This document shows positions 1 through 56,505 of a stretch of 56,505 nt of DNA, in pieces. Location: positions 1 to 56,505 of the forward strand of contig CACLIZ010000005.1 in the NCBI GenBank assembly GCA_902607115.1, in the 5' to 3' direction. The notes under the pieces are model-generated. The model was not told where the DNA came from. It ran no database searches and saw only the letters and a list, made by a program, of their open reading frames with translations. Made by a program: the position numbers and the translations under genes. Numbering within the stretch: position 1 is the stretch's first letter; every line of letters starts with the position of its first letter. The DNA comes from an uncultured Pelagibacteraceae bacterium. GTDB lineage: Bacteria > Pseudomonadota > Alphaproteobacteria > Pelagibacterales > Pelagibacteraceae.

Positions 1-531
1 GGCATATATCATTTTTTATTTCATAAAATAAAAAATTATAATTTAAATATAGCTGAGATTGGTTGTTATAAAAATGAGGGAATGAAAATGTTTAGAGAAT
101 ATTTTAAAAATTCTAATTTATACGGATATGATATTGGACAAAAATATATTGACTCAGCAAAAAAAGATGATTTAAAAAATACTTTTTACTTTTTGATGGA
201 TGTTAACAGCGATGAAAATATTCAAAACGGTTTGTCCAAATGTCCAGAAAAATTTGATATAATTATAGACGACAGCTCTCATATATTTGATCATCAAATT
301 AAAATAATAAGAAACTCTGTATTTTTTTTAAAAGATGGTGCTTATTTAATAATAGAGGATATTTTCAATAATAGAAAAGAACATAGTGAGAAAAAATATT
401 TTCAAAGTTTATCAAACATTAAAAAATATTTTTCAGAAATATATTTTGTACAAAGTAAACATTTAAATAATTTTTCACCGTTATATGATAATGATAAAAT
501 ATTAGTTCTTGTAAGAAACGACGTGAATTAA
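1..531 (+). CDS. Class I SAM-dependent methyltransferase, 5' end outside window
   Basis: The reading frame is open from base 1, so the gene begins upstream of the window; the ATG at 82 falls in the middle of SAM motif I and is not the start. Motif I reads AEIGCYKNEG, and the next strand ends in YGYDIG, the acidic residue expected to hold the SAM ribose. Further on, FDIIIDDSSH followed by LKDGAYLIIEDI matches the second half of a Rossmann methyltransferase of the cephalosporin-hydroxylase / macrocin-O-methyltransferase type. Such enzymes often methylate sugars in surface polysaccharide or natural-product pathways. The substrate cannot be told here. Its TAA shares four bases with the fabI stop on the other strand. 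Confidence 0.75.
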   Translation, partial: GIYHFLFHKIKNYNLNIAEIGCYKNEGMKMFREYFKNSNLYGYDIGQKYIDSAKKDDLKNTFYFLMDVNSDENIQNGLSKCPEKFDIIIDDSSHIFDHQIKIIRNSVFFLKDGAYLIIEDIFNNRKEHSEKKYFQSLSNIKKYFSEIYFVQSKHLNNFSPLYDNDKILVLVRNDVN

Positions 532-1313
532 GATATGTTTTTTGGATCTGGCATTCCAACTTTATTATATCCAGCATCCACATAATGAATTTCACCAGTT
601 ACTCCACCTGCGAGATCGCTTAATAGGTATAATGCAGAGTTTCCAACGTCATGAATATCAACATTTCTCTTTAAGAAAGAATGATCTTCATTCCATTTAT
701 ATAGAAATTTTGCATCTCCAATAGCTGATGCAGCTAATGTTTTAATTGGCCCAGCACTTATTGCGTTTACTCTAATTTGTTTTGTACCCAAGTCTCTTGC
801 TAAATATTTAACACTAGCTTCTAAAGCAGATTTGCAAACCCCCATGACATTATAATTTGGAATAGCTTTGTTAGACTCGTATGTAAGAGTAATCATACTA
901 CCATTTGGTTTCATTATTTTGGCCGCTTCTCTTGCAACTTCTGTGAATGAAAAACATGATATTAACATACTTCTTAAAAAATTTTCTCTTGTGGTATTTA
1001 GATATTCTCCTGAAAGTTCAGACTTATCCGAAAATGCAATAGCGTGAACAACAAAATCTATTTCACCTAAGCTAGATTTAACGTCTTCAAATAACTTGAT
1101 AACGTCTTCTTTTTTTTCCACATCACAGCTAAATGTAACTTTTGAATTTAACTTTTCAGCTAATGGAACTACTCTTTTCTTTAAAGCATCTCCCAAATAA
1201 GTAAATGAAAGTTCTGCACCTGATTCTGCTAGTTTTTGAGAAATACCCCATGCAATAGATCTTTCATTGGCAACACCCATAATTAATCCTTTTTTGCCTT
1301 TCATTAAGCTCAT
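528..1313 (-). CDS. fabI: Enoyl-ACP reductase (NADH), FabI type
   Basis: Reduces trans-2-enoyl-ACP in the last step of each fatty-acid elongation cycle. The 261-residue protein is of normal FabI length. It has the FabI nucleotide-binding pattern GVANERSIAWG near residues 13-23 and the catalytic Tyr-X6-Lys pair at about Y154 and K161 in IPNYNVMGVCK. A second conserved tyrosine lies in LTYESN, about Y145. It is the third gene of a minus-strand fabA-fabB-fabI operon, three bases after fabB. The same order next to irr is known from rhizobia. FabI is the target of triclosan-type inhibitors; no unusual residue stands out. Confidence 0.95.
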   Translation of the reverse strand: MSLMKGKKGLIMGVANERSIAWGISQKLAESGAELSFTYLGDALKKRVVPLAEKLNSKVTFSCDVEKKEDVIKLFEDVKSSLGEIDFVVHAIAFSDKSELSGEYLNTTRENFLRSMLISCFSFTEVAREAAKIMKPNGSMITLTYESNKAIPNYNVMGVCKSALEASVKYLARDLGTKQIRVNAISAGPIKTLAASAIGDAKFLYKWNEDHSFLKRNVDIHDVGNSALYLLSDLAGGVTGEIHYVDAGYNKVGMPDPKNIS

Positions 1314-1316
1314 AAT

Positions 1317-2528
1317 TTAGACTTTCTCAAAAATTAAAGTTGCGTTAGTTCCCCCAAATCCAAAACTGTTAGACATTACAGCTTTTAACTCAACGTTTTT
1401 CTCAGTTTGAGTTAAAATTGGGAATTTTTTACCATCCTCATCCATAATATTAATATTTGCTGACCCTGTTATAAAATTATTTTTCATCATTATTAAGCTG
1501 TAAATAGCTTCATGCACTGATGCAGCTCCCAAAGGATGACCCGATAAAGATTTTGTAGAACTTATCTTTGGAACTTCACTTCCAAAAGTTTCACCTATAG
1601 CATTCAATTCAGTGATATCTCCTACTGGAGTTGAGGTTCCATGTGTATTTATATAATCAATTTTATTTTTAGATGTTGCAAGTGCCATCTTCATACATCT
1701 AACAGCCCCTTCTCCAGATGGAGCTACCATGTCGTGGCCATCAGAACTTGCACCATATCCAGTTAATTCTGCATATATTTTTGCACCTCTGGCTTTTGCG
1801 TGTTCATATTCTTCAAGCACTAAAACTCCTCCACCTCCAGCTATCACAAAACCATCTCGTGTTTTATCATAAGCTCTTGATGCTGTTTCAGGTGTATCAT
1901 TATATTTGGATGATAATGCAGTCATGGCATCAAACATGGCTGTCATCGCCCAATGTAACTCTTCACTTCCTCCAGCGAAAACAATATCTTGTTTTCCCAT
2001 TTGGATTAGTTCCATAGAATTTCCAATGCAGTGTCCGCTAGTTGCACATGCAGAGCTCATTGTATAATTAGTTCCTTTAATTTTAAAAGGAACAGCAAGT
2101 GTTGCTGATGCTGTACTTGCCATAGTTCTTGGAACAATAAATGGTCCCATTAATTTTGGAGTTTTAGCTCTAGTTTTATCAGCTGCTAAAATTACATTTT
2201 CAATTGAAGGACCTCCTGATCCCATAACAATTCCTGTTTTAAAATTGCTAATATCTTTTTCTTCCAATCCAGAATCTTCAATTGCCTCTTTCATTGCTAT
2301 ATAATTGTAAGCTGACCCTGAACCCATAAATCTAATTGTTTTTCTATCGATATGATCTTCAAGTTTTATATTTGGTTTGCCATGAATATGACTCTTAAGA
2401 TTATGTTCTTTATACTCTTCAGAATAAGAAATTCCTGATTTTGAATTTAGTAGAGACTGATGAACTTCTTCTTGATTGTTTCCTAAACATGAAATAATTC
2501 CTAATCCAGTTACCACAACTCTTCTCAT
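1317..2528 (-). CDS. fabB: 3-oxoacyl-ACP synthase I, FabB
   Basis: Condensing enzyme that extends acyl-ACP with malonyl-ACP and, in FabA/FabB organisms, carries the cis-unsaturated intermediate forward. The 403-residue protein has the KAS Cys-His-His triad: C161 in [11 protein letters not shown]296 in NTHGTSTP and H331 in SLSGHPLGA. The usual C-terminal glycine-rich segment [10 protein letters not shown] is also present. FabB rather than FabF is favoured by direct coupling to fabA: its ATG overlaps the fabA TAA by one base (TAATG at 2526-2530 read on the minus strand). FabF cannot be fully excluded by motif alone. Confidence 0.92.
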
Positions 2529-3028
2529 TATTTAAATAATCCTACTTTTAAGTTTTCTGCTGAATATATTTTTTTTCCATCCGCTGACAAAATTCCATCA
2601 GCTAGTCCAACAGCAGTTCCTTCTTTAATCAAAACTCTTTTCATATCTATTTCATATGTAGCAATTTTTGCCGATTTTAATACTTCACCAGTAAATTTTA
2701 CAGCATTTACTCCCAAAGCCCTACCTTTTCCTGGTTTTCCTAGCCAACCAAGATAAAAACCAACTAACTGCCACATCGCATCTAAACCTAAACAACCAGG
2801 CATCACTGGATCTTCTTTAAAGTGGCAATTAAAAAACCACAAATCGTCTTTAATATCTAATTCAGCTTTAATTATACCTTTCTTATAAGTTCCGCCATTT
2901 TCACTAATTTCTGTAATTCTGTCAAACATCAACATTGGCGGAAGTGGAAGTTTTGCATTTCCTGACCCAAATAAATCCCCTTCTCCACAATTAATTAGCT
3001 CATCATAAGTGTAGGAATTTTTTTTCAT
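2528..3028 (-). CDS. fabA: 3-hydroxydecanoyl-ACP dehydratase/isomerase, FabA
   Basis: Dehydrates 3-hydroxyacyl-ACP and isomerises trans-2- to cis-3-decenoyl-ACP, the branch point to unsaturated fatty acids. The 166-residue hot-dog protein has the catalytic histidine at H69 in [14 protein letters not shown] and the aspartate at D83 in GLDAMWQ, one residue off E. coli H70 and D84. First gene of fabA-fabB-fabI. It diverges from irr across 69 bases that contain an Irr-type operator (3078-3096), so transcription of the fatty-acid operon may respond to iron or heme. I see no convincing promoter hexamers on the minus strand. Confidence 0.95.
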
Positions 3029-3062
3029 TAAATTGTAACCTTAATACTTGATTTCATTAAAA

Positions 3063-3068
3063 TATAAT
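3063..3068 (+). promoter_or_regulatory. Candidate -10 element for irr
   Basis: A perfect TATAAT lies 29 bases before the irr ATG. No good -35 hexamer sits 16-18 bases upstream. If it is used, transcription would start near 3075, just ahead of the Irr-type operator at 3078-3096, putting that operator at the very start of the transcript. Confidence 0.35.
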
Positions 3069-3077
3069 ATTACTATA

Positions 3078-3096
3078 GTTTAGAATTATTATAAAG
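3078..3096 (+). promoter_or_regulatory. Irr/ICE-type operator between fabA and irr
   Basis: The 19-base sequence GTTTAGAATTATTATAAAG is an imperfect palindrome. It matches the alphaproteobacterial iron-control element TTTAGAA-N3-TTCTAAA with one mismatch (TTATAAA in the right arm). It ends one base before the irr ATG and lies downstream of the candidate -10 for irr, a position that suits repression of irr. For fabA, transcribed the other way, it lies about 50 bases upstream of the start codon. The reverse complement of the katG-side site (3518-3536) agrees with it at 17 of 19 bases. Confidence 0.65.
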
Positions 3097-3097
3097 T

Positions 3098-3514
3098 ATG
3101 ACAAATTCAGAAGCAATATATATTGAAAAACTTAGAAATTCGGGTCTAAGACCTACAAAACAAAGAATAAGAATTTGCGAAGTATTATTTAATAGAGAAA
3201 AGACTTTTCATTTTTCAATAAATGATCTTATGAAAATAATTCAAACAAAAACTAATGAAAAAATATCTTTAGCAACTGCTTACAATACAGTTCATGCATT
3301 TAAAAAAAAAGGATATCTAAAAGAAATTAATATTGGAAACGAAATATCTTATTTTGATACTAATACGCAGTCGCATCATCATTTTTATGACAATCAAACA
3401 AAAGAATTAGTTGATATTAATTCAGGTGATGTAGAAATTAAAAAAATTCCAACACCTCCTAATGGAAAAAAAATAATAGACGCCGAGATTACTTTTAAAA
3501 TTTCAAAAGAATAA
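3098..3514 (+). CDS. irr: Fur-family transcriptional regulator, Irr-like
   Basis: The 138-residue protein has the Fur-family winged helix (LRPTKQRIRICEVLF, then SLATAYNTVHAFKKKGYLKE as recognition helix and wing). Its dimerisation half contains SHHHFYDN, the histidine cluster typical of Irr and its relatives. In rhizobia Irr acts when iron or heme is scarce and is lost when heme is plentiful. The heme regulatory motif GCPWHD of Bradyrhizobium Irr is not present, as in many Irr proteins. Support for Irr over Fur, Zur or PerR: divergent fabA-fabB-fabI as in rhizobia, and ICE-like palindromes on both sides of the gene. Downstream katG suggests control of peroxide defence. PerR-like function remains possible. 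Confidence 0.8.
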   Translation: MTNSEAIYIEKLRNSGLRPTKQRIRICEVLFNREKTFHFSINDLMKIIQTKTNEKISLATAYNTVHAFKKKGYLKEINIGNEISYFDTNTQSHHHFYDNQTKELVDINSGDVEIKKIPTPPNGKKIIDAEITFKISKE

Positions 3515-3517
3515 CTA

Positions 3518-3536
3518 GTTTATAATCATTCTAAAC
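3518..3536 (+). promoter_or_regulatory. Irr/ICE-type operator upstream of katG
   Basis: The 19-base sequence GTTTATAATCATTCTAAAC is an imperfect palindrome. It matches TTTAGAA-N3-TTCTAAA with one mismatch in the left arm. It begins three bases after the irr stop codon and ends three bases before the katG -35 hexamer. An operator just upstream of -35 is where an activator usually binds, whereas the irr-side copy sits downstream of the -10. The same regulator may therefore act with opposite sign at the two genes; this is inference. Confidence 0.65.
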
Positions 3537-3539
3537 TAC

Positions 3540-3568
3540 TTGACATTCAGTTATAGAGATCTTATATT
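3540..3568 (+). promoter_or_regulatory. Sigma-70 type promoter of katG
   Basis: A perfect -35 TTGACA (3540-3545) is separated by 17 bases from TATATT (3563-3568). Transcription would begin near 3575, giving a short leader with the strong ribosome binding site AAGGAGA at 3581-3587, five bases before the katG ATG. Consensus elements and a Shine-Dalgarno this good are uncommon elsewhere in the window, suggesting high inducible expression. Confidence 0.7.
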
Positions 3569-3576
3569 TTATTTAA

Positions 3577-5796
<2,220 letters not shown>

Positions 5797-5816
5797 TAAT
5801 AAACAAGGAAAAACTT

Positions 5817-6410
5817 ATGGCGGAAGTGAGTTTTGAAGATTTTTACAAAGTACCAGAGCTAAAATTTGATATCTTGAGACTTAGGAGAGATCTAGATAAA
5901 GTTTTAGAGAGAAAAAAATTTAAATCTCCTGGTGTAACTCACTTTGGAGCCATCTCACTTAATAGAGTTCCAAATGACGAAAGTTCAGTAGATGGTAATA
6001 ATGTACGAGGTAAATATTGGACAATTGCCGACGAAACGGGAAAAGAAGTCTCAAGAGATATTGACATAGATGAGTCAAAATATACAGAACTAGTTCCTGA
6101 TTTTGAAGATACTTATTTTAAAGAAGTTTACGAGATATTAAAAAGCAAGTTTAAACTTGGAAGAGTTAGATTATTATTAAAAGAACCTAGATCTACTTTA
6201 AGTTGGCATAAAGACCCAGAACCTAGATTACACATACCAATCGTAACAAATAAGGGGTGTATGATGGTTATAGAAAATGTTGCTAAACATATGCCTGCAG
6301 ATGGCACAGTAACAATCACTAACAATAAGAAATTTCACAACTTTTTTAATGGTGGTGAGCAAGCTAGAGTACATTTAGTTGCTTGTGTTTTAGAAGATCC
6401 TTTTAACTAG
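5817..6410 (+). CDS. Aspartyl/asparaginyl hydroxylase-type 2-oxoglutarate/Fe(II) oxygenase
   Basis: The 197-residue protein has the iron-binding HxD at H131 and D133 in LSWHKDPEPRLHIPI, a likely distal histidine at H174 in FHNFFNGG, and a likely 2-oxoglutarate-binding arginine at R184 in ARVHLVACV. This layout matches the Asp/Asn beta-hydroxylase family, whose members hydroxylate free amino acids, peptides or proteins. The substrate is unknown. It starts 20 bases after katG on the same strand and very likely shares its Irr-linked promoter. An iron-dependent oxygenase beside an iron regulator and a heme peroxidase is suggestive, but I know of no established role for the pair. Its TAG interlocks with the stop of the next gene (CTAG at 6407-6410). 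Confidence 0.75.
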   Translation: MAEVSFEDFYKVPELKFDILRLRRDLDKVLERKKFKSPGVTHFGAISLNRVPNDESSVDGNNVRGKYWTIADETGKEVSRDIDIDESKYTELVPDFEDTYFKEVYEILKSKFKLGRVRLLLKEPRSTLSWHKDPEPRLHIPIVTNKGCMMVIENVAKHMPADGTVTITNNKKFHNFFNGGEQARVHLVACVLEDPFN

Positions 6411-6862
6411 TTAGGTAGTTTTCCCCAAAATTTATCAAACAGTATCCATCCTGAAATATTTTTAATAGATGTTTTACACCAGTTTTTTTTGCATTTATTA
6501 AGTAAAATAAGTTTACCTTTTTCAGCAATTGCAATTGGTTCAGAATATTTTGTTGGTTTAGAAAAAATAAATTGGTTTTTAATTAGAATTACGGATGAAG
6601 ATTTTTTTAATTGTGAAGTATGTATCCATCCACTATTATGTTTATGGTCAATTATTCTTCTGAAATTCTCTTTTTTATCAATTACTTTTATTGGTAAATT
6701 TTTCTTTAAATATATATATTTGATTGGATATTCAAAACTTGGCCCATACCTTACGTTGACTTTACTGTTTTTTAACATAACAAATTCGTCTGCAAAAGTT
6801 AAGTTTAGTGGAAAAATTAATAAAAAATAAATAATAAAAGCAATTATAAATCGCATATACAT
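6407..6862 (-). CDS. Exported SH3-like domain protein
   Basis: The 151-residue protein starts with a hydrophobic signal segment (residues 4-24) ending in LTFA-DEF, so it should be exported to the periplasm. Two bacterial SH3-like repeats follow: residues about 26-85 (VNVRYGPSFEYPIKYIYLKK ... GWIHTSQL) and 90-148 (ending GWILFDKFWG). Such domains commonly bind cell-wall peptides or other ligands, and related proteins are widespread in Alphaproteobacteria; the ligand is unknown. It is the last gene of the ubiE-to-SH3 operon. Its ATG lies inside the end of the ThiF/MoeB-like gene (19-base overlap). A second ATG at residue 3 is an equally plausible start. Confidence 0.7.
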   Translation of the reverse strand: MYMRFIIAFIIYFLLIFPLNLTFADEFVMLKNSKVNVRYGPSFEYPIKYIYLKKNLPIKVIDKKENFRRIIDHKHNSGWIHTSQLKKSSSVILIKNQFIFSKPTKYSEPIAIAEKGKLILLNKCKKNWCKTSIKNISGWILFDKFWGKLPN

Positions 6863-7596
6863 TTTTTAATTTTTTTAAATTTAACAATTCTTTGTTTTAG
6901 ATTTAGAGTATTTAAAATTAATATGGAATTAGTTAAATTATTTTTAGAGCCTATAATTATTTTTATAATTTCATTTGCTTGCAAAGATCCTACGATGTTT
7001 GCCGTTGTTCCAAGAATTCCTTCTTGGTCACAATTTAAAATTTCATCAGAAGGTTTTTCTTGATAAAAACATTTTAAACATGCACTTTTATTATTATTAA
7101 AATTAAATACAAAGATATGACCATCAAATTTACTAATTGCTCCAACAACTAATTTTTTTTTATATTTAATTGATTTTTCATTTAATAAAAACTTTGTTTT
7201 AAAATTATCTGATGCATCAACAATAATCTGATATTTAGAAATTAACTTATTTATATTTTTATTATCAATTCTATTTTTAAAAATATTTACTTTGGTTAAT
7301 GGATTAATTTTTTTTAATTTTTTTTTTAATATATCAACTTTATATTTGTTTAAATCACTTGTATCAAAAAGTGTCTGTCTATTTAGATTTGAAAGAGATA
7401 TCTTATCATAATCAATTATTCCAATTTCACCTACCCCAGCCCTACATAACAAATCAGCAACAGGGCATCCTAATCCTCCCGCTCCAACAATAAACACTTT
7501 AGATGAAGTAATTTTTTTTTGACCTGTTATACCAATATTTTTAAGTACAATTTGTCGAGAATATCTATCTAGATAGATTTTATCTATTTTCATCAT
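6844..7596 (-). CDS. E1-like adenylyltransferase of the ThiF/MoeB/HesA family
   Basis: Activates the C-terminal glycine of a ubiquitin-like sulfur carrier (ThiS or MoaD type) by adenylation. The 250-residue protein has the nucleotide motif VGAGGLGCPVADLLCRAGVG (residues about 37-56), the RQ pair in LNRQTLF, DASDNFKTKF for substrate binding, and LGTTANIVGSLQANEIIK. Zinc is probably held by CLKC and a C-terminal CIC. The latter is CxC, where ThiF and MoeB usually have CxxC. No sulfur carrier gene is nearby, so thiamine and molybdopterin roles cannot be separated. It overlaps dut by four bases and follows it in an operon. Confidence 0.8.
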   Translation of the reverse strand: MMKIDKIYLDRYSRQIVLKNIGITGQKKITSSKVFIVGAGGLGCPVADLLCRAGVGEIGIIDYDKISLSNLNRQTLFDTSDLNKYKVDILKKKLKKINPLTKVNIFKNRIDNKNINKLISKYQIIVDASDNFKTKFLLNEKSIKYKKKLVVGAISKFDGHIFVFNFNNNKSACLKCFYQEKPSDEILNCDQEGILGTTANIVGSLQANEIIKIIIGSKNNLTNSILILNTLNLKQRIVKFKKIKKCICDL

Positions 7597-8030
7597 TTGC
7601 CCGTGGAACCAAAACCACCTTCGCCCCTAATTGTTTCGGGAAGATCTTCTACCTCCTCAAAGCTAGCTTTAATTATAGGCATTAATACCATTTGTGCTAT
7701 TCTATCTTCATTTTTTACAATAAATTCTTCATTTCCAAAATTATAAAGAATTACTTTTATTTCTCCACGATAGTCACTATCAATTGTTCCCGGGGTATTT
7801 AAAACTGAAATATTATTTTTTACAGCTAGTCCGGACCTAGGTCTGATCTGCACTTCTGTGTTGTTAGGAATTGCTATAGATAAACCTGTTGGTATTAATT
7901 CAGATTTTTGAGGCAATATAGATATTGGTTTATTTATAAATGCCATGAGATCCATACCAGAAGATCCATCAGTTTTATAGCTAGGTAATTTAACTTTAGA
8001 ATTTAGTTTTTTAATAAGGATTTTAACCAT
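7593..8030 (-). CDS. dut: dUTP diphosphatase
   Basis: Hydrolyses dUTP to dUMP, which keeps uracil out of DNA and feeds dTMP synthesis. The 145-residue trimeric-type enzyme shows all five motifs in order: GSSGMDLMA, RPRSGLA, TPGTIDSDYRGEI (with the catalytic Asp), RIAQMVL and the C-terminal RGEGGFGSTG. It overlaps coaBC upstream by eight bases and the ThiF/MoeB-like gene downstream by four. The coaBC-dut order is common in Alphaproteobacteria. Confidence 0.96.
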   Translation of the reverse strand: MVKILIKKLNSKVKLPSYKTDGSSGMDLMAFINKPISILPQKSELIPTGLSIAIPNNTEVQIRPRSGLAVKNNISVLNTPGTIDSDYRGEIKVILYNFGNEEFIVKNEDRIAQMVLMPIIKASFEEVEDLPETIRGEGGFGSTGK

Positions 8031-9234
8031 TTGCTTTTAGTTCGTTAGAAATTTTTTCTACTAACTTTTTAGCAATCATTTCTTTGGTGGTAATGGAAAT
8101 ATTTTCAATATTTGGTTTATTTCTTTGAAATATTTTAACTTCGTTATATTCACTATCAAACCCTATCTCTTTGTTTGAAACATCATTGGCAATTATCCAA
8201 TCACAATTTTTTTCAACCAATTTTTTCATTGAATTTTTATCTAGATTACTTGTTTCAGCAGCAAAACCTATAACAAGCTTTGGTCTTAGTTTGTTATGTT
8301 TTGAAGTATAATCAAGAATATCTTTAGTTTTTACTATTTCTATTTTTTCAAATTTTTCTTTTTTAATTTTATCAATATTTATTTGTTTTGCTCTAAAATC
8401 ACTAACTGCTGCTGTAAAAATTGCTACATCAACCGGAAGATTTTCAATTGTTTTTTCATACATTTCATCAGCGCTATTTACATTTAACATTCTTACACCA
8501 TCCGGTGATTTTAAATTTGTTGGTCCAGAAATAAGAGTAGTTTCAAAACCATTTTTTTGAAGCTCTTCTGCTATTGCATAACCTTGTTTTCCCGAAGATC
8601 TATTTGTGATAAATCTAACTGGATCAATATATTCTCTTGTTGGTCCCGCAGTGATTAGTGCTTTAAAATTTTTATTTTCTTCTAATTCTTTAAAGTAACT
8701 ATTGATTATTTTTGAAATTCCTAATGGATCAGAAAATTTTCCTTCTCCATATTCACCACATGCCATTTCTCCGATATCAGGACCAATTACTTTATAGCCA
8801 GCTCCAATAAGTTTTTTTAAATTTGTTTTTGTAATTTTATTTTCCCACATTCTCACGTTCATTGCTGGAGCAAGAAAAATCATTTTATCAGAAGCTAAAG
8901 CAACAGTAGTGGCCAAATCTTCAGCCAATCCATTACTTAATTGAGCTATTTTGTTTGCTGTAGCTGGTGCAAATAAAATTATATCAGCCCATCTAGATAA
9001 AGAAATATGATCCATTTCTGCTTCATTTTTAAAATCAAATAAATCAGTATAAACTTTTTCATTCGAGAGAGAGCTAATAGACAAAGGTGTTATAAACTCC
9101 TTACCACCTTCGGTAAGGATAGTTTTAATTTGACAACTACACTTCTTTAAAATTCTTATTAGTTCTAATGATTTGTAAGCAGCTATACCACCACAGATTA
9201 CTAGCAAGATTTTTTTATTCTGCAAATTTTTCAT
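8023..9234 (-). CDS. coaBC: Phosphopantothenoylcysteine decarboxylase / synthetase, CoaBC
   Basis: Two steps of coenzyme A synthesis in one protein: ligation of cysteine to 4'-phosphopantothenate (CoaB half), then FMN-dependent decarboxylation (CoaC half). The 403-residue sequence has the CoaC motifs GGIAAYK (residues 15-21), the catalytic histidine H76 in MDHISLS, PAMNVRMW and the active-site cysteine C159 in GEMACGEYGEG. The CoaB half begins at about residue 188 with ITAGPTREYIDPVRFITNRS and continues with AAVSDFR. It lies seven bases downstream of ubiB and overlaps dut. Confidence 0.96.
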   Translation of the reverse strand: MKNLQNKKILLVICGGIAAYKSLELIRILKKCSCQIKTILTEGGKEFITPLSISSLSNEKVYTDLFDFKNEAEMDHISLSRWADIILFAPATANKIAQLSNGLAEDLATTVALASDKMIFLAPAMNVRMWENKITKTNLKKLIGAGYKVIGPDIGEMACGEYGEGKFSDPLGISKIINSYFKELEENKNFKALITAGPTREYIDPVRFITNRSSGKQGYAIAEELQKNGFETTLISGPTNLKSPDGVRMLNVNSADEMYEKTIENLPVDVAIFTAAVSDFRAKQINIDKIKKEKFEKIEIVKTKDILDYTSKHNKLRPKLVIGFAAETSNLDKNSMKKLVEKNCDWIIANDVSNKEIGFDSEYNEVKIFQRNKPNIENISITTKEMIAKKLVEKISNELKANG

Positions 9235-9241
9235 TTTGGAA

Positions 9242-10804
9242 TTAAAATACTATGATCGATAAAATTACAAGAAATAATAAACCAATAATACTTTGATTTT
9301 TAAATGAATTAAGTTCCATTTTTTTTTCATTTAATAATGAATAAGTATTTGAACTTTGTGGAATTTGTCCACTAGCCAGATAGGTTAAAGCTTGATTAGC
9401 TTTATCCATAACTTGTGGTAATTCAGGAAACTTTTTTAAAACTTCAGAAGTATTTTTTAAAATACTTCCTATTTCACTTATAGGATCTTTTGTTTTTTTA
9501 AGCCATTTTTCCAATACTGGTTGAGATATTTCCCAAATATTTGCATCTGGATCTAATCTTCTTGCCACTCCTTCAACAACAACCATAGTTTTTTGAAGAA
9601 GTAGTAATTGAGGTTGTGTCTGCATATTAAATTTTTCTGTGATATCGAATAATTGTTTTAACAATTTACCACCAGAAATATTTTTTACCGACTGACCAAA
9701 TATTGGTTCTCCTATAGATCTTAAGGCTTGCGCTAGTTCTTCTATATTTACATTTTGAGGAACAAGACTAGCAGCAATATGAACTTCAGCAACTTTTTTA
9801 TAGTCTCTCTTTATAAAACCGTATAAAATTTCTGCTAAAAATCTTCTATTCATTTTATCAATTCTTCCCATTATTCCAAAATCGATAAAAATTAATTGAC
9901 CTTTGTTATCTACTAGTAAATTTCCTTGATGCATATCTGCATGAAAATATCCATCTCTAACAGCATGTCTTAGAAAGTGTTGAATTATATCTCTGGCCAA
10001 TGATTTAACATTAATGCCAAGGGATTTGATTTTTTCAACCTCTCTAATTGAAATTGCATCAATCCAATCTAATGTTAGAACATTGTCACTTGTAAGCTTC
10101 CAATATATTTTTGGTATTTTTAAACCTACATCGTTAACTGCATTTTCATAAAATTCATTTGCCGCAGCAGCTTCAAACCTCAAATCCATTTCGTGGTTGG
10201 TAATTTCTTTTAACAAAAAAACTACTTCTACAAGTTTTAGTCTTTTTGTTTTCTTTAATAATGTCTCAATCATATACGCTAGCAGCATTAATGCCTCTAT
10301 TTCATCATTGAAAATTTTTTTAATATTTGGTCTTAACACTTTAATTGCAACATCTTTTAAAACACCTTTATCTTTTACTTGTGCTTTGTGAACTTGAGCA
10401 ATAGAAGCAGCAGCAATTGGTTCTGATATATTTATAAAATCTTTATAATTTTCAACTCCGACACCGTCTCTTATTTCATTTAAAGCAATTTCCTTCGGAA
10501 ATGCTGGAACTTTATCTTGAAGAGTTTGTAATTGATCAGATAATTTTTCACTAATTATGTCTGGTCTAGTTGCTAAAAATTGGCCCAGTTTAATAAAAGT
10601 GATCCCCATAGATTCTATTGACCTACAGAGTCTTTCATCTTCGCTATAATTTTGGTTGAAATTTTTTTTACCAAATAAACCCAACAAATTAAAAAAAATT
10701 TTAATTAAAATAGGAATTTTGTAAATTTTTGAAATAATATCCAGAGCGTCCGATAGAGCTAGTTTTCTTCCAATTTTAAATAATGTTATTAATTTTTTTA
10801 TCAT
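9242..10804 (-). CDS. ubiB: UbiB/ABC1-ADCK family atypical kinase for ubiquinone synthesis
   Basis: Membrane-associated atypical kinase/ATPase needed for ubiquinone synthesis. I take the start at 10804 (MIKKLITLFKIG), where ATG overlaps the ubiE TAA by one base (TAATG); an in-frame ATG at 10816 would add four residues inside ubiE. Family marks are FIKLGQFLATRPD (KxGQ motif), the alanine-rich loop PIAAASIAQVHKAQV, HADMHQGNLLV and FIDFGIMG (DFG-like metal site). A hydrophobic C-terminal segment (IIGLLFLVILSIIVF) should anchor it in the inner membrane. It sits between ubiE and coaBC as in many Alphaproteobacteria. Confidence 0.95.
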   Translation of the reverse strand: MIKKLITLFKIGRKLALSDALDIISKIYKIPILIKIFFNLLGLFGKKNFNQNYSEDERLCRSIESMGITFIKLGQFLATRPDIISEKLSDQLQTLQDKVPAFPKEIALNEIRDGVGVENYKDFINISEPIAAASIAQVHKAQVKDKGVLKDVAIKVLRPNIKKIFNDEIEALMLLAYMIETLLKKTKRLKLVEVVFLLKEITNHEMDLRFEAAAANEFYENAVNDVGLKIPKIYWKLTSDNVLTLDWIDAISIREVEKIKSLGINVKSLARDIIQHFLRHAVRDGYFHADMHQGNLLVDNKGQLIFIDFGIMGRIDKMNRRFLAEILYGFIKRDYKKVAEVHIAASLVPQNVNIEELAQALRSIGEPIFGQSVKNISGGKLLKQLFDITEKFNMQTQPQLLLLQKTMVVVEGVARRLDPDANIWEISQPVLEKWLKKTKDPISEIGSILKNTSEVLKKFPELPQVMDKANQALTYLASGQIPQSSNTYSLLNEKKMELNSFKNQSIIGLLFLVILSIIVF

Positions 10805-11508
10805 TAAATTTTCCAACCGCTATGTAATGCTACGATTCCTCCATTTAAATTTATATACCCACACTTCTTAAATTTATTTTTTTTCATTAAGTTAACTAGT
10901 TCATCTTGATCAATAAATTCTTTTATACTTTTAACTAAATACTCATAAGGTTTTTTTTCTCCAACAACCAATTCACCAATAAATGGTATTAATTTTGAGT
11001 AATTATTATAGATAAAATCTAAATATTCGTTGTTAATTTTTGAAAATTCAAGGCAAAAGAATCTGCCACCTTTTTTTAATACTCTAAATGCTTCTGATAA
11101 ACTTTTATTCAAATTTTTTGTATTTCTTAAACCAAAGCTAATTGCATAGTAGTCAAATTGAGAATCTTTAAATGGTAACTTCTCAGCTGGAGCAATTTTC
11201 CAAGAAATATTTTTGTAATTTTTAAGTTTATTTTTTCCTAATGAAATCATTTTTTTATTTGGATCAACACATTCTACTTTTGAATTGTTTTTTGTCGCCT
11301 CTATAAATAGTTTTGCAATATCACCAGTTCCACATGCAACATCTATTAATTTTTTGTTTGATTTAGGGTTCATTGAATATATCAATTGTTTTTTCCATGA
11401 TTTATGAACTCCAAAAGACATTAAATTGTTCATTATGTCATATTTATCGTAGACTTTATTAAATACATCTGAAACTAAGTTTTTAGTATTTTGTAGTTTT
11501 TGTTGCAT
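10804..11508 (-). CDS. ubiE: Demethylmenaquinone/2-methoxybenzoquinol C-methyltransferase, UbiE
   Basis: SAM-dependent C-methylation in ubiquinone synthesis. I choose the ATG at 11508 (MQQKLQNTKN). An in-frame ATG at 11583 adds 25 hydrophobic residues that are only the reverse strand of the mutM start. From 11508 the protein has 234 residues, with motif I DVACGTGD at 56-63, FDYYAISFGLRNTKN and LKKGGRFFCLEFSK, all characteristic of UbiE. First gene of the ubiE-ubiB-coaBC-dut operon, divergent from mutM across 35 bases. With coq7 also in the window, aerobic ubiquinone synthesis is well represented. Confidence 0.94.
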   Translation of the reverse strand: MQQKLQNTKNLVSDVFNKVYDKYDIMNNLMSFGVHKSWKKQLIYSMNPKSNKKLIDVACGTGDIAKLFIEATKNNSKVECVDPNKKMISLGKNKLKNYKNISWKIAPAEKLPFKDSQFDYYAISFGLRNTKNLNKSLSEAFRVLKKGGRFFCLEFSKINNEYLDFIYNNYSKLIPFIGELVVGEKKPYEYLVKSIKEFIDQDELVNLMKKNKFKKCGYINLNGGIVALHSGWKI

Positions 11509-11543
11509 TTTTATTTTTTTATTTATTAATAATATAGTCTGAT

Positions 11544-12408
11544 ATGCCAGAATTACCAGAAGTTGAAGTAGTAAAACAGTCACTTCAAAAATACATACTG
11601 AACAAAAAATTATTAAACATTTTAGTTAAAAATAATAACTTAAGATATCCAGTACCAAAAAATATATCAAAAAAATTATCAAATTTAAAAATTTTAGAGA
11701 TTAAAAGAATATCAAAATATATAATGCTCAAGTTTGAGGATGAATTATTTTTGTTACTTCATTTGGGTATGTCTGGAACTTTGCATTTAATTAGAAGTAA
11801 AGAAAATTTTCAAAATACCAATTTAAGTTTTTACCAAGTTAAAAATTTACCTAAAAAACATAATCATATATTTTTTTAATTTTAGAAATTTTTCAGTAAT
11901 ATTTAACGATCCAAGAAGATTTGGATTTATTAAATTAATTAAAGGATGCATTAATTTAAAAAATTATTTTAGTAAACTTGGGCCAGATCCATTTGAAGAA
12001 GATTTTAATTTTGAGTATATAAAAAAATATTTATTCAAAAAAAGTAAAAATATTAAAAATACCTTAATAGATCAGAAATTTATATCAGGTATTGGCAATA
12101 TATATGCAAGTGAAATTTTAAATTATTCAAAAATAAATCCATTTAAATCTTCGAATAAAATAAAAAATAATGAAATAAAAAAAATTATTTATTACACAAA
12201 AAAAGTATTAAGTCTTGCTATTAAAAAAGGTGGAACAACAATTAACAATTTTCTGTCCGTTAAAGGAAGTAAAGGTTCTTATCAGAATGAATTTTATGCA
12301 TATGATAGAGAAAACAAAAGTTGTAAAAATAAATTATGTTCAGGCACAGTTATTAAGGTAAATATATCAAACAGATCAACCTACATGTGCAATATTTGTC
12401 AAAAATAA
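11544..12408 (+). pseudogene. mutM: Formamidopyrimidine-DNA glycosylase MutM with a frameshift in a T7 run
   Basis: Base-excision repair enzyme for 8-oxoguanine. The start PELPEVEVV carries the catalytic proline and E3; K58 lies in RISKYIMLKF, and HLGMSGTL follows. The frame stops at 11879 just after KKHNHIFF, at a run of seven T (11871-11877). Dropping one T restores the frame from 11878: NFRNFSVIFNDPRRFGF, GIGNIYASEIL, SVKGSKGSYQ, and a C-terminal zinc finger (C-x4-C, then CNIC) ending in CQK at 12408. Both parts together give about 287 residues, a normal length, with no other damage. The cause may be a homopolymer sequencing or assembly error, a very recent mutation, or expression by slippage on the U run. 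Intact downstream codons argue against an old pseudogene. Confidence 0.88.
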
Positions 12409-12420
12409 TTAAAAATTTAA

Positions 12421-12449
12421 TTGACCATATAAAATAAGCAAGTTATACA
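12421..12449 (+). promoter_or_regulatory. Promoter of rpsT with almost no leader
   Basis: TTGACC (12421-12426) and TATACA (12444-12449) are spaced by 17 bases. A start six to eight bases past the -10 falls at about 12455-12457, two to four bases before the rpsT ATG at 12459. No Shine-Dalgarno could fit, so the mRNA may be leaderless. The bases just before the ATG, TCGCGCAA, are unusually GC-rich for this genome. Confidence 0.6.
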
Positions 12450-12458
12450 GTCGCGCAA

Positions 12459-12719
12459 ATGGCAAATACTAAATCAGCAATTAAAACAAATAGAAGGGTT
12501 CAAAGACAGACTATAGTTAATAAGTCTAGAAAAAGCAGATTTAGAAATGCAATTAAAAAAATTAACCTTCTAATTGAAAAAAAAGATAAAAAAGCTGCCC
12601 TTAGTTACCTACCAAAATTAAATTCTGAGTTGATGAAGATAGCTAAAACTGGAGTCATAAAAAAACAAAATGCTTCAAGAAATGTATCTAGAATTACTAA
12701 AAGAATTAACTCTCTTTAA
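12459..12719 (+). CDS. rpsT: 30S ribosomal protein S20
   Basis: Small-subunit protein that binds the 5' domain of 16S rRNA. The 86-residue sequence is of normal length, with the S20 start MANTKSAIKTNRRVQRQ, a basic helix-rich body and the end NASRNVSRITKRIN. It sits upstream of dnaA, an order common in Alphaproteobacteria. The promoter directly abuts the ATG, so translation may be leaderless. Confidence 0.96.
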   Translation: MANTKSAIKTNRRVQRQTIVNKSRKSRFRNAIKKINLLIEKKDKKAALSYLPKLNSELMKIAKTGVIKKQNASRNVSRITKRINSL

Positions 12720-12929
12720 TTGAATCAACTTATTGTATCTAATTTAAAACCTTCACACTAAATCTGTAAAAAAAGTAAACAAATTTGATCTAATTATTAT
12801 TTATAATTATTTACAACTTAAAATTTGTTTTCAAATAAAGATTCAATCTTAGATTTTATTTTTTTGAAAAAAAATTTTCAATTAGGGATTACATTTTTTT
12901 TTTAAAAGAAAAATTATCATATTGCATAA

Positions 12930-14381
12930 ATGAACTTTTTCAGATTAAACAAAGTTCCGATGAAAAATTCATTAAATCAAAATTTAAATCAAAACGACCA
13001 AGAAGTTTTAAATTGGGAACTAGTTCAAGAAGACTTTAAAATAAAATTTGGAAAAGATGTTTTTGAAAGTTGGTTAAAAAAAATGGATTTATTAGAAACA
13101 AATTCAGATTATTTATTAATTTCAGTACCCACAAGATTCATAAGAGATTGGATTACCTCCAGATATCTTGACAATGTTATTCAAGTGATTAAATCTCATA
13201 AAAAAAAAATTAATAGAATAGAATTTAAAATAAAATCTATTTCTACCAACGAATCTAAAAAAAATAAATTAGATGAGAGCGATCAAAATAATGTGATAGA
13301 TGCAAATGTGGCATTTATTAAAGATTCATTTATTCAATATAACAGAATTGACCCTAATAAAAATTTCAATAATTTTATCATTGGCCCAAGTAATAGTCTT
13401 GCTTATGAGGCATCAAGAAAAATTACAGATAATATTTCCAGCTACAATCCTTTATACTTATATTCTGGTGTTGGAATGGGAAAAACTCATTTATTAAATG
13501 CAATAGGATTAAAGCTTAAAACGACTAAAAAAGTTGTATTTATATCAGCTGAAAGATTTATGTATCATTTTGTGAAATCAATTAAATCAAATGAAATGAT
13601 AAAATTTAAAGATTATTTTCGAAATACCGACGTATTACTTATTGACGACATTCAATTTATGAATGGTAAAGAAGCTTTGCAAGAAGAATTTTTTCATACT
13701 TTCACTACATTGTTGGACAGGGGCTCACAAATTGTTTTAACATCAGATAGACCTCCAAACAAACTGAGTAGAATTCAGGAGAGAATTAAATCTAGATTTT
13801 CAGGTGGTTTAGTTGTTGATATACAGAATCCAGATTTAGCCCTAAGAGCAGAAATAGTTAAAAACAAATTATCTGAAATAAGTTTTATTAATGGAAATAA
13901 TGTTATTATTTCTGAAGAGATACAAAAATTTATATGTTCAGAAATAAAATCAAGTGTTAGAGAATTAGTAGGAGCTTTAAACAGAATTGTGTCTTTCTCC
14001 AGAATATATAATAGAGTTCCCAACCTTTCTGAAACAAGAATTATATTAAAGGATTTATTAAATATTTATGAAAACAAAGTAACTATAGACAATATCCAGA
14101 CAAATGTTTGTAAGTATTTTAAAATAAGCAAAAATGAAATGCTTTCTTCTAGAAGATCTAGATATTTAGTAAGACCAAGGCAAACAGCGATATATTTAGC
14201 AAAAATGCTCACCTCAAAATCTTTGCCAGAAATTGGTAGATGTTTTTCAAATAGAGATCATACTACGGTTATACATTCAGTAAAAACAATAGAAAGACTT
14301 AGAAAAGAAGATAACGAATTAAATTTAAAAATAGATACTTTAAAGAACAAAATTTTATATAACAAAGAAGATGAAATTTAG
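12930..14381 (+). CDS. dnaA: Chromosomal replication initiator DnaA
   Basis: AAA+ ATPase that opens the origin. The 483-residue protein has the N-terminal DnaB-interaction domain (residues about 25-95), a variable linker, Walker A YSGVGMGKTHLLNAIG near 174-189, Walker B VLLIDDIQFM, and a DNA-binding domain whose signature LPEIGRCFSNRDHTTVIHS lies near the C-terminus. Walker A reads SGVGMGKT where GGVGLGKT is usual; the lysine and threonine are intact. The ATG at 12960 (residue 11) is an alternative start. It overlaps dnaN by 11 bases. I see only one weak DnaA-box-like site in the 210 bases upstream, so the origin is probably elsewhere. Confidence 0.97.
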   Translation: MNFFRLNKVPMKNSLNQNLNQNDQEVLNWELVQEDFKIKFGKDVFESWLKKMDLLETNSDYLLISVPTRFIRDWITSRYLDNVIQVIKSHKKKINRIEFKIKSISTNESKKNKLDESDQNNVIDANVAFIKDSFIQYNRIDPNKNFNNFIIGPSNSLAYEASRKITDNISSYNPLYLYSGVGMGKTHLLNAIGLKLKTTKKVVFISAERFMYHFVKSIKSNEMIKFKDYFRNTDVLLIDDIQFMNGKEALQEEFFHTFTTLLDRGSQIVLTSDRPPNKLSRIQERIKSRFSGGLVVDIQNPDLALRAEIVKNKLSEISFINGNNVIISEEIQKFICSEIKSSVRELVGALNRIVSFSRIYNRVPNLSETRIILKDLLNIYENKVTIDNIQTNVCKYFKISKNEMLSSRRSRYLVRPRQTAIYLAKMLTSKSLPEIGRCFSNRDHTTVIHSVKTIERLRKEDNELNLKIDTLKNKILYNKEDEI

Positions 14382-15483
14382 TGTAAATCAAAAAGATTTG
14401 CAAAACTCATTGAATTATTGTCAGGGTGTTATTGAAAAGAGAAGTACGCTACCTATTTTATCCAATGTTTTGCTTGAAGCTAAAGATGCTAACCTTAAAA
14501 TTACAGCAACAGATCTAGATTTAATTTTTATACAAAACATCTCAAATATCGAGATATTGGAAGAAGGTGAAACAACAACTTCTTGTTCAATAATGTACGA
14601 TATAGTAAGAAAATTTAATAATGAAAAAAAGATTATTTTTAATTTAGTCAGTGAAAATAAAATAAATCTAGAGTCAGATAAATCTTCATTTAATTTAAAC
14701 TGTCTTAAAGCTTCAGAATTTCCAGTAACTGAGGCAAATTTTAGAGAGAATGAGTTCTCACTAAATTCTAAAAAATTATTGAAACTACTTAATAAATGTA
14801 AATTTTCAGTTTCTAATGATGAAACTAGACATTATCTAAGTGGAATATTTTTACATTTAACTGATAACGAAGATAAAAAGTTTCTTACAGCAGTTGCAAC
14901 AGATAGCCACAGAATGGCAATATCAAAAACTCTGCTATCAGATGAAATAAATTTTGAGCCAATAATCCTTCCTAAGAAAACAGTTTTTCAATTATCTTCT
15001 TTACTTGAAGATTATGATGGAGATGTAAAAATTTCTAACGTAAAATCTAAGATTAAATTTGAATTTAATAACACAATTTTAATGTCAAAATTAATTGATG
15101 GAAAGTTCCCCAATTATTTTCAAGTTATTCCTAAAGATAATCAGAAAAAATTAGAAATCGATTTAAAACTTTTCTTAACATCAGTTGATAGGGTTGCATC
15201 AGTTTCTTTAGATAAAAAAGATGGATTAAGAATGAACCTAGCAAACAATAATTTAAATTTATCGGTAAATAATAGTAATAGTGGAGATGGCAAAGAGAGT
15301 TTATCAGTTAGATTTGATCATGAATTGGATATTAGTTTTAATCCAAGATATCTAATTGATGTTGCATCAAATATGGATGGAAATAAAATAGAAATTTATT
15401 TGAAAGAGTCAGGCTTTCCAGCTCTAATAAAGGATCCTTCAGATTTTGATAGCATTTATGTTATAATGCCGATGAAAGGTTAA
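14371..15483 (+). CDS. dnaN: DNA polymerase III beta sliding clamp
   Basis: Ring-shaped dimer that holds DNA polymerase III on DNA. The 370-residue length and three-domain pattern fit: start MKFSVNQKDLQNSLNYCQGV, the conserved RSTLPILSNVLLEA, RHYLSGIFLH and VATDSHRMAISK in the middle, and the C-terminal YVIMPMKG, the usual VMPMR(L)-type end. Translationally coupled to dnaA by an 11-base overlap. recF does not follow; plsC lies on the other strand, with the two stops interlocked in TTAA. Confidence 0.97.
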   Translation: MKFSVNQKDLQNSLNYCQGVIEKRSTLPILSNVLLEAKDANLKITATDLDLIFIQNISNIEILEEGETTTSCSIMYDIVRKFNNEKKIIFNLVSENKINLESDKSSFNLNCLKASEFPVTEANFRENEFSLNSKKLLKLLNKCKFSVSNDETRHYLSGIFLHLTDNEDKKFLTAVATDSHRMAISKTLLSDEINFEPIILPKKTVFQLSSLLEDYDGDVKISNVKSKIKFEFNNTILMSKLIDGKFPNYFQVIPKDNQKKLEIDLKLFLTSVDRVASVSLDKKDGLRMNLANNNLNLSVNNSNSGDGKESLSVRFDHELDISFNPRYLIDVASNMDGNKIEIYLKESGFPALIKDPSDFDSIYVIMPMKG

Positions 15484-16181
15484 CGAATTTTTTCTAATTC
15501 ACTGTAGAGTACACTTTCAAGTTTTTTTAGAAATTCATCAGAGTCTAAGCCAGCAGGTATATGCTCAAGAACGCTAACTGTTATAGTTTTATTTGAATTT
15601 AATTTCCCAGATTTAGGCCAAACAATTCCAGAATTTAATGCAATAGGAACACATATAAAATTTAGTTTTTCATAAATTTTTGAAACTCCCTTTTTAAATG
15701 GTTGTTTATCATCTATTTGTGTCCTTGTTGCTTGTGGAAAAATTATTACGGGTCTTTTAGTATTATTAGTTATTGATATAATTTTCTCATAGAAACCTAA
15801 ATTTTCCTTACTTATCTTATCCCTATCGATTGATATTGATCCAATTTTTTTTAAATGCCAACCAAATATTGGTATTTTTAGTAATTCTTTTTTCAAAATA
15901 AAAACTGGATAATTAAAAATTGCTTGCAAAAAGAAAGTCTCAAATAATGATTGATGAAGAGATGCAATAAAGAAATTAGAATTTTTCGGAATATTTTCTA
16001 TTCCTTTAACCTCAACTTTGACAGATAAGAAAAAATTTAAACAAAATTTTATCCAGTATCCTAGTATTTTTCCTCCAACCAAAACAATTTTTTGAGGCAA
16101 AATTAATGCAGGTAGAAATATTATAAAGATAGAAATAACGCCGGTATAAAAAAAAATTTTGAAAATTATTTTTCTAATCAT
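15480..16181 (-). CDS. plsC: 1-acyl-sn-glycerol-3-phosphate acyltransferase, PlsC
   Basis: Adds the second acyl chain to lysophosphatidic acid to make phosphatidic acid. The 233-residue protein has two N-terminal hydrophobic stretches (residues 5-30 and 36-54). The catalytic box is H76-Q-S-L-F-E81: HX4E in place of the usual HX4D, a form I recall from other alphaproteobacterial PlsC proteins. The substrate motif is IFPQATRT, for the usual FPEGTR, and IDRD is present. It follows lysA by three bases on the minus strand. Confidence 0.85.
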   Translation of the reverse strand: MIRKIIFKIFFYTGVISIFIIFLPALILPQKIVLVGGKILGYWIKFCLNFFLSVKVEVKGIENIPKNSNFFIASLHQSLFETFFLQAIFNYPVFILKKELLKIPIFGWHLKKIGSISIDRDKISKENLGFYEKIISITNNTKRPVIIFPQATRTQIDDKQPFKKGVSKIYEKLNFICVPIALNSGIVWPKSGKLNSNKTITVSVLEHIPAGLDSDEFLKKLESVLYSELEKIR

Positions 16182-16184
16182 TAA

Positions 16185-17402
16185 TTAAATAATATTCTGA
16201 AGAGTTTCTTTTTTTCTTATTCCAAAAACTCTTGATTTTTTAATTAAGATTTCTTTAGGACTTGTCCTTAAATTATAATTTGAACTTAAAACTTTCCCAT
16301 ATGCTCCTACGTCACAAATTACAATATTATCCCCCTCATTAAGTTTTTGATATGATTTAATAGATAAAAATTTGTCTGTAGTTTCACATATAGGACCTAC
16401 GAATTCATGCCTTTTGGAAACTTTCTTTCTATTTTTGATTGACGGAATTATTCTATGAAAAGCTTTATATAGAGCAGGTCTCATAAAATCATTCATGCCA
16501 GCATCAACAATAATAAAATTTATCCTATTTGTTTTTTTTATATAAATAATCTTTGTTAATAAATAACCAGTATTTCCTATTATTGACCTTCCTGGTTCAA
16601 ATATTATTTTAACTTTATTTTTTTTTACAAATTTATCTATTTGATTAGAATATTTTTTATAATTGAGTTTTTGATTATTTTCTCCATAATTTATACCCAT
16701 TCCCCCACCTAGATCTATATACTTAAAATTAAATTTTGCTTTATCAATTATTTTTTGGATAGCTTTAAGCATTTTTAAATAAGGAATATGACTCGTTATC
16801 TGACTGCCTATATGAACACTTAGACATTTAATATTAAGATATTTTGACTTTTTATAGTGGTTAATTAATTCAATTATCTCTTTTTCTGTGAGACCAAATT
16901 TATTAATAGTTTTTCCAGTAGTAATTTCTTTAATTGTTTTAGCATCCACGTTTGGATTAAGTCTTATTCCAATATCAATAACTTTATTAATTTTTTTAGC
17001 GATCTTTAAAATTGTTTCTATCTCACTTTGAGATTCTGCATTAATTAAAAGTACTTTTTTTTTGACAGCAAACTCTATTTCTTGATAAGTTTTGCCTACA
17101 CCTGAAAAAACTATTTTTTTAGGATCAATTTTGGATTTTAGGGCTGACATTAGTTCACCTTTGGACACAACATCTGCCCCTAGTCCTAATTTAGCAATTT
17201 CTTTCAATATTATCGTATTATTATTTGCTTTAACGGCAAAACAAATAAGTGGATCTACTTTTTTAAAATTTTTCTGAAATTTTAAAATATTTTCTTTTAA
17301 TTGATTATATGAATAACAATATGTTGGTGTTCCAAATTTTTTTACAATTTTATCAACCGCTATTTTATCAATTAATAATTTATTGTTACTATAGAGCATC
17401 AA
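16185..17402 (-). CDS. lysA: Diaminopimelate decarboxylase
   Basis: PLP enzyme that makes lysine from meso-diaminopimelate. The 405-residue protein has the PLP lysine K58 in CFAVKANNNT, the glycine-rich phosphate loop GGGMGINYGE, EPGRSIIGNTGYL, and the substrate-contact segment GPICETTDKF followed by ICDVGAYG. Alanine-racemase-type barrel plus C-terminal beta domain. It lies downstream of argH and a small lipoprotein gene, the usual alphaproteobacterial set argH-lipoprotein-lysA. Confidence 0.95.
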   Translation of the reverse strand: MMLYSNNKLLIDKIAVDKIVKKFGTPTYCYSYNQLKENILKFQKNFKKVDPLICFAVKANNNTIILKEIAKLGLGADVVSKGELMSALKSKIDPKKIVFSGVGKTYQEIEFAVKKKVLLINAESQSEIETILKIAKKINKVIDIGIRLNPNVDAKTIKEITTGKTINKFGLTEKEIIELINHYKKSKYLNIKCLSVHIGSQITSHIPYLKMLKAIQKIIDKAKFNFKYIDLGGGMGINYGENNQKLNYKKYSNQIDKFVKKNKVKIIFEPGRSIIGNTGYLLTKIIYIKKTNRINFIIVDAGMNDFMRPALYKAFHRIIPSIKNRKKVSKRHEFVGPICETTDKFLSIKSYQKLNEGDNIVICDVGAYGKVLSSNYNLRTSPKEILIKKSRVFGIRKKETLQNII

Positions 17403-17423
17403 GAGTTTTTTTAATTTAAATAG

Positions 17424-17564
17424 TTAAATATTAACTATATCAGTTGTTCCATAGACTTTCATTTTAATCAACCCTGATTTTTCCTCATAAACTGGATCAC
17501 TTTTTTTTCCACAAGAAAGAATTGGGGTCAAAAGAAATAAAATTATAATTATTTTTTTAAGCAT
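17424..17564 (-). CDS. Small LptM-like lipoprotein between argH and lysA
   Basis: A 46-residue frame read from an ATG at 17564 that overlaps the end of argH by eight bases. It begins MLKK, then a hydrophobic stretch to residue 17, and a lipobox ILSCGKKSDP with the acylated cysteine at C18. A short lipoprotein with CGxKG/D-P after the cysteine lies between argH and lysA in many Alphaproteobacteria, and related proteins in E. coli (LptM, formerly YifL) help the LPS transport complex mature. The family assignment rests on position and the CGKKSDP motif only. Confidence 0.8.
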   Translation of the reverse strand: MLKKIIIILFLLTPILSCGKKSDPVYEEKSGLIKMKVYGTTDIVNI

Positions 17565-18939
17565 TTTTGTATTTCTTTATCATTTTCTTTATGTTTTCAA
17601 AAGATGTTCCGCCATAGGATTTTTTTGAATTTATTGAATTTTTTAGATCAAAGATTTTAATCACATCTTCTTTTATACCAGGTTCAATTTGTTTTAGTTC
17701 TTTATAAGATAAATCTGAGAGATTTTTTTTATTTTTTTCACAGTAATTAACTATCTTTGCAGTAATTTGATATGACTTTCTAAAAGGATAATTTAGATTT
17801 TTTACTAGGTAATCTGCTAGATCAGTTGCTGTTATATATCCTATTTTTGCAAGATTTGACATTTCATTTTTATTTACTAAAAAATTTTTTAATACTTCAT
17901 TTAATACTTTTATTGAGTCAGTTAAATTATCAAAAGTATCAAAAACAATTTTTTTGTCATCTTGTAGATCCTTGAAATAAGATAGAGGTAATCCCTTGAG
18001 TATTGTCATCATTGAAAATAAGTTACCATATGAATTGCTTACCTTTCCTCTTAAATATTCAAGGGGATCGGGATTCTTTTTTTGGGGCATAATTGAAGAT
18101 CCAGTAACAATGTTGTCTTTTAAAGTAACGAGTCTAAAAGCATCTGAATTCCAAATTATAAATTCTTCAGCAAACCTAGATATATGCATTGCACATACTG
18201 ATGAAGCAAACAGAAAGTCTAAAACAAAGTCTCTATCAGATACAGTATCGATAGAATTACTTGTTGGAACTTTAAAACCAAGTTTTTTAGTTGTAAAATT
18301 TCTATCTATATTAAACGATGTCCCAGATAATGCGCCTGAGCCTAAGGGGTTTTCTTTAAGGCTATTAAAATTATTTATTAATCTTTTTTTATCTCTGTTA
18401 AACATTTCGACATAAGCCAAAATATAATGAGCAAAAGAGATAGGTTGAGCATTTTTTAAATGAGTAAACCCTGGCATAACAGTATAAATATTTTTTTCTG
18501 CTATTTTTAAAATATTATTAATTGTTTGATCTAATAATTTAATTAATTTATTGTTTGAATTAATCATCCAAATTTTAAAATCAACTAATACCTGATCATT
18601 TCTTGATCTTGCTGTATGAATATAACCTGCATCTTCCCCAATTAATTCAAATAATTTTTTTTCTATACTCATGTGAATGTCTTCGTCTTTATAATCGAAT
18701 ACGTATTTTTTTTTAATAATCTGATTCTGAATTTTTTTTAGTCCCCAAATAATTTTATTTTTTATTTTAAAATTAATTATTTTTTGTCTATTAAGCATCT
18801 CCACATGAGCAATTGATGCAAGAATATCTTCTTTAAAAAGTCTTTTATCTATTTCAATTGAACTAGAAACTTTTTGAAAGATGCTAGATGTTTTGCTTTT
18901 AATTCTTGCCCCCCAAATAGATTTACTTTTTTTATCCAT
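17557..18939 (-). CDS. argH: Argininosuccinate lyase
   Basis: Last step of arginine synthesis: splits argininosuccinate into arginine and fumarate. The 460-residue protein carries the fumarase/aspartase superfamily signature GSSIMPQKKNPDPLE, the HTARSRNDQ segment (substrate contact) and the TGTSFNID-like segment GALSGTSFNIDR. The start MDKKSKSIWGARIKSKTS lines up with the conserved WGGRF region. First gene of argH-lipoprotein-lysA-plsC, divergent from an esterase gene 61 bases away. Confidence 0.95.
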   Translation of the reverse strand: MDKKSKSIWGARIKSKTSSIFQKVSSSIEIDKRLFKEDILASIAHVEMLNRQKIINFKIKNKIIWGLKKIQNQIIKKKYVFDYKDEDIHMSIEKKLFELIGEDAGYIHTARSRNDQVLVDFKIWMINSNNKLIKLLDQTINNILKIAEKNIYTVMPGFTHLKNAQPISFAHYILAYVEMFNRDKKRLINNFNSLKENPLGSGALSGTSFNIDRNFTTKKLGFKVPTSNSIDTVSDRDFVLDFLFASSVCAMHISRFAEEFIIWNSDAFRLVTLKDNIVTGSSIMPQKKNPDPLEYLRGKVSNSYGNLFSMMTILKGLPLSYFKDLQDDKKIVFDTFDNLTDSIKVLNEVLKNFLVNKNEMSNLAKIGYITATDLADYLVKNLNYPFRKSYQITAKIVNYCEKNKKNLSDLSYKELKQIEPGIKEDVIKIFDLKNSINSKKSYGGTSFENIKKMIKKYKNA

Positions 18940-19000
18940 AGTAATTAATTATTTATAGTGTGTTATATATATTAATATTATAAATTATTACTTAAATAAA

Positions 19001-19657
19001 ATGACTTTTTGCCTTGATACAATAATCATTCCTCCAGACAATGATAATGAAATTAAAAATGCAGTTATTCTTTTACATGGATATGGAGGTGATGGAAAAG
19101 ATATAAGTTTATTGACACTAAATTGGAAAAGATTTCTTAAAAATACAGTGTTTTTATGTCCCAATGGCTATGAAAAATGTGAAATAAACCCCCAAGGTTT
19201 TCAATGGTTTGATTTATCAAAGGACGACGAAGAGTATATTTTAAAAAAGTCATTAGAGGCAGAAAATGAAATTAAAAAATTTATAGAAGAAGTAAAAAAC
19301 AAATATAATATTAATAATAATAATATTGTATTAAGTGGTTTCAGCCAAGGATGCATGATGGCAATAAACACTGCGGTAACATCAGAAGAAGAGTTTAATT
19401 GTGTTGTAGGGTTTTCGGGAAAAATTATTAATAAAGATAATCTGCAATCTAGAATTAAAAACAAAAGTAAAATACTATTAGTTCATGGCGACAAAGATGA
19501 GATTGTAAACTCAAATTTTCTATTAGAAGCAAAAGATTTTTTTGAAAGAAATAAATTTAATATTCAAACAAAGTTAATTAACAACTCTGGACATCACATA
19601 CCTATTGAGGGTTCGAGTTTAGCCTTAAGTTTTATAAAAAAAAATTTAGAATTATAA
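19001..19657 (+). CDS. Phospholipase/carboxylesterase-type alpha/beta hydrolase
   Basis: The 218-residue protein belongs to the small LYPLA/EstB esterase family. It has LHGYGGDGKD (oxyanion loop, residues 25-34), the nucleophile S115 in GFSQG, the acid at about D166 in HGDKDEIV, and the histidine H198 in SGHHIP. Family members hydrolyse carboxylesters, lysophospholipids or acyl-protein thioesters; the natural substrate is unknown. No signal peptide is visible, so it is probably cytoplasmic. Confidence 0.85.
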   Translation: MTFCLDTIIIPPDNDNEIKNAVILLHGYGGDGKDISLLTLNWKRFLKNTVFLCPNGYEKCEINPQGFQWFDLSKDDEEYILKKSLEAENEIKKFIEEVKNKYNINNNNIVLSGFSQGCMMAINTAVTSEEEFNCVVGFSGKIINKDNLQSRIKNKSKILLVHGDKDEIVNSNFLLEAKDFFERNKFNIQTKLINNSGHHIPIEGSSLALSFIKKNLEL

Positions 19658-19718
19658 TAAATACTTAATATTATATTTGTTATATTGATTTTAAAAATTT
19701 TATAAGTTAAAATTAAAA

Positions 19719-20282
19719 ATGATTTTAAATGAAAGCATATCTTTGGAAAAATGTCCTGCGCTTGTATTAAATGCTGACTATAGACCTTTGAGTTATTATC
19801 CTTTATCATTATGGAGCTGGCAAGATTCCATTAAGTCAGTTTTTTTAAATAGAGTATCTATTGTAAATTATTATGACCGAGTAGTTAGAAGTCCCTCGTT
19901 TAGCATGAAGTTGCCAAGCGTGATTGCATTAAAAGATTATATTAAACCTTTAAGAAATCCCAATTTTACTAGATTTAACGTTTTTCTAAGAGATAAATTT
20001 TCATGTCAATATTGCGGTAGCAAAAATGAACTTACGTTTGATCATTTGTTACCAAGATCTAAAGGTGGCAAGACAAATTGGGAAAATGTTGTAACTGCCT
20101 GCTCAAATTGCAATGTACAAAAAGGTGGAAGACTATTAGAAAAATCAGGCATGAGGCTTGTAACTTTGCCCTTTGCACCAACAACTGAAGATCTTCACAA
20201 AAATGGAAAGAATTTTCCTCCAAATTTTTTACATGTAAGTTGGATGGATTATTTATATTGGGATGTTGAACTAGAAAATTAG
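19719..20282 (+). CDS. HNH endonuclease family protein
   Basis: The 187-residue protein has an N-terminal domain of about 80 residues (LVLNADYRPLSYYPLSLWSW...) and a C-terminal HNH zinc-bound nuclease motif: CQYCG, then TFDHLLPRSKGG, ENVVTACSNCN. This stand-alone HNH protein is a conserved, housekeeping-looking gene in Alphaproteobacteria, and nothing here suggests an intron, phage or restriction context. Its physiological role is not established. Its TAG is one base from the opposing coq7 stop. Confidence 0.85.
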   Translation: MILNESISLEKCPALVLNADYRPLSYYPLSLWSWQDSIKSVFLNRVSIVNYYDRVVRSPSFSMKLPSVIALKDYIKPLRNPNFTRFNVFLRDKFSCQYCGSKNELTFDHLLPRSKGGKTNWENVVTACSNCNVQKGGRLLEKSGMRLVTLPFAPTTEDLHKNGKNFPPNFLHVSWMDYLYWDVELEN

Positions 20283-20283
20283 T

Positions 20284-20817
20284 CTAGTATTTCTCTGAAA
20301 TTTTTATAGCAATCTTTGATCCAGTTTTTATTATTCCATCAAGTATTCTATAAATCCCTTCTTTTGAAGCACCTTCTTCAAATGCAATATCTTTATGGTG
20401 TAGTTCATCTTCTCTAAATTTAATAATCTTTTTTTTGAGTTCAATTTCGTCATCACCAATTTCGTCAATTTGATTCTGATAATGTTTGTCAATTACTTCT
20501 TCAACTGAAGCTGTACAAAGCATTGCAGCTTTTTTTCCTAACAAAGTTGATCCAAATCCAATACTAATACCAAGAAGATCCCATAGCTTAAGAAACTTTG
20601 TTGGCTTGATGTTTCTTTTTTCTATCTGTTTTTCAAAATATTCTGAATGTTCTTCTTCATGAACTTTCATATTTTCAATAAGTTTCTTTAATTTCTCATC
20701 CTTATTAAAAGTACTTAAGGCCAAAAGTTGACCTTCATAAATTTTTATAGCACCCCTCTCACCTGCATGATCTACTCTAATAAATTCTTCTAACTTTTTT
20801 TTATTTGTTTTTTTCAT
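20284..20817 (-). CDS. coq7: Demethoxyubiquinone hydroxylase, Coq7 type
   Basis: Di-iron monooxygenase of ubiquinone synthesis that hydroxylates demethoxyubiquinol. The 177-residue protein shows the ferritin-like ligand set: RVDHAGERGAIKIYEGQL, HEEEHSEYF (ExxH), ASVEEVIDKHY and REDELHHKDIA (second ExxH). Found in Alphaproteobacteria and mitochondria in place of the flavin enzyme UbiF. It follows dsbB with a 17-base overlap. Confidence 0.93.
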   Translation of the reverse strand: MKKTNKKKLEEFIRVDHAGERGAIKIYEGQLLALSTFNKDEKLKKLIENMKVHEEEHSEYFEKQIEKRNIKPTKFLKLWDLLGISIGFGSTLLGKKAAMLCTASVEEVIDKHYQNQIDEIGDDEIELKKKIIKFREDELHHKDIAFEEGASKEGIYRILDGIIKTGSKIAIKISEKY

Positions 20818-21286
20818 AATAAAAATATCTAATAGTTATGGCAGCTAAAGCAATTGATATCAAAAAATTAATAGTCGCAAGTGACAAACCAAAAATTCTG
20901 AAATTAACATCTTTACAATTAGGTAAAAAGTTATTTAAACTTTGTAATAATTCTAATTTATTGATTGTATTTAAGCTATCATTTGTACAACCTGAAAATT
21001 CGGGAAAAATAGCATTTTCAATTCCTATGTGATATCCAGATATAAATAGACTGCCGACAAATGATATAATCAATAAACAAATCCATATTTTATTATTTGG
21101 AAAAAAAAATCCAAAAAAACAAATAATTATAGAAAAAATGTATGGAATTCTTTGATACATACATAATTTACATACTGGTACAGACAAAATATATTCAATA
21201 TATAAAGCTGATAGGATAGAGAAAATACTAACAAGCATTATTATTGGATAAAATAAATTATTAATTTTATTAAACATATTACCCAA
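20801..21286 (-). CDS. dsbB: DsbB-like disulfide bond formation protein
   Basis: Inner-membrane oxidase that passes electrons from a periplasmic DsbA-like thiol oxidase to quinone. The 161-residue protein has four transmembrane segments. A CxxC in the first loop (PVCKLCMYQRIPY) and a second cysteine pair in a longer loop (SGCTNDS ... LPNCKDV) match DsbB. No dsbA lies in the window. It overlaps the YqaA gene by eight bases and coq7 by 17. Confidence 0.85.
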   Translation of the reverse strand: MGNMFNKINNLFYPIIMLVSIFSILSALYIEYILSVPVCKLCMYQRIPYIFSIIICFFGFFFPNNKIWICLLIISFVGSLFISGYHIGIENAIFPEFSGCTNDSLNTINKLELLQSLNNFLPNCKDVNFRIFGLSLATINFLISIALAAITIRYFYYEKNK

Positions 21287-21887
21287 GAAAATTAAGTAAA
21301 AAATTATAAACTAGATAAGCTACAATTATAACTATAATTGCAAATATAATTGAGAGTGCAAATAATTTTTTTTCAATGATTTTTCGCATTGCTGGACCAA
21401 AATTTCCAATTAAAAACGCTATGATAAAAAATCTTAAACCTCTTGTAAAAAAAGAAATAAGTATGAAATAAAAAATATTAAAATTTACAAAGCCACTAGT
21501 AATGGTTAGCAGTTTAAATGGAACAGGTGTAAATCCAGCTATTGCAAGTAGTGTCATCCACGCAATTACTCCTCCTTGAGAAGCAACCTTATCTTTTAAG
21601 AAAGAAGTGTTGTCTACACCATAAAGTTCAAATATTTTAACTCCAACTTCATTAAAAAAAACATAACCAATTAAATAACCTAAAATTGCACCTAATACTG
21701 ATCCTATAGTGGCTATAAAAGCAATTCTTGCCCAGTCTTTAGGTTTAGCAATTGTCATTGGTATAATAATTACATCTGGCGGGATTGGAAAAATAAAACT
21801 TTCTACAAATGAAATGCCACCTAAAAAGAACTTTGAGCTTTTATGTCCAGCAAGTTCAATAGTTTTATTGTAAAGTTTACGAAACAT
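21279..21887 (-). CDS. YqaA/DedA-family inner-membrane protein
   Basis: The 202-residue protein has the DedA/YqaA (SNARE-associated) pattern: ESFIFPIPPDVIIIPM, the G-rich reentrant helix GSVLGAILGYLIGYVFFNEVG, and the second half FTPVPFKLLTITSGFVNFN with RGLRFF. Four or more hydrophobic segments are visible. DedA-type proteins are thought to flip lipids such as phosphatidylethanolamine or undecaprenyl phosphate, but the YqaA branch is less studied. First gene of a YqaA-dsbB-coq7 run. Confidence 0.8.
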   Translation of the reverse strand: MFRKLYNKTIELAGHKSSKFFLGGISFVESFIFPIPPDVIIIPMTIAKPKDWARIAFIATIGSVLGAILGYLIGYVFFNEVGVKIFELYGVDNTSFLKDKVASQGGVIAWMTLLAIAGFTPVPFKLLTITSGFVNFNIFYFILISFFTRGLRFFIIAFLIGNFGPAMRKIIEKKLFALSIIFAIIVIIVAYLVYNFLLNFLG

Positions 21888-21945
21888 ATTTCCTTTTATT
21901 ATATTAATAATTTTTATACTATTAATAATTAATAAATGTTTTTAT

Positions 21946-22032
21946 GGGCGAATGGCGGAACTGGTAGACGCGTTGGACTCAAAATCCAATGGTAGTAATA
22001 CTGTGAGAGTTCGAGTCTCTCTTTGCCCACCA
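21946..22032 (+). tRNA. tRNA-Leu, anticodon CAA
   Basis: Acceptor GGGCGAA pairs with TTTGCCC (one G-U). The anticodon loop CTCAAAA gives CAA (reads UUG), there is a long class II variable arm, and the T loop is GTTCGAGTC. A CCA end is encoded at 22030-22032. The next gene starts seven bases after it. Confidence 0.93.
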
Positions 22033-22039
22033 ATGAATT

Positions 22040-23740
22040 ATGGATTTTAAAAAATATAACAATTTAGTTGATTTGTTTTTTGAACAATACGAAAAACAAT
22101 CTAAAGATAAAATTTTTTTATCAAGTTTGAAAGAACCAAAAAAAAACTTTTCATGGAATAATGTTAAGTTAATTATCGAACAACTTGCTAGTGAAATTTC
22201 AAAAATAATTCAAAATGGAGACAGATGTTTATTAATATCTGAAAATAGACCAGAATGGATGATTTCTGATTTATCCATAATGTTAGCGGGAGGAATTACC
22301 GTTCCAGCCTATACCACTTATGTTTCAAGAGACTATGAATATATAATTAATGATTGCTCACCAAGTATTGTAATTGTTTCTAATGATGAACAATTTAACA
22401 AAGTAAAGAGTATCTGTGAAAGAAATTCGTTTATTAAAAAAATTTTTTCTTTTGAAACATTAACAAATATTGATGTTAATAAGTATTTTAATGTTTCAAA
22501 TTTAACCCAAAATATAAATAGTAATAAAAATATTAAATTAGAATCTAAAGCTCAAAGATCTGATCCTGCATGCATTATATATACATCAGGCACTCAAGGA
22601 AATCCAAAAGGAGTTATATTAAGTCATGGTGGAATATTGAGTAACTGTGAGGGAGGATACGAATTATTAAAACCTATTTTAGAAGAAGAAACGAGATTTT
22701 TAACATGGCTACCTCTATCCCATTCTTATGAACATGCTGTTCAATTTATTCAAATAGCAGTTGGCGCAAAAGTTTTTTATGCAGAGAGTATAGATAAGCT
22801 CATTAAGAATATGTCAGAATGTTCTCCGCATATCATGACAGCAGTTCCTAGATTTTACCAAAATCTATATCTGAAAATTAATGGGACTTTTAAAAAAGCT
22901 AAAGGGCTTAAAAAAAATTTAATTAATAATACTATAAATCTGGGAACCAAAAAATTAAGAAAAGAAAATATGTCTATTTCAGAAAAATTTGTAAATTTTC
23001 TTGTTGAAAAATTGGTTAGAAATAAAATCAAAAAACAATTTGGTGGTAGTTTAAAAACTTTTGTTTCTGGAGGAGGAGCGCTTGATGGTGAAATTGGTAC
23101 TTTTTTAAATGCTATTGGGTTACCAACATTGCAAGGATATGGTCTAACTGAAACTTCTCCAGTTGTTAGTTGCAATCCAATAAATGATATAAGAATAGAG
23201 ACAGTTGGGATACCATTTAAATGTAATAAAGTTAAATTAGCAGAGGATGGAGAAATATTAGTTAAAGGTGAAAATGTAATGTTGGGTTACTGGAACAATG
23301 ATAATGAAACAAAAAAAGTATTAAAAGATGGTTGGCTATATACAGGAGACATAGGTAAATTCGAAAATAATTATTTAATAATTACAGATAGAAAAAAAGA
23401 TATTTTGATTACACCAGGTGGAGACAACATTTCGCCTATAAAAGTAGAAAATATGTTAACTAGTTCTGAAATAATAGATCAAGCTATAGTTTATGGGGAC
23501 AACAAACCTTATTTAGTTGCATTAATCATTTTAAATAAAGAATTTGAAATTGAAAAAGAAAATTTAGAAAAAGAAATAGAAAATATAAATAAAAATCTAA
23601 CAAAAGTAGAAAAAATAAAAAAATACTTTGTAATTAAAGAAAATTTTACAATTGAAAATGGAATGATGACACCAACTTTAAAATTAAAAAGATTTAAAAT
23701 TATTAACAAATATAAAAATGATTTTGAAAATTTATATTAA
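22040..23740 (+). CDS. AMP-forming long-chain acyl-CoA synthetase-like ligase
   Basis: The 566-residue protein activates a carboxylic acid, probably a long-chain fatty acid, to acyl-CoA through an acyl-adenylate. It has the ATP loop IIYTSGTQGNPKGVILSH, LTWLPLSHSYEHAVQF, the YGLTETSPVVS signature, YTGDIG and the hinge ITDRKKDILITPGGDNISP with the C-terminal lysine region. The sequence is of the FAA1/FadD15 group, lacking membrane segments. The ATG at 22040 is only eight bases past the tRNA-Leu CCA and the next in-frame Met is around residue 74, so this start is firm. The mRNA must either contain the tRNA or be freed by tRNA 3' processing with almost no leader. Confidence 0.85.
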   Translation: MDFKKYNNLVDLFFEQYEKQSKDKIFLSSLKEPKKNFSWNNVKLIIEQLASEISKIIQNGDRCLLISENRPEWMISDLSIMLAGGITVPAYTTYVSRDYEYIINDCSPSIVIVSNDEQFNKVKSICERNSFIKKIFSFETLTNIDVNKYFNVSNLTQNINSNKNIKLESKAQRSDPACIIYTSGTQGNPKGVILSHGGILSNCEGGYELLKPILEEETRFLTWLPLSHSYEHAVQFIQIAVGAKVFYAESIDKLIKNMSECSPHIMTAVPRFYQNLYLKINGTFKKAKGLKKNLINNTINLGTKKLRKENMSISEKFVNFLVEKLVRNKIKKQFGGSLKTFVSGGGALDGEIGTFLNAIGLPTLQGYGLTETSPVVSCNPINDIRIETVGIPFKCNKVKLAEDGEILVKGENVMLGYWNNDNETKKVLKDGWLYTGDIGKFENNYLIITDRKKDILITPGGDNISPIKVENMLTSSEIIDQAIVYGDNKPYLVALIILNKEFEIEKENLEKEIENINKNLTKVEKIKKYFVIKENFTIENGMMTPTLKLKRFKIINKYKNDFENLY

Positions 23741-23803
23741 AAATAATCTTAAATTAATCGCTAATTACTTAACTTTTTTTATATTAAGTTAAAAATATAA
23801 AAA

Positions 23804-23839
23804 ATTAATTTTTTTTTAAAATTTTTGAAAAAAATTAAT
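23804..23839 (+). repeat. A/T-only inverted repeat
   Basis: Twelve-base arms, ATTAA plus seven T against seven A plus TTAAT, flank a 12-base loop. It lies between the acyl-CoA ligase and the next promoter, ending two bases before its -35. It could be a weak terminator for the ligase or an AT-rich UP-like element. In so AT-rich a genome chance is also possible. Confidence 0.3.
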
Positions 23840-23841
23840 GT

Positions 23842-23870
23842 TTGACATCACTAATCAAAAAAAATAAAAA
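23842..23870 (+). promoter_or_regulatory. Promoter of the Lys/Arg peptide gene
   Basis: A perfect -35 TTGACA (23842-23847) is followed after 17 bases by TAAAAA (23865-23870), a poor -10. The predicted start is near 23877, four bases before a perfect hairpin. An A/T-only stretch directly upstream could serve as an UP element. Confidence 0.5.
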
Positions 23871-23880
23871 AAGAGTATCA

Positions 23881-23902
23881 AACGAATCAATAATGATTCG
23901 TT
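23881..23902 (+). promoter_or_regulatory. Perfect 5' leader hairpin
   Basis: AACGAATCA and TGATTCGTT form a perfect nine-base-pair stem with an ATAA loop. It would sit at the very 5' end of the transcript, about 20 bases before the start codon and just upstream of the GGGAG ribosome binding site (23911-23915). Likely roles are mRNA stabilisation or an operator; which is unknown. Confidence 0.55.
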
Positions 23903-23921
23903 AAATAAAAGGGAGCTAAAA

Positions 23922-24002
23922 ATGGCTAAAAGAAGAAAAAAAGCTGCTAAAAAGAAAACTAAGAAAAAAGCTAAGAAAAAAGCAAGAAGAAGAAGAAGAT
24001 AG
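23922..24002 (+). CDS. 26-residue Lys/Arg-rich peptide
   Basis: Starts MAKRRKKAAKKKTKKK and ends in five arginines; 19 of 26 residues are Lys or Arg and five are Ala. It has a good ribosome binding site (GGGAG, six bases from the ATG), its own promoter, a 5' hairpin and a strong terminator, so it is almost certainly expressed although very short. The composition is like the tail of histone H1 or the lysine-alanine repeats of bacterial H1-like proteins. DNA or RNA binding is therefore the simplest idea, possibly also polyphosphate binding. I believe similar peptides occur in other SAR11 genomes but cannot verify this here. Confidence 0.75.
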   Translation: MAKRRKKAAKKKTKKKAKKKARRRRR

Positions 24003-24024
24003 TTTAGTATTCTTTTTAACTGAT

Positions 24025-24064
24025 AACGCTTCTCATGGCGAATGCGTGGGAAGCGTTTTTTTTT
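24025..24064 (+). terminator. Strong rho-independent terminator
   Basis: AACGCTTCTCA pairs with TGGGAAGCGTT (11 pairs, one G-T) around the loop TGGCGAATGCG, followed by nine T (24056-24064). This is the clearest intrinsic terminator in the window. It ends the Lys/Arg peptide transcript; its T tract overlaps the stop codon of carD on the other strand. Confidence 0.88.
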
Positions 24065-24920
24065 ATTCTATTGGTTCTGCTACAATCGCTCCATCTTCAA
24101 TATCTACTGGTTCGACTGGGTTATTTTTAGTCTCAGATTTTTTTTCACTTTTAATTTTTTGAGCTTCTAGATTTCTTTTTAATGCTTTATCTAATTTTTT
24201 TTGTGTTTCCTCCATTGAATTTCCAAATACAATATTAAATTCAGAAAGAAGACGTTCGTAAGCTTTCTCAAATAATTGCCTTTCACTATAGGATTGATCT
24301 ATCATTAGATCATCACCTTTGTTTAAATCTCGAACTACTTCAGCAAGTTCATAAATTTTTCCAGAGGAAATTTTAGCCTCATATTCTTGGGCTCTTCTAC
24401 TCCACATGGATCTTTTTATTTTAGGTTTACCCTTTAAAATACTTATACATTTATTTACTTGATTTATCGTAGCCAATGGCCTTAGGTGAGATTGTTTATT
24501 TACAGGCACCATTCCAGTTGCTTTGTCTTTTTCAAACTTTAGCAGATAAGACTCAACTTCAATGCCACCTATATTAATTTTTTTAAATTCTGTTATTTGA
24601 CCAACACCGTGTTTTGGATAAACAACATATTCCTTTATTTTGTAAATTTTTTTTTCAGTCTCTTGTTTCTTAATTTTTTTAATCTCTGGTTTTTGTTCAT
24701 TAACTTTACTTATTCTAAGAGAGTCATTTTTAGATAGTTCGTTTTTATTCGATACTTTTTTTAACTTTGATTTTGTTTTTAAAACTTTACTTTTTTTTAC
24801 TTTTTTTACCTTTGAAATAGTTTTTTTACTATGAATTGTTTTTTTTTTTATTTTTAATTTACTATTTTTTTTTTTATTAAAGGTTTTCTTTAAAATATTT
24901 TTCAAATTTATTTTCTTCAT
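24063..24920 (-). CDS. carD: CarD-family RNA polymerase-binding regulator with lysine-rich N-terminal tail
   Basis: CarD proteins bind the RNA polymerase beta subunit and steady the open promoter complex. The RNAP-interaction domain starts near residue 96 ([17 protein letters not shown]). The helical DNA-binding part follows ([29 protein letters not shown]...). Ahead of this is a tail of about 95 residues, with 27 lysines in the first 60, which ordinary alphaproteobacterial CarD (about 170 residues) lacks. The ATG at 24920 lies 44 bases inside fdxA. No other in-frame Met precedes the CarD domain, so either the overlap is real or a non-ATG start is used. The fdxA-carD pairing is common in Alphaproteobacteria. 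Confidence 0.85.
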
Positions 24921-25203
24921 TTTTATATTTTTCGTTATCTACTGGTGGATCTTTTTTTTGAGAAATATTTGGCCATATCTCTGAATATTTTGTGTTTATT
25001 TCCAGCCATTTTTCATTTCCTGCATTTGTGTCTGGAACTATCGCATCTATAGGGCATTCAGGTTCACAAACGCCACAATCTATACACTCATCTGGTTTAA
25101 TTACAAGCATATTTTTTCCTTCATAAAAACAATCAACAGGGCAAACTTCTACACAATCCATTAATTTACATTTGATACATTTATCATTAACTAGATAGGT
25201 CAT
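24877..25203 (-). CDS. fdxA: 7Fe ferredoxin, FdxA type
   Basis: The 108-residue protein has two cluster sites at its start: [21 protein letters not shown] gives the [3Fe-4S] plus shared ligands, and [16 protein letters not shown] gives the [4Fe-4S] cluster. The long C-terminal extension is typical of FdxA. It carries single electrons; the partner is unknown. It overlaps the TerB-like gene by four bases and carD by 44. Confidence 0.93.
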
Positions 25204-25622
25204 AACCTTTTGTTTTTAATTCTTTCTTTAATATCACCAACTATTTTTTTGTCTAGATATAGTAAGCCAGACAATCTTCTCATTAAGTTTGCTTCATACA
25301 TATCAGCATTTTCATCTGAATAAATTATACTCCACAGGGCCTCTAAAAGAATTATTTTTTTTTTATATTCTAAATTTTTTGCTTCTTTTGTAAATTCTAG
25401 GATTTGGTTAGAGTTTTTTTCATTATACTCTGCTTGTTTAATTATAGAGTCAATTTCACTGTTATTGGCTCCCAAATTAATTAAAGACTCTTTAATAATT
25501 TTTTTTTCCTTATCAGAATAATTTTCATCTATTTTTGCTGCATGTATTAATAAACTTGCAAGAGATATAATTGAAATACTATTTTTTTCTAAATCTTTTT
25601 CTTTTTTAAAAAATTTAAGCAT
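25200..25622 (-). CDS. TerB-like domain protein
   Basis: The 140-residue all-helical protein has two acidic metal-binding-type loops, [10 protein letters not shown] (about residues 32-41) and [11 protein letters not shown] (about 101-111), in the spacing of the TerB fold first seen in tellurite-resistance operons. Stand-alone TerB proteins are common in Alphaproteobacteria and have no agreed function. No other ter genes are present, so tellurite resistance should not be inferred. Its ATG overlaps the helicase stop by one base (TAATG), so it is co-translated between helicase and fdxA. Confidence 0.65.
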
Positions 25623-28102
25623 TATTTTATATTTAGTTGAACTAATTTGCTGAAAGGACTATCATCAAAATTAACTTTATTTTTATTTTTTTTAAAGCTT
25701 TTTTTCATTGGAATATATTTAAAAAACACTTCATTATCTTTTTTGTAAGTTTTGTAACTCATATATTTCAGAAGTTTTATAAAATTTTCTTTACTACATC
25801 CTAACAAATTTAACATTTCTGGAGTTATTTTAATTTCTTTTAATTTTTGATCACTTGAATTATTGGAATTTAAAATCATTAAAAATAACCTTTCTAATAT
25901 ATCTATTCTAACAAAAATCTTCTCAAAACTTTCAAATCCACATAAGAGCATAAAATCTCTACTTGTATTATTTTTATTTTCAAAAAAATTTAAACCAAAA
26001 ATAGGAGTATTTAGATCAAAGTATTTTTGGTAAAAGTTTTTCCATAGTAGTATTCTTAAAGACACAGAGCTGGGTTTAAAAAGCTTATATAAAAATATAT
26101 GATAACGACCAAATTTGACACCTATACCTCTTAAAATTTTTCTTTCTTCTTGCCCAAGTTTGTTCAAAATTGTTATTACCTTTTCTCTTTTAACAACACC
26201 ATTATTTTCATATAAATTATATGCTAATGCCCTTATTTCAGAGTTATTATCTCGTAAATTTTTTAATTTTATTAAGCTTTCTAACTCTGTATTAATTTTG
26301 TTTTTTAACCATTTTTCTAAAAATACTTTTAATCTATATCTATCTTTAACTTCTATCATATCATCTATAATTAATTCAACTTCTGGAGATAAATAATCTT
26401 TGCCTTTTTGAATTTTAGCAATTGGAGAATTATTCCAATAAATTTTAAAATCTTTATTAATTTCAATTAATTTATTATCAATAATTTGATTAATTCTATT
26501 CAAAATCTCAGGCATCACAGTTTGTCTTGATGCTTTCTTTAATGATTTAATATCTGCATCTAAAGTATCAACTTTCAAATCTAATTCTAATTTTAATCCT
26601 GAGAGATTTCCTATAAATTGATCATTAATTTTAACTAGTTTATTATCAATAATTTCTGTTTTAAAAGCTATATCTTGTTTTAATCCTTTTGCTAAAACAC
26701 TTGCTCTTTTATCTATAAAGGTTTTTGTTAATTCTTCATGCAATCTATCAGAAAGTTTGTCTTCAATATTTTTTGTTCTTTCAATCCAGTAGTCATTATT
26801 TTCAACCCAGTTTGATTTGTTTGCTACGTAAGACCAAATTCTAACATTGGCAATTCTGTTCGATATTGAGTCGACATTTCCTTCAAGTTTATAAAGAGGA
26901 TTTAATTGTTCCTTAAAATACGAATTAGGAATTTTGCAATCATCATTGGATAGAAAGTAAAAAACTTTTTTTACAATATCTAAATGTTTACCATAACTTT
27001 TTTTAACAAAATCAGGTATTTGACAACATTCCCATAATAATTTTAGATTTTTCACATTATCTTTAATGCCAATTTCGTTTTTATTACTAATAATATATTT
27101 TAATACTTTTTCGTCTTCACATTCATTAACTCTTCTTAACCAATCTTTTTTTGGTTTTTCATCTAATGAGTTAATTAAAGTTTTAGAATTACTGAAATTT
27201 AAATCAGAATTTCTCCAAAATATGTTATTTATTGGCTCAAATTTATGATTTTCAATTAATTCTATTTCATCAGGATTTATACTTTGAATTTCGCCTGTAA
27301 TACCAAAATTTCCGTCATTTATATATCTTCCAGCTCTTCCGGCTATTTGTCCAATCTCAGCAAGATTTAATTTTCTTAGTTTTTTTCCATCAAATTTTTT
27401 TAAATTAGAAAAATACACATTATCAAGATCCATATTAATTCCCATACCGATTGCATCTGTAGCAACCAAATAATCTACATCGCCTGATTGATAAAGTGAA
27501 ACTTGAGAATTTCTAGTTTTAGGACTTAGTGAGCCCATCACTATTGCACAACCTCCTTTTTGTCTTCTTAACAATTCTGCAATTGCATATACTTCCTCAG
27601 TTGAAAAGGCGATTATTGCACTTTTTCTCTCAATTCTAGAAATTTTTTTATGTCCTAAATAGGATAATTTTGAATATCTTTCTTTATTAATAAACTCTAT
27701 TTTTTCTTTTAAATTAGATAATATATTTTTCATGGTATGCGATCCCATGAACATGGTTTGCTTCAATCCTCTTAAATTTAAAAGTCTATCCGTAAAAATA
27801 TGACCTCTTTCATGATCATTACACATTTGGATTTCATCTATAGCAACAAATTCTAATTCTTTATCTATGGGCATTGATTCTACTGTGCACAAAAAATACT
27901 TAGCATTCAGTGGTATGATTTTTTCTTCTCCGGTGATTAATGCTACCGAAGATGGATCACATTTTTTTATAACTTTATCGTACACTTCTCTTGCTAATAA
28001 TCTTAACGGGAAGCCAATCATTCCAGATTCAAATGAAAGCATCGTTTCAATTGCAAGAAATGTTTTTCCAGTGTTTGTTGGACCGAGAACTGCTGTTATC
28101 AT
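25622..28102 (-). CDS. SUV3-type superfamily 2 helicase
   Basis: The 826-residue protein is the bacterial relative of the mitochondrial degradosome helicase SUV3. It has Walker A GPTNTGKT (residues 7-14), the DEIQ box in VAIDEIQMCNDHERG, motif III-like MGSHTM, and ATDAIGMGINMDLDNVYF with AGRAGRY (motifs V and VI). The C-terminal half is lysine-rich and without a clear domain. It probably unwinds RNA during turnover, though the partner nuclease is not in the window. It leads the helicase-TerB-fdxA-carD run. In several Alphaproteobacteria an S4-domain RNA-binding gene lies between helicase and fdxA; here a TerB-like gene does. Confidence 0.88.
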   Translation of the reverse strand: MITAVLGPTNTGKTFLAIETMLSFESGMIGFPLRLLAREVYDKVIKKCDPSSVALITGEEKIIPLNAKYFLCTVESMPIDKELEFVAIDEIQMCNDHERGHIFTDRLLNLRGLKQTMFMGSHTMKNILSNLKEKIEFINKERYSKLSYLGHKKISRIERKSAIIAFSTEEVYAIAELLRRQKGGCAIVMGSLSPKTRNSQVSLYQSGDVDYLVATDAIGMGINMDLDNVYFSNLKKFDGKKLRKLNLAEIGQIAGRAGRYINDGNFGITGEIQSINPDEIELIENHKFEPINNIFWRNSDLNFSNSKTLINSLDEKPKKDWLRRVNECEDEKVLKYIISNKNEIGIKDNVKNLKLLWECCQIPDFVKKSYGKHLDIVKKVFYFLSNDDCKIPNSYFKEQLNPLYKLEGNVDSISNRIANVRIWSYVANKSNWVENNDYWIERTKNIEDKLSDRLHEELTKTFIDKRASVLAKGLKQDIAFKTEIIDNKLVKINDQFIGNLSGLKLELDLKVDTLDADIKSLKKASRQTVMPEILNRINQIIDNKLIEINKDFKIYWNNSPIAKIQKGKDYLSPEVELIIDDMIEVKDRYRLKVFLEKWLKNKINTELESLIKLKNLRDNNSEIRALAYNLYENNGVVKREKVITILNKLGQEERKILRGIGVKFGRYHIFLYKLFKPSSVSLRILLWKNFYQKYFDLNTPIFGLNFFENKNNTSRDFMLLCGFESFEKIFVRIDILERLFLMILNSNNSSDQKLKEIKITPEMLNLLGCSKENFIKLLKYMSYKTYKKDNEVFFKYIPMKKSFKKNKNKVNFDDSPFSKLVQLNIK

Positions 28103-28266
28103 TTTTTTTCTACTTCAACTTTTTGTGTCTAATAATTTATTTTCACTATATCTAGTATCTTCAAAAGAACAAAAATGGGATAAAAGGTGTCCGAATCACA
28201 ATCTCAAATGTTCTCATTTAAAATTTATAATTAATAATAGCATTAATATAATTAAATCTAAATAAA

Positions 28267-28692
28267 TTAATTAGCCCCATATTTTATGTTTGAGATTTTA
28301 TAATTTAATATTTTCCACGTTCCTATGGATAAAGCTGTTGTTTTATTTTTAGATTTAAGTTTGCAACTTAAAAAAACAAATGATTTTGTTTTTTTTTCAA
28401 CAGTAACTATTCCAATAATTTCATCATTAAGTTTAGTTGGGGCTATAAATTTAATATCTAATGATATTGTTACACAAGGTTTTCCATTTGTAAAAGAGTG
28501 AGCGGCAGTTCCCGCTCCAGCATCAATTATAGAACAAATATATCCTCCGTGTGTAATTTGAGATCTGTTAAGATGAATTTTCTTAATTTTTGTTTTAAAT
28601 TCAAATTTATTATTATTAATCTTTCTAAATAAAAGACCCCCATTATTTTTTAAAAAACCAGGCTTTGTGCTTAACTGTTTATATTTTTTCAT
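28267..28692 (-). CDS. PaaI-type hot-dog thioesterase
   Basis: I start at the ATG at 28692 (MKKYKQLSTKPGF), giving 141 residues, normal for the family. In-frame Met codons at 28779 and 28836 are less likely because the latter lies inside the tRNA-Arg gene. The active-site region is HGGYICSIIDAGAGTAAHS with H48-G-G and D57, followed by the hot-dog strands VTISLDIKFIAPTKLND. Such enzymes hydrolyse aryl- or acyl-CoA thioesters; the substrate is unknown. Confidence 0.8.
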   Translation of the reverse strand: MKKYKQLSTKPGFLKNNGGLLFRKINNNKFEFKTKIKKIHLNRSQITHGGYICSIIDAGAGTAAHSFTNGKPCVTISLDIKFIAPTKLNDEIIGIVTVEKKTKSFVFLSCKLKSKNKTTALSIGTWKILNYKISNIKYGAN

Positions 28693-28787
28693 TAAAGAAC
28701 AAGAGATAAAGCGATTAATATTAAAAGAATTATCAAAAAAAAATATATAACTGATTTCTGTAAAGATAACTTCATACATTTCCTTTC

Positions 28788-28864
28788 TGGTGCGCCTGCT
28801 AGGATTTGAACCCAGAACCTCCTGGTCCGTAGCCAAGCGCTCTATCCAGTTGAGCTACAGGCGC
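28788..28864 (-). tRNA. tRNA-Arg, anticodon ACG
   Basis: Read on the minus strand, acceptor GCGCCTG pairs with CAGGCGC. The D arm is AGCTCAACTGGATAGAGC, the anticodon loop CTACGGA gives ACG (A34 is normally edited to inosine), and the T arm has GGTTCAAATCC. CCA is encoded at 28788-28790. Confidence 0.95.
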
Positions 28865-28908
28865 CTCTAAATTACTAATAATAGTTTGTAATAGAATTTT
28901 TTTTTTTA

Positions 28909-29112
28909 TCAATTATTCTTATTCAAAGATTTAAGGTGATTTTTTAATAAAATATTTTGAACCCAATATCTTGCATCAAGATCATTTTTTGAACTGATTT
29001 TATGGTTAGTTACTAATAAACTCCATATATTGTTTAATATATATATAATTTGCATGTCAATTATGCATCTAAATCCTATAGATTGTTCAAATTTTGAGTT
29101 AAATATGGCCAA
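28909..29112 (-). CDS. Hypothetical 67-residue protein
   Basis: An open frame between tRNA-Arg and the pyruvate dehydrogenase genes, in a stretch of about 300 bases (28865-29162) otherwise without a gene. It begins MAIFNSKFEQSIGF and contains IIYILNNIWSLLVTNH and LDARYWVQNILLKNHL. I do not recognise the family. Trp, Cys and Asp content is more protein-like than most chance frames in this AT-rich DNA, but no ribosome binding site is obvious. The rest of the stretch holds the promoter region of the lipoyl-E1 gene, with a TATAAT at 29140-29145. Confidence 0.4.
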   Translation of the reverse strand: MAIFNSKFEQSIGFRCIIDMQIIYILNNIWSLLVTNHKISSKNDLDARYWVQNILLKNHLKSLNKNN

Positions 29113-29162
29113 AAAAATATTTATTTTTTGAAAAGAGCGTATAATAAGGATTTATAGATTTA

Positions 29163-32100
29163 ATGAACAAGCAAGTATTAGTTCCAGATATTGGTGATTT
29201 TGAAAAAGTAGAAATCATAGAGGTATTGGTAAAAAATGGAGACAACATCAAAAAAAATGACCCGATAGTTACTTTAGAAAGTGATAAGTCTAGCGTTGAA
29301 GTTCCATCAATTTATGAAGGCATAGTAGAAAATGTTAATGTAAAAATTGGTGATAAAGTATCTCAAGGCGATTTACTTATAACTTTAAATAGCGAAAGTA
29401 AATTAGAAGAAAAAACAAAAAAGGTTGTTGAAGAAAAAATACCAATTGATACAGAAAAAATTATTAAAGAAGCAGAAGATACTTTAGTTTTAAAAGAAGA
29501 ATCAGAAAACAAAGAAGATATAGTTAAGAGTTCAGAAAAAAAAGATAGAATTAAAATTTCGACTAAAGAAGATATAGACCCAATAGAAACTAGAGAATGG
29601 ATAGAGTCTCTTTCTGCTGTTTTAGAAACTGATGGAAAAAGTAGAGCACAGTTTTTAATAAAACAGCTAATTGAGCATTCTTACAAAGAAGGTTCAGATT
29701 TAGTTTTGTCAAGAAACACTCCATATATGAATACAATTTCACCTGAAGAAGAAACAAAGTCTCCAGGAGATCAAAATATTGAGAGAAAAATTAGATCTTT
29801 AATTAGATGGAATGCTGCAGCCATGGTTGTAAGAGCCAATAAAAAAAATCCTGAACTTGGAGGTCATATAGGAACATTCGCGTCAGCAGCTACACTTTAT
29901 GATGTTGGAATGAATCATTTTTGGAGAGCAAAAAATAATAAATTTGGAGGAGATTTAATATATTTTCAAGGGCATAGCGCCCCAGGCATGTATGCAAGGG
30001 CATTTTTAGAAGGAAGATTAACTGAAAAACAATTAGACAAATTTAGACAGGAAGTTAATCCAGGTGGACTATCTTCATATCCACATCCATGGTTAATGCC
30101 AGAATTTTGGCAATTCCCAACCGTTTCTATGGGGCTAGGTCCAATAATGTCAATTTATCAGGCACGATTTAATAAATATTTAATAAACAGGGGTTTATTA
30201 AAAGATGAAGGAAGAAAGATATGGTGTTTTTTAGGTGACGGTGAGACAGATGAACCAGAATCTTTAGGAGCAATAGGTTTAGCAGCTAGAGAAAAATTGG
30301 ATAATTTAATTTTTGTTATTAATTGTAATCTTCAAAGATTAGATGGACCAGTAAGAGGTAATGGAAAAATAATTCAGGAATTAGAAGGAATTTTTAGAGG
30401 AGCAGGTTGGAACGTAATTAAAGTAATTTGGGGATCTTATTGGGATTCATTATTAGCCAAGGATAAAACAGGACTGCTAATAAAAAGAATGGGTGAAGCA
30501 GTTGATGGTGAATACCAAGCTTTTAAAGCTAAAGGTGGAGCATATGTAAGAGAGAAATTTTTTGGTAAATATCCAGAGTTATTAGATTTAGTTTCTCAGA
30601 TGACGGATAGAGACGTTTGGAAATTAAATAGAGGAGGTCACGATCCTCATAAAGTTTACGCAGCTTATGCTGCTGCAATGAAAAATAAAGGAACCCCAAC
30701 AGTTATTTTAGCAAAAACAATAAAGGGATATGGAATGGGTAAATCAGGAGAGAGCATGAACACAACTCACCAACAAAAAAAATTAGGAGAAGAAGATCTG
30801 CTATATTATAGAGATAGATTTGATGTACCTTTAACAAATGAACAAGTAAAAAATATTGAATACTATAGACCACCAGCAAACTCTGCTGAAATTAAATACT
30901 TAAAAGAATGTAGATTAAAATTGGGTGGAAATTTGCCAGAAAGAACTTCTTTTGCAAAAACTATAAAAGCACCGCCCAATGACATATTTGGTAGCATAAT
31001 GGAATCGACTGGGAAAAAAGAAATGTCTACTACTATGATTTTAGTTAGAATGTTAACAAGTTTATTGAGAGATAAAAATGTTGCCCCTCGTTTAGTGCCA
31101 ATTATTCCAGATGAAGCTCGCACGTTTGGAATGGAAGGATTTTTTCAAAAAATAGGAATTTATGCTCATGAAGGTCAAAAGTATGAACCCATGGACTCTG
31201 AACAGTTAAGTTCATATAGAGAAGATATTAAAGGACAGGTTTTGGAAGAAGGTATTACTGAAGCAGGAGCCATGTCATCATGGATAGCAGCTGGCACGTC
31301 ATATTCAAATCATGATATATCAATGATTCCAATTTATATATTTTATTCAATGTTTGGGTTTCAACGAACAGGAGACTTTGCTTGGGCAGCTGGGGATAAT
31401 CAAACTAGAGGTTTTTTAATAGGAGCAACAGCAGGAAGAACCACTTTAGCAGGGGAAGGTTTACAACACGCTGATGGGCACAGCCATATAATGTCATCAG
31501 TCATACCTAATTGCAAATCTTATGACCCAACTTTTGGATATGAATTAGCAACAATTTTCCGAGAAGGATTAAGAAGAATGTACGAAAAACAAGAAAATAT
31601 TTTCTATTACATCACAACTATGAACGAAAATTATCCTCATCCCTCAATACCAAAAGATAAAAATGTTCAAAGTGGAATATTAAAAGGAATGTATTTATTT
31701 AGAGAATTTGACAAATATAGAAAATCTAAAATTCAATTACTAGGCTCAGGTACAGTTCTAAGAGAAATGATTGCCGCAGCAGAAATTTTACAGAAAAACT
31801 ATAAAATAGATAGCAATGTATGGAGTGTAACGAGTTTTAATGAACTTAGAAAAGAAGCTATAGAAGTAGAAAGATATAATCTTTTAAATCCAGGAAAAAA
31901 ACCAAAAAAAAGTTATATTGAAGAATGTTTGTCTAAAACTGAAGGCCCAATTATTTCTGCTTCTGATTACATGCGAATAAATTGTGATCAAATAAGACCG
32001 TTTATATCAAAAAGTTTTTATTCTTTTGGAACAGATGGATATGGAAGAAGCGATACAAGGAAGAACCTAAGAAAATTTTTTGAAGTAGACAAAGAACATA

Positions 32101-32219
32101 TAGTTGCTTATTCACTAAGTATTTTGGCTAAAGAACAATTAATACCATCTAAATATGCTGAAGATGCTATAAAAAAATATAATATTGATCCAGAAAAAAC
32201 AATTCCTACAAAATTATAA
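29163..32219 (+). CDS. aceE: Homodimeric-type pyruvate dehydrogenase E1 with N-terminal lipoyl domain
   Basis: Decarboxylates pyruvate with thiamine diphosphate and reductively acetylates a lipoyl group. The 1018-residue protein opens with a full lipoyl domain (residues 1-78, lipoyl lysine K42 in ESDKSSVEVPS), then a charged linker to about residue 137. The AceE enzyme follows, starting DIDPIETREWIESL as in E. coli AceE: GHIGTFASAATLYDVGMNHF, YFQGHSAPGMYARAFLEGRL, and the thiamine motif GDGETDEPES ... NCNLQRLDGPVRGNGK. The AceE part is about 880 residues, normal for the family. Lipoyl domains usually belong to E2, but the E2 gene two bases downstream has none, so the swinging arm appears to have moved to E1. 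TATAAT at 29140-29145 may be its -10. Confidence 0.93.
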   Translation: MNKQVLVPDIGDFEKVEIIEVLVKNGDNIKKNDPIVTLESDKSSVEVPSIYEGIVENVNVKIGDKVSQGDLLITLNSESKLEEKTKKVVEEKIPIDTEKIIKEAEDTLVLKEESENKEDIVKSSEKKDRIKISTKEDIDPIETREWIESLSAVLETDGKSRAQFLIKQLIEHSYKEGSDLVLSRNTPYMNTISPEEETKSPGDQNIERKIRSLIRWNAAAMVVRANKKNPELGGHIGTFASAATLYDVGMNHFWRAKNNKFGGDLIYFQGHSAPGMYARAFLEGRLTEKQLDKFRQEVNPGGLSSYPHPWLMPEFWQFPTVSMGLGPIMSIYQARFNKYLINRGLLKDEGRKIWCFLGDGETDEPESLGAIGLAAREKLDNLIFVINCNLQRLDGPVRGNGKIIQELEGIFRGAGWNVIKVIWGSYWDSLLAKDKTGLLIKRMGEAVDGEYQAFKAKGGAYVREKFFGKYPELLDLVSQMTDRDVWKLNRGGHDPHKVYAAYAAAMKNKGTPTVILAKTIKGYGMGKSGESMNTTHQQKKLGEEDLLYYRDRFDVPLTNEQVKNIEYYRPPANSAEIKYLKECRLKLGGNLPERTSFAKTIKAPPNDIFGSIMESTGKKEMSTTMILVRMLTSLLRDKNVAPRLVPIIPDEARTFGMEGFFQKIGIYAHEGQKYEPMDSEQLSSYREDIKGQVLEEGITEAGAMSSWIAAGTSYSNHDISMIPIYIFYSMFGFQRTGDFAWAAGDNQTRGFLIGATAGRTTLAGEGLQHADGHSHIMSSVIPNCKSYDPTFGYELATIFREGLRRMYEKQENIFYYITTMNENYPHPSIPKDKNVQSGILKGMYLFREFDKYRKSKIQLLGSGTVLREMIAAAEILQKNYKIDSNVWSVTSFNELRKEAIEVERYNLLNPGKKPKKSYIEECLSKTEGPIISASDYMRINCDQIRPFISKSFYSFGTDGYGRSDTRKNLRKFFEVDKEHIVAYSLSILAKEQLIPSKYAEDAIKKYNIDPEKTIPTKL

Positions 32220-32221
32220 AA

Positions 32222-33127
32222 ATGGCTAAGGATAAAAAAGTATTTACAACTCCCAACGTAAGAAAGTTTGCAAGAGAGTTGGGAGCAAATATAAATGAAA
32301 TAAAAGGTACCGAAAGAAAAGGAAGAATAACGAACGACGATGTTAAAAATTTTGTAAACAATCAATTAAATCAAAATAATCAAATCGAAAATTTAAAAAA
32401 TGAATTTAGTCATTCTGACTTTGGGGAAACTGAAGTTAAAGAAATATCTAGAGTCAAAAAATTAGCTGCCCCTCATCTTGTAAACTCTTGGCAGACAATT
32501 CCCCATGTTACTCACCACGATGAAGCTGATGTTACAGAGCTTGAAGAGTTTCGATCATCACTCACTGATATAAATACCGGAGAAAAAAAAAAAATTTCTC
32601 CTTTGGTTTTCATAATCAAATCTTTAGTAGCAGCATTAAAAAAATATCCAAACTTTAATTCATCAATTGATCAAATTAATGAAGGAAAAATGACATTAAA
32701 AAAATATTTTCATATTGGTATAGCGGTTGATACTGAACATGGACTAATGGTACCAAAAATTAGAAATGTAGAAGGAAAAAAATTAAATCAAATATCTTTA
32801 GAGCTTAAAGATATAAGTGACAAATGTAGAAAACTTAAAATTGATAAAAAAGAATTTTTTGGAGGATCAATGACAATAACAAGTTTAGGAGGAATAGGAG
32901 GATCTTTTTTTACTCCAATTATTAATTATCCTGAGGTGGCAATTTTAGGTGTAGGAAGAAATTATTATAAACAAGTTTTAATTAATAACCAATTCCAAAA
33001 AAGAATTATGTTACCCTTATCATTATCTTATGATCATAGGATCATAGATGGTGCGGAAGCAGCAAGATTTTCTAATGAATTAAAAGAAAATCTTGGTAAA
33101 AATTTTGCTTACAAGCTAGCAATATAA
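32222..33127 (+). CDS. aceF: Dihydrolipoamide acetyltransferase E2 lacking a lipoyl domain
   Basis: The 301-residue protein starts directly with the peripheral subunit-binding domain (residues about 8-45, TPNVRKFARELGANINEIKG ... KGRITNDDV), which normally holds E3 or E1. A short linker and the catalytic domain from about residue 75 follow. The active-site H272 and D276 are in SYDHRIIDGAEAARF, and SMTITSLGGIGG forms the substrate channel. No lipoyl domain precedes it: the ATG is two bases after the E1 stop, and the upstream DNA is E1 coding sequence. It should still build the E2 core and accept acetyl groups from the lipoyl domain on E1. The E3 gene is not in the window. Confidence 0.9.
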   Translation: MAKDKKVFTTPNVRKFARELGANINEIKGTERKGRITNDDVKNFVNNQLNQNNQIENLKNEFSHSDFGETEVKEISRVKKLAAPHLVNSWQTIPHVTHHDEADVTELEEFRSSLTDINTGEKKKISPLVFIIKSLVAALKKYPNFNSSIDQINEGKMTLKKYFHIGIAVDTEHGLMVPKIRNVEGKKLNQISLELKDISDKCRKLKIDKKEFFGGSMTITSLGGIGGSFFTPIINYPEVAILGVGRNYYKQVLINNQFQKRIMLPLSLSYDHRIIDGAEAARFSNELKENLGKNFAYKLAI

Positions 33128-33145
33128 TTATAAGTTCCATTTTTA

Positions 33146-34042
33146 ATGTCCAAATCAACTTCTGTTCTTAGCGCTCTGGCATGCACACTTATATGGGGAA
33201 CGACATTTATTGCCCAAGATACTGGCATGGATTTTATAGGCCCATACTTATTCAATGGTGTAAGATTTTTTGTGGGATTCTTAGCACTATTACCATTTTT
33301 TTTATTTATTGAAAAAAAAAATTATAAAAAGGAGTTAAATAAAAATAAAAAGAAATTTTTAAAATACTCAATCTTAATAGGAATTTTTTTATTTTTAGGG
33401 TCAGCATTACAACAAGTGTCTTTACAATATACGGATGTAGCAAATGCTGCTTTTTTTACAATTTTCTATGTTCCAATGGTACCTATTATAGTTTTTTTTT
33501 TATTTAAAGATAAAATTCATTGGAGTAATTGGCCATCAGTTATTCTTTGTATAATGGGTGGATATTTGCTTACAAATTTTTATGATGCCACAATAAGAAA
33601 AGGAGATACCCTTGTATTATTAGGTGCAATATTTTGGGCATTACATATTATATATGTTGGTAAATTAATTAAAATTTTTAATTTACCACTTCTAATTGGC
33701 TTAGTACAAACAATAGTAGTTTCTTCACTTTCAATTTTAGTTGCAATCTTTTTTGAAGAAATAATTATCGATGGAATATTTAAACAAACAACCCAAATTC
33801 TTTATGCTGGAATACTATCGGGTGGGTTTGCATTTGTATTACAAATATATGCTCAAAGGAATATTACCCCAACGCCTGCAGCTATTATCTTTTCTTTAGA
33901 AGGTGTTATAGCAACTATTGCGGCATGGATATTGCTGAGTCAAGTACTTAATATAAATAATATCATTGGATGTATATTTATTATATTAGGAGTTTTAATT
34001 TCTCAAATTGTTCCAGAATTAAAAATAAAGAAAGTAAAATAA
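33146..34042 (+). CDS. EamA/DMT-superfamily transporter
   Basis: The 298-residue protein has ten hydrophobic segments arranged as two EamA repeats; the first opens SALACTLIWGTTFIAQDTGMD and the second near LLGAIFWALHIIYVGKL. Members export amino acids, nucleosides or other metabolites across the inner membrane; the substrate cannot be read from sequence. It starts 19 bases after aceF and may be cotranscribed. Its 3' end overlaps uppP on the other strand by 24 bases. Confidence 0.85.
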   Translation: MSKSTSVLSALACTLIWGTTFIAQDTGMDFIGPYLFNGVRFFVGFLALLPFFLFIEKKNYKKELNKNKKKFLKYSILIGIFLFLGSALQQVSLQYTDVANAAFFTIFYVPMVPIIVFFLFKDKIHWSNWPSVILCIMGGYLLTNFYDATIRKGDTLVLLGAIFWALHIIYVGKLIKIFNLPLLIGLVQTIVVSSLSILVAIFFEEIIIDGIFKQTTQILYAGILSGGFAFVLQIYAQRNITPTPAAIIFSLEGVIATIAAWILLSQVLNINNIIGCIFIILGVLISQIVPELKIKKVK

Positions 34043-34789
34043 AATAAAAGATAATAGAACTCTATAAGCGACAAAAACTTTTAGTGAAAAATTCTTAGTA
34101 TAAACCAAAAAATATTTTATTGTCATATACGAAAATATATATGAAAAAAAAATACCAAGAATAATATTTAAATTAAATGTTTGTTCTATAAAAAATGAAT
34201 CTTTTAATGTAAGTAAGCTAGCACCAAGTAAAGCTGGTATAGATAAAATGAAAGATATTTTTGCAGCGTCGTATCTACTAAAATTTAAAAAACGCGATCC
34301 TGTTATCACAATCCCAGACCTACTTGCGCCGGGTATTAATGCCAAGACCTGAAAAAAACCAATTAATAAAATATTTTTAGTATTTAAATTATTTTCAAAT
34401 GATCTAGACACATTGAATTTATCTGAAAAATATAATAAAAGTCCAAAAATCAAAGTTGACCAAGCGATAACTTGTATCTCACGAATATTTTCATAAAGAT
34501 TATAATTAAATACAAAATATCCAAATATTATTATAGGCAAGGATCCAATAATTATTAAAATCCATATTATTTTGTTATTAGTAAAATCTATTAAATCTTT
34601 CCAAAAAAAGTGAATAATTGCAATTAATGAACCCAGATGCAGGCTCGTGTCCATTAAAACTGAATTACTGTAATTGTCAATTATATTAGAAAATAAAATT
34701 AAATGTGCAGAGGAACTTACAGGAATGAATTCTGAAACTCCTTGAATAAATGCTAATAATAAAGTCTGAAGATAAATCAGCGACATCAA
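34019..34789 (-). CDS. uppP: Undecaprenyl-diphosphatase
   Basis: Removes a phosphate from undecaprenyl diphosphate to recycle the lipid carrier for peptidoglycan and polysaccharide. The 256-residue membrane protein has both family signatures: LLAFIQGVSEFIPVSSSAHLIL near the start and the PGASRSG phosphate-binding motif near residue 155. About seven to eight hydrophobic segments. Two ATGs (residues 1 and 2) are possible starts. Confidence 0.94.
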   Translation of the reverse strand: MMSLIYLQTLLLAFIQGVSEFIPVSSSAHLILFSNIIDNYSNSVLMDTSLHLGSLIAIIHFFWKDLIDFTNNKIIWILIIIGSLPIIIFGYFVFNYNLYENIREIQVIAWSTLIFGLLLYFSDKFNVSRSFENNLNTKNILLIGFFQVLALIPGASRSGIVITGSRFLNFSRYDAAKISFILSIPALLGASLLTLKDSFFIEQTFNLNIILGIFFSYIFSYMTIKYFLVYTKNFSLKVFVAYRVLLSFILFYFLYF

Positions 34790-34838
34790 CTTTTGATTGG
34801 TAAACTAAATATTATTAATTTAAAGCAATTCGTTTGTT

Positions 34839-34853
34839 GCATAAGTCTTATGC
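34839..34853 (+). promoter_or_regulatory. Palindromic operator candidate upstream of gltD
   Basis: GCATAAG-T-CTTATGC is a perfect seven-base inverted repeat around one base, in the 171-base gap between uppP and gltD. Further ATAAG/CTTAT half-sites follow at 34856-34860, 34870-34874 and 34894-34898. It could bind a regulator of glutamate synthase or uppP. I cannot name the protein, and no confident promoter hexamers were found; a TTGACC at 34909 lacks a well-spaced -10. Confidence 0.35.
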
Positions 34854-34960
34854 GAATAAGAAATAAACCCTTATAAACATAACTTTTTTAAAAATAAGGT
34901 AAATAACGTTGACCTAAATATCCTTTTTTCATCATTATATATAATATATAGCTTCCAACT

Positions 34961-36400
34961 ATGTCAGAAAAAATGCTTAAATTTGTAAAAATAGGTCAAC
35001 AAAATCCACCCAAAAGATCTATTGATGAAAGAAATAAGGACTTTGAAGAAATTTATAAAGAATTTATCGAGGAAAAAGCAAAAACTCAATCAAGTAGATG
35101 TTCTCAATGTGGAGTTCCATTTTGTCAGGTTCATTGTCCATTAAGTAATAACATACCTGACTGGTTAAAATTAACTGCAGAAGGCAGATTAGAGGAGGCG
35201 TACAGACTATCTCAAAGCACTAATAATATGCCAGAAGTTTGTGGAAGAATATGCCCACAAGATAGATTGTGTGAAGGAAATTGTGTTATTGAGCAGTCTG
35301 GTCACGGTACAGTCACAATAGGGTCAGTAGAAAAATACTTGACCGAAAAAGCATGGGAAAATAATTGGATAAAACCAATAGAAGTTAAAAATGAAATAAA
35401 TCAAAGTATTGGAATAATAGGAGCAGGCCCAGCAGGATTAGCATGTGCAGAAGAATTAAGAAAAAAAAATTATAAAATAACAGTATACGATAGATATGAT
35501 CGTGCTGGTGGTTTATTGATTTATGGAATTCCAAATTTTAAATTAGAGAAAAATGTAGTTTTAAGAAGAATAAAATATTTAAAAGAATGTGGTATTGAAT
35601 TTATAAATAATTTTGAAGTGGGCAAAGATAAATCTTTTAATGAATTAAAAGAAAAGCATGACGCCATTTTAATTGCAACAGGAGTTTACAAACCTAGAGA
35701 AATAGAATTAGAGGGCAGTAATCTAGAAAATATTTTTCCTGCAATGGAATTTTTAACTGCGTCAAATAGAAAAGGTCTTGGAGATAAAGTAGAATTATTT
35801 GACAATGGAATTTTAAACGCAGAAGGTAAAAATGTAGTTGTAATAGGAGGTGGAGACACAGCCATGGACTGTGTCAGAACATCTGTAAGACAAAATGCAA
35901 ATTCAGTAAAATGTCTTTATAGAAGAGATAAAGAAAACATGCCAGGGTCAGCACGTGAAGTTTTAAATGCAGAGGAAGAAGGTGTTGAATTTATTTGGTT
36001 ATCAAATCCGAAAGAGTTTTTAGGTAATAATAAAATTCAAACTGTCAAAGCATCTAAAATGAAACTGGGAGAGCCAGATGAAAGTGGAAGAAGAAAGCCA
36101 ATCGAAGAGAAAAATTCTGATTTTGAAATTAAAGCTGATTTAGTTATAAAAGCCTTAGGTTTTGATCCAGAAGATTTACCGGTATTATTTGCAGAAAATA
36201 ATTTGCAAGTTTCTAGATGGGGAACATTAAAAGCAGACTTTGATACTATGGAAACTACGATACCTGGAGTTTTTGCTGCTGGAGATATTATCAGAGGTGC
36301 ATCATTGGTTGTTTGGGCAATAAAAGATGGAAGAGATGCTGCAGACAATATTGATAAGTTTTTAAAAAATAAACTTAATATAAAACAAAAAGTTGCATGA
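34961..36400 (+). CDS. gltD: Glutamate synthase (NADPH) small subunit
   Basis: FAD/NADPH flavoprotein that feeds electrons to the large GOGAT subunit. The 479-residue protein has N-terminal cysteines C47, C50, C55, C59 and C94, C98, C104, C108 for two [4Fe-4S] clusters, the FAD motif IGAGPAGLACAEELRKK, the NADPH motif VVIGGGDTAMDCVRTSVR, and the C-terminal FAD contact GVFAAGDIIRGASLVVWAI. It precedes gltB with a four-base ATGA overlap. A palindromic operator candidate lies upstream. Confidence 0.96.
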   Translation: MSEKMLKFVKIGQQNPPKRSIDERNKDFEEIYKEFIEEKAKTQSSRCSQCGVPFCQVHCPLSNNIPDWLKLTAEGRLEEAYRLSQSTNNMPEVCGRICPQDRLCEGNCVIEQSGHGTVTIGSVEKYLTEKAWENNWIKPIEVKNEINQSIGIIGAGPAGLACAEELRKKNYKITVYDRYDRAGGLLIYGIPNFKLEKNVVLRRIKYLKECGIEFINNFEVGKDKSFNELKEKHDAILIATGVYKPREIELEGSNLENIFPAMEFLTASNRKGLGDKVELFDNGILNAEGKNVVVIGGGDTAMDCVRTSVRQNANSVKCLYRRDKENMPGSAREVLNAEEEGVEFIWLSNPKEFLGNNKIQTVKASKMKLGEPDESGRRKPIEEKNSDFEIKADLVIKALGFDPEDLPVLFAENNLQVSRWGTLKADFDTMETTIPGVFAAGDIIRGASLVVWAIKDGRDAADNIDKFLKNKLNIKQKVA

Positions 36401-39400
36401 CAGATATTAGAAATAAAAATTTAAAACTTTTAAAAGAAAATTATATTTATAATGAAAATATGGAGCATGATGCATGTGGAGTTGGACTTGTAGCTTCAAC
36501 TGAAGGAATAAAATCAAGAAAAGTAGTTGAGTCAGGAATAGAAGCTTTAAAAGCAGTCTGGCATAGGGGTGCCATTGATGCGGATGGGAAAACTGGAGAT
36601 GGAGCAGGCATACATATTGAAATACCAACAGATTTTTTTATAGAAAAAATTGAGCTTACAGGCCATGTCCATGATAATTCTGAGCTTTGTGTAGGGATGA
36701 TTTTTTTGCCTAGAAATAACTATAGTTCCCAAGAAAATTGTAGAACCATAGTAGAAAGCGAACTAACAAAAAATAATTTTAATATCTATGGATGGAGACA
36801 AGTACCAGTAAATCCATCTTTTCTTGGAATGAAAGCAGAGCAAACAAGACCAGAAATTACACAAATTTTTTTTAATCACAATAATAAAAATATTAATGCC
36901 AAAGATCTTGAAAGAACACTATATGAAACTAGAAGAATAATTGAAAACAAGGCTTTAAGTAATCAATTAAACGATTTTTATATATGCTCCTTTAGTTCAA
37001 AATCTATAATCTACAAAGGAATGTTCTTAGCTGAGGCTATAGATGATTTTTATCCAGATCTTAAGGATCAAAGATTTATTTCAAGATTTGCAATTTTTCA
37101 TCAAAGATTTTCTACAAATACAGCTCCCAGTTGGGATTTGGCACAACCATTTAGATCACTCGCACACAATGGAGAAATAAATACTTTAAAAGGAAATATA
37201 AATTGGATGAGAGTACATGAACAAGAAATGAAATCACCACTTTTTAATAACATAGAAAATTTAAAACCAGTTATTCTATCTGATAATTCAGACTCAGCTT
37301 CACTAGATAATGTTTTTGAACTTTTAACAATATCTGGACATTCAGCCCCACTCGCAAAACTAATGATGATACCTGATGCTTGGTCAAAAAAAAGCAAAGT
37401 TTTACCCAAGGAACATTTACAACTTTTTAATTTCCTAAATAGTTCTATGGAACCATGGGATGGACCCGCAGCTATAGCTGGCACCGATAATGAGTGGGTC
37501 ATTGTAGCATCAGATAGAAATGGATTAAGGCCAATGAGATATACAGTTACTAAGGACAAACTTTTATTTGCTGGATCAGAAACAGGAATGATAGGACTTA
37601 GTGAAAAAAAAATAATTGAAAAAGGAAAACTTGGACCAGGTGAGATTTTAGGAATTAGAATTGAAAAAGGTAAAATTTTTAGAAATACTGAAATAAAAAA
37701 TTACTTAGCAAAAGAATATAAGCATTTTAATAATCAAATAATTAATTTAGATAAGAAATTTCCGATACAAAATGAAAAGAGTTTATTTGAAGATAATTCT
37801 TTAAGAGAGAGACAGTATTTATTTGGATATAGCTTAGAGGATTTAGAAATAATTTTACATCCAATGGCTGAAGAAGCAAAGGAAGCAACAGGATCCATGG
37901 GAGACGATACACCATTAGCTGTACTGTCAGATAAATATAGACCACTTTACCATTATTTCCGGCAAAATTTTAGCCAAGTAACAAATCCTCCGATTGACTC
38001 TTTGAGAGAAAACAAGGTTATGAGTTTAAAAACTAGATTTGGAAATTTGGGTAATATTTTAGATTTTAATAATTTAACCGAAGAAAATATATATGTTTTG
38101 GAAAGTCCAATTCTTTCAAACTGTCAATTTGGAAAGTTTACAAATTATTTTAAAAAAAATTTAAAGATAATCGATTGCACCTTCTCTAAAGAAGAAAACC
38201 TAGAAAAGGCAATTGATATAATAAAAAAAGATGCAGAAATAGCTGTAAGACAAGGAATAACCCAGATTGTTTTAACTGACAAAAATGTTTCAGAGAATAA
38301 ATTGCCTATTCCAATTTTGTTGGCTGTTGGCGCAATAAATACATATTTAGTTAAACTTAAATTAAGAGGATATGTGTCGATAAATGTAGAAACTGGAGAT
38401 GCCATGGATACCCATTCATTTGCAACTATTATTGGAGCAGGCGCCACAACAGTTAATCCTTATTTAGCACTTGATAGCTTATATCAACGTTTCAGAAAAA
38501 AATTATTTGGTAATTTTGAATATGATGAATGTGTAAGAAGATACATCAAATCAGTTAATCTCGGTTTACTAAAAATTATGTCAAAGATGGGAATATCAGT
38601 AATAAGTTCGTATAGAGGTGGTTGTAATTTTGAAACTGTTGGATTGAGCAGAACTATTGTTAATGATTTTTTTCCCGGCGTACTATCTAAAATTTCTGGA
38701 ATAGGGCTTACAGGTATAGAAAAAAAGCTTCGAAATATTCATGAACAAGCTTTCTCAAGTTCAAATAATATTTTACCGATTGGTGGAATATATAAATACA
38801 GAAAAACTGGCGAAACTCATCAATATCAAGCAAGACTAATTCATATGCTTCAAACAGCAGTTACGGAAGGTTCCTATGAAATGTATAAAAAGTATGCAAA
38901 AAGTATTTATGATTTACCCACGATTAGTTTAAGAGACTTAATTGACTTTAGAAAAAGGTATTTAAAAGATCCTATAGACATTTCGGAAGTTGAACCTGTA
39001 TCAGAAATTTTAAAAAGATTTGGAAGTGGAAGCATGTCCCACGGAGCATTGTCGAAGGAGGCTCATGAAACTTTAGCAATTGGCATGAATAGAATTAAAG
39101 GAGCCTCATGTAGCGGAGAAGGAGGAGAAGACAAATCAAGGTTTAAAGTTTTAGACAATGGAGATAATGCAAGTTCAAGAGTTAAACAAATTGCATCAGC
39201 AAGATTTGGAGTAACTATTGATTATTTAAATAACTGTAATGAGATTGAAATTAAAATTGCTCAAGGAGCAAAACCGGGTGAAGGAGGTCAGCTGCCAGGT
39301 TTTAAAGTTACAAATGAAATAGCAAAATTAAGACACTCAACTCCAGGTGTAACACTAATTTCACCACCACCACATCACGATATATACTCTATAGAGGATC

Positions 39401-40902
39401 TAGCTCAATTGATATACGATTTGAAACAAATAAATCCTAAAGCTAGAGTTGGTGTAAAATTGGTAGCATCTTCAGGGATCGGCACTATTGCCGCTGGAGT
39501 AGCAAAAGCTAAAGCTGACATTATTTTAATTTCGGGACACTCAGGCGGAACTGGAGCAACACCACAGACAAGTGTTAAATATGTTGGTATTCCGTGGGAA
39601 ATGGGTCTTACCGAAGCCAATCAAGTATTAACTCTAAATAATTTAAGACACAAAGTTACTCTTAGAACAGATGGAGGCATTAAGACAGGAAGAGATGTAG
39701 TTATTGCAGCAATGATGGGTGCAGAAGAATTTGGAGTCGCAACAACAGCACTTGTTGCAATGGGTTGTATAATGGTAAGACAATGCCATTCTAATACGTG
39801 TCCAGTTGGCGTATGTACACAAGATGAAAAATTAAGAGAAAAATTTACTGGCACACCTGATAAAGTAGTTAATTTATTTACATTTATTGCTACAGAAGTA
39901 AGAGAAATTTTATCTAAACTTGGATTTAAAAATTTAAATGATGTGATTGGTAGAACAGATTTATTAAGACAAGTTAGCAAAGGATCAGAAAACTTGGATG
40001 ATTTAGATTTAAATCCACTTTTTGTTCAAGCAGATCCAGGAAAAAATAAAAGATATTGTGAAAAACAAATTATAAATGAAGTACCAGATACCTTAGATCA
40101 AAAAATATGGCCTGAAATTGAAAAAAATATTAACGATAAAAGAGAAATTGAAAAAGAATATATTATTAAAAATACTAATAGAGCAGTTGGTACTAGAATT
40201 TCTTATCAATTATATAAAAAATATGGAGAAGAAAAAATTGAAACGGAAAGTATAAAACTAAATTTTAAAGGTTCTGCAGGGCAATCTTTTGGAGCTTTTG
40301 GAATTAAGGGACTTAAACTTATTTTAAAAGGTGATGCAAATGATTATGTAGCAAAAGGACTGTCTGGAGCAACAATTTCTATTAAGTTACAAGATGAAAG
40401 TAATATTGTTTCTAATGATAATATAATTATCGGTAACACTGTTCTTTATGGAGCAACATCAGGTAAATTATTTGCCGCTGGTCAAGCTGGAGAAAGATTT
40501 GCAGTTAGAAACTCTGGGGCTACAGCAGTAGTAGAAGGTTGTGGATCTAATGGATGTGAATATATGACCGGTGGGACAATAGTTATATTAGGCAGCGTTG
40601 GAGATAACTTTGGGGCAGGAATGACTGGAGGAATGGGCTTTGTTTATGATCCAGACAATGTATTTGAAAATAAAGCAAATTCCGACTCAATAATTTGGCA
40701 AAAAGTTGAAACAGATTACTGGATAAAATATCTAAAAAATTTAGTTCAAAAACATTATGAGGAAACTCTATCAGAAGTTTCAAAGAAAATTATGAATAAT
40801 TTTGATCAAGAAGTTAAAAAATTTTATCAAATATGTCCTAAAGAAATGCTTGATAAACTTGAAAACCCAATATCAAATAAACAAACAAACCTTGCAAGTT
40901 AA
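36397..40902 (+). CDS. gltB: Glutamate synthase (NADPH) large subunit
   Basis: Makes two glutamates from glutamine and 2-oxoglutarate, the main route of ammonia assimilation with glutamine synthetase. The 1501-residue protein has the amidotransferase nucleophile at C27 (MEHDACGVGLVAS), exposed after removal of a 26-residue propeptide. The FMN-binding synthase domain has GEGGEDKSRF, GAKPGEGGQLPG and SGHSGGTGATPQTS, the [3Fe-4S] cluster is CHSNTCPVGVC, and the beta-helix domain is at the C-terminus (GSAGQSFGAFG, GCGSNGCEYMTGG). All expected parts are present. Its TAA interlocks with the stop of the convergent hydrolase gene. Confidence 0.97.
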   Translation: MTDIRNKNLKLLKENYIYNENMEHDACGVGLVASTEGIKSRKVVESGIEALKAVWHRGAIDADGKTGDGAGIHIEIPTDFFIEKIELTGHVHDNSELCVGMIFLPRNNYSSQENCRTIVESELTKNNFNIYGWRQVPVNPSFLGMKAEQTRPEITQIFFNHNNKNINAKDLERTLYETRRIIENKALSNQLNDFYICSFSSKSIIYKGMFLAEAIDDFYPDLKDQRFISRFAIFHQRFSTNTAPSWDLAQPFRSLAHNGEINTLKGNINWMRVHEQEMKSPLFNNIENLKPVILSDNSDSASLDNVFELLTISGHSAPLAKLMMIPDAWSKKSKVLPKEHLQLFNFLNSSMEPWDGPAAIAGTDNEWVIVASDRNGLRPMRYTVTKDKLLFAGSETGMIGLSEKKIIEKGKLGPGEILGIRIEKGKIFRNTEIKNYLAKEYKHFNNQIINLDKKFPIQNEKSLFEDNSLRERQYLFGYSLEDLEIILHPMAEEAKEATGSMGDDTPLAVLSDKYRPLYHYFRQNFSQVTNPPIDSLRENKVMSLKTRFGNLGNILDFNNLTEENIYVLESPILSNCQFGKFTNYFKKNLKIIDCTFSKEENLEKAIDIIKKDAEIAVRQGITQIVLTDKNVSENKLPIPILLAVGAINTYLVKLKLRGYVSINVETGDAMDTHSFATIIGAGATTVNPYLALDSLYQRFRKKLFGNFEYDECVRRYIKSVNLGLLKIMSKMGISVISSYRGGCNFETVGLSRTIVNDFFPGVLSKISGIGLTGIEKKLRNIHEQAFSSSNNILPIGGIYKYRKTGETHQYQARLIHMLQTAVTEGSYEMYKKYAKSIYDLPTISLRDLIDFRKRYLKDPIDISEVEPVSEILKRFGSGSMSHGALSKEAHETLAIGMNRIKGASCSGEGGEDKSRFKVLDNGDNASSRVKQIASARFGVTIDYLNNCNEIEIKIAQGAKPGEGGQLPGFKVTNEIAKLRHSTPGVTLISPPPHHDIYSIEDLAQLIYDLKQINPKARVGVKLVASSGIGTIAAGVAKAKADIILISGHSGGTGATPQTSVKYVGIPWEMGLTEANQVLTLNNLRHKVTLRTDGGIKTGRDVVIAAMMGAEEFGVATTALVAMGCIMVRQCHSNTCPVGVCTQDEKLREKFTGTPDKVVNLFTFIATEVREILSKLGFKNLNDVIGRTDLLRQVSKGSENLDDLDLNPLFVQADPGKNKRYCEKQIINEVPDTLDQKIWPEIEKNINDKREIEKEYIIKNTNRAVGTRISYQLYKKYGEEKIETESIKLNFKGSAGQSFGAFGIKGLKLILKGDANDYVAKGLSGATISIKLQDESNIVSNDNIIIGNTVLYGATSGKLFAAGQAGERFAVRNSGATAVVEGCGSNGCEYMTGGTIVILGSVGDNFGAGMTGGMGFVYDPDNVFENKANSDSIIWQKVETDYWIKYLKNLVQKHYEETLSEVSKKIMNNFDQEVKKFYQICPKEMLDKLENPISNKQTNLAS

Positions 40903-41657
40903 GGTTTTAATTTTTTATAAATAATACTAATTTCATTTATAATTCTTTTTAAATTTCTTTTACTAGATAAGCTATGATCTCCTTGCTTAATAATAACTAA
41001 TTTCTTTTTTGCTTTTGTAAATATTTTAAGAATTTTCCTTGAAATAGAAACAGGCACTACATCATCTTTTTGCCCATGTAAAATTGTAATAAAAATTTTA
41101 TTATTAAATTTTTTATTGAAAATTTTATTTTTTCTTCCATCTCTAATAAGATTGTAAGAAATGTTGTATTCATACCCACCATGATTAAATTTATGAAATT
41201 TATCTTTAATTAGATGTTTCTTAACTTTATTTGTAAATTTGTTCCACATTAGTCTATCTAAAAATTCAGGCGCAGGAGCTATACCTATAAATGCAAGAAT
41301 GTTTTTTTTGAACATCTTAAAAAGATTCAATGCAATCCAGCCCCCCATACTAGATCCAACTACAATTAATTTTTTGTTATTAATTTTTCTTTTGATTATT
41401 TTTTTTGTATCTTCTGTCCAGTTTGTAATATTACCATCTTCAAATTTTCCATAAGATTTTCCATGGCCAGAATATTCTAAAGCTAAAAAGCCTATTTTAT
41501 TTTTTTTACAAAATTTAAATAGAGTTTTTGGTTTATCCCCCTCCAAATCTGATTTAAATCCATGCAAAAAAAGAACATAAATATCACCATATGCAGCATT
41601 TAATAAATATCTAATTTTTTTATTCTTTGATATTTTAAGATATTTAAATTTTGACAT
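40899..41657 (-). CDS. Alpha/beta hydrolase, ABHD10-like
   Basis: The 252-residue protein has LFLHGFKSDLEGDKP (oxyanion loop), GFLALEYSGHGKSYG, the nucleophile serine in VVGSSMGGWIALN, the acid in LHGQKDDVVP and the histidine in QGDHSLSS. The pattern resembles alphaproteobacterial homologues of mitochondrial ABHD10, an esterase with depalmitoylating activity. The substrate here is unknown. No signal peptide is seen. Confidence 0.75.
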   Translation of the reverse strand: MSKFKYLKISKNKKIRYLLNAAYGDIYVLFLHGFKSDLEGDKPKTLFKFCKKNKIGFLALEYSGHGKSYGKFEDGNITNWTEDTKKIIKRKINNKKLIVVGSSMGGWIALNLFKMFKKNILAFIGIAPAPEFLDRLMWNKFTNKVKKHLIKDKFHKFNHGGYEYNISYNLIRDGRKNKIFNKKFNNKIFITILHGQKDDVVPVSISRKILKIFTKAKKKLVIIKQGDHSLSSKRNLKRIINEISIIYKKLKP

Positions 41658-41698
41658 AAATTTTAGTGTTAACTTATGATAATATTATAAGCATATAA

Positions 41699-42850
41699 AT
41701 GCCATCAAAAATAAAAGTTTTACAGGTTATACCAAAGCTTGGATATGGAGGGGCTGAAACTGGTTGTTATGATCTTGCTCACTATCTTCATGAAAAAAAT
41801 TTTGGATCATATGTTGTTACTAGTGGTGGTGATTTACTTAAGTATATAAATAAAAAAAAAGTAAAAATAATAAGACTTCCAGTACATAGTAAAAATCCAT
41901 TATTAATATTAATTAATGCAATAATATTATCTTTAATCATTATATTTCTTAATATTGATATTGTTCATGCAAGAAGCAGAGCACCAGCTTGGTCTTGTTA
42001 TTTTGCAACAAGAATTACCAGAAGAAAATTTGTAACAACTTTTCATGGCACATATAATTTTAAATCTTCTATAAAAAAATATTACAATTCTGTAATGTTA
42101 AAATCTGATCTCATAATTTGTGGTTCCAATTTTATTTTTTCACATATATATGAAAAGTATAAAGATTATATTAATAATAAAAAATTATTAGTAATTTTTC
42201 GTGGAATCAATCTCGAATATTTTAATGGCAAAAATGTTAAGGAAGAAACAGAAAATAAATTACTTTCAGAGCATAGTTTAGATAAAAGTAAAAAAATTAT
42301 TTTATTACCGGGAAGATTAACAGCTTGGAAAGGTCAAGAAATGTTTATTGAAGCTATCAAAAATTTAAAACTGATACGTCCAGATATTTTATTTACTGCA
42401 TTAATAGTTGGAAATGAGCAAGGAAGAAAAATATATAAAAAAAAACTTCAACGTCTTGTAGAACAATACAGATTAATAAATGATGTTAAATTCATTGAAC
42501 ATATAAAACATATGCCAAGTATATACAATTTATCTCATCTAGTTGTATCCTCTTCTATAGAGCCAGAATCATTCGGTAGAGTTTCTGTTGAAGGACAAGC
42601 AATGGAAAAAATTGTAATAGCAAGCAATATTGGTGGATCAAACGAGACAATTGTTGATAAAAAAAGTGGGTATTTGTTTGAAGCAGGAAATTCAGAGGAT
42701 CTTTTAAAAAAATTAATCTTTGCAATAGATTTAGACTTTGAAACAGCAAATAAAATCAAAGAAGAAGCTAGAAATAATGTCATAAGAAAATTTGATGTTG
42801 AAAAAATGTGTTTTTCTACTTATTCAGAGTATAAAAAGCTAATTAATTAA
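41699..42850 (+). CDS. Family 4 glycosyltransferase
   Basis: The 383-residue GT-B enzyme begins KVLQVIPKLGYGGAETGCYDLA, the acceptor-side loop of GT4 enzymes. Its donor side has LLPGRLTAWKGQEMFIEAI and SSSIEPESFGRVSVEGQAM with the EX7E motif. It probably builds a lipopolysaccharide or other envelope glycan. Its stop overlaps the thrS ATG (TAATG), so an envelope gene is translationally coupled to a tRNA synthetase; whether this is regulatory or just compaction is unknown. Confidence 0.85.
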   Translation: MPSKIKVLQVIPKLGYGGAETGCYDLAHYLHEKNFGSYVVTSGGDLLKYINKKKVKIIRLPVHSKNPLLILINAIILSLIIIFLNIDIVHARSRAPAWSCYFATRITRRKFVTTFHGTYNFKSSIKKYYNSVMLKSDLIICGSNFIFSHIYEKYKDYINNKKLLVIFRGINLEYFNGKNVKEETENKLLSEHSLDKSKKIILLPGRLTAWKGQEMFIEAIKNLKLIRPDILFTALIVGNEQGRKIYKKKLQRLVEQYRLINDVKFIEHIKHMPSIYNLSHLVVSSSIEPESFGRVSVEGQAMEKIVIASNIGGSNETIVDKKSGYLFEAGNSEDLLKKLIFAIDLDFETANKIKEEARNNVIRKFDVEKMCFSTYSEYKKLIN

Positions 42851-44766
42851 TGTTAAATATAACTTTACCAGATGGAAACAAACTTAATTTTCCCAAAAAA
42901 GTTACAGGTATAGAAATCGCTGAAAAAATAAGTAAATCTCTTTCAAAGCAAGCACTAATAATGAGTGTTAATGGTGAGTTAAAGGATTTATATCATCTAG
43001 TTGATAAAGATTGTTCTATAAAATTTTTTACATCTAAAGATCCGGAGGGTCTTGAAGCAATGAGACATGATACTACTCATATCATGGCTATGGCAGTTCA
43101 AGAAATATTTCCTGGAACAAAATTGGCAATAGGCCCAGCAATTAAAGATGGTTTTTATTATGACTTTTCTAGAGAAGAACCATTTACTCTAGCTGATTTA
43201 GAAAAAATAGAAAAAAAAATGAAAGAGATAGTTGAAAAAGATGAAAAGACACGAAGAGAAGTATGGGAAAGAAAAAAAACAAAAGAACATTATAATAAAT
43301 TAGGTGAAAAATATAAAGTTGAGCTTGTAGATATGATACCTGAGGGAAATGAGGTTTCTATTTATTACCATGGAAAGTGGTATGATCTTTGCAGAGGACC
43401 ACATTTATTATCCACTGGAAAAATCGGTAAATTTTTCAAATTAACAAAAGTAGCGGGAGCATATTGGAGAGGAGACTCAAATAATGAAATGCTTCAAAGA
43501 ATTTATGGAACTAGCTGGGCAACAAAAAAAGACCTAGACGATTATTTAAAAAGAATAGAGGAAGCTGAAAAACGTGATCATAGAAAATTAGGAAAGTTAA
43601 TGGACCTTTTTCATTTTAGAGAAGAAAGCCCCGGAGCTGTTTTTTGGCACGAAAAAGGATGGGCACTATTTCAAAAACTTGTTTCATATATGAGACACAA
43701 GCAAGACCAAGCAGGATATAAAGAAATAAATACTCCTGAAATTTTAGATAGGTCTCTTTGGGAAAAATCTGGTCATTGGGAAAAATTTGGAGCAAACATG
43801 TATACATCTGAAACACCAGATCAAAAAATATTTGCCATCAAACCAATGAATTGTCCAGGTTGTGTTCAAGTATTCAATCAAGGTTTGAAAAGTTACAGAG
43901 ATCTGCCTTTCAAAATGTCTGAATTTGGCAAAGTTCATAGATACGAACCATCAGGTGCCTTGCATGGACTTTTAAGAGTAAGAGCTTTTACGCAAGACGA
44001 TGCTCATATTTTCTGTACAGAAGATCAAATTACTGAAGAGTGTTTGTCAGTTACAAATTTAATATTAGAAATTTATAAAGATTTAGGATTTGAAAATGTA
44101 ATACTCAAATATTCAGATAGACCAGATTTAAGAGTTGGAGATGATGCGGTGTGGGATAAATCTGAGGCAGCATTAATTAAAGCAGTAGAAGCCTCAAAAT
44201 TAGAATATAGCATCAATAAAGGTGAAGGAGCTTTTTATGGACCAAAGATAGAATTCGTTTTGAGAGATGCGATTGGAAGAGATTGGCAGTGTGGAACTTT
44301 ACAAGTTGATTTAAATTTACCAGGAAGATTAGGAGCAAGTTATGTTGATAAAGATGGATCAAAAAAAATTCCTGTTATGCTTCATAGAGCTTTATTTGGT
44401 TCACTTGAAAGATTTATCGGAATTCTAATAGAAAACTATGCAGGTAAATTGCCTTTCTGGATTTCACCACTCCAGACTGTTGTAATTCCCATATCAGAGG
44501 ACTTTAATGAATATGCTTTATCTGTTTATAAAAAAATTAAAAATGCAGGAATTTCTTCTGATGTAGATTTAAAAAATCATAATTTAAATTATAAAATCCG
44601 GGAACATTCTAATACAAAGGTTCCAATGCTATTAATATGTGGAAAAAAAGAAGTTGACTCCAACGCAGTAACTATTAGAAGATTGGACTCTGATAAACAA
44701 GAAAATATGTTAGTAGACGAATTTATTAAAAAATACATCTCCTTAAACAAGGCTCCATCAATTTAG
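42850..44766 (+). CDS. thrS: Threonyl-tRNA synthetase
   Basis: Class II synthetase of 638 residues: TGS domain (1-60), editing domain with the zinc-type HxxxH (MRHDTTHIMAMAV), catalytic core with the zinc cysteine in MNCPGCVQVF, motif 2 FGKVHRYEPSGALHGLLRVR, motif 3 near MLHRALFGSLERF, and the anticodon-binding end. Starts a translation operon thrS-infC-rpmI-rplT-pheS-pheT-lepA. No T-box or tRNA-like leader is visible, since the gene overlaps the preceding glycosyltransferase. Confidence 0.97.
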   Translation: MLNITLPDGNKLNFPKKVTGIEIAEKISKSLSKQALIMSVNGELKDLYHLVDKDCSIKFFTSKDPEGLEAMRHDTTHIMAMAVQEIFPGTKLAIGPAIKDGFYYDFSREEPFTLADLEKIEKKMKEIVEKDEKTRREVWERKKTKEHYNKLGEKYKVELVDMIPEGNEVSIYYHGKWYDLCRGPHLLSTGKIGKFFKLTKVAGAYWRGDSNNEMLQRIYGTSWATKKDLDDYLKRIEEAEKRDHRKLGKLMDLFHFREESPGAVFWHEKGWALFQKLVSYMRHKQDQAGYKEINTPEILDRSLWEKSGHWEKFGANMYTSETPDQKIFAIKPMNCPGCVQVFNQGLKSYRDLPFKMSEFGKVHRYEPSGALHGLLRVRAFTQDDAHIFCTEDQITEECLSVTNLILEIYKDLGFENVILKYSDRPDLRVGDDAVWDKSEAALIKAVEASKLEYSINKGEGAFYGPKIEFVLRDAIGRDWQCGTLQVDLNLPGRLGASYVDKDGSKKIPVMLHRALFGSLERFIGILIENYAGKLPFWISPLQTVVIPISEDFNEYALSVYKKIKNAGISSDVDLKNHNLNYKIREHSNTKVPMLLICGKKEVDSNAVTIRRLDSDKQENMLVDEFIKKYISLNKAPSI

Positions 44767-45311
44767 TGCCACCTTTCAAACAAAACTTTTTTCAAAAAAG
44801 AAATAGATATTTTGGGCCAAAATACAATAACAGAATAAATTCTTCTGAAGTTCAAGTTATTGATAGTGATGGTCAAAATCTAGGAGTTTTAAATTTACAA
44901 GAAGCGATAAGTAAAGCTAAAAGTGAAGGATTAGATTTAATTGAAATTGCACCTAACGCTCGACCTCCAGTTTGTAAGATTATGGAAATTGGAAAATATA
45001 AATATGATCAACAAAAAAAAGCAAATAAAGCAAAAAAAAATCAAAAAAAAGTAGAATTAAAAGAAATAAAATTAAGACCAGTAACCGAGGTTCATGATTA
45101 CACATTTAAAATTAAAAACGCGCAAAAATTTCTTACGAAAGGTGACAAAGTTAAATTTACCATAAAGTTTAGAGGCAGAGAACTTCAGCATGTAAATCTC
45201 GGGAATGAGTTAATGGACAAAATCAAAGTTGATATGAAAAATGTAGGAAAAATAGAATTACAGCCAAAATTTGATGGAAAACAAATGATTATGGTTGTGC
45301 AGCCAGTATAA
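44766..45311 (+). CDS. infC: Translation initiation factor IF-3 (GTG start)
   Basis: Binds the 30S subunit, checks start codon pairing and blocks premature 50S joining. The 181-residue protein has the N-domain INSSEVQVIDSDGQNLGVL, the linker helix region NARPPVCKIMEIGKYKYDQ, and the C-domain KEIKLRPVTEVHDYTFKIK. The start is GTG, overlapping the thrS TAG by one base (TAGTG). A non-ATG start is the rule for infC (AUU in E. coli, used for autocontrol), though GTG is less discriminating. Confidence 0.95.
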   Translation: MPPFKQNFFQKRNRYFGPKYNNRINSSEVQVIDSDGQNLGVLNLQEAISKAKSEGLDLIEIAPNARPPVCKIMEIGKYKYDQQKKANKAKKNQKKVELKEIKLRPVTEVHDYTFKIKNAQKFLTKGDKVKFTIKFRGRELQHVNLGNELMDKIKVDMKNVGKIELQPKFDGKQMIMVVQPV

Positions 45312-45361
45312 TTATTCTGGTTGTAAAAAAGTTTGGATTTTGTATAAACCCCTGAAAAATT

Positions 45362-45568
45362 ATGCCTAAATTAAAAACAAAAAGCTCAGCAAAGAAAAGA
45401 TTTAAAATTACATCAAGAGGTAAAGTTGTTATGCCTCAAGCGGGAAAAAGACATGGCATGATTAAAAGAACTAACTCACAAATAAGAAAACAAAGAGGCA
45501 CTACTATAATGTCAAAGCAAGATAGCAAGATTGTAAAATCATATATGCCTTATAATTTAAGAGGATAA
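45362..45568 (+). CDS. rpmI: 50S ribosomal protein L35
   Basis: A 68-residue basic protein with the L35 pattern [20 protein letters not shown] and a C-terminus [10 protein letters not shown]...YMPYNLRG. Usual partner of rplT, whose ATG is two bases after its stop. The 50 bases upstream show no structure I would call an L20-binding leader. Confidence 0.95.
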
Positions 45569-45569
45569 A

Positions 45570-45926
45570 ATGGCTAGAGTAAAAAGAGGAGTAACTAGTA
45601 GAGCTAAACACAAAAAAGTATTAAAGGCTGTCAAAGGCCAATATGGAAGAAGAAAAAATACTATTAGGGTTGCAAAACAAGCTTTTGAAAAAGCAATGCA
45701 ATATGCATACAGAGATAGAAGAAATAAAAAAAGAGATTTTAAATCTTTGTGGATACAAAGAATCAATGCAGGTGTAAGAAGTGAAGGACTTACTTATTCA
45801 AAATTTATAAATGGACTAAGCAAATCAGGAATAAAATTAGATAGGAAGATTTTAGCAGAAATTGCTTACGAAAATCCCCAAGCTTTTAAAACAATAGTCA
45901 AAAAAGCTCAGGCTGCACTGAACTAA
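45570..45926 (+). CDS. rplT: 50S ribosomal protein L20
   Basis: Early-assembly 23S rRNA-binding protein of 118 residues. It opens [19 protein letters not shown] with the long basic N-terminal helix ([20 protein letters not shown]) and ends with the globular domain ([19 protein letters not shown]). In E. coli L20 represses its own operon; whether it does so here cannot be judged. Confidence 0.97.
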
Positions 45927-45968
45927 TCTTTCTATTGTTTTTCTAATCTTAACAAATATTCTATCAGA

Positions 45969-47036
45969 ATGTCTGAAATTGAAAAAATTAAATCAGAATA
46001 TATAGAGAAATTAAACAATTGTACAAACCCAGATAATTTAAATCAAATTAAAACAGAGTTATTTGGAAAAAATGGAGCAATAACAAATCAATTTAAATTC
46101 ATTGGCTCAAAGTCAGAGAATGATAAAAAGAAATTTGCCTCTCAAATAAATGACCTAAAAAATCTACTTCAAGAAAAATTAGATCAAGTATCAAAAAAAA
46201 TAGAAATAGATGAAATTAATAAAAAATTAGAAACAGAACAAGTAGATGTAACTTTACCTGAGAGGACATTTAGAAAAGGAAAAATTCATCCAGTATCTCA
46301 AGTAATTGACGAAATATGTTCAATTTTTTCAGAAGTTGGTTTTAGTGTTGCCGAAGGTCCAGATGTAGAAAATGAGTATAATAATTTTACAGCACTTAAT
46401 ACTCCACCAAATCATCCAGCGCGTGACATGCATGATACTTTTTATCTTAGTGATGATAAAAATTTATTATTGAGAACCCATACCTCTCCTGTTCAAATAA
46501 GAACTATGCTTAAAGGAAAGCCACCTTTTAAAATAATTGCTCCTGGAAGAACATATAGATGTGATAGTGATCAAACACATACACCAATGTTTCATCAACT
46601 AGAAGGTTTACATATAGATAAAGATATAAATATGGGTCATTTAAAAGGTTGTTTAAACTATTTTATAAAAGAGTTTTTTGAAGTCAAAAAATTGAAAATG
46701 AGATTTCGACCAAGCCACTTTCCATTTACTGAGCCTTCAGTTGAAGTTGATATTGGATATGATCTTAAAGATGGTGAGATTGTAATTGGCGAAGGGAATA
46801 AATGGTTAGAAATTTTAGGATGTGGAATGGTACATCCAAATGTTTTGATAAATTCAAAGGTAGATCCTTCGAAATACCAAGGATTTGCTTTTGGAATAGG
46901 CATAGATCGTTTGGCGATGCTGAAATACGGAATTAAAGATTTAAGATCATTTTTTGAGTGTAATTATAAATGGTTAAATCATTATGGATTCGATCCAATT
47001 GATGTTCCTACAAATTACAGAGGTTTAAGTAGATGA
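45969..47036 (+). CDS. pheS: Phenylalanyl-tRNA synthetase alpha subunit
   Basis: Catalytic subunit of the (alpha-beta)2 class II enzyme, 355 residues. It has an N-terminal coiled coil that contacts tRNA, motif 2 at [12 protein letters not shown] with [18 protein letters not shown], and motif 3 at [17 protein letters not shown]. The pheT ATG overlaps its stop by four bases (ATGA). No pheM-like attenuator peptide is visible in the 42 bases after rplT. Confidence 0.97.
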
Positions 47037-49438
47037 AGTTTTCTTTTAACTGGCTAAAAGAACATCTTGATACTAAAAAATCTGAGCAACAAATTGTTGA
47101 TGCATTAAATAAAATTGGATTAGAGGTTGAAAGTGTTCATCCAACTAAAAATGAATTATCGGACTTTATTGTTGGAAAAATTATTAAAACCGAAAAACAT
47201 CCTAATGCAGATCGCCTAAAAGTCTGTGATGTAGATATAGGAGATCAAAATATTTTAAAAGTTGTGTGTGGTGCTTCAAATGCTCAAGATGGATTATTGA
47301 CAATCTACGCCCCTCCTGGATCAATTATTCCAAAAAATAATATGAAGCTGGAAGTTTCAAAGATCAGAGGTGTTACTTCTTACGGCATGCTTTGTTCAGA
47401 AGCAGAATTGAATATATCAGATGAAAGTCAAGGAATTATATCACTAAGTGAAAAATATAAAAAAATGATTGGAAAAAATTATTTTACTTTTAATAAAGAA
47501 AATATCATTGAACTATCAATTACTCCAAATAGACCAGATTGTTTAGGAGTTAGAGGCATAGCTCGTGATTTAGCGGCTGCCGGAATAGGAAAAATAAAGC
47601 CTTTTAAAAATAAAAAACTTAAACAAAATAATAAAAAATTAACTGTAGTTATAAATAAAACCAAAAATCAATCTTGCTCAATTTTTGGAAGTTGTTTAAT
47701 TACAAATATAAAAAATCAAGAAAGTCCAAAATGGCTTAAAGAAAGGCTAATTTCTATAGGTTTGAGACCTATTTCAGCGGTCGTGGATATTACTAATTTT
47801 ATAATGTTAGACTTGAATAGACCATTGCATGCCTATGATTTAGACAAAATAAATAAAAGAATAATTGTTAGAGAGTCAAAAAAAAATGAAACATTAAATG
47901 CTTTGGACAATAAAAAATATAATTTATCTGATGGAATGTGTGTAATTTCTGATGAGAATGGCCCTTTGGGCCTAGGTGGAATTATTGGTGGCACAACTTC
48001 ATCTACAGAAATGGATACAAAAAATATTCTTATTGAATCTGCTTACTTTGATCCATCAATAACTAGAAAAACTTCAAATATTTTAAATTTAAATAGTGAT
48101 GCCAAGTATAGATTTGAAAGAGGAATAGATCCTAATTCAATTGAAACTGGATTACAAAAAGCAGCAGAGATGATTACAAAAATATGTGGTGGAGAAGTTA
48201 GTAAATTTCAAATTACAAAAACAAAAAAAATACCTCAGAAAGAAATTAAGTTAGAAAATAATTTTCCAGAAAAAGTTTTGGGAATTAATATAAATGTAAA
48301 AGAAATTATTAATATATTAGAAAAACTAGGTTTTAGGTGTAAAAAAAATACCAATACTATCACTACCAAAATTCCAAGTTGGCGACCTGATATATCTGGA
48401 AAAATAGATTTAGTTGAAGAAATAATAAGAATAAAAGGTTTAGAAAGAATTAAGTCTATAGAACCAAAAAAAATTAGATCAAATCAAACTTTGAATAATG
48501 AACAAAAACATTTTCACTTAACTCAAAGATCTATAGCTGCAAAAGGATATCTAGAGGCTATCACATGGTCGTTTACAAATGAAAAAATTAACAATTATTT
48601 TTTAAATTCAGGAAAAACAAATAGACTTATCAATCCAATAAGTTCTGATCTAGGAGTTTTACGTTCATCTATATTTTCAAATTTAATAGAAAAAGTTAGA
48701 GAAAATATTGATAGAGGTGAGGAAAATATTTCTTTGTTTGAAATAGGGCCAGTTTTTGAAGGAAAAAATCCGGGTGAACAAGTCATCACTGCTTGCGGTA
48801 TTTCAGCTGGGTATGCTTTAAGACCTAATTGGAATGAGAAAGGAAGATTTTTAGATTTATTTGATGTTAAGAGAGATCTTTTGCATACGCTTTATGAGCT
48901 TGGAACAGATAAAGATAAAATTACAATAGAAACAAGCAATTTACCTGATTATTATCATCCAGGAAAAAGTGGAAATATTTCTTTTACAAATAATCCAAGT
49001 AACTCCTTCGCATCATTTGGAGAATTGCATCCAAATATTATAAATCAACTTAATATTAAAACAAATTCACTAGTTGGATTTGAATTAAACTTAGATAAAT
49101 ATATTAAATTAAAAGAAAAAATTAAAAAAACCAAAATAAGTTATGAATTTTCAGAGTATCAAAAATCAGAGCGAGATTTTGCTTTTATAGTAGACAAAAA
49201 TATTCAAGCGCAAGAATTATTGAATTTGATTAAGAATGTAGACTTAACTTTGATTAAAGATATCTCAGTTTTTGATCTTTATGATGGAGAAAACATTCCA
49301 AACGAAAAAAAATCTTTAGCGTTTAAAGTAGTAATTCAGTCAGATGAAAAAGCTCTTACAGACAATGATATTAATACTCTCTCAAAAAAAATAATAACAA
49401 CTGTAGAAGATAAAACTGGCTCTAAATTAAGATCTTAA
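47033..49438 (+). CDS. pheT: Phenylalanyl-tRNA synthetase beta subunit
   Basis: Structural, editing and tRNA-binding subunit, 801 residues. In order: the EMAP-type tRNA-binding domain (residues about 40-155, [18 protein letters not shown]), B3/B4 editing domain, B5 domain, the catalytic-like core, and the C-terminal anticodon-binding domain ([13 protein letters not shown]...). Full length for the family. Its TAA shares a base with the lepA ATG (TAATG at 49436-49440). Confidence 0.97.
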
Positions 49439-51246
49439 TGGATAAAATCGATAACATTAGAAATTTTGCAATTATTGCGCACATAGATCATGGCAAATCG
49501 ACTATTGCCGATAGAATAATACATAAATGTGGTGGTTTGACAGATCGAGAAATGAAAGCTCAAGTTTTAGATTCCATGGATATAGAGCGAGAAAGAGGAA
49601 TTACTATTAAAGCACAAACAGTTAAACTTAATTATAAATCTAAAAATGGTAAAGAATATATTTTAAATATAATTGATACTCCAGGACATGTAGATTTTAG
49701 TTATGAAGTAAGCAGATCACTTTATGCTTGTGAAGGTTCTATTCTTATTGTTGATAGTACACAGGGTGTTGAAGCACAAACATTAGCAAATGTTTATCAA
49801 GCTTTAGATATGAACCACGAAATAATTCCAATACTAAACAAAATAGATCTTCCCGCATCAGATTTAGATAAAACAACAAAACAAATTGAAGACGTAATTG
49901 GAATTGAAACTACTAACGCAATTCCTTGTTCAGGAAAAACAGGAGAAGGGATAGATGATATATTAGAAACTATTGTAAATTACCTTCCATCACCAAAAGG
50001 TAATAATAATAATATTCTTAAGTGCTTATTAGTTGATAGTTGGTACGACACTTATTTAGGAGTTGTAATATTAGTGAGAGTTATTGATGGTAAGATCAAT
50101 AAAAATATGAAAATAAAAATGATGTCAACTAATCAAGATTACGTAGTTGAGAAGGTTGGAGTTTTTACACCAAAACCCAAAGATGTGAGTGAATTAAATA
50201 CAGGTGAAATTGGTTTTATAATTACTGGAATAAAAAATCTTTCTGATACAAAAGTTGGAGACACAATTTGTGAAGCAAGCAAACCACTAGAAAAAGCTTT
50301 GCCAGGATTTAAACCTAGTAAACCTGTAGTTTTTTGCGGTTTATTTCCAGTTGATAGTTCTGATTATCAAAAATTAAAAGATGGTTTAGCAAAACTTCAA
50401 TTAAATGATGCAAGTTTCTCATATGAGGCAGAGTCATCTTCTGCTCTGGGCCTAGGTTTCAGATGTGGTTTTTTAGGATTATTACATTTAGAAATTATAA
50501 CTGAGAGATTAGAAAGAGAGTTTGATATTAATTTAATAACCACAACTCCTGGAGTTGTTTATAAAGTATATTTAAATAATAAAAAAATCCTAGAGCTTCA
50601 AAACCCTTCGAGTTTACCCGACCCTACAATAATTAATTATATTGAAGAACCTTGGATAAAAGCGACAATTATTACTCCAGATGAATATTTGGGCTCTATT
50701 ATAAAACTCTGCCAAAATAAAAGAGGAATTCAAACTAATCTAAGTTATTCCGGAAATAGAGCGGTATTAAATTATGAAATACCTTTAAATGAAGTTGTTT
50801 TTGATTTTAATGATAGATTAAAATCTATGACCAGTGGGTATGCTAGTTTTGATTATGAAATACTAGGGCATAGAGAGGGAGATCTTGTGAAATTATCAAT
50901 ACTTGTAAATGCCGAACCTGTAGATGCCTTAGCAATGATGGTTTATAAAGATTTTGCACAAAGCATAGGTAGAGAAGTTTGTGAAAAATTAAAAGATTTA
51001 ATTCCACGACATAACTTCATGATACCAATTCAAGCTGCAATAGGAGGTAAAATTATAGCAAGAGAAACTATAAAAGGATTTAAAAAAGATGTTTTAACAA
51101 AGATTCATGGAGGTGGAGCTTTAGATAGAAAGAGAAAATTATTAGAAAAACAAAAAAAAGGCAAAGCTAAAGCCAAACAATTTGGAAAAGTTGAAATCCC
51201 ACAAGAAGCTTTTATAGGAGTGCTTAAAATATCTAAAGAGAATTAA
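49438..51246 (+). CDS. lepA: Elongation factor 4 (LepA)
   Basis: Ribosome-associated translational GTPase of 602 residues. The G domain has G1 [10 protein letters not shown]2 in [13 protein letters not shown]3 DTPGHVDF, and G4 NKIDLP. The C-terminal LepA domain ends [28 protein letters not shown], a family signature. It ends the translation operon; the next gene follows after one base. Confidence 0.97.
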
Positions 51247-51247
51247 T

Positions 51248-52060
51248 ATGATCTATGATTGCTTTTCTTATTGGGATGAAGATTTACTCTTAGATTTAAG
51301 ATTAAATATACTTGATAAATTTGTAGACTACTTTGTTATTGTTGAAGGAAATAAAACTTGGCAGAACAATTCAAAAGAACTTATTTTTGATATAAATAAA
51401 TTCAAAAAATTTAAAGATAAAATCATTTATATTCCAGTTGATGATTTACCAGATGGCAAGAACCCTTATTTAAGAGAAAATCATCAAAGAAATTGTATTT
51501 TAAGAGGATTAAAAAAGGCTCAAAAAGAAGATTTGATTATTATTTCAGATCTTGACGAAATTCCAAATCCTGAAACATTTAATTTATTCAAAAAAGAAAT
51601 GAAATATGCTGTTTTCCAACAAAAGCATTTTTATTATAAATTTAATCTGCAAAGTAAAAATCATCCATTTTGGTTAGGTAGTAGAATATGCATTTTTAGT
51701 GAATTAAAATCACCTCAGTGGTTAAGAGATCTTAAATTTAAAAAGAGACCTTTTTGGAGACTAGATAAAAAAAGATTGAATAATATTTTGCCAAATGGTG
51801 GATGGCATTTTTGTAATTTGAAAACTTTAGACAAGCTTAAATATAAATATGAAAATTTATGCGAAACTAATGACCCTATTGTATTTAATGAAAAAATAGA
51901 TCAAAAATATTTAACTGAAAAAAATATTCAAAATAATATAGAAAATAGAAGAGATATAATTGGAAGAAATGACGAATTTATAAAAATAAATATTGATAAG
52001 TCGTTTCCTCAATATTTAATTCACAATCTAGATAAATATAAAAATGATTGGGTTGCCTAA
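51248..52060 (+). CDS. Family 17 glycosyltransferase (N-acetylglucosaminyltransferase-like)
   Basis: The 270-residue protein opens MIYDCFSYWDEDLLLDLRLN and continues VDYFVIVEGNKTWQN, a typical GT17 start. The metal-binding acidic cluster is D101-L-D-E104 in IIISDLDEIPNPE, and a conserved GGWHFCNL follows near residue 178. GT17 is named for the animal enzyme that adds a bisecting GlcNAc; bacterial and phage members are thought to decorate envelope glycans. Donor and acceptor are unknown. It sits one base after lepA, so an accessory gene is joined to a core translation operon. Its TAA interlocks with the next gene's stop. Confidence 0.82.
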   Translation: MIYDCFSYWDEDLLLDLRLNILDKFVDYFVIVEGNKTWQNNSKELIFDINKFKKFKDKIIYIPVDDLPDGKNPYLRENHQRNCILRGLKKAQKEDLIIISDLDEIPNPETFNLFKKEMKYAVFQQKHFYYKFNLQSKNHPFWLGSRICIFSELKSPQWLRDLKFKKRPFWRLDKKRLNNILPNGGWHFCNLKTLDKLKYKYENLCETNDPIVFNEKIDQKYLTEKNIQNNIENRRDIIGRNDEFIKINIDKSFPQYLIHNLDKYKNDWVA

Positions 52061-52953
52061 TTTAATTTTTTTGGATACAAAATTATCCAATTCATAGTTT
52101 TAGGTCTACCTTCAGACATCATTAGATATTTTTCATCATCCGAAAAATCATCAAGTATATCGAAATCAAAAGGGTTTTTTGAAGTATCCCTGATTTTATT
52201 TACTTTAAAAAACTTATTAATATTTTTATAAAAAATACTGATTTTTCTTTTATTCAATACATTAAAGCTATGTTCCTCAATTATAAAAAAACTATTAGAA
52301 AAATACTTACAAAATTCTTTATTAAATAAATCAAATTCATTACCCTCGATATCAACAAGAAATAAAATTTTTCTTTTATTTATTTTATTTAAATTAATTT
52401 TTAGAGAATGAAAATTTGCTTCATGATGAATGGTAATTTTTTTACTGACTTTGTTAATTTTTGCATTTTTAAATAAAATATTTCTACTTTTTTTCTCTAT
52501 TTCATATGCGAGTCCTAATTTAAAAATATTTTTTTTTATTAAACTGATCAGATGGTACCCTTCAGCTGCTCCTAAATCTACAAAACAAGTTAATTTGAAT
52601 TTTTTTTTTAAAAAAATAATTTTTTCCTGAATTTGTCTTTCATATGTTCCCAAATATTTTGGAGCAAAATCAATATTTGACCAACCATGTGAATTTAATA
52701 ATTTAGTTCCAGAATATGGTCCGAAAATAATTCTTTGTTTTGAATGTTTTTCCAACTTTTTTCCTAAAACTTTTTTTTTCTTTTCAATAAAATTAGATAG
52801 ACCAGTTTTATAAAAATTTTTATTTATAAAATAATAATATACTCCATCTAATCCATTGTTTTGAAATATGGAGTTATATTTTCTAAATTTTTTACTTATA
52901 TAAAAAACTAAAAAGATAAAAAATATTGTTAGGATTGCATATATTAAATACAT
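52057..52953 (-). CDS. Membrane-anchored FkbM-like SAM methyltransferase
   Basis: The 298-residue protein has one N-terminal transmembrane segment (residues 2-19), then a basic region, then a Rossmann methyltransferase: motif I CFVDLGAAEGYH (123-134), LAYEIEKKSRNILFKNA for SAM contact, and FLVDIEGNEFDLF followed by FFIIEEH. The D-x-E-G-x-E element is characteristic of FkbM-type enzymes, which often methylate sugars. A membrane anchor is unusual for the family and suggests an envelope-linked substrate. It diverges from the DUF4956 operon across 86 bases. The exact family is less certain than the fold. Confidence 0.65.
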   Translation of the reverse strand: MYLIYAILTIFFIFLVFYISKKFRKYNSIFQNNGLDGVYYYFINKNFYKTGLSNFIEKKKKVLGKKLEKHSKQRIIFGPYSGTKLLNSHGWSNIDFAPKYLGTYERQIQEKIIFLKKKFKLTCFVDLGAAEGYHLISLIKKNIFKLGLAYEIEKKSRNILFKNAKINKVSKKITIHHEANFHSLKINLNKINKRKILFLVDIEGNEFDLFNKEFCKYFSNSFFIIEEHSFNVLNKRKISIFYKNINKFFKVNKIRDTSKNPFDFDILDDFSDDEKYLMMSEGRPKTMNWIILYPKKLN

Positions 52954-53039
52954 CTGGAAATATTATATATATAATAAATCGAATTAAAAATATATTTGCA
53001 TTTATTTGATTATAAATTAACTATTGTATTTTATAGATT

Positions 53040-53660
53040 ATGGAAGATTTAATATCAATTCTTATTATGATGATTGCGGGTTACGCAATAAGATTTGCAT
53101 TAATATATTCCGGTCAATTATGGGCAAAAACCTTTTCTCAAACTGTATCTTTTTTTATTTTACCAACTATAACTTTCATTATAACCAAAACAATTTATGG
53201 CAATATCGCTCTATCTTTAGGAATGATAGGAGCTCTGTCTATAGTAAGATTTAGACATCCAGTTAAGAGCGCTTTAGAGCTAATTATATATTTTGATTTA
53301 ATTACAATAGGAATTGCGGCAAGTGTTAAAAATAATTATGCAATATTATTAAGTGTTATTACAGTACTTGTCTTGATTGGTCTTAAACTAATTAATAATT
53401 TTTCAAAAAATAATAAAAAAGGTGGTTTTTATAATATTTCATTCAGTGAAGGAATTGATTTAAATCAAATTGAAATTTCATCTACGAGTAAAATATCTTC
53501 TATTGAAGAAAATAAGTATTTAAAATCAATTATAATTAATTCTGAAAGTGGAGAATATATTTATAGACTGGTATTTGAGAACAAAGAAGTATTACAAAAA
53601 TTTAAAAATGAAATAGAAAATATAGATAGTATTAAAAAAATAGATGTTAATTATATTTAG
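53040..53660 (+). CDS. DUF4956 membrane protein
   Basis: The 206-residue protein has about four hydrophobic segments in its first 125 residues and a soluble C-terminal domain of about 75 residues. The motif GMIGALSIVRFRHPVKSALEL, just after the second or third segment, is the hallmark of DUF4956. The soluble part (EYIYRLVFENKEVLQKFKNE) looks like a small alpha-beta fold, but I cannot name it. It heads a set with a CotH-like protein and a VTC-domain protein, both known elsewhere as DUF4956 neighbours. A role as the membrane part of a polyphosphate or phosphoryl-transfer machine is inference. Confidence 0.75.
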   Translation: MEDLISILIMMIAGYAIRFALIYSGQLWAKTFSQTVSFFILPTITFIITKTIYGNIALSLGMIGALSIVRFRHPVKSALELIIYFDLITIGIAASVKNNYAILLSVITVLVLIGLKLINNFSKNNKKGGFYNISFSEGIDLNQIEISSTSKISSIEENKYLKSIIINSESGEYIYRLVFENKEVLQKFKNEIENIDSIKKIDVNYI

Positions 53661-55977
53661 GAAAATACTTCTTATTCTAATTATTCTAACTTCAATAAGT
53701 ATTACTCAAGCATTTAGCAAGATAGGCAAGGAATGTGCTAAACTTAATTTTGAAAATACGCCTTTATTTAAAGAAAAAAAATTAGAATTAATAGACATTA
53801 AAATAAAAAATTATAGAGATTGGCAAGTTAATAATATTAGGATTTTAACTAACAATAGCCATGTTATTCCTGAAAAATTTAAGAAAAGATTTAAAGCAGA
53901 AATTAAAATTTTTTTTTCAGATAATACAAGTTGCATATTTGAGGGAAAAGTCAGAACTCAAGGGGATTTAAAAGATCATATCTTTTATAAAAATGGAAAA
54001 GTTTTTCAGAGTTTAGATGTAAGTTTAAATGATGGACATATAAACAATATTACAAAATTTAAACTTTTTTTAAATGGAACTAGAGGTAAAGAAGAAGATG
54101 AAGTTTTTATGACTGTATTATTAAGAGAATTTGGTTTTTTAGCTCCTAGAACAGAAATAGTTAATATAAAAATAAATGATCAAAAAATAAAAATGTTATT
54201 TCAAGAAAAAATTTCTAAAGAATTTCTAGAATTTAATAGAAGAAGAGAAGGCCCCATTCTTGAAGGGGATGAAAAATATATGATGAATTTTATATCCAAT
54301 GTAAAAAATAATCCTGCAATTGATTGGACAGAAATTTTTAGACTGTCTGATTTAGGTTCTAAGATTCAATTATCAAAACAAACAAATTCAAAATGGTCAA
54401 TCAAAAATCAAACATTTACAGAAATAAGTTTTGATGCACTAAATAAGTTAAACTTTGTATATTTGGTTTATCTCAATAACTATAAAGATAAGAAAAACAA
54501 CTATTCTTTTCTAAATTATAATTTAGATAATATCTTATTAGCACAAAATAATTTTGAAAATTTAAACAAACTAAACATATATAATAATCTTTTATTAGCA
54601 GCAAATGGAGAGCATGGTTTATACGTTCATAACAGAAAATTTTATTGGAATTCAATAGAAAATTATTTTGAGCCAATATATTATGATGGTGAATTTAACT
54701 TAGAAAAAAAGATTAAAAATCTAAATTTTCCTCTAAGTCTTGATTATGAGCAATCCATAGACAGAACTATAGATTTGATCAATTCTCTTGATAAGAAAAA
54801 AATACTTCAAGATATTAACTCTAAAAACTTAATTTTAAGTAAAAAAAAATTAAATAAAAAAATAAGTAATTTAAATGAAAATCTAATTTTAATAAAAAAA
54901 TTATTTAATCAAAAAAATAAGGATGATTTATTTTACAATCTTGAAAGTTATAAAAGTAAAGATTTATTTTATAATTACTTAGAAAATTTGAAAAAGCAAA
55001 AAATCAAGTTCAAATTTGCCGTATATGATCATCTTAAAAATTTAAACTATTCTGACATTCAAATTTGTGAAAATAATATTGAAAATTGCGATCAAAATCT
55101 ACTTTTGGATCCGAACATCAAAAGAGATTTATTAGAAGGAAAGCTAAAAATTGATGGCTTTAACTATCAATTTATCAAAAGCGAAAATAATACATCTAAT
55201 AAATACGAAAGGTTAAGTTTAAACGATAATAATTTTATAGATGTAAGTTTTATTTATAATAGTGGCATAGTGTACAATTACGATAAAGAAAATAAAAATT
55301 TTAAAATAAATCAAATAAATCCAGAAGGTAGAGCATTTTTTATTGGAGGAAAAATCAACAATATAAATATTGAATTTAATGGAAAAGAAAATCAATATTT
55401 AAACAAGCAAATTGTGGAATATGATCATAAAACTTTAACTGGCTGTTTATCTTTTGTTAAGAATATATTTGTTAATTCAAATCTTATTGTGAAGTATTCC
55501 AATTGCGAAGATGGGATAAATGTTATTAGCTCTAATGGCTATATAGACAGTATAGATTCCAAAAATTCAGTTTTAGATGGAATTGATTTAGATTTTTCTG
55601 ATTTATTTATTAATAATATAAAAGTTAATGACTCAGGAAATGATTGCATAGATTTCTCAAGTGGCAATTATGAAATAAAATCTTTTAAACTTTTAAATTG
55701 TGGCGATAAAGGAATATCTGTTGGAGAAAAAACTATAGCAAAAATTGAAAATGTAGAAATTGGAAATGCAGATATTGGAATAGCATCAAAAGACTCCTCT
55801 GAAGTTTACATAAACCAATCAAAAATTTCAGATACAAACAATTGTCTGGCCACATATAAAAAAAAACAAGAATTTGATGGTGGCTTCTTAAAGATCACTT
55901 CTTCAGAATGTAAAAATTTTAAAAGATATAAATTTGAGGATGAATTTTCTAAAATAAATATTTCAAAAGAACTTTAA
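53644..55977 (+). CDS. Exported CotH-like protein with C-terminal beta-helix
   Basis: The 777-residue protein has a signal peptide (residues 1-23, ending ITQA). Its first half resembles CotH-type secreted kinases: GKVRTQGDLKDH and FKLFLNGTRGKEED, then VFMTVLLREFGFLAPRTEIVN and IKMLFQEK, then HNRKFYWNSIENYFEPIYYDGEFNL, a likely metal or ATP region. From about residue 600, short repeats such as GYIDSIDSKNSVLDGIDLDF, NDCIDFSSGNYEIKSFKLLN and AKIENVEIGNADIGIASKDS look like a right-handed beta-helix, as in surface proteins that bind or cleave polysaccharide. It overlaps DUF4956 by 17 bases and is followed at once by the VTC gene. Kinase activity is not certain, since no catalytic residue can be assigned with confidence. 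Confidence 0.6.
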   Translation: MLIIFRKILLILIILTSISITQAFSKIGKECAKLNFENTPLFKEKKLELIDIKIKNYRDWQVNNIRILTNNSHVIPEKFKKRFKAEIKIFFSDNTSCIFEGKVRTQGDLKDHIFYKNGKVFQSLDVSLNDGHINNITKFKLFLNGTRGKEEDEVFMTVLLREFGFLAPRTEIVNIKINDQKIKMLFQEKISKEFLEFNRRREGPILEGDEKYMMNFISNVKNNPAIDWTEIFRLSDLGSKIQLSKQTNSKWSIKNQTFTEISFDALNKLNFVYLVYLNNYKDKKNNYSFLNYNLDNILLAQNNFENLNKLNIYNNLLLAANGEHGLYVHNRKFYWNSIENYFEPIYYDGEFNLEKKIKNLNFPLSLDYEQSIDRTIDLINSLDKKKILQDINSKNLILSKKKLNKKISNLNENLILIKKLFNQKNKDDLFYNLESYKSKDLFYNYLENLKKQKIKFKFAVYDHLKNLNYSDIQICENNIENCDQNLLLDPNIKRDLLEGKLKIDGFNYQFIKSENNTSNKYERLSLNDNNFIDVSFIYNSGIVYNYDKENKNFKINQINPEGRAFFIGGKINNINIEFNGKENQYLNKQIVEYDHKTLTGCLSFVKNIFVNSNLIVKYSNCEDGINVISSNGYIDSIDSKNSVLDGIDLDFSDLFINNIKVNDSGNDCIDFSSGNYEIKSFKLLNCGDKGISVGEKTIAKIENVEIGNADIGIASKDSSEVYINQSKISDTNNCLATYKKKQEFDGGFLKITSSECKNFKRYKFEDEFSKINISKEL

Positions 55978-56505
55978 ATGAGTTTTAGAATAGAAAAAAA
56001 AATTTTTATAAAAAAAATAAATCTTTTTGAATTTAAAAAGACCCTTTTTTCCAATGGGGTTAAAACATTATTTCAAAACAGGAAAGTACAAAGTATCTAT
56101 TTTGATAATAAAAATAAACAAATGTACCTAGACTCTATTGAAGGACTTACTCCTAGAAAAAAAATAAGAGTGAGAAATTATCCAAACACATCTGATGTTT
56201 CTTATAAATTAGAAACAAAAATATCAAGTGTAGAAGGACGACACAAAATAGCGAAGAAAATTTCAAATGATTATTTTAAAAAAATAAAATTTGAGGGTCT
56301 TTTTGACTCCAAATATGGTGTATGCATGCCGTTATTAAATGTAATATATGAGAGAGAATATTTAAAAAAAGATGATATCAGAATAACCATAGACACGGAT
56401 ATTACATATAATATTCACAACAACGAAGTGACTAAAAAAGATGAAAATATTATAGTTGAATTAAAGACTTCAAAAAATAAGGATATTGATGATATTTTTG
56501 AAAAA
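55978..56505 (+). CDS. VTC-domain (polyphosphate polymerase-type) protein, 3' end outside window
   Basis: The frame opens at an ATG directly after the CotH-like stop and is still open at the last base, so 176 residues are seen. The triphosphate-tunnel residues of the VTC/CYTH fold are in place: R4 and E6-K-K (FRIEKK), YFDNK at 41-45, K62-I-R-V-R66, E79-T-K81, Y124-E-R126, R135-I-T-I-D139 and E161-L-K163. In yeast Vtc4 this fold makes polyphosphate from ATP; bacterial relatives are mostly untested. With DUF4956 and CotH-like neighbours it likely belongs to an envelope-linked phosphate polymer or phosphoryl-transfer system. Soluble in the part visible. Confidence 0.82.
   Translation, partial: MSFRIEKKIFIKKINLFEFKKTLFSNGVKTLFQNRKVQSIYFDNKNKQMYLDSIEGLTPRKKIRVRNYPNTSDVSYKLETKISSVEGRHKIAKKISNDYFKKIKFEGLFDSKYGVCMPLLNVIYEREYLKKDDIRITIDTDITYNIHNNEVTKKDENIIVELKTSKNKDIDDIFEK

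What the first reader, a model, noticed from the sequence alone, without database searches (positions are those of the whole stretch)
53040..56505. DUF4956 / CotH-like / VTC gene set: a possible split, membrane-coupled polyphosphate machine
Seen: a four-helix membrane protein with the DUF4956 motif, an exported CotH-like protein with a beta-helix tail, and a VTC domain with all tunnel residues, in tight order (17-base overlap, then 0 bases). Known: yeast Vtc4 couples polyphosphate synthesis by this fold to membrane passage through its own transmembrane part, and VTC, DUF4956 and CotH genes recur together in bacteria without an assigned function. Inferred: VTC makes a phosphate polymer in the cytosol, DUF4956 supplies the membrane path, and the exported protein receives or transfers phosphoryl groups at the surface. 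In a streamlined genome, keeping over 3.4 kb for this suggests real value, perhaps phosphate storage or envelope modification.
Basis: partly seen in the sequence, partly recalled or inferred. Interest (0 to 1): 0.75.

Follow-up and report, generated by a model that had tools for sequence, protein, structure and literature searches.

The report
Probable phosphate-handling gene trio, ocean bacteria
A tiny ocean bacterium carries three neighbouring genes, found together in many bacteria, that look like an enzyme making phosphate chains inside the cell, a membrane partner and an exported kinase-like protein; some relatives add an exported pyrophosphate-splitting enzyme, which hints that energy-rich phosphate is handled outside the cell.

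Summary
At the end of a SAR11 (Pelagibacteraceae) contig lie DUF4956, an exported 777-aa protein and a truncated VTC gene, with a 17-base overlap and then 0 bases. The middle protein is a CotH kinase fold (family profile E 7e-13 to B. cereus CotH; model Z 19.8) plus a right-handed beta-helix. The set is a real unit: in 151 genomes of the genus VTC occurs in 27 and DUF4956 in 24, 23 shared; of 80 named DUF4956 loci 59 hold all three. PelG was found in 0 of 27 carriers of the genus, so this is a stand-alone version of the accessory set reported beside Pel operons. It also occurs in Prochlorococcus. New clue: a family I pyrophosphatase occurs in 5 of 151 genomes, each time inside this cassette and predicted exported (3 genes with export signals, 2 fused to the CotH-like protein). 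VTC residues are polymerase-like at 3 of 4 diagnostic positions. Best reading: cytosolic polyphosphate synthesis coupled through DUF4956 to phosphoryl transfer outside. Linkage is counted and topology predicted; enzyme activity, passage through DUF4956 and the phosphate acceptor are inferred.

The parts
53040..53660 (+). DUF4956 membrane protein, 206 aa: four long helices, a short helix leading into the GALSIVRFR motif (G64 A65 L66 S67 R70 F71 R72 invariant in 46 aligned sequences), C-terminal ferredoxin-like domain
   Evidence: (PF16316, 35 bits)
53644..55977 (+). Exported CotH-like protein, 777 aa, no Pfam match of its own
53644..53724 (+). N-terminal hydrophobic export signal (residues 1-27)
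   Evidence: the only hydrophobic segment found in the protein, residues 1-27
53779..54918 (+). CotH kinase fold (about residues 46-425); Gly107, Glu188 and Asp348 present, conserved in 91/91, 88/94 and 76/78 of the aligned triad CotH rows that have a letter there
55201..55974 (+). Right-handed beta-helix (about residues 520-777) with Asp645, Asp667, Asp670, Asp688, Lys689, Asp717 and Ser719 invariant in 18 of 18 aligned proteins of the genus
55978..56505 (+). VTC-domain protein (triphosphate tunnel fold), 176 aa, cut by the contig end; R4 E6 K8 R64 R66 E79 K81 K90 Y124 R126 E161 K163 present, C-terminal Ser-Lys beyond the end

Best explanation
The three genes form one conserved module that moves phosphoryl groups across the inner membrane. 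In the cytosol the VTC enzyme makes polyphosphate from ATP. DUF4956 is its membrane partner, which passes the chain out or gates its passage. Outside, where there is no ATP supply, the exported CotH kinase uses the chain, most likely as phosphoryl donor, to modify a surface glycan or protein that its beta-helix tail holds. Where present, an exported family I pyrophosphatase splits the last pyrophosphate unit and pulls the reaction. Shown here by sequence, counts or prediction: the unit, correlated divergence, the predicted sides of the membrane, the folds, the mostly polymerase-like residues, and a pyrophosphatase confined to the cassette. Inferred: polymerase activity, passage through DUF4956, polyphosphate as donor, the acceptor.
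For: Linkage: VTC in 27 and DUF4956 in 24 of 151 genomes of the genus, 23 shared (Fisher p 5e-22). 26 of 28 VTC genes have the CotH-like gene on the same contig, adjacent or with one gene between; the other 2 VTC genes are cut at a contig edge. Alphaproteobacteria, 289 genomes: VTC over the cut-off in 5, DUF4956 in 6, 5 shared (the window's own included) and neighbouring (one further VTC row below the cut-off, full of stops, was dropped). 59 of 80 named DUF4956 loci hold all three. Protein distances correlate 0.76-0.90 over 70 loci and 0.90-0.95 over 17 loci of the genus, 0 of 999 permutations as high. Topology. Pyrophosphatase: 5 of 151 genomes, all 5 copies in the cassette; 3 begin with a hydrophobic export signal, 2 are fused to the CotH-like protein; GDGDxxD motif in 5 of 5. 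Another enzyme for cytosolic pyrophosphate, the membrane H+-pyrophosphatase, is found in 17 of 27 carriers. VTC: hydrolytic tunnel enzymes carry an acidic patch; the triad VTCs have R, E, K, K at the four places as I align them, so three of four follow Vtc4. Yeast VTC couples cytosolic synthesis to a basic membrane channel (PMC9911596 passages).
Against: One of the four diagnostic VTC positions is Glu, as in hydrolases (91 of 92). DUF4956 has no recognised channel fold; its weak matches are regulatory-type domains. I know of no CotH that uses polyphosphate; B. subtilis CotH is an ATP kinase (recalled). The pyrophosphatase was not seen in 23 of 28 cassettes of the genus, many of them cut by contig ends, nor in any of the 80 named loci, so it is not essential. 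In one carrier with it (G066, 77% complete) no H+-pyrophosphatase was found. In S. intermedius no change was reported for the deletion of the polyphosphate-polymerase gene SIR_1593, while deletions of SIR_1592 and SIR_1594 moved Pel in opposite directions. No Pho-box-like site stands out upstream: mean best score 8.5 against 8.7 in shuffles, 25 genes.
Confidence: 0.45

Rival explanations
1. The trio is an accessory or regulatory module of surface-polysaccharide production: the CotH domain modifies the polysaccharide or its export machinery, DUF4956 with its ACT-like domain senses a signal, and VTC supplies or senses phosphate. Polyphosphate export is not involved.
For: The set sits beside pelDEADAFG in streptococci, clostridia and bifidobacteria (PMC7112168 passages); deletions of SIR_1592 and SIR_1594 change Pel and aggregation in S. 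intermedius; PelG and CotH are fused in three Paenibacillus loci; some SAR11 cassettes lie among glycosyltransferase and sugar-nucleotide genes; the beta-helix resembles polysaccharide-acting enzymes.
Against: PelG in 0 of 27 SAR11 carriers, most of them incomplete genomes, and in 5 of 37 other DUF4956 genomes tested (37 of the 80 loci were given). No glycan family recurs beside the trio: among 102 flanking proteins, glycosyltransferase family 2 in 2, PelG in 1, DUF2194 in 3, GGDEF in 2. One SAR11 group has the cassette between ilvC and leuA/mreBCD. It does not explain an exported pyrophosphatase.
Confidence: 0.3
2. The exported pyrophosphatase and the trio serve phosphate scavenging: the enzyme releases phosphate from environmental pyrophosphate or polyphosphate, and the trio stores or senses phosphate. 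The link is shared ecology, not one reaction path.
For: SAR11 and Prochlorococcus dominate waters with a few nanomoles of phosphate per litre and hold a labile extracellular phosphate pool (PMC4525184 passages). One alphaproteobacterial DUF4956-VTC pair is followed by a PHO4 phosphate transporter.
Against: The pyrophosphatase is fused to the CotH-like protein in two loci and was not found away from the trio in 151 genomes. No Pho-box-like enrichment. Most of the 80 named loci come from other habitats, gut and rumen among them.
Confidence: 0.12
3. The VTC protein is a tripolyphosphatase or other tunnel enzyme, and DUF4956 is a regulator; the trio is a cytosolic phosphate sensor that controls an exported protein.
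For: Conserved Glu6 matches one acidic-patch Glu of hydrolytic tunnel enzymes. DUF4956 ends in a ferredoxin-like, ACT-type domain.
Against: Three of four patch positions are basic as in Vtc4, and the Lys-458-type lysine is present in 93 of 93 sequences that reach it. All 10 PDB sequences matched by the VTC profile are VTC proteins. A sensor does not need an exported pyrophosphatase.
Confidence: 0.13

Closest known systems
CotH - polyphosphate polymerase - DUF4956 (- DUF4832) accessory genes of Gram-positive pel operons (PMC7112168; S. intermedius SIR_1592-1594, PMC12345266)
   Same: The same three protein families in one contiguous group; in S. intermedius a secreted CotH protein, a four-segment membrane protein with an intracellular ACT-like domain (SIR_1592; its identity with DUF4956 is my inference from the two papers) and a polyphosphate polymerase domain
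   Different: Stand-alone here: PelG in 0 of 27 SAR11 carriers; the CotH protein carries a beta-helix where SIR_1594 has an FN3 domain; an exported pyrophosphatase is added in 5 cassettes; marine hosts
Yeast VTC complex (Vtc1/Vtc3/Vtc4)
   Same: VTC tunnel domain with matching tunnel residues; a cytosolic enzyme paired with a membrane protein
   Different: The membrane part is a separate protein with no match to the VTC membrane domain in the sequence and Foldseek searches run; no hydrophobic segment in 4 VTC ORFs examined; no SPX match; an exported kinase is added
B. cereus / B. subtilis CotH spore-coat kinase
   Same: Fold and profile match; conserved Gly, Glu and Asp
   Different: Predicted exported or membrane-anchored; beta-helix tail; about 15% identity; the window member matches no Pfam family
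Acidocalcisomal pyrophosphatase beside VTC in trypanosomatids
   Same: A family I pyrophosphatase on the far side of a membrane that carries a VTC polymerase (this setting is recalled); L074's enzyme matches 5c5v at E 4e-13
   Different: Other soluble pyrophosphatases match better (E 1e-17), so this is an analogy, not descent; only in related SAR11 cassettes, not seen in the window

Membership tests
VTC domain / polyphosphate polymerase (PF09359) | Match over the curated cut-off | tested here: met
   63.4 bits against 23
VTC domain / polyphosphate polymerase (PF09359) | Tunnel residues of Vtc4 incl. the metal Glu and basic residues | tested here: met
   R64 R66 K81 K90 R126 R135 E161 K163 present in the window and invariant in the aligned rows that have a letter there; Vtc4 numbering recalled
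VTC domain / polyphosphate polymerase (PF09359) | C-terminal catalytic Lys (Lys-458 of Vtc4) | not testable with these tools
   Beyond the contig end in the window; Ser-Lys in 93 of 93 relatives that reach it
VTC domain / polyphosphate polymerase (PF09359) | Basic residues instead of the hydrolase acidic patch | tested here: inconclusive
   R, E, K, K at the four positions: three basic, one Glu; register of the first strand inferred
VTC domain / polyphosphate polymerase (PF09359) | ATP-dependent polyphosphate synthesis | not testable with these tools
   Needs an enzyme assay
CotH kinase (PF08757) | Pfam match of the window protein | tested here: not met
   0 families for the window protein; 2 of 18 family members match
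CotH kinase (PF08757) | Profile relationship and fold | tested here: met
   E 7.4e-13 to 5jd9; Z 19.8, 305 residues; Foldseek E 2e-8 to 5jda
CotH kinase (PF08757) | Conserved Asp aligned with the WDYD of 5jd9 | tested here: met
   Asp348 in the window, invariant in 18 aligned proteins, 76 of 78 over all triad CotH rows; its equivalence to B. subtilis Asp228 was not tested
CotH kinase (PF08757) | Kinase activity | not testable with these tools
   Needs an assay
DUF4956 (PF16316) | Match over the curated cut-off | tested here: met
   35 against 30.6 bits
Pel-associated CotH/PPP/DUF4956 set | The three families contiguous | tested here: met
Pel-associated CotH/PPP/DUF4956 set | Linked pelDEADAFG operon (PelG) | tested here: not met
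   PelG in 0 of 27 SAR11 carriers, among them the window's incomplete genome and one complete genome, G012
Eukaryotic VTC complex | VTC fused to SPX and membrane domains | tested here: not met
   Only VTC found by Pfam in the truncated window gene; no hydrophobic segment in 4 VTC ORFs, the window included
Family I soluble pyrophosphatase (related cassettes only) | Pfam match and metal-binding GDGDxxD motif | tested here: met
   5 genes in 5 genomes, 101.6-116.1 bits, motif in 5 of 5; none found in the window's incomplete genome

The most novel reading that the evidence does not exclude
The exported CotH proteins are kinases fuelled across the membrane by polyphosphate: a cell builds the chain inside from ATP, threads it out through DUF4956, and spends it outside, ending in pyrophosphate that an exported pyrophosphatase removes. 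In those SAR11 and Prochlorococcus cells that carry the set, the outward polyphosphate would also be a molecular candidate for the labile extracellular phosphate buffer measured in these two groups, whose chemical nature is not stated in the passages I read.
Probability: 0.18. Interest if true: 0.88.

Novelty: new variant of a known kind. Interest (0 to 1): 0.62.

Why it matters
Extracytoplasmic kinases need an energy-rich phosphate where ATP is lacking; a polyphosphate-fed kinase would be a new solution. The trio is widespread, from gut Firmicutes to SAR11 and Prochlorococcus, yet no biochemical function is assigned to it in the papers I saw. It also offers a testable genetic handle on how some small ocean bacteria might keep phosphate outside the cell.

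Tried and rejected
Middle protein in viral contigs: 33 pattern stretches, none a relative. Natural fusions between VTC, DUF4956 and CotH among the ORFs held: none; only CotH with pyrophosphatase, in 2 ORFs. Replacement of polyphosphate kinase: PPK1 in 47 of 151 genomes of the genus (46 over the cut-off) and in 5 of the 27 carriers, no significant exclusion (Fisher p 0.17); PPK2 was not tested. Pho regulation: no Pho-box enrichment upstream of 25 DUF4956 genes. Recurrent neighbour outside SAR11: 102 of 203 listed flanking proteins were scanned; the commonest domains were response regulator 5 and MBOAT 4. DUF4956 against solved structures: no sequence match better than E 0.033 and no Foldseek match at E <= 0.001. 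The phrases for periplasmic, exported, secreted or extracellular pyrophosphatase: 0 papers in the held library. Contamination of the Prochlorococcus cells: L106 is flanked by aroQ, a miaE-like gene, cobI, dusB, der and two tRNA genes, and another trio lies on a 1,898,947-base contig of the same genus (L210), so contamination is unlikely.

Weaknesses of the counts: the divergence test had no unlinked housekeeping gene as control, so part of the correlation may be shared ancestry; L102 (named set) appears to be the same record as L081 (G096), as contig length and sequence ends agree, so one locus is counted in both sets and twice. The 80 named loci are the best of more than 588 pattern stretches for a SAR11 query, not a random sample. 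Of the 12 of 80 without VTC most end at a contig edge; L146 does not, and lacks VTC in the 16 kb held. Export signals were judged by hydropathy, not by a signal-peptide predictor; two Prochlorococcus CotH-like proteins passed the threshold but not that.
Full report
WHAT IS THERE. Three + strand genes close the contig: DUF4956 (53040-53660), a 777-aa exported protein (53644-55977) and a VTC gene cut at 176 aa by the contig end (55978-56505); overlap 17 bases, then 0. Upstream stand a GT17 glycosyltransferase (51248-52060) and, on the other strand, a gene without a match over any cut-off (52057-52953). The genome is incomplete (892,538 bases in 42 contigs, 69% complete). The closest named loci are SAR11/Pelagibacteraceae cells.

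THE MIDDLE PROTEIN. Alone it matches no Pfam or NCBIfam family. Eighteen proteins of the genus (A1) give a profile that finds the B. cereus CotH kinase at E 7.4e-13; 2 of 18 members match Pfam CotH, 2 Beta_helix and 2 Pyrophosphatase. A model of the window protein (pLDDT 79.9, pTM 0.80) matches CotH 5jd9 over residues 46-422 (Z 19.8, rmsd 4.0, 305 aligned) and, over about 520-777, right-handed beta-helices of tailspikes, AlgE/AlgG epimerases and polygalacturonases (Z 17-21); Foldseek ranks 5jda first (E 2e-8). Asp348 is conserved in 76 of 78 triad CotH rows with a letter there, Gly107 in 91 of 91, Glu188 in 88 of 94. Seven of the ten invariant columns of the genus alignment lie in the beta-helix: Asp645, 667, 670, 688, Lys689, Asp717, Ser719. 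They may bind a cation or an anionic polymer or be catalytic (inference).

THE SET IS A UNIT. In 151 genomes of the genus VTC is in 27 and DUF4956 in 24, 23 shared (Fisher p 5e-22). Of 28 VTC genes, 26 have a CotH-like gene on the same contig, adjacent or with one gene between; the other 2 are cut at contig edges. 18 of 28 have DUF4956 on the same contig; in the other 10 the contig ends inside the CotH or VTC gene. The usual order is DUF4956-CotH-VTC; L070 has DUF4956-VTC-CotH and L073 a divergent VTC. The one DUF4956 genome without VTC (G171) has two DUF4956 copies on one contig, at least one beside a Lon protease gene. Among 289 Alphaproteobacteria VTC passes its cut-off in 5 and DUF4956 in 6; 5 are shared, the window's own among them, and neighbouring. 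In the 14 named control genomes the same three ring for both families. Of the 80 best named DUF4956 loci, 68 hold VTC, 67 a CotH domain and 59 all three; they come from Firmicutes, Bacteroidetes, Verrucomicrobia and others. Protein distances correlate: VTC-DUF4956 0.90, VTC-CotH 0.76, DUF4956-CotH 0.76 over 70 loci; 0.91, 0.895 and 0.95 over 17 loci of the genus; 0 of 999 permutations each (no housekeeping control). In two other alphaproteobacteria the VTC-DUF4956 pair stands without a detected CotH within the stretch held (L211, L214); in L214 a PHO4 phosphate transporter follows.

OUTSIDE THE PEL LOCUS. The set was described beside pelDEADAFG in streptococci, clostridia and bifidobacteria (PMC7112168, passages). 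In S. intermedius, deletion of SIR_1592 (four membrane segments and an ACT-like domain; by elimination the DUF4956 gene, my inference) raised Pel, deletion of SIR_1594 (CotH) lowered it, and both cut aggregation in artificial sputum by more than half; no change is reported for SIR_1593 (polyphosphate polymerase domain). The authors did not find the three-gene arrangement outside the Pel locus (PMC12345266, section 20 and passages). Here PelG was found in 0 of 27 SAR11 carriers, one of them a complete genome, and in 5 of 37 other DUF4956 genomes tested. In three Paenibacillus loci PelG and CotH are one protein; an LLSAC-like lipobox motif stands between the two domains, in a further hydrophobic segment that passed the threshold in 2 of the 3.

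A NEW CLUE: EXPORTED PYROPHOSPHATASE. A family I inorganic pyrophosphatase occurs in 5 of 151 genomes of the genus, and all 5 copies lie in the trio cassette: fused behind the beta-helix of the CotH-like protein in L075 and L091, between CotH and VTC in L068 and L074, before DUF4956 in L072. The three separate proteins begin with a hydrophobic export signal; so does the fusion in L075, while that of L091 is cut by the contig end. The GDGDxxD motif is present in 5 of 5. A membrane H+-pyrophosphatase is found in 17 of 27 carriers; of the 10 without, 9 are under 85% complete and one (G009) is 92% complete. The window's own cassette, as far as it is sequenced, has no pyrophosphatase. The pyrophosphatase profile found none in the 80 named loci. 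So in some SAR11 cassettes a phosphoanhydride-splitting enzyme was recruited, as predicted, to the outer side of this machine.

VTC: POLYMERASE OR HYDROLASE. The 10 PDB sequences matched by the VTC profile are all VTC proteins, Vtc4 first (3g3q E 3.3e-15). PMC4641920 (passages) reports that a plant tripolyphosphatase carries Glu at four positions where Vtc4 has basic residues, and calls Lys-458 of Vtc4 catalytic. The triad VTCs have R (92 of 92), E (91 of 92), K (93 of 93) and K (94 of 94) there, and Ser-Lys at the end in 93 of 93. The matching of positions, above all in the first strand, is my inference. This leans to polymerase but does not prove it.

TOPOLOGY. Four VTC ORFs examined, the window included, have no hydrophobic segment. 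84 of 96 CotH-like ORFs have one near the N-terminus; of the 12 misses 6 are cut at a contig edge, 2 look like signals below the threshold, and 4 lack one. DUF4956 has four long helices and a C-terminal ferredoxin-like domain (pLDDT 88.4, pTM 0.66), whose best but weak matches are Lrp- and ACT-like. It may be a path, a gate or a sensor.

MECHANISM. The simplest account of a cytosolic VTC, a membrane partner, an outside kinase and, in some, an outside pyrophosphatase is outward polyphosphate that the kinase uses where ATP is lacking. Yeast VTC gives the precedent for coupling synthesis to translocation (PMC9911596, passages). Zubkov et al. (PMC4525184, passages) measured a labile extracellular phosphate buffer in SAR11 and Prochlorococcus and state that neither stores polyphosphates. 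The trio occurs in both groups: VTC in 27 of 151 genomes of the SAR11 genus and in 2 of 41 genomes of one Prochlorococcus genus, the second with the whole trio on a 1.9-Mb contig; of three Prochlorococcus records in the named set two hold the whole trio and one ends inside DUF4956. Such patchiness means it cannot be the general basis of that buffer.

LIMITS. Ten paper searches were made; DUF4956 is named in 3 papers of the held library. I saw passages of PMC7112168, PMC2879425, PMC12345266 (plus its section 20), PMC8250860, PMC7821199, PMC4525184, PMC9911596 and PMC4641920, and search listings of the rest. Preprints and most subscription papers are not in that library.

Noticed in passing
L115:4089-7199, L122:4086-7193, L153:3836-7102: PelG exporter and CotH kinase fused in one protein in three Paenibacillus records, with a lipobox-like motif between them.
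   Followed up: partly
L106:2245-5717 and L210:5922-9393: The trio in Prochlorococcus genomes; in L106 about 0.7 kb from tRNA-Thr and tRNA-Tyr genes and near aroQ, cobI, dusB and der, which suggests a genomic-island insertion.
   Followed up: partly
L214:6621-9772: DUF4956-VTC pair without a detected CotH, followed by a PHO4 phosphate transporter.
   Followed up: no
L067, L068, L069, L083 (flanks): In one SAR11 group the cassette follows the ilvC gene; in three of these loci leuA and mre genes follow it, so its chromosomal place varies between strains (families scanned in L067 and L068, the rest by clustering).
   Followed up: partly
G067:C15:13873-14404: PPK1 match in two pieces with one in-frame TAG in a genome that carries the trio and the fused pyrophosphatase: perhaps a decayed polyphosphate kinase gene or a sequencing error.
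   Followed up: no
L098:675-1373 and 12899-13597: DUF4956 copies of equal score at both ends of a 14-kb contig in opposite orientation, at least one beside a Lon protease gene: possibly an assembly artefact, and a DUF4956 without VTC.
   Followed up: no
window 51248-52060 (+) and 52057-52953 (-): GT17 glycosyltransferase and a gene without confident family between an elongation-factor-4-like gene (recognised by eye) and the trio, in the window's lowest-GC 4-kb block (0.22), as in a variable island.
   Followed up: no
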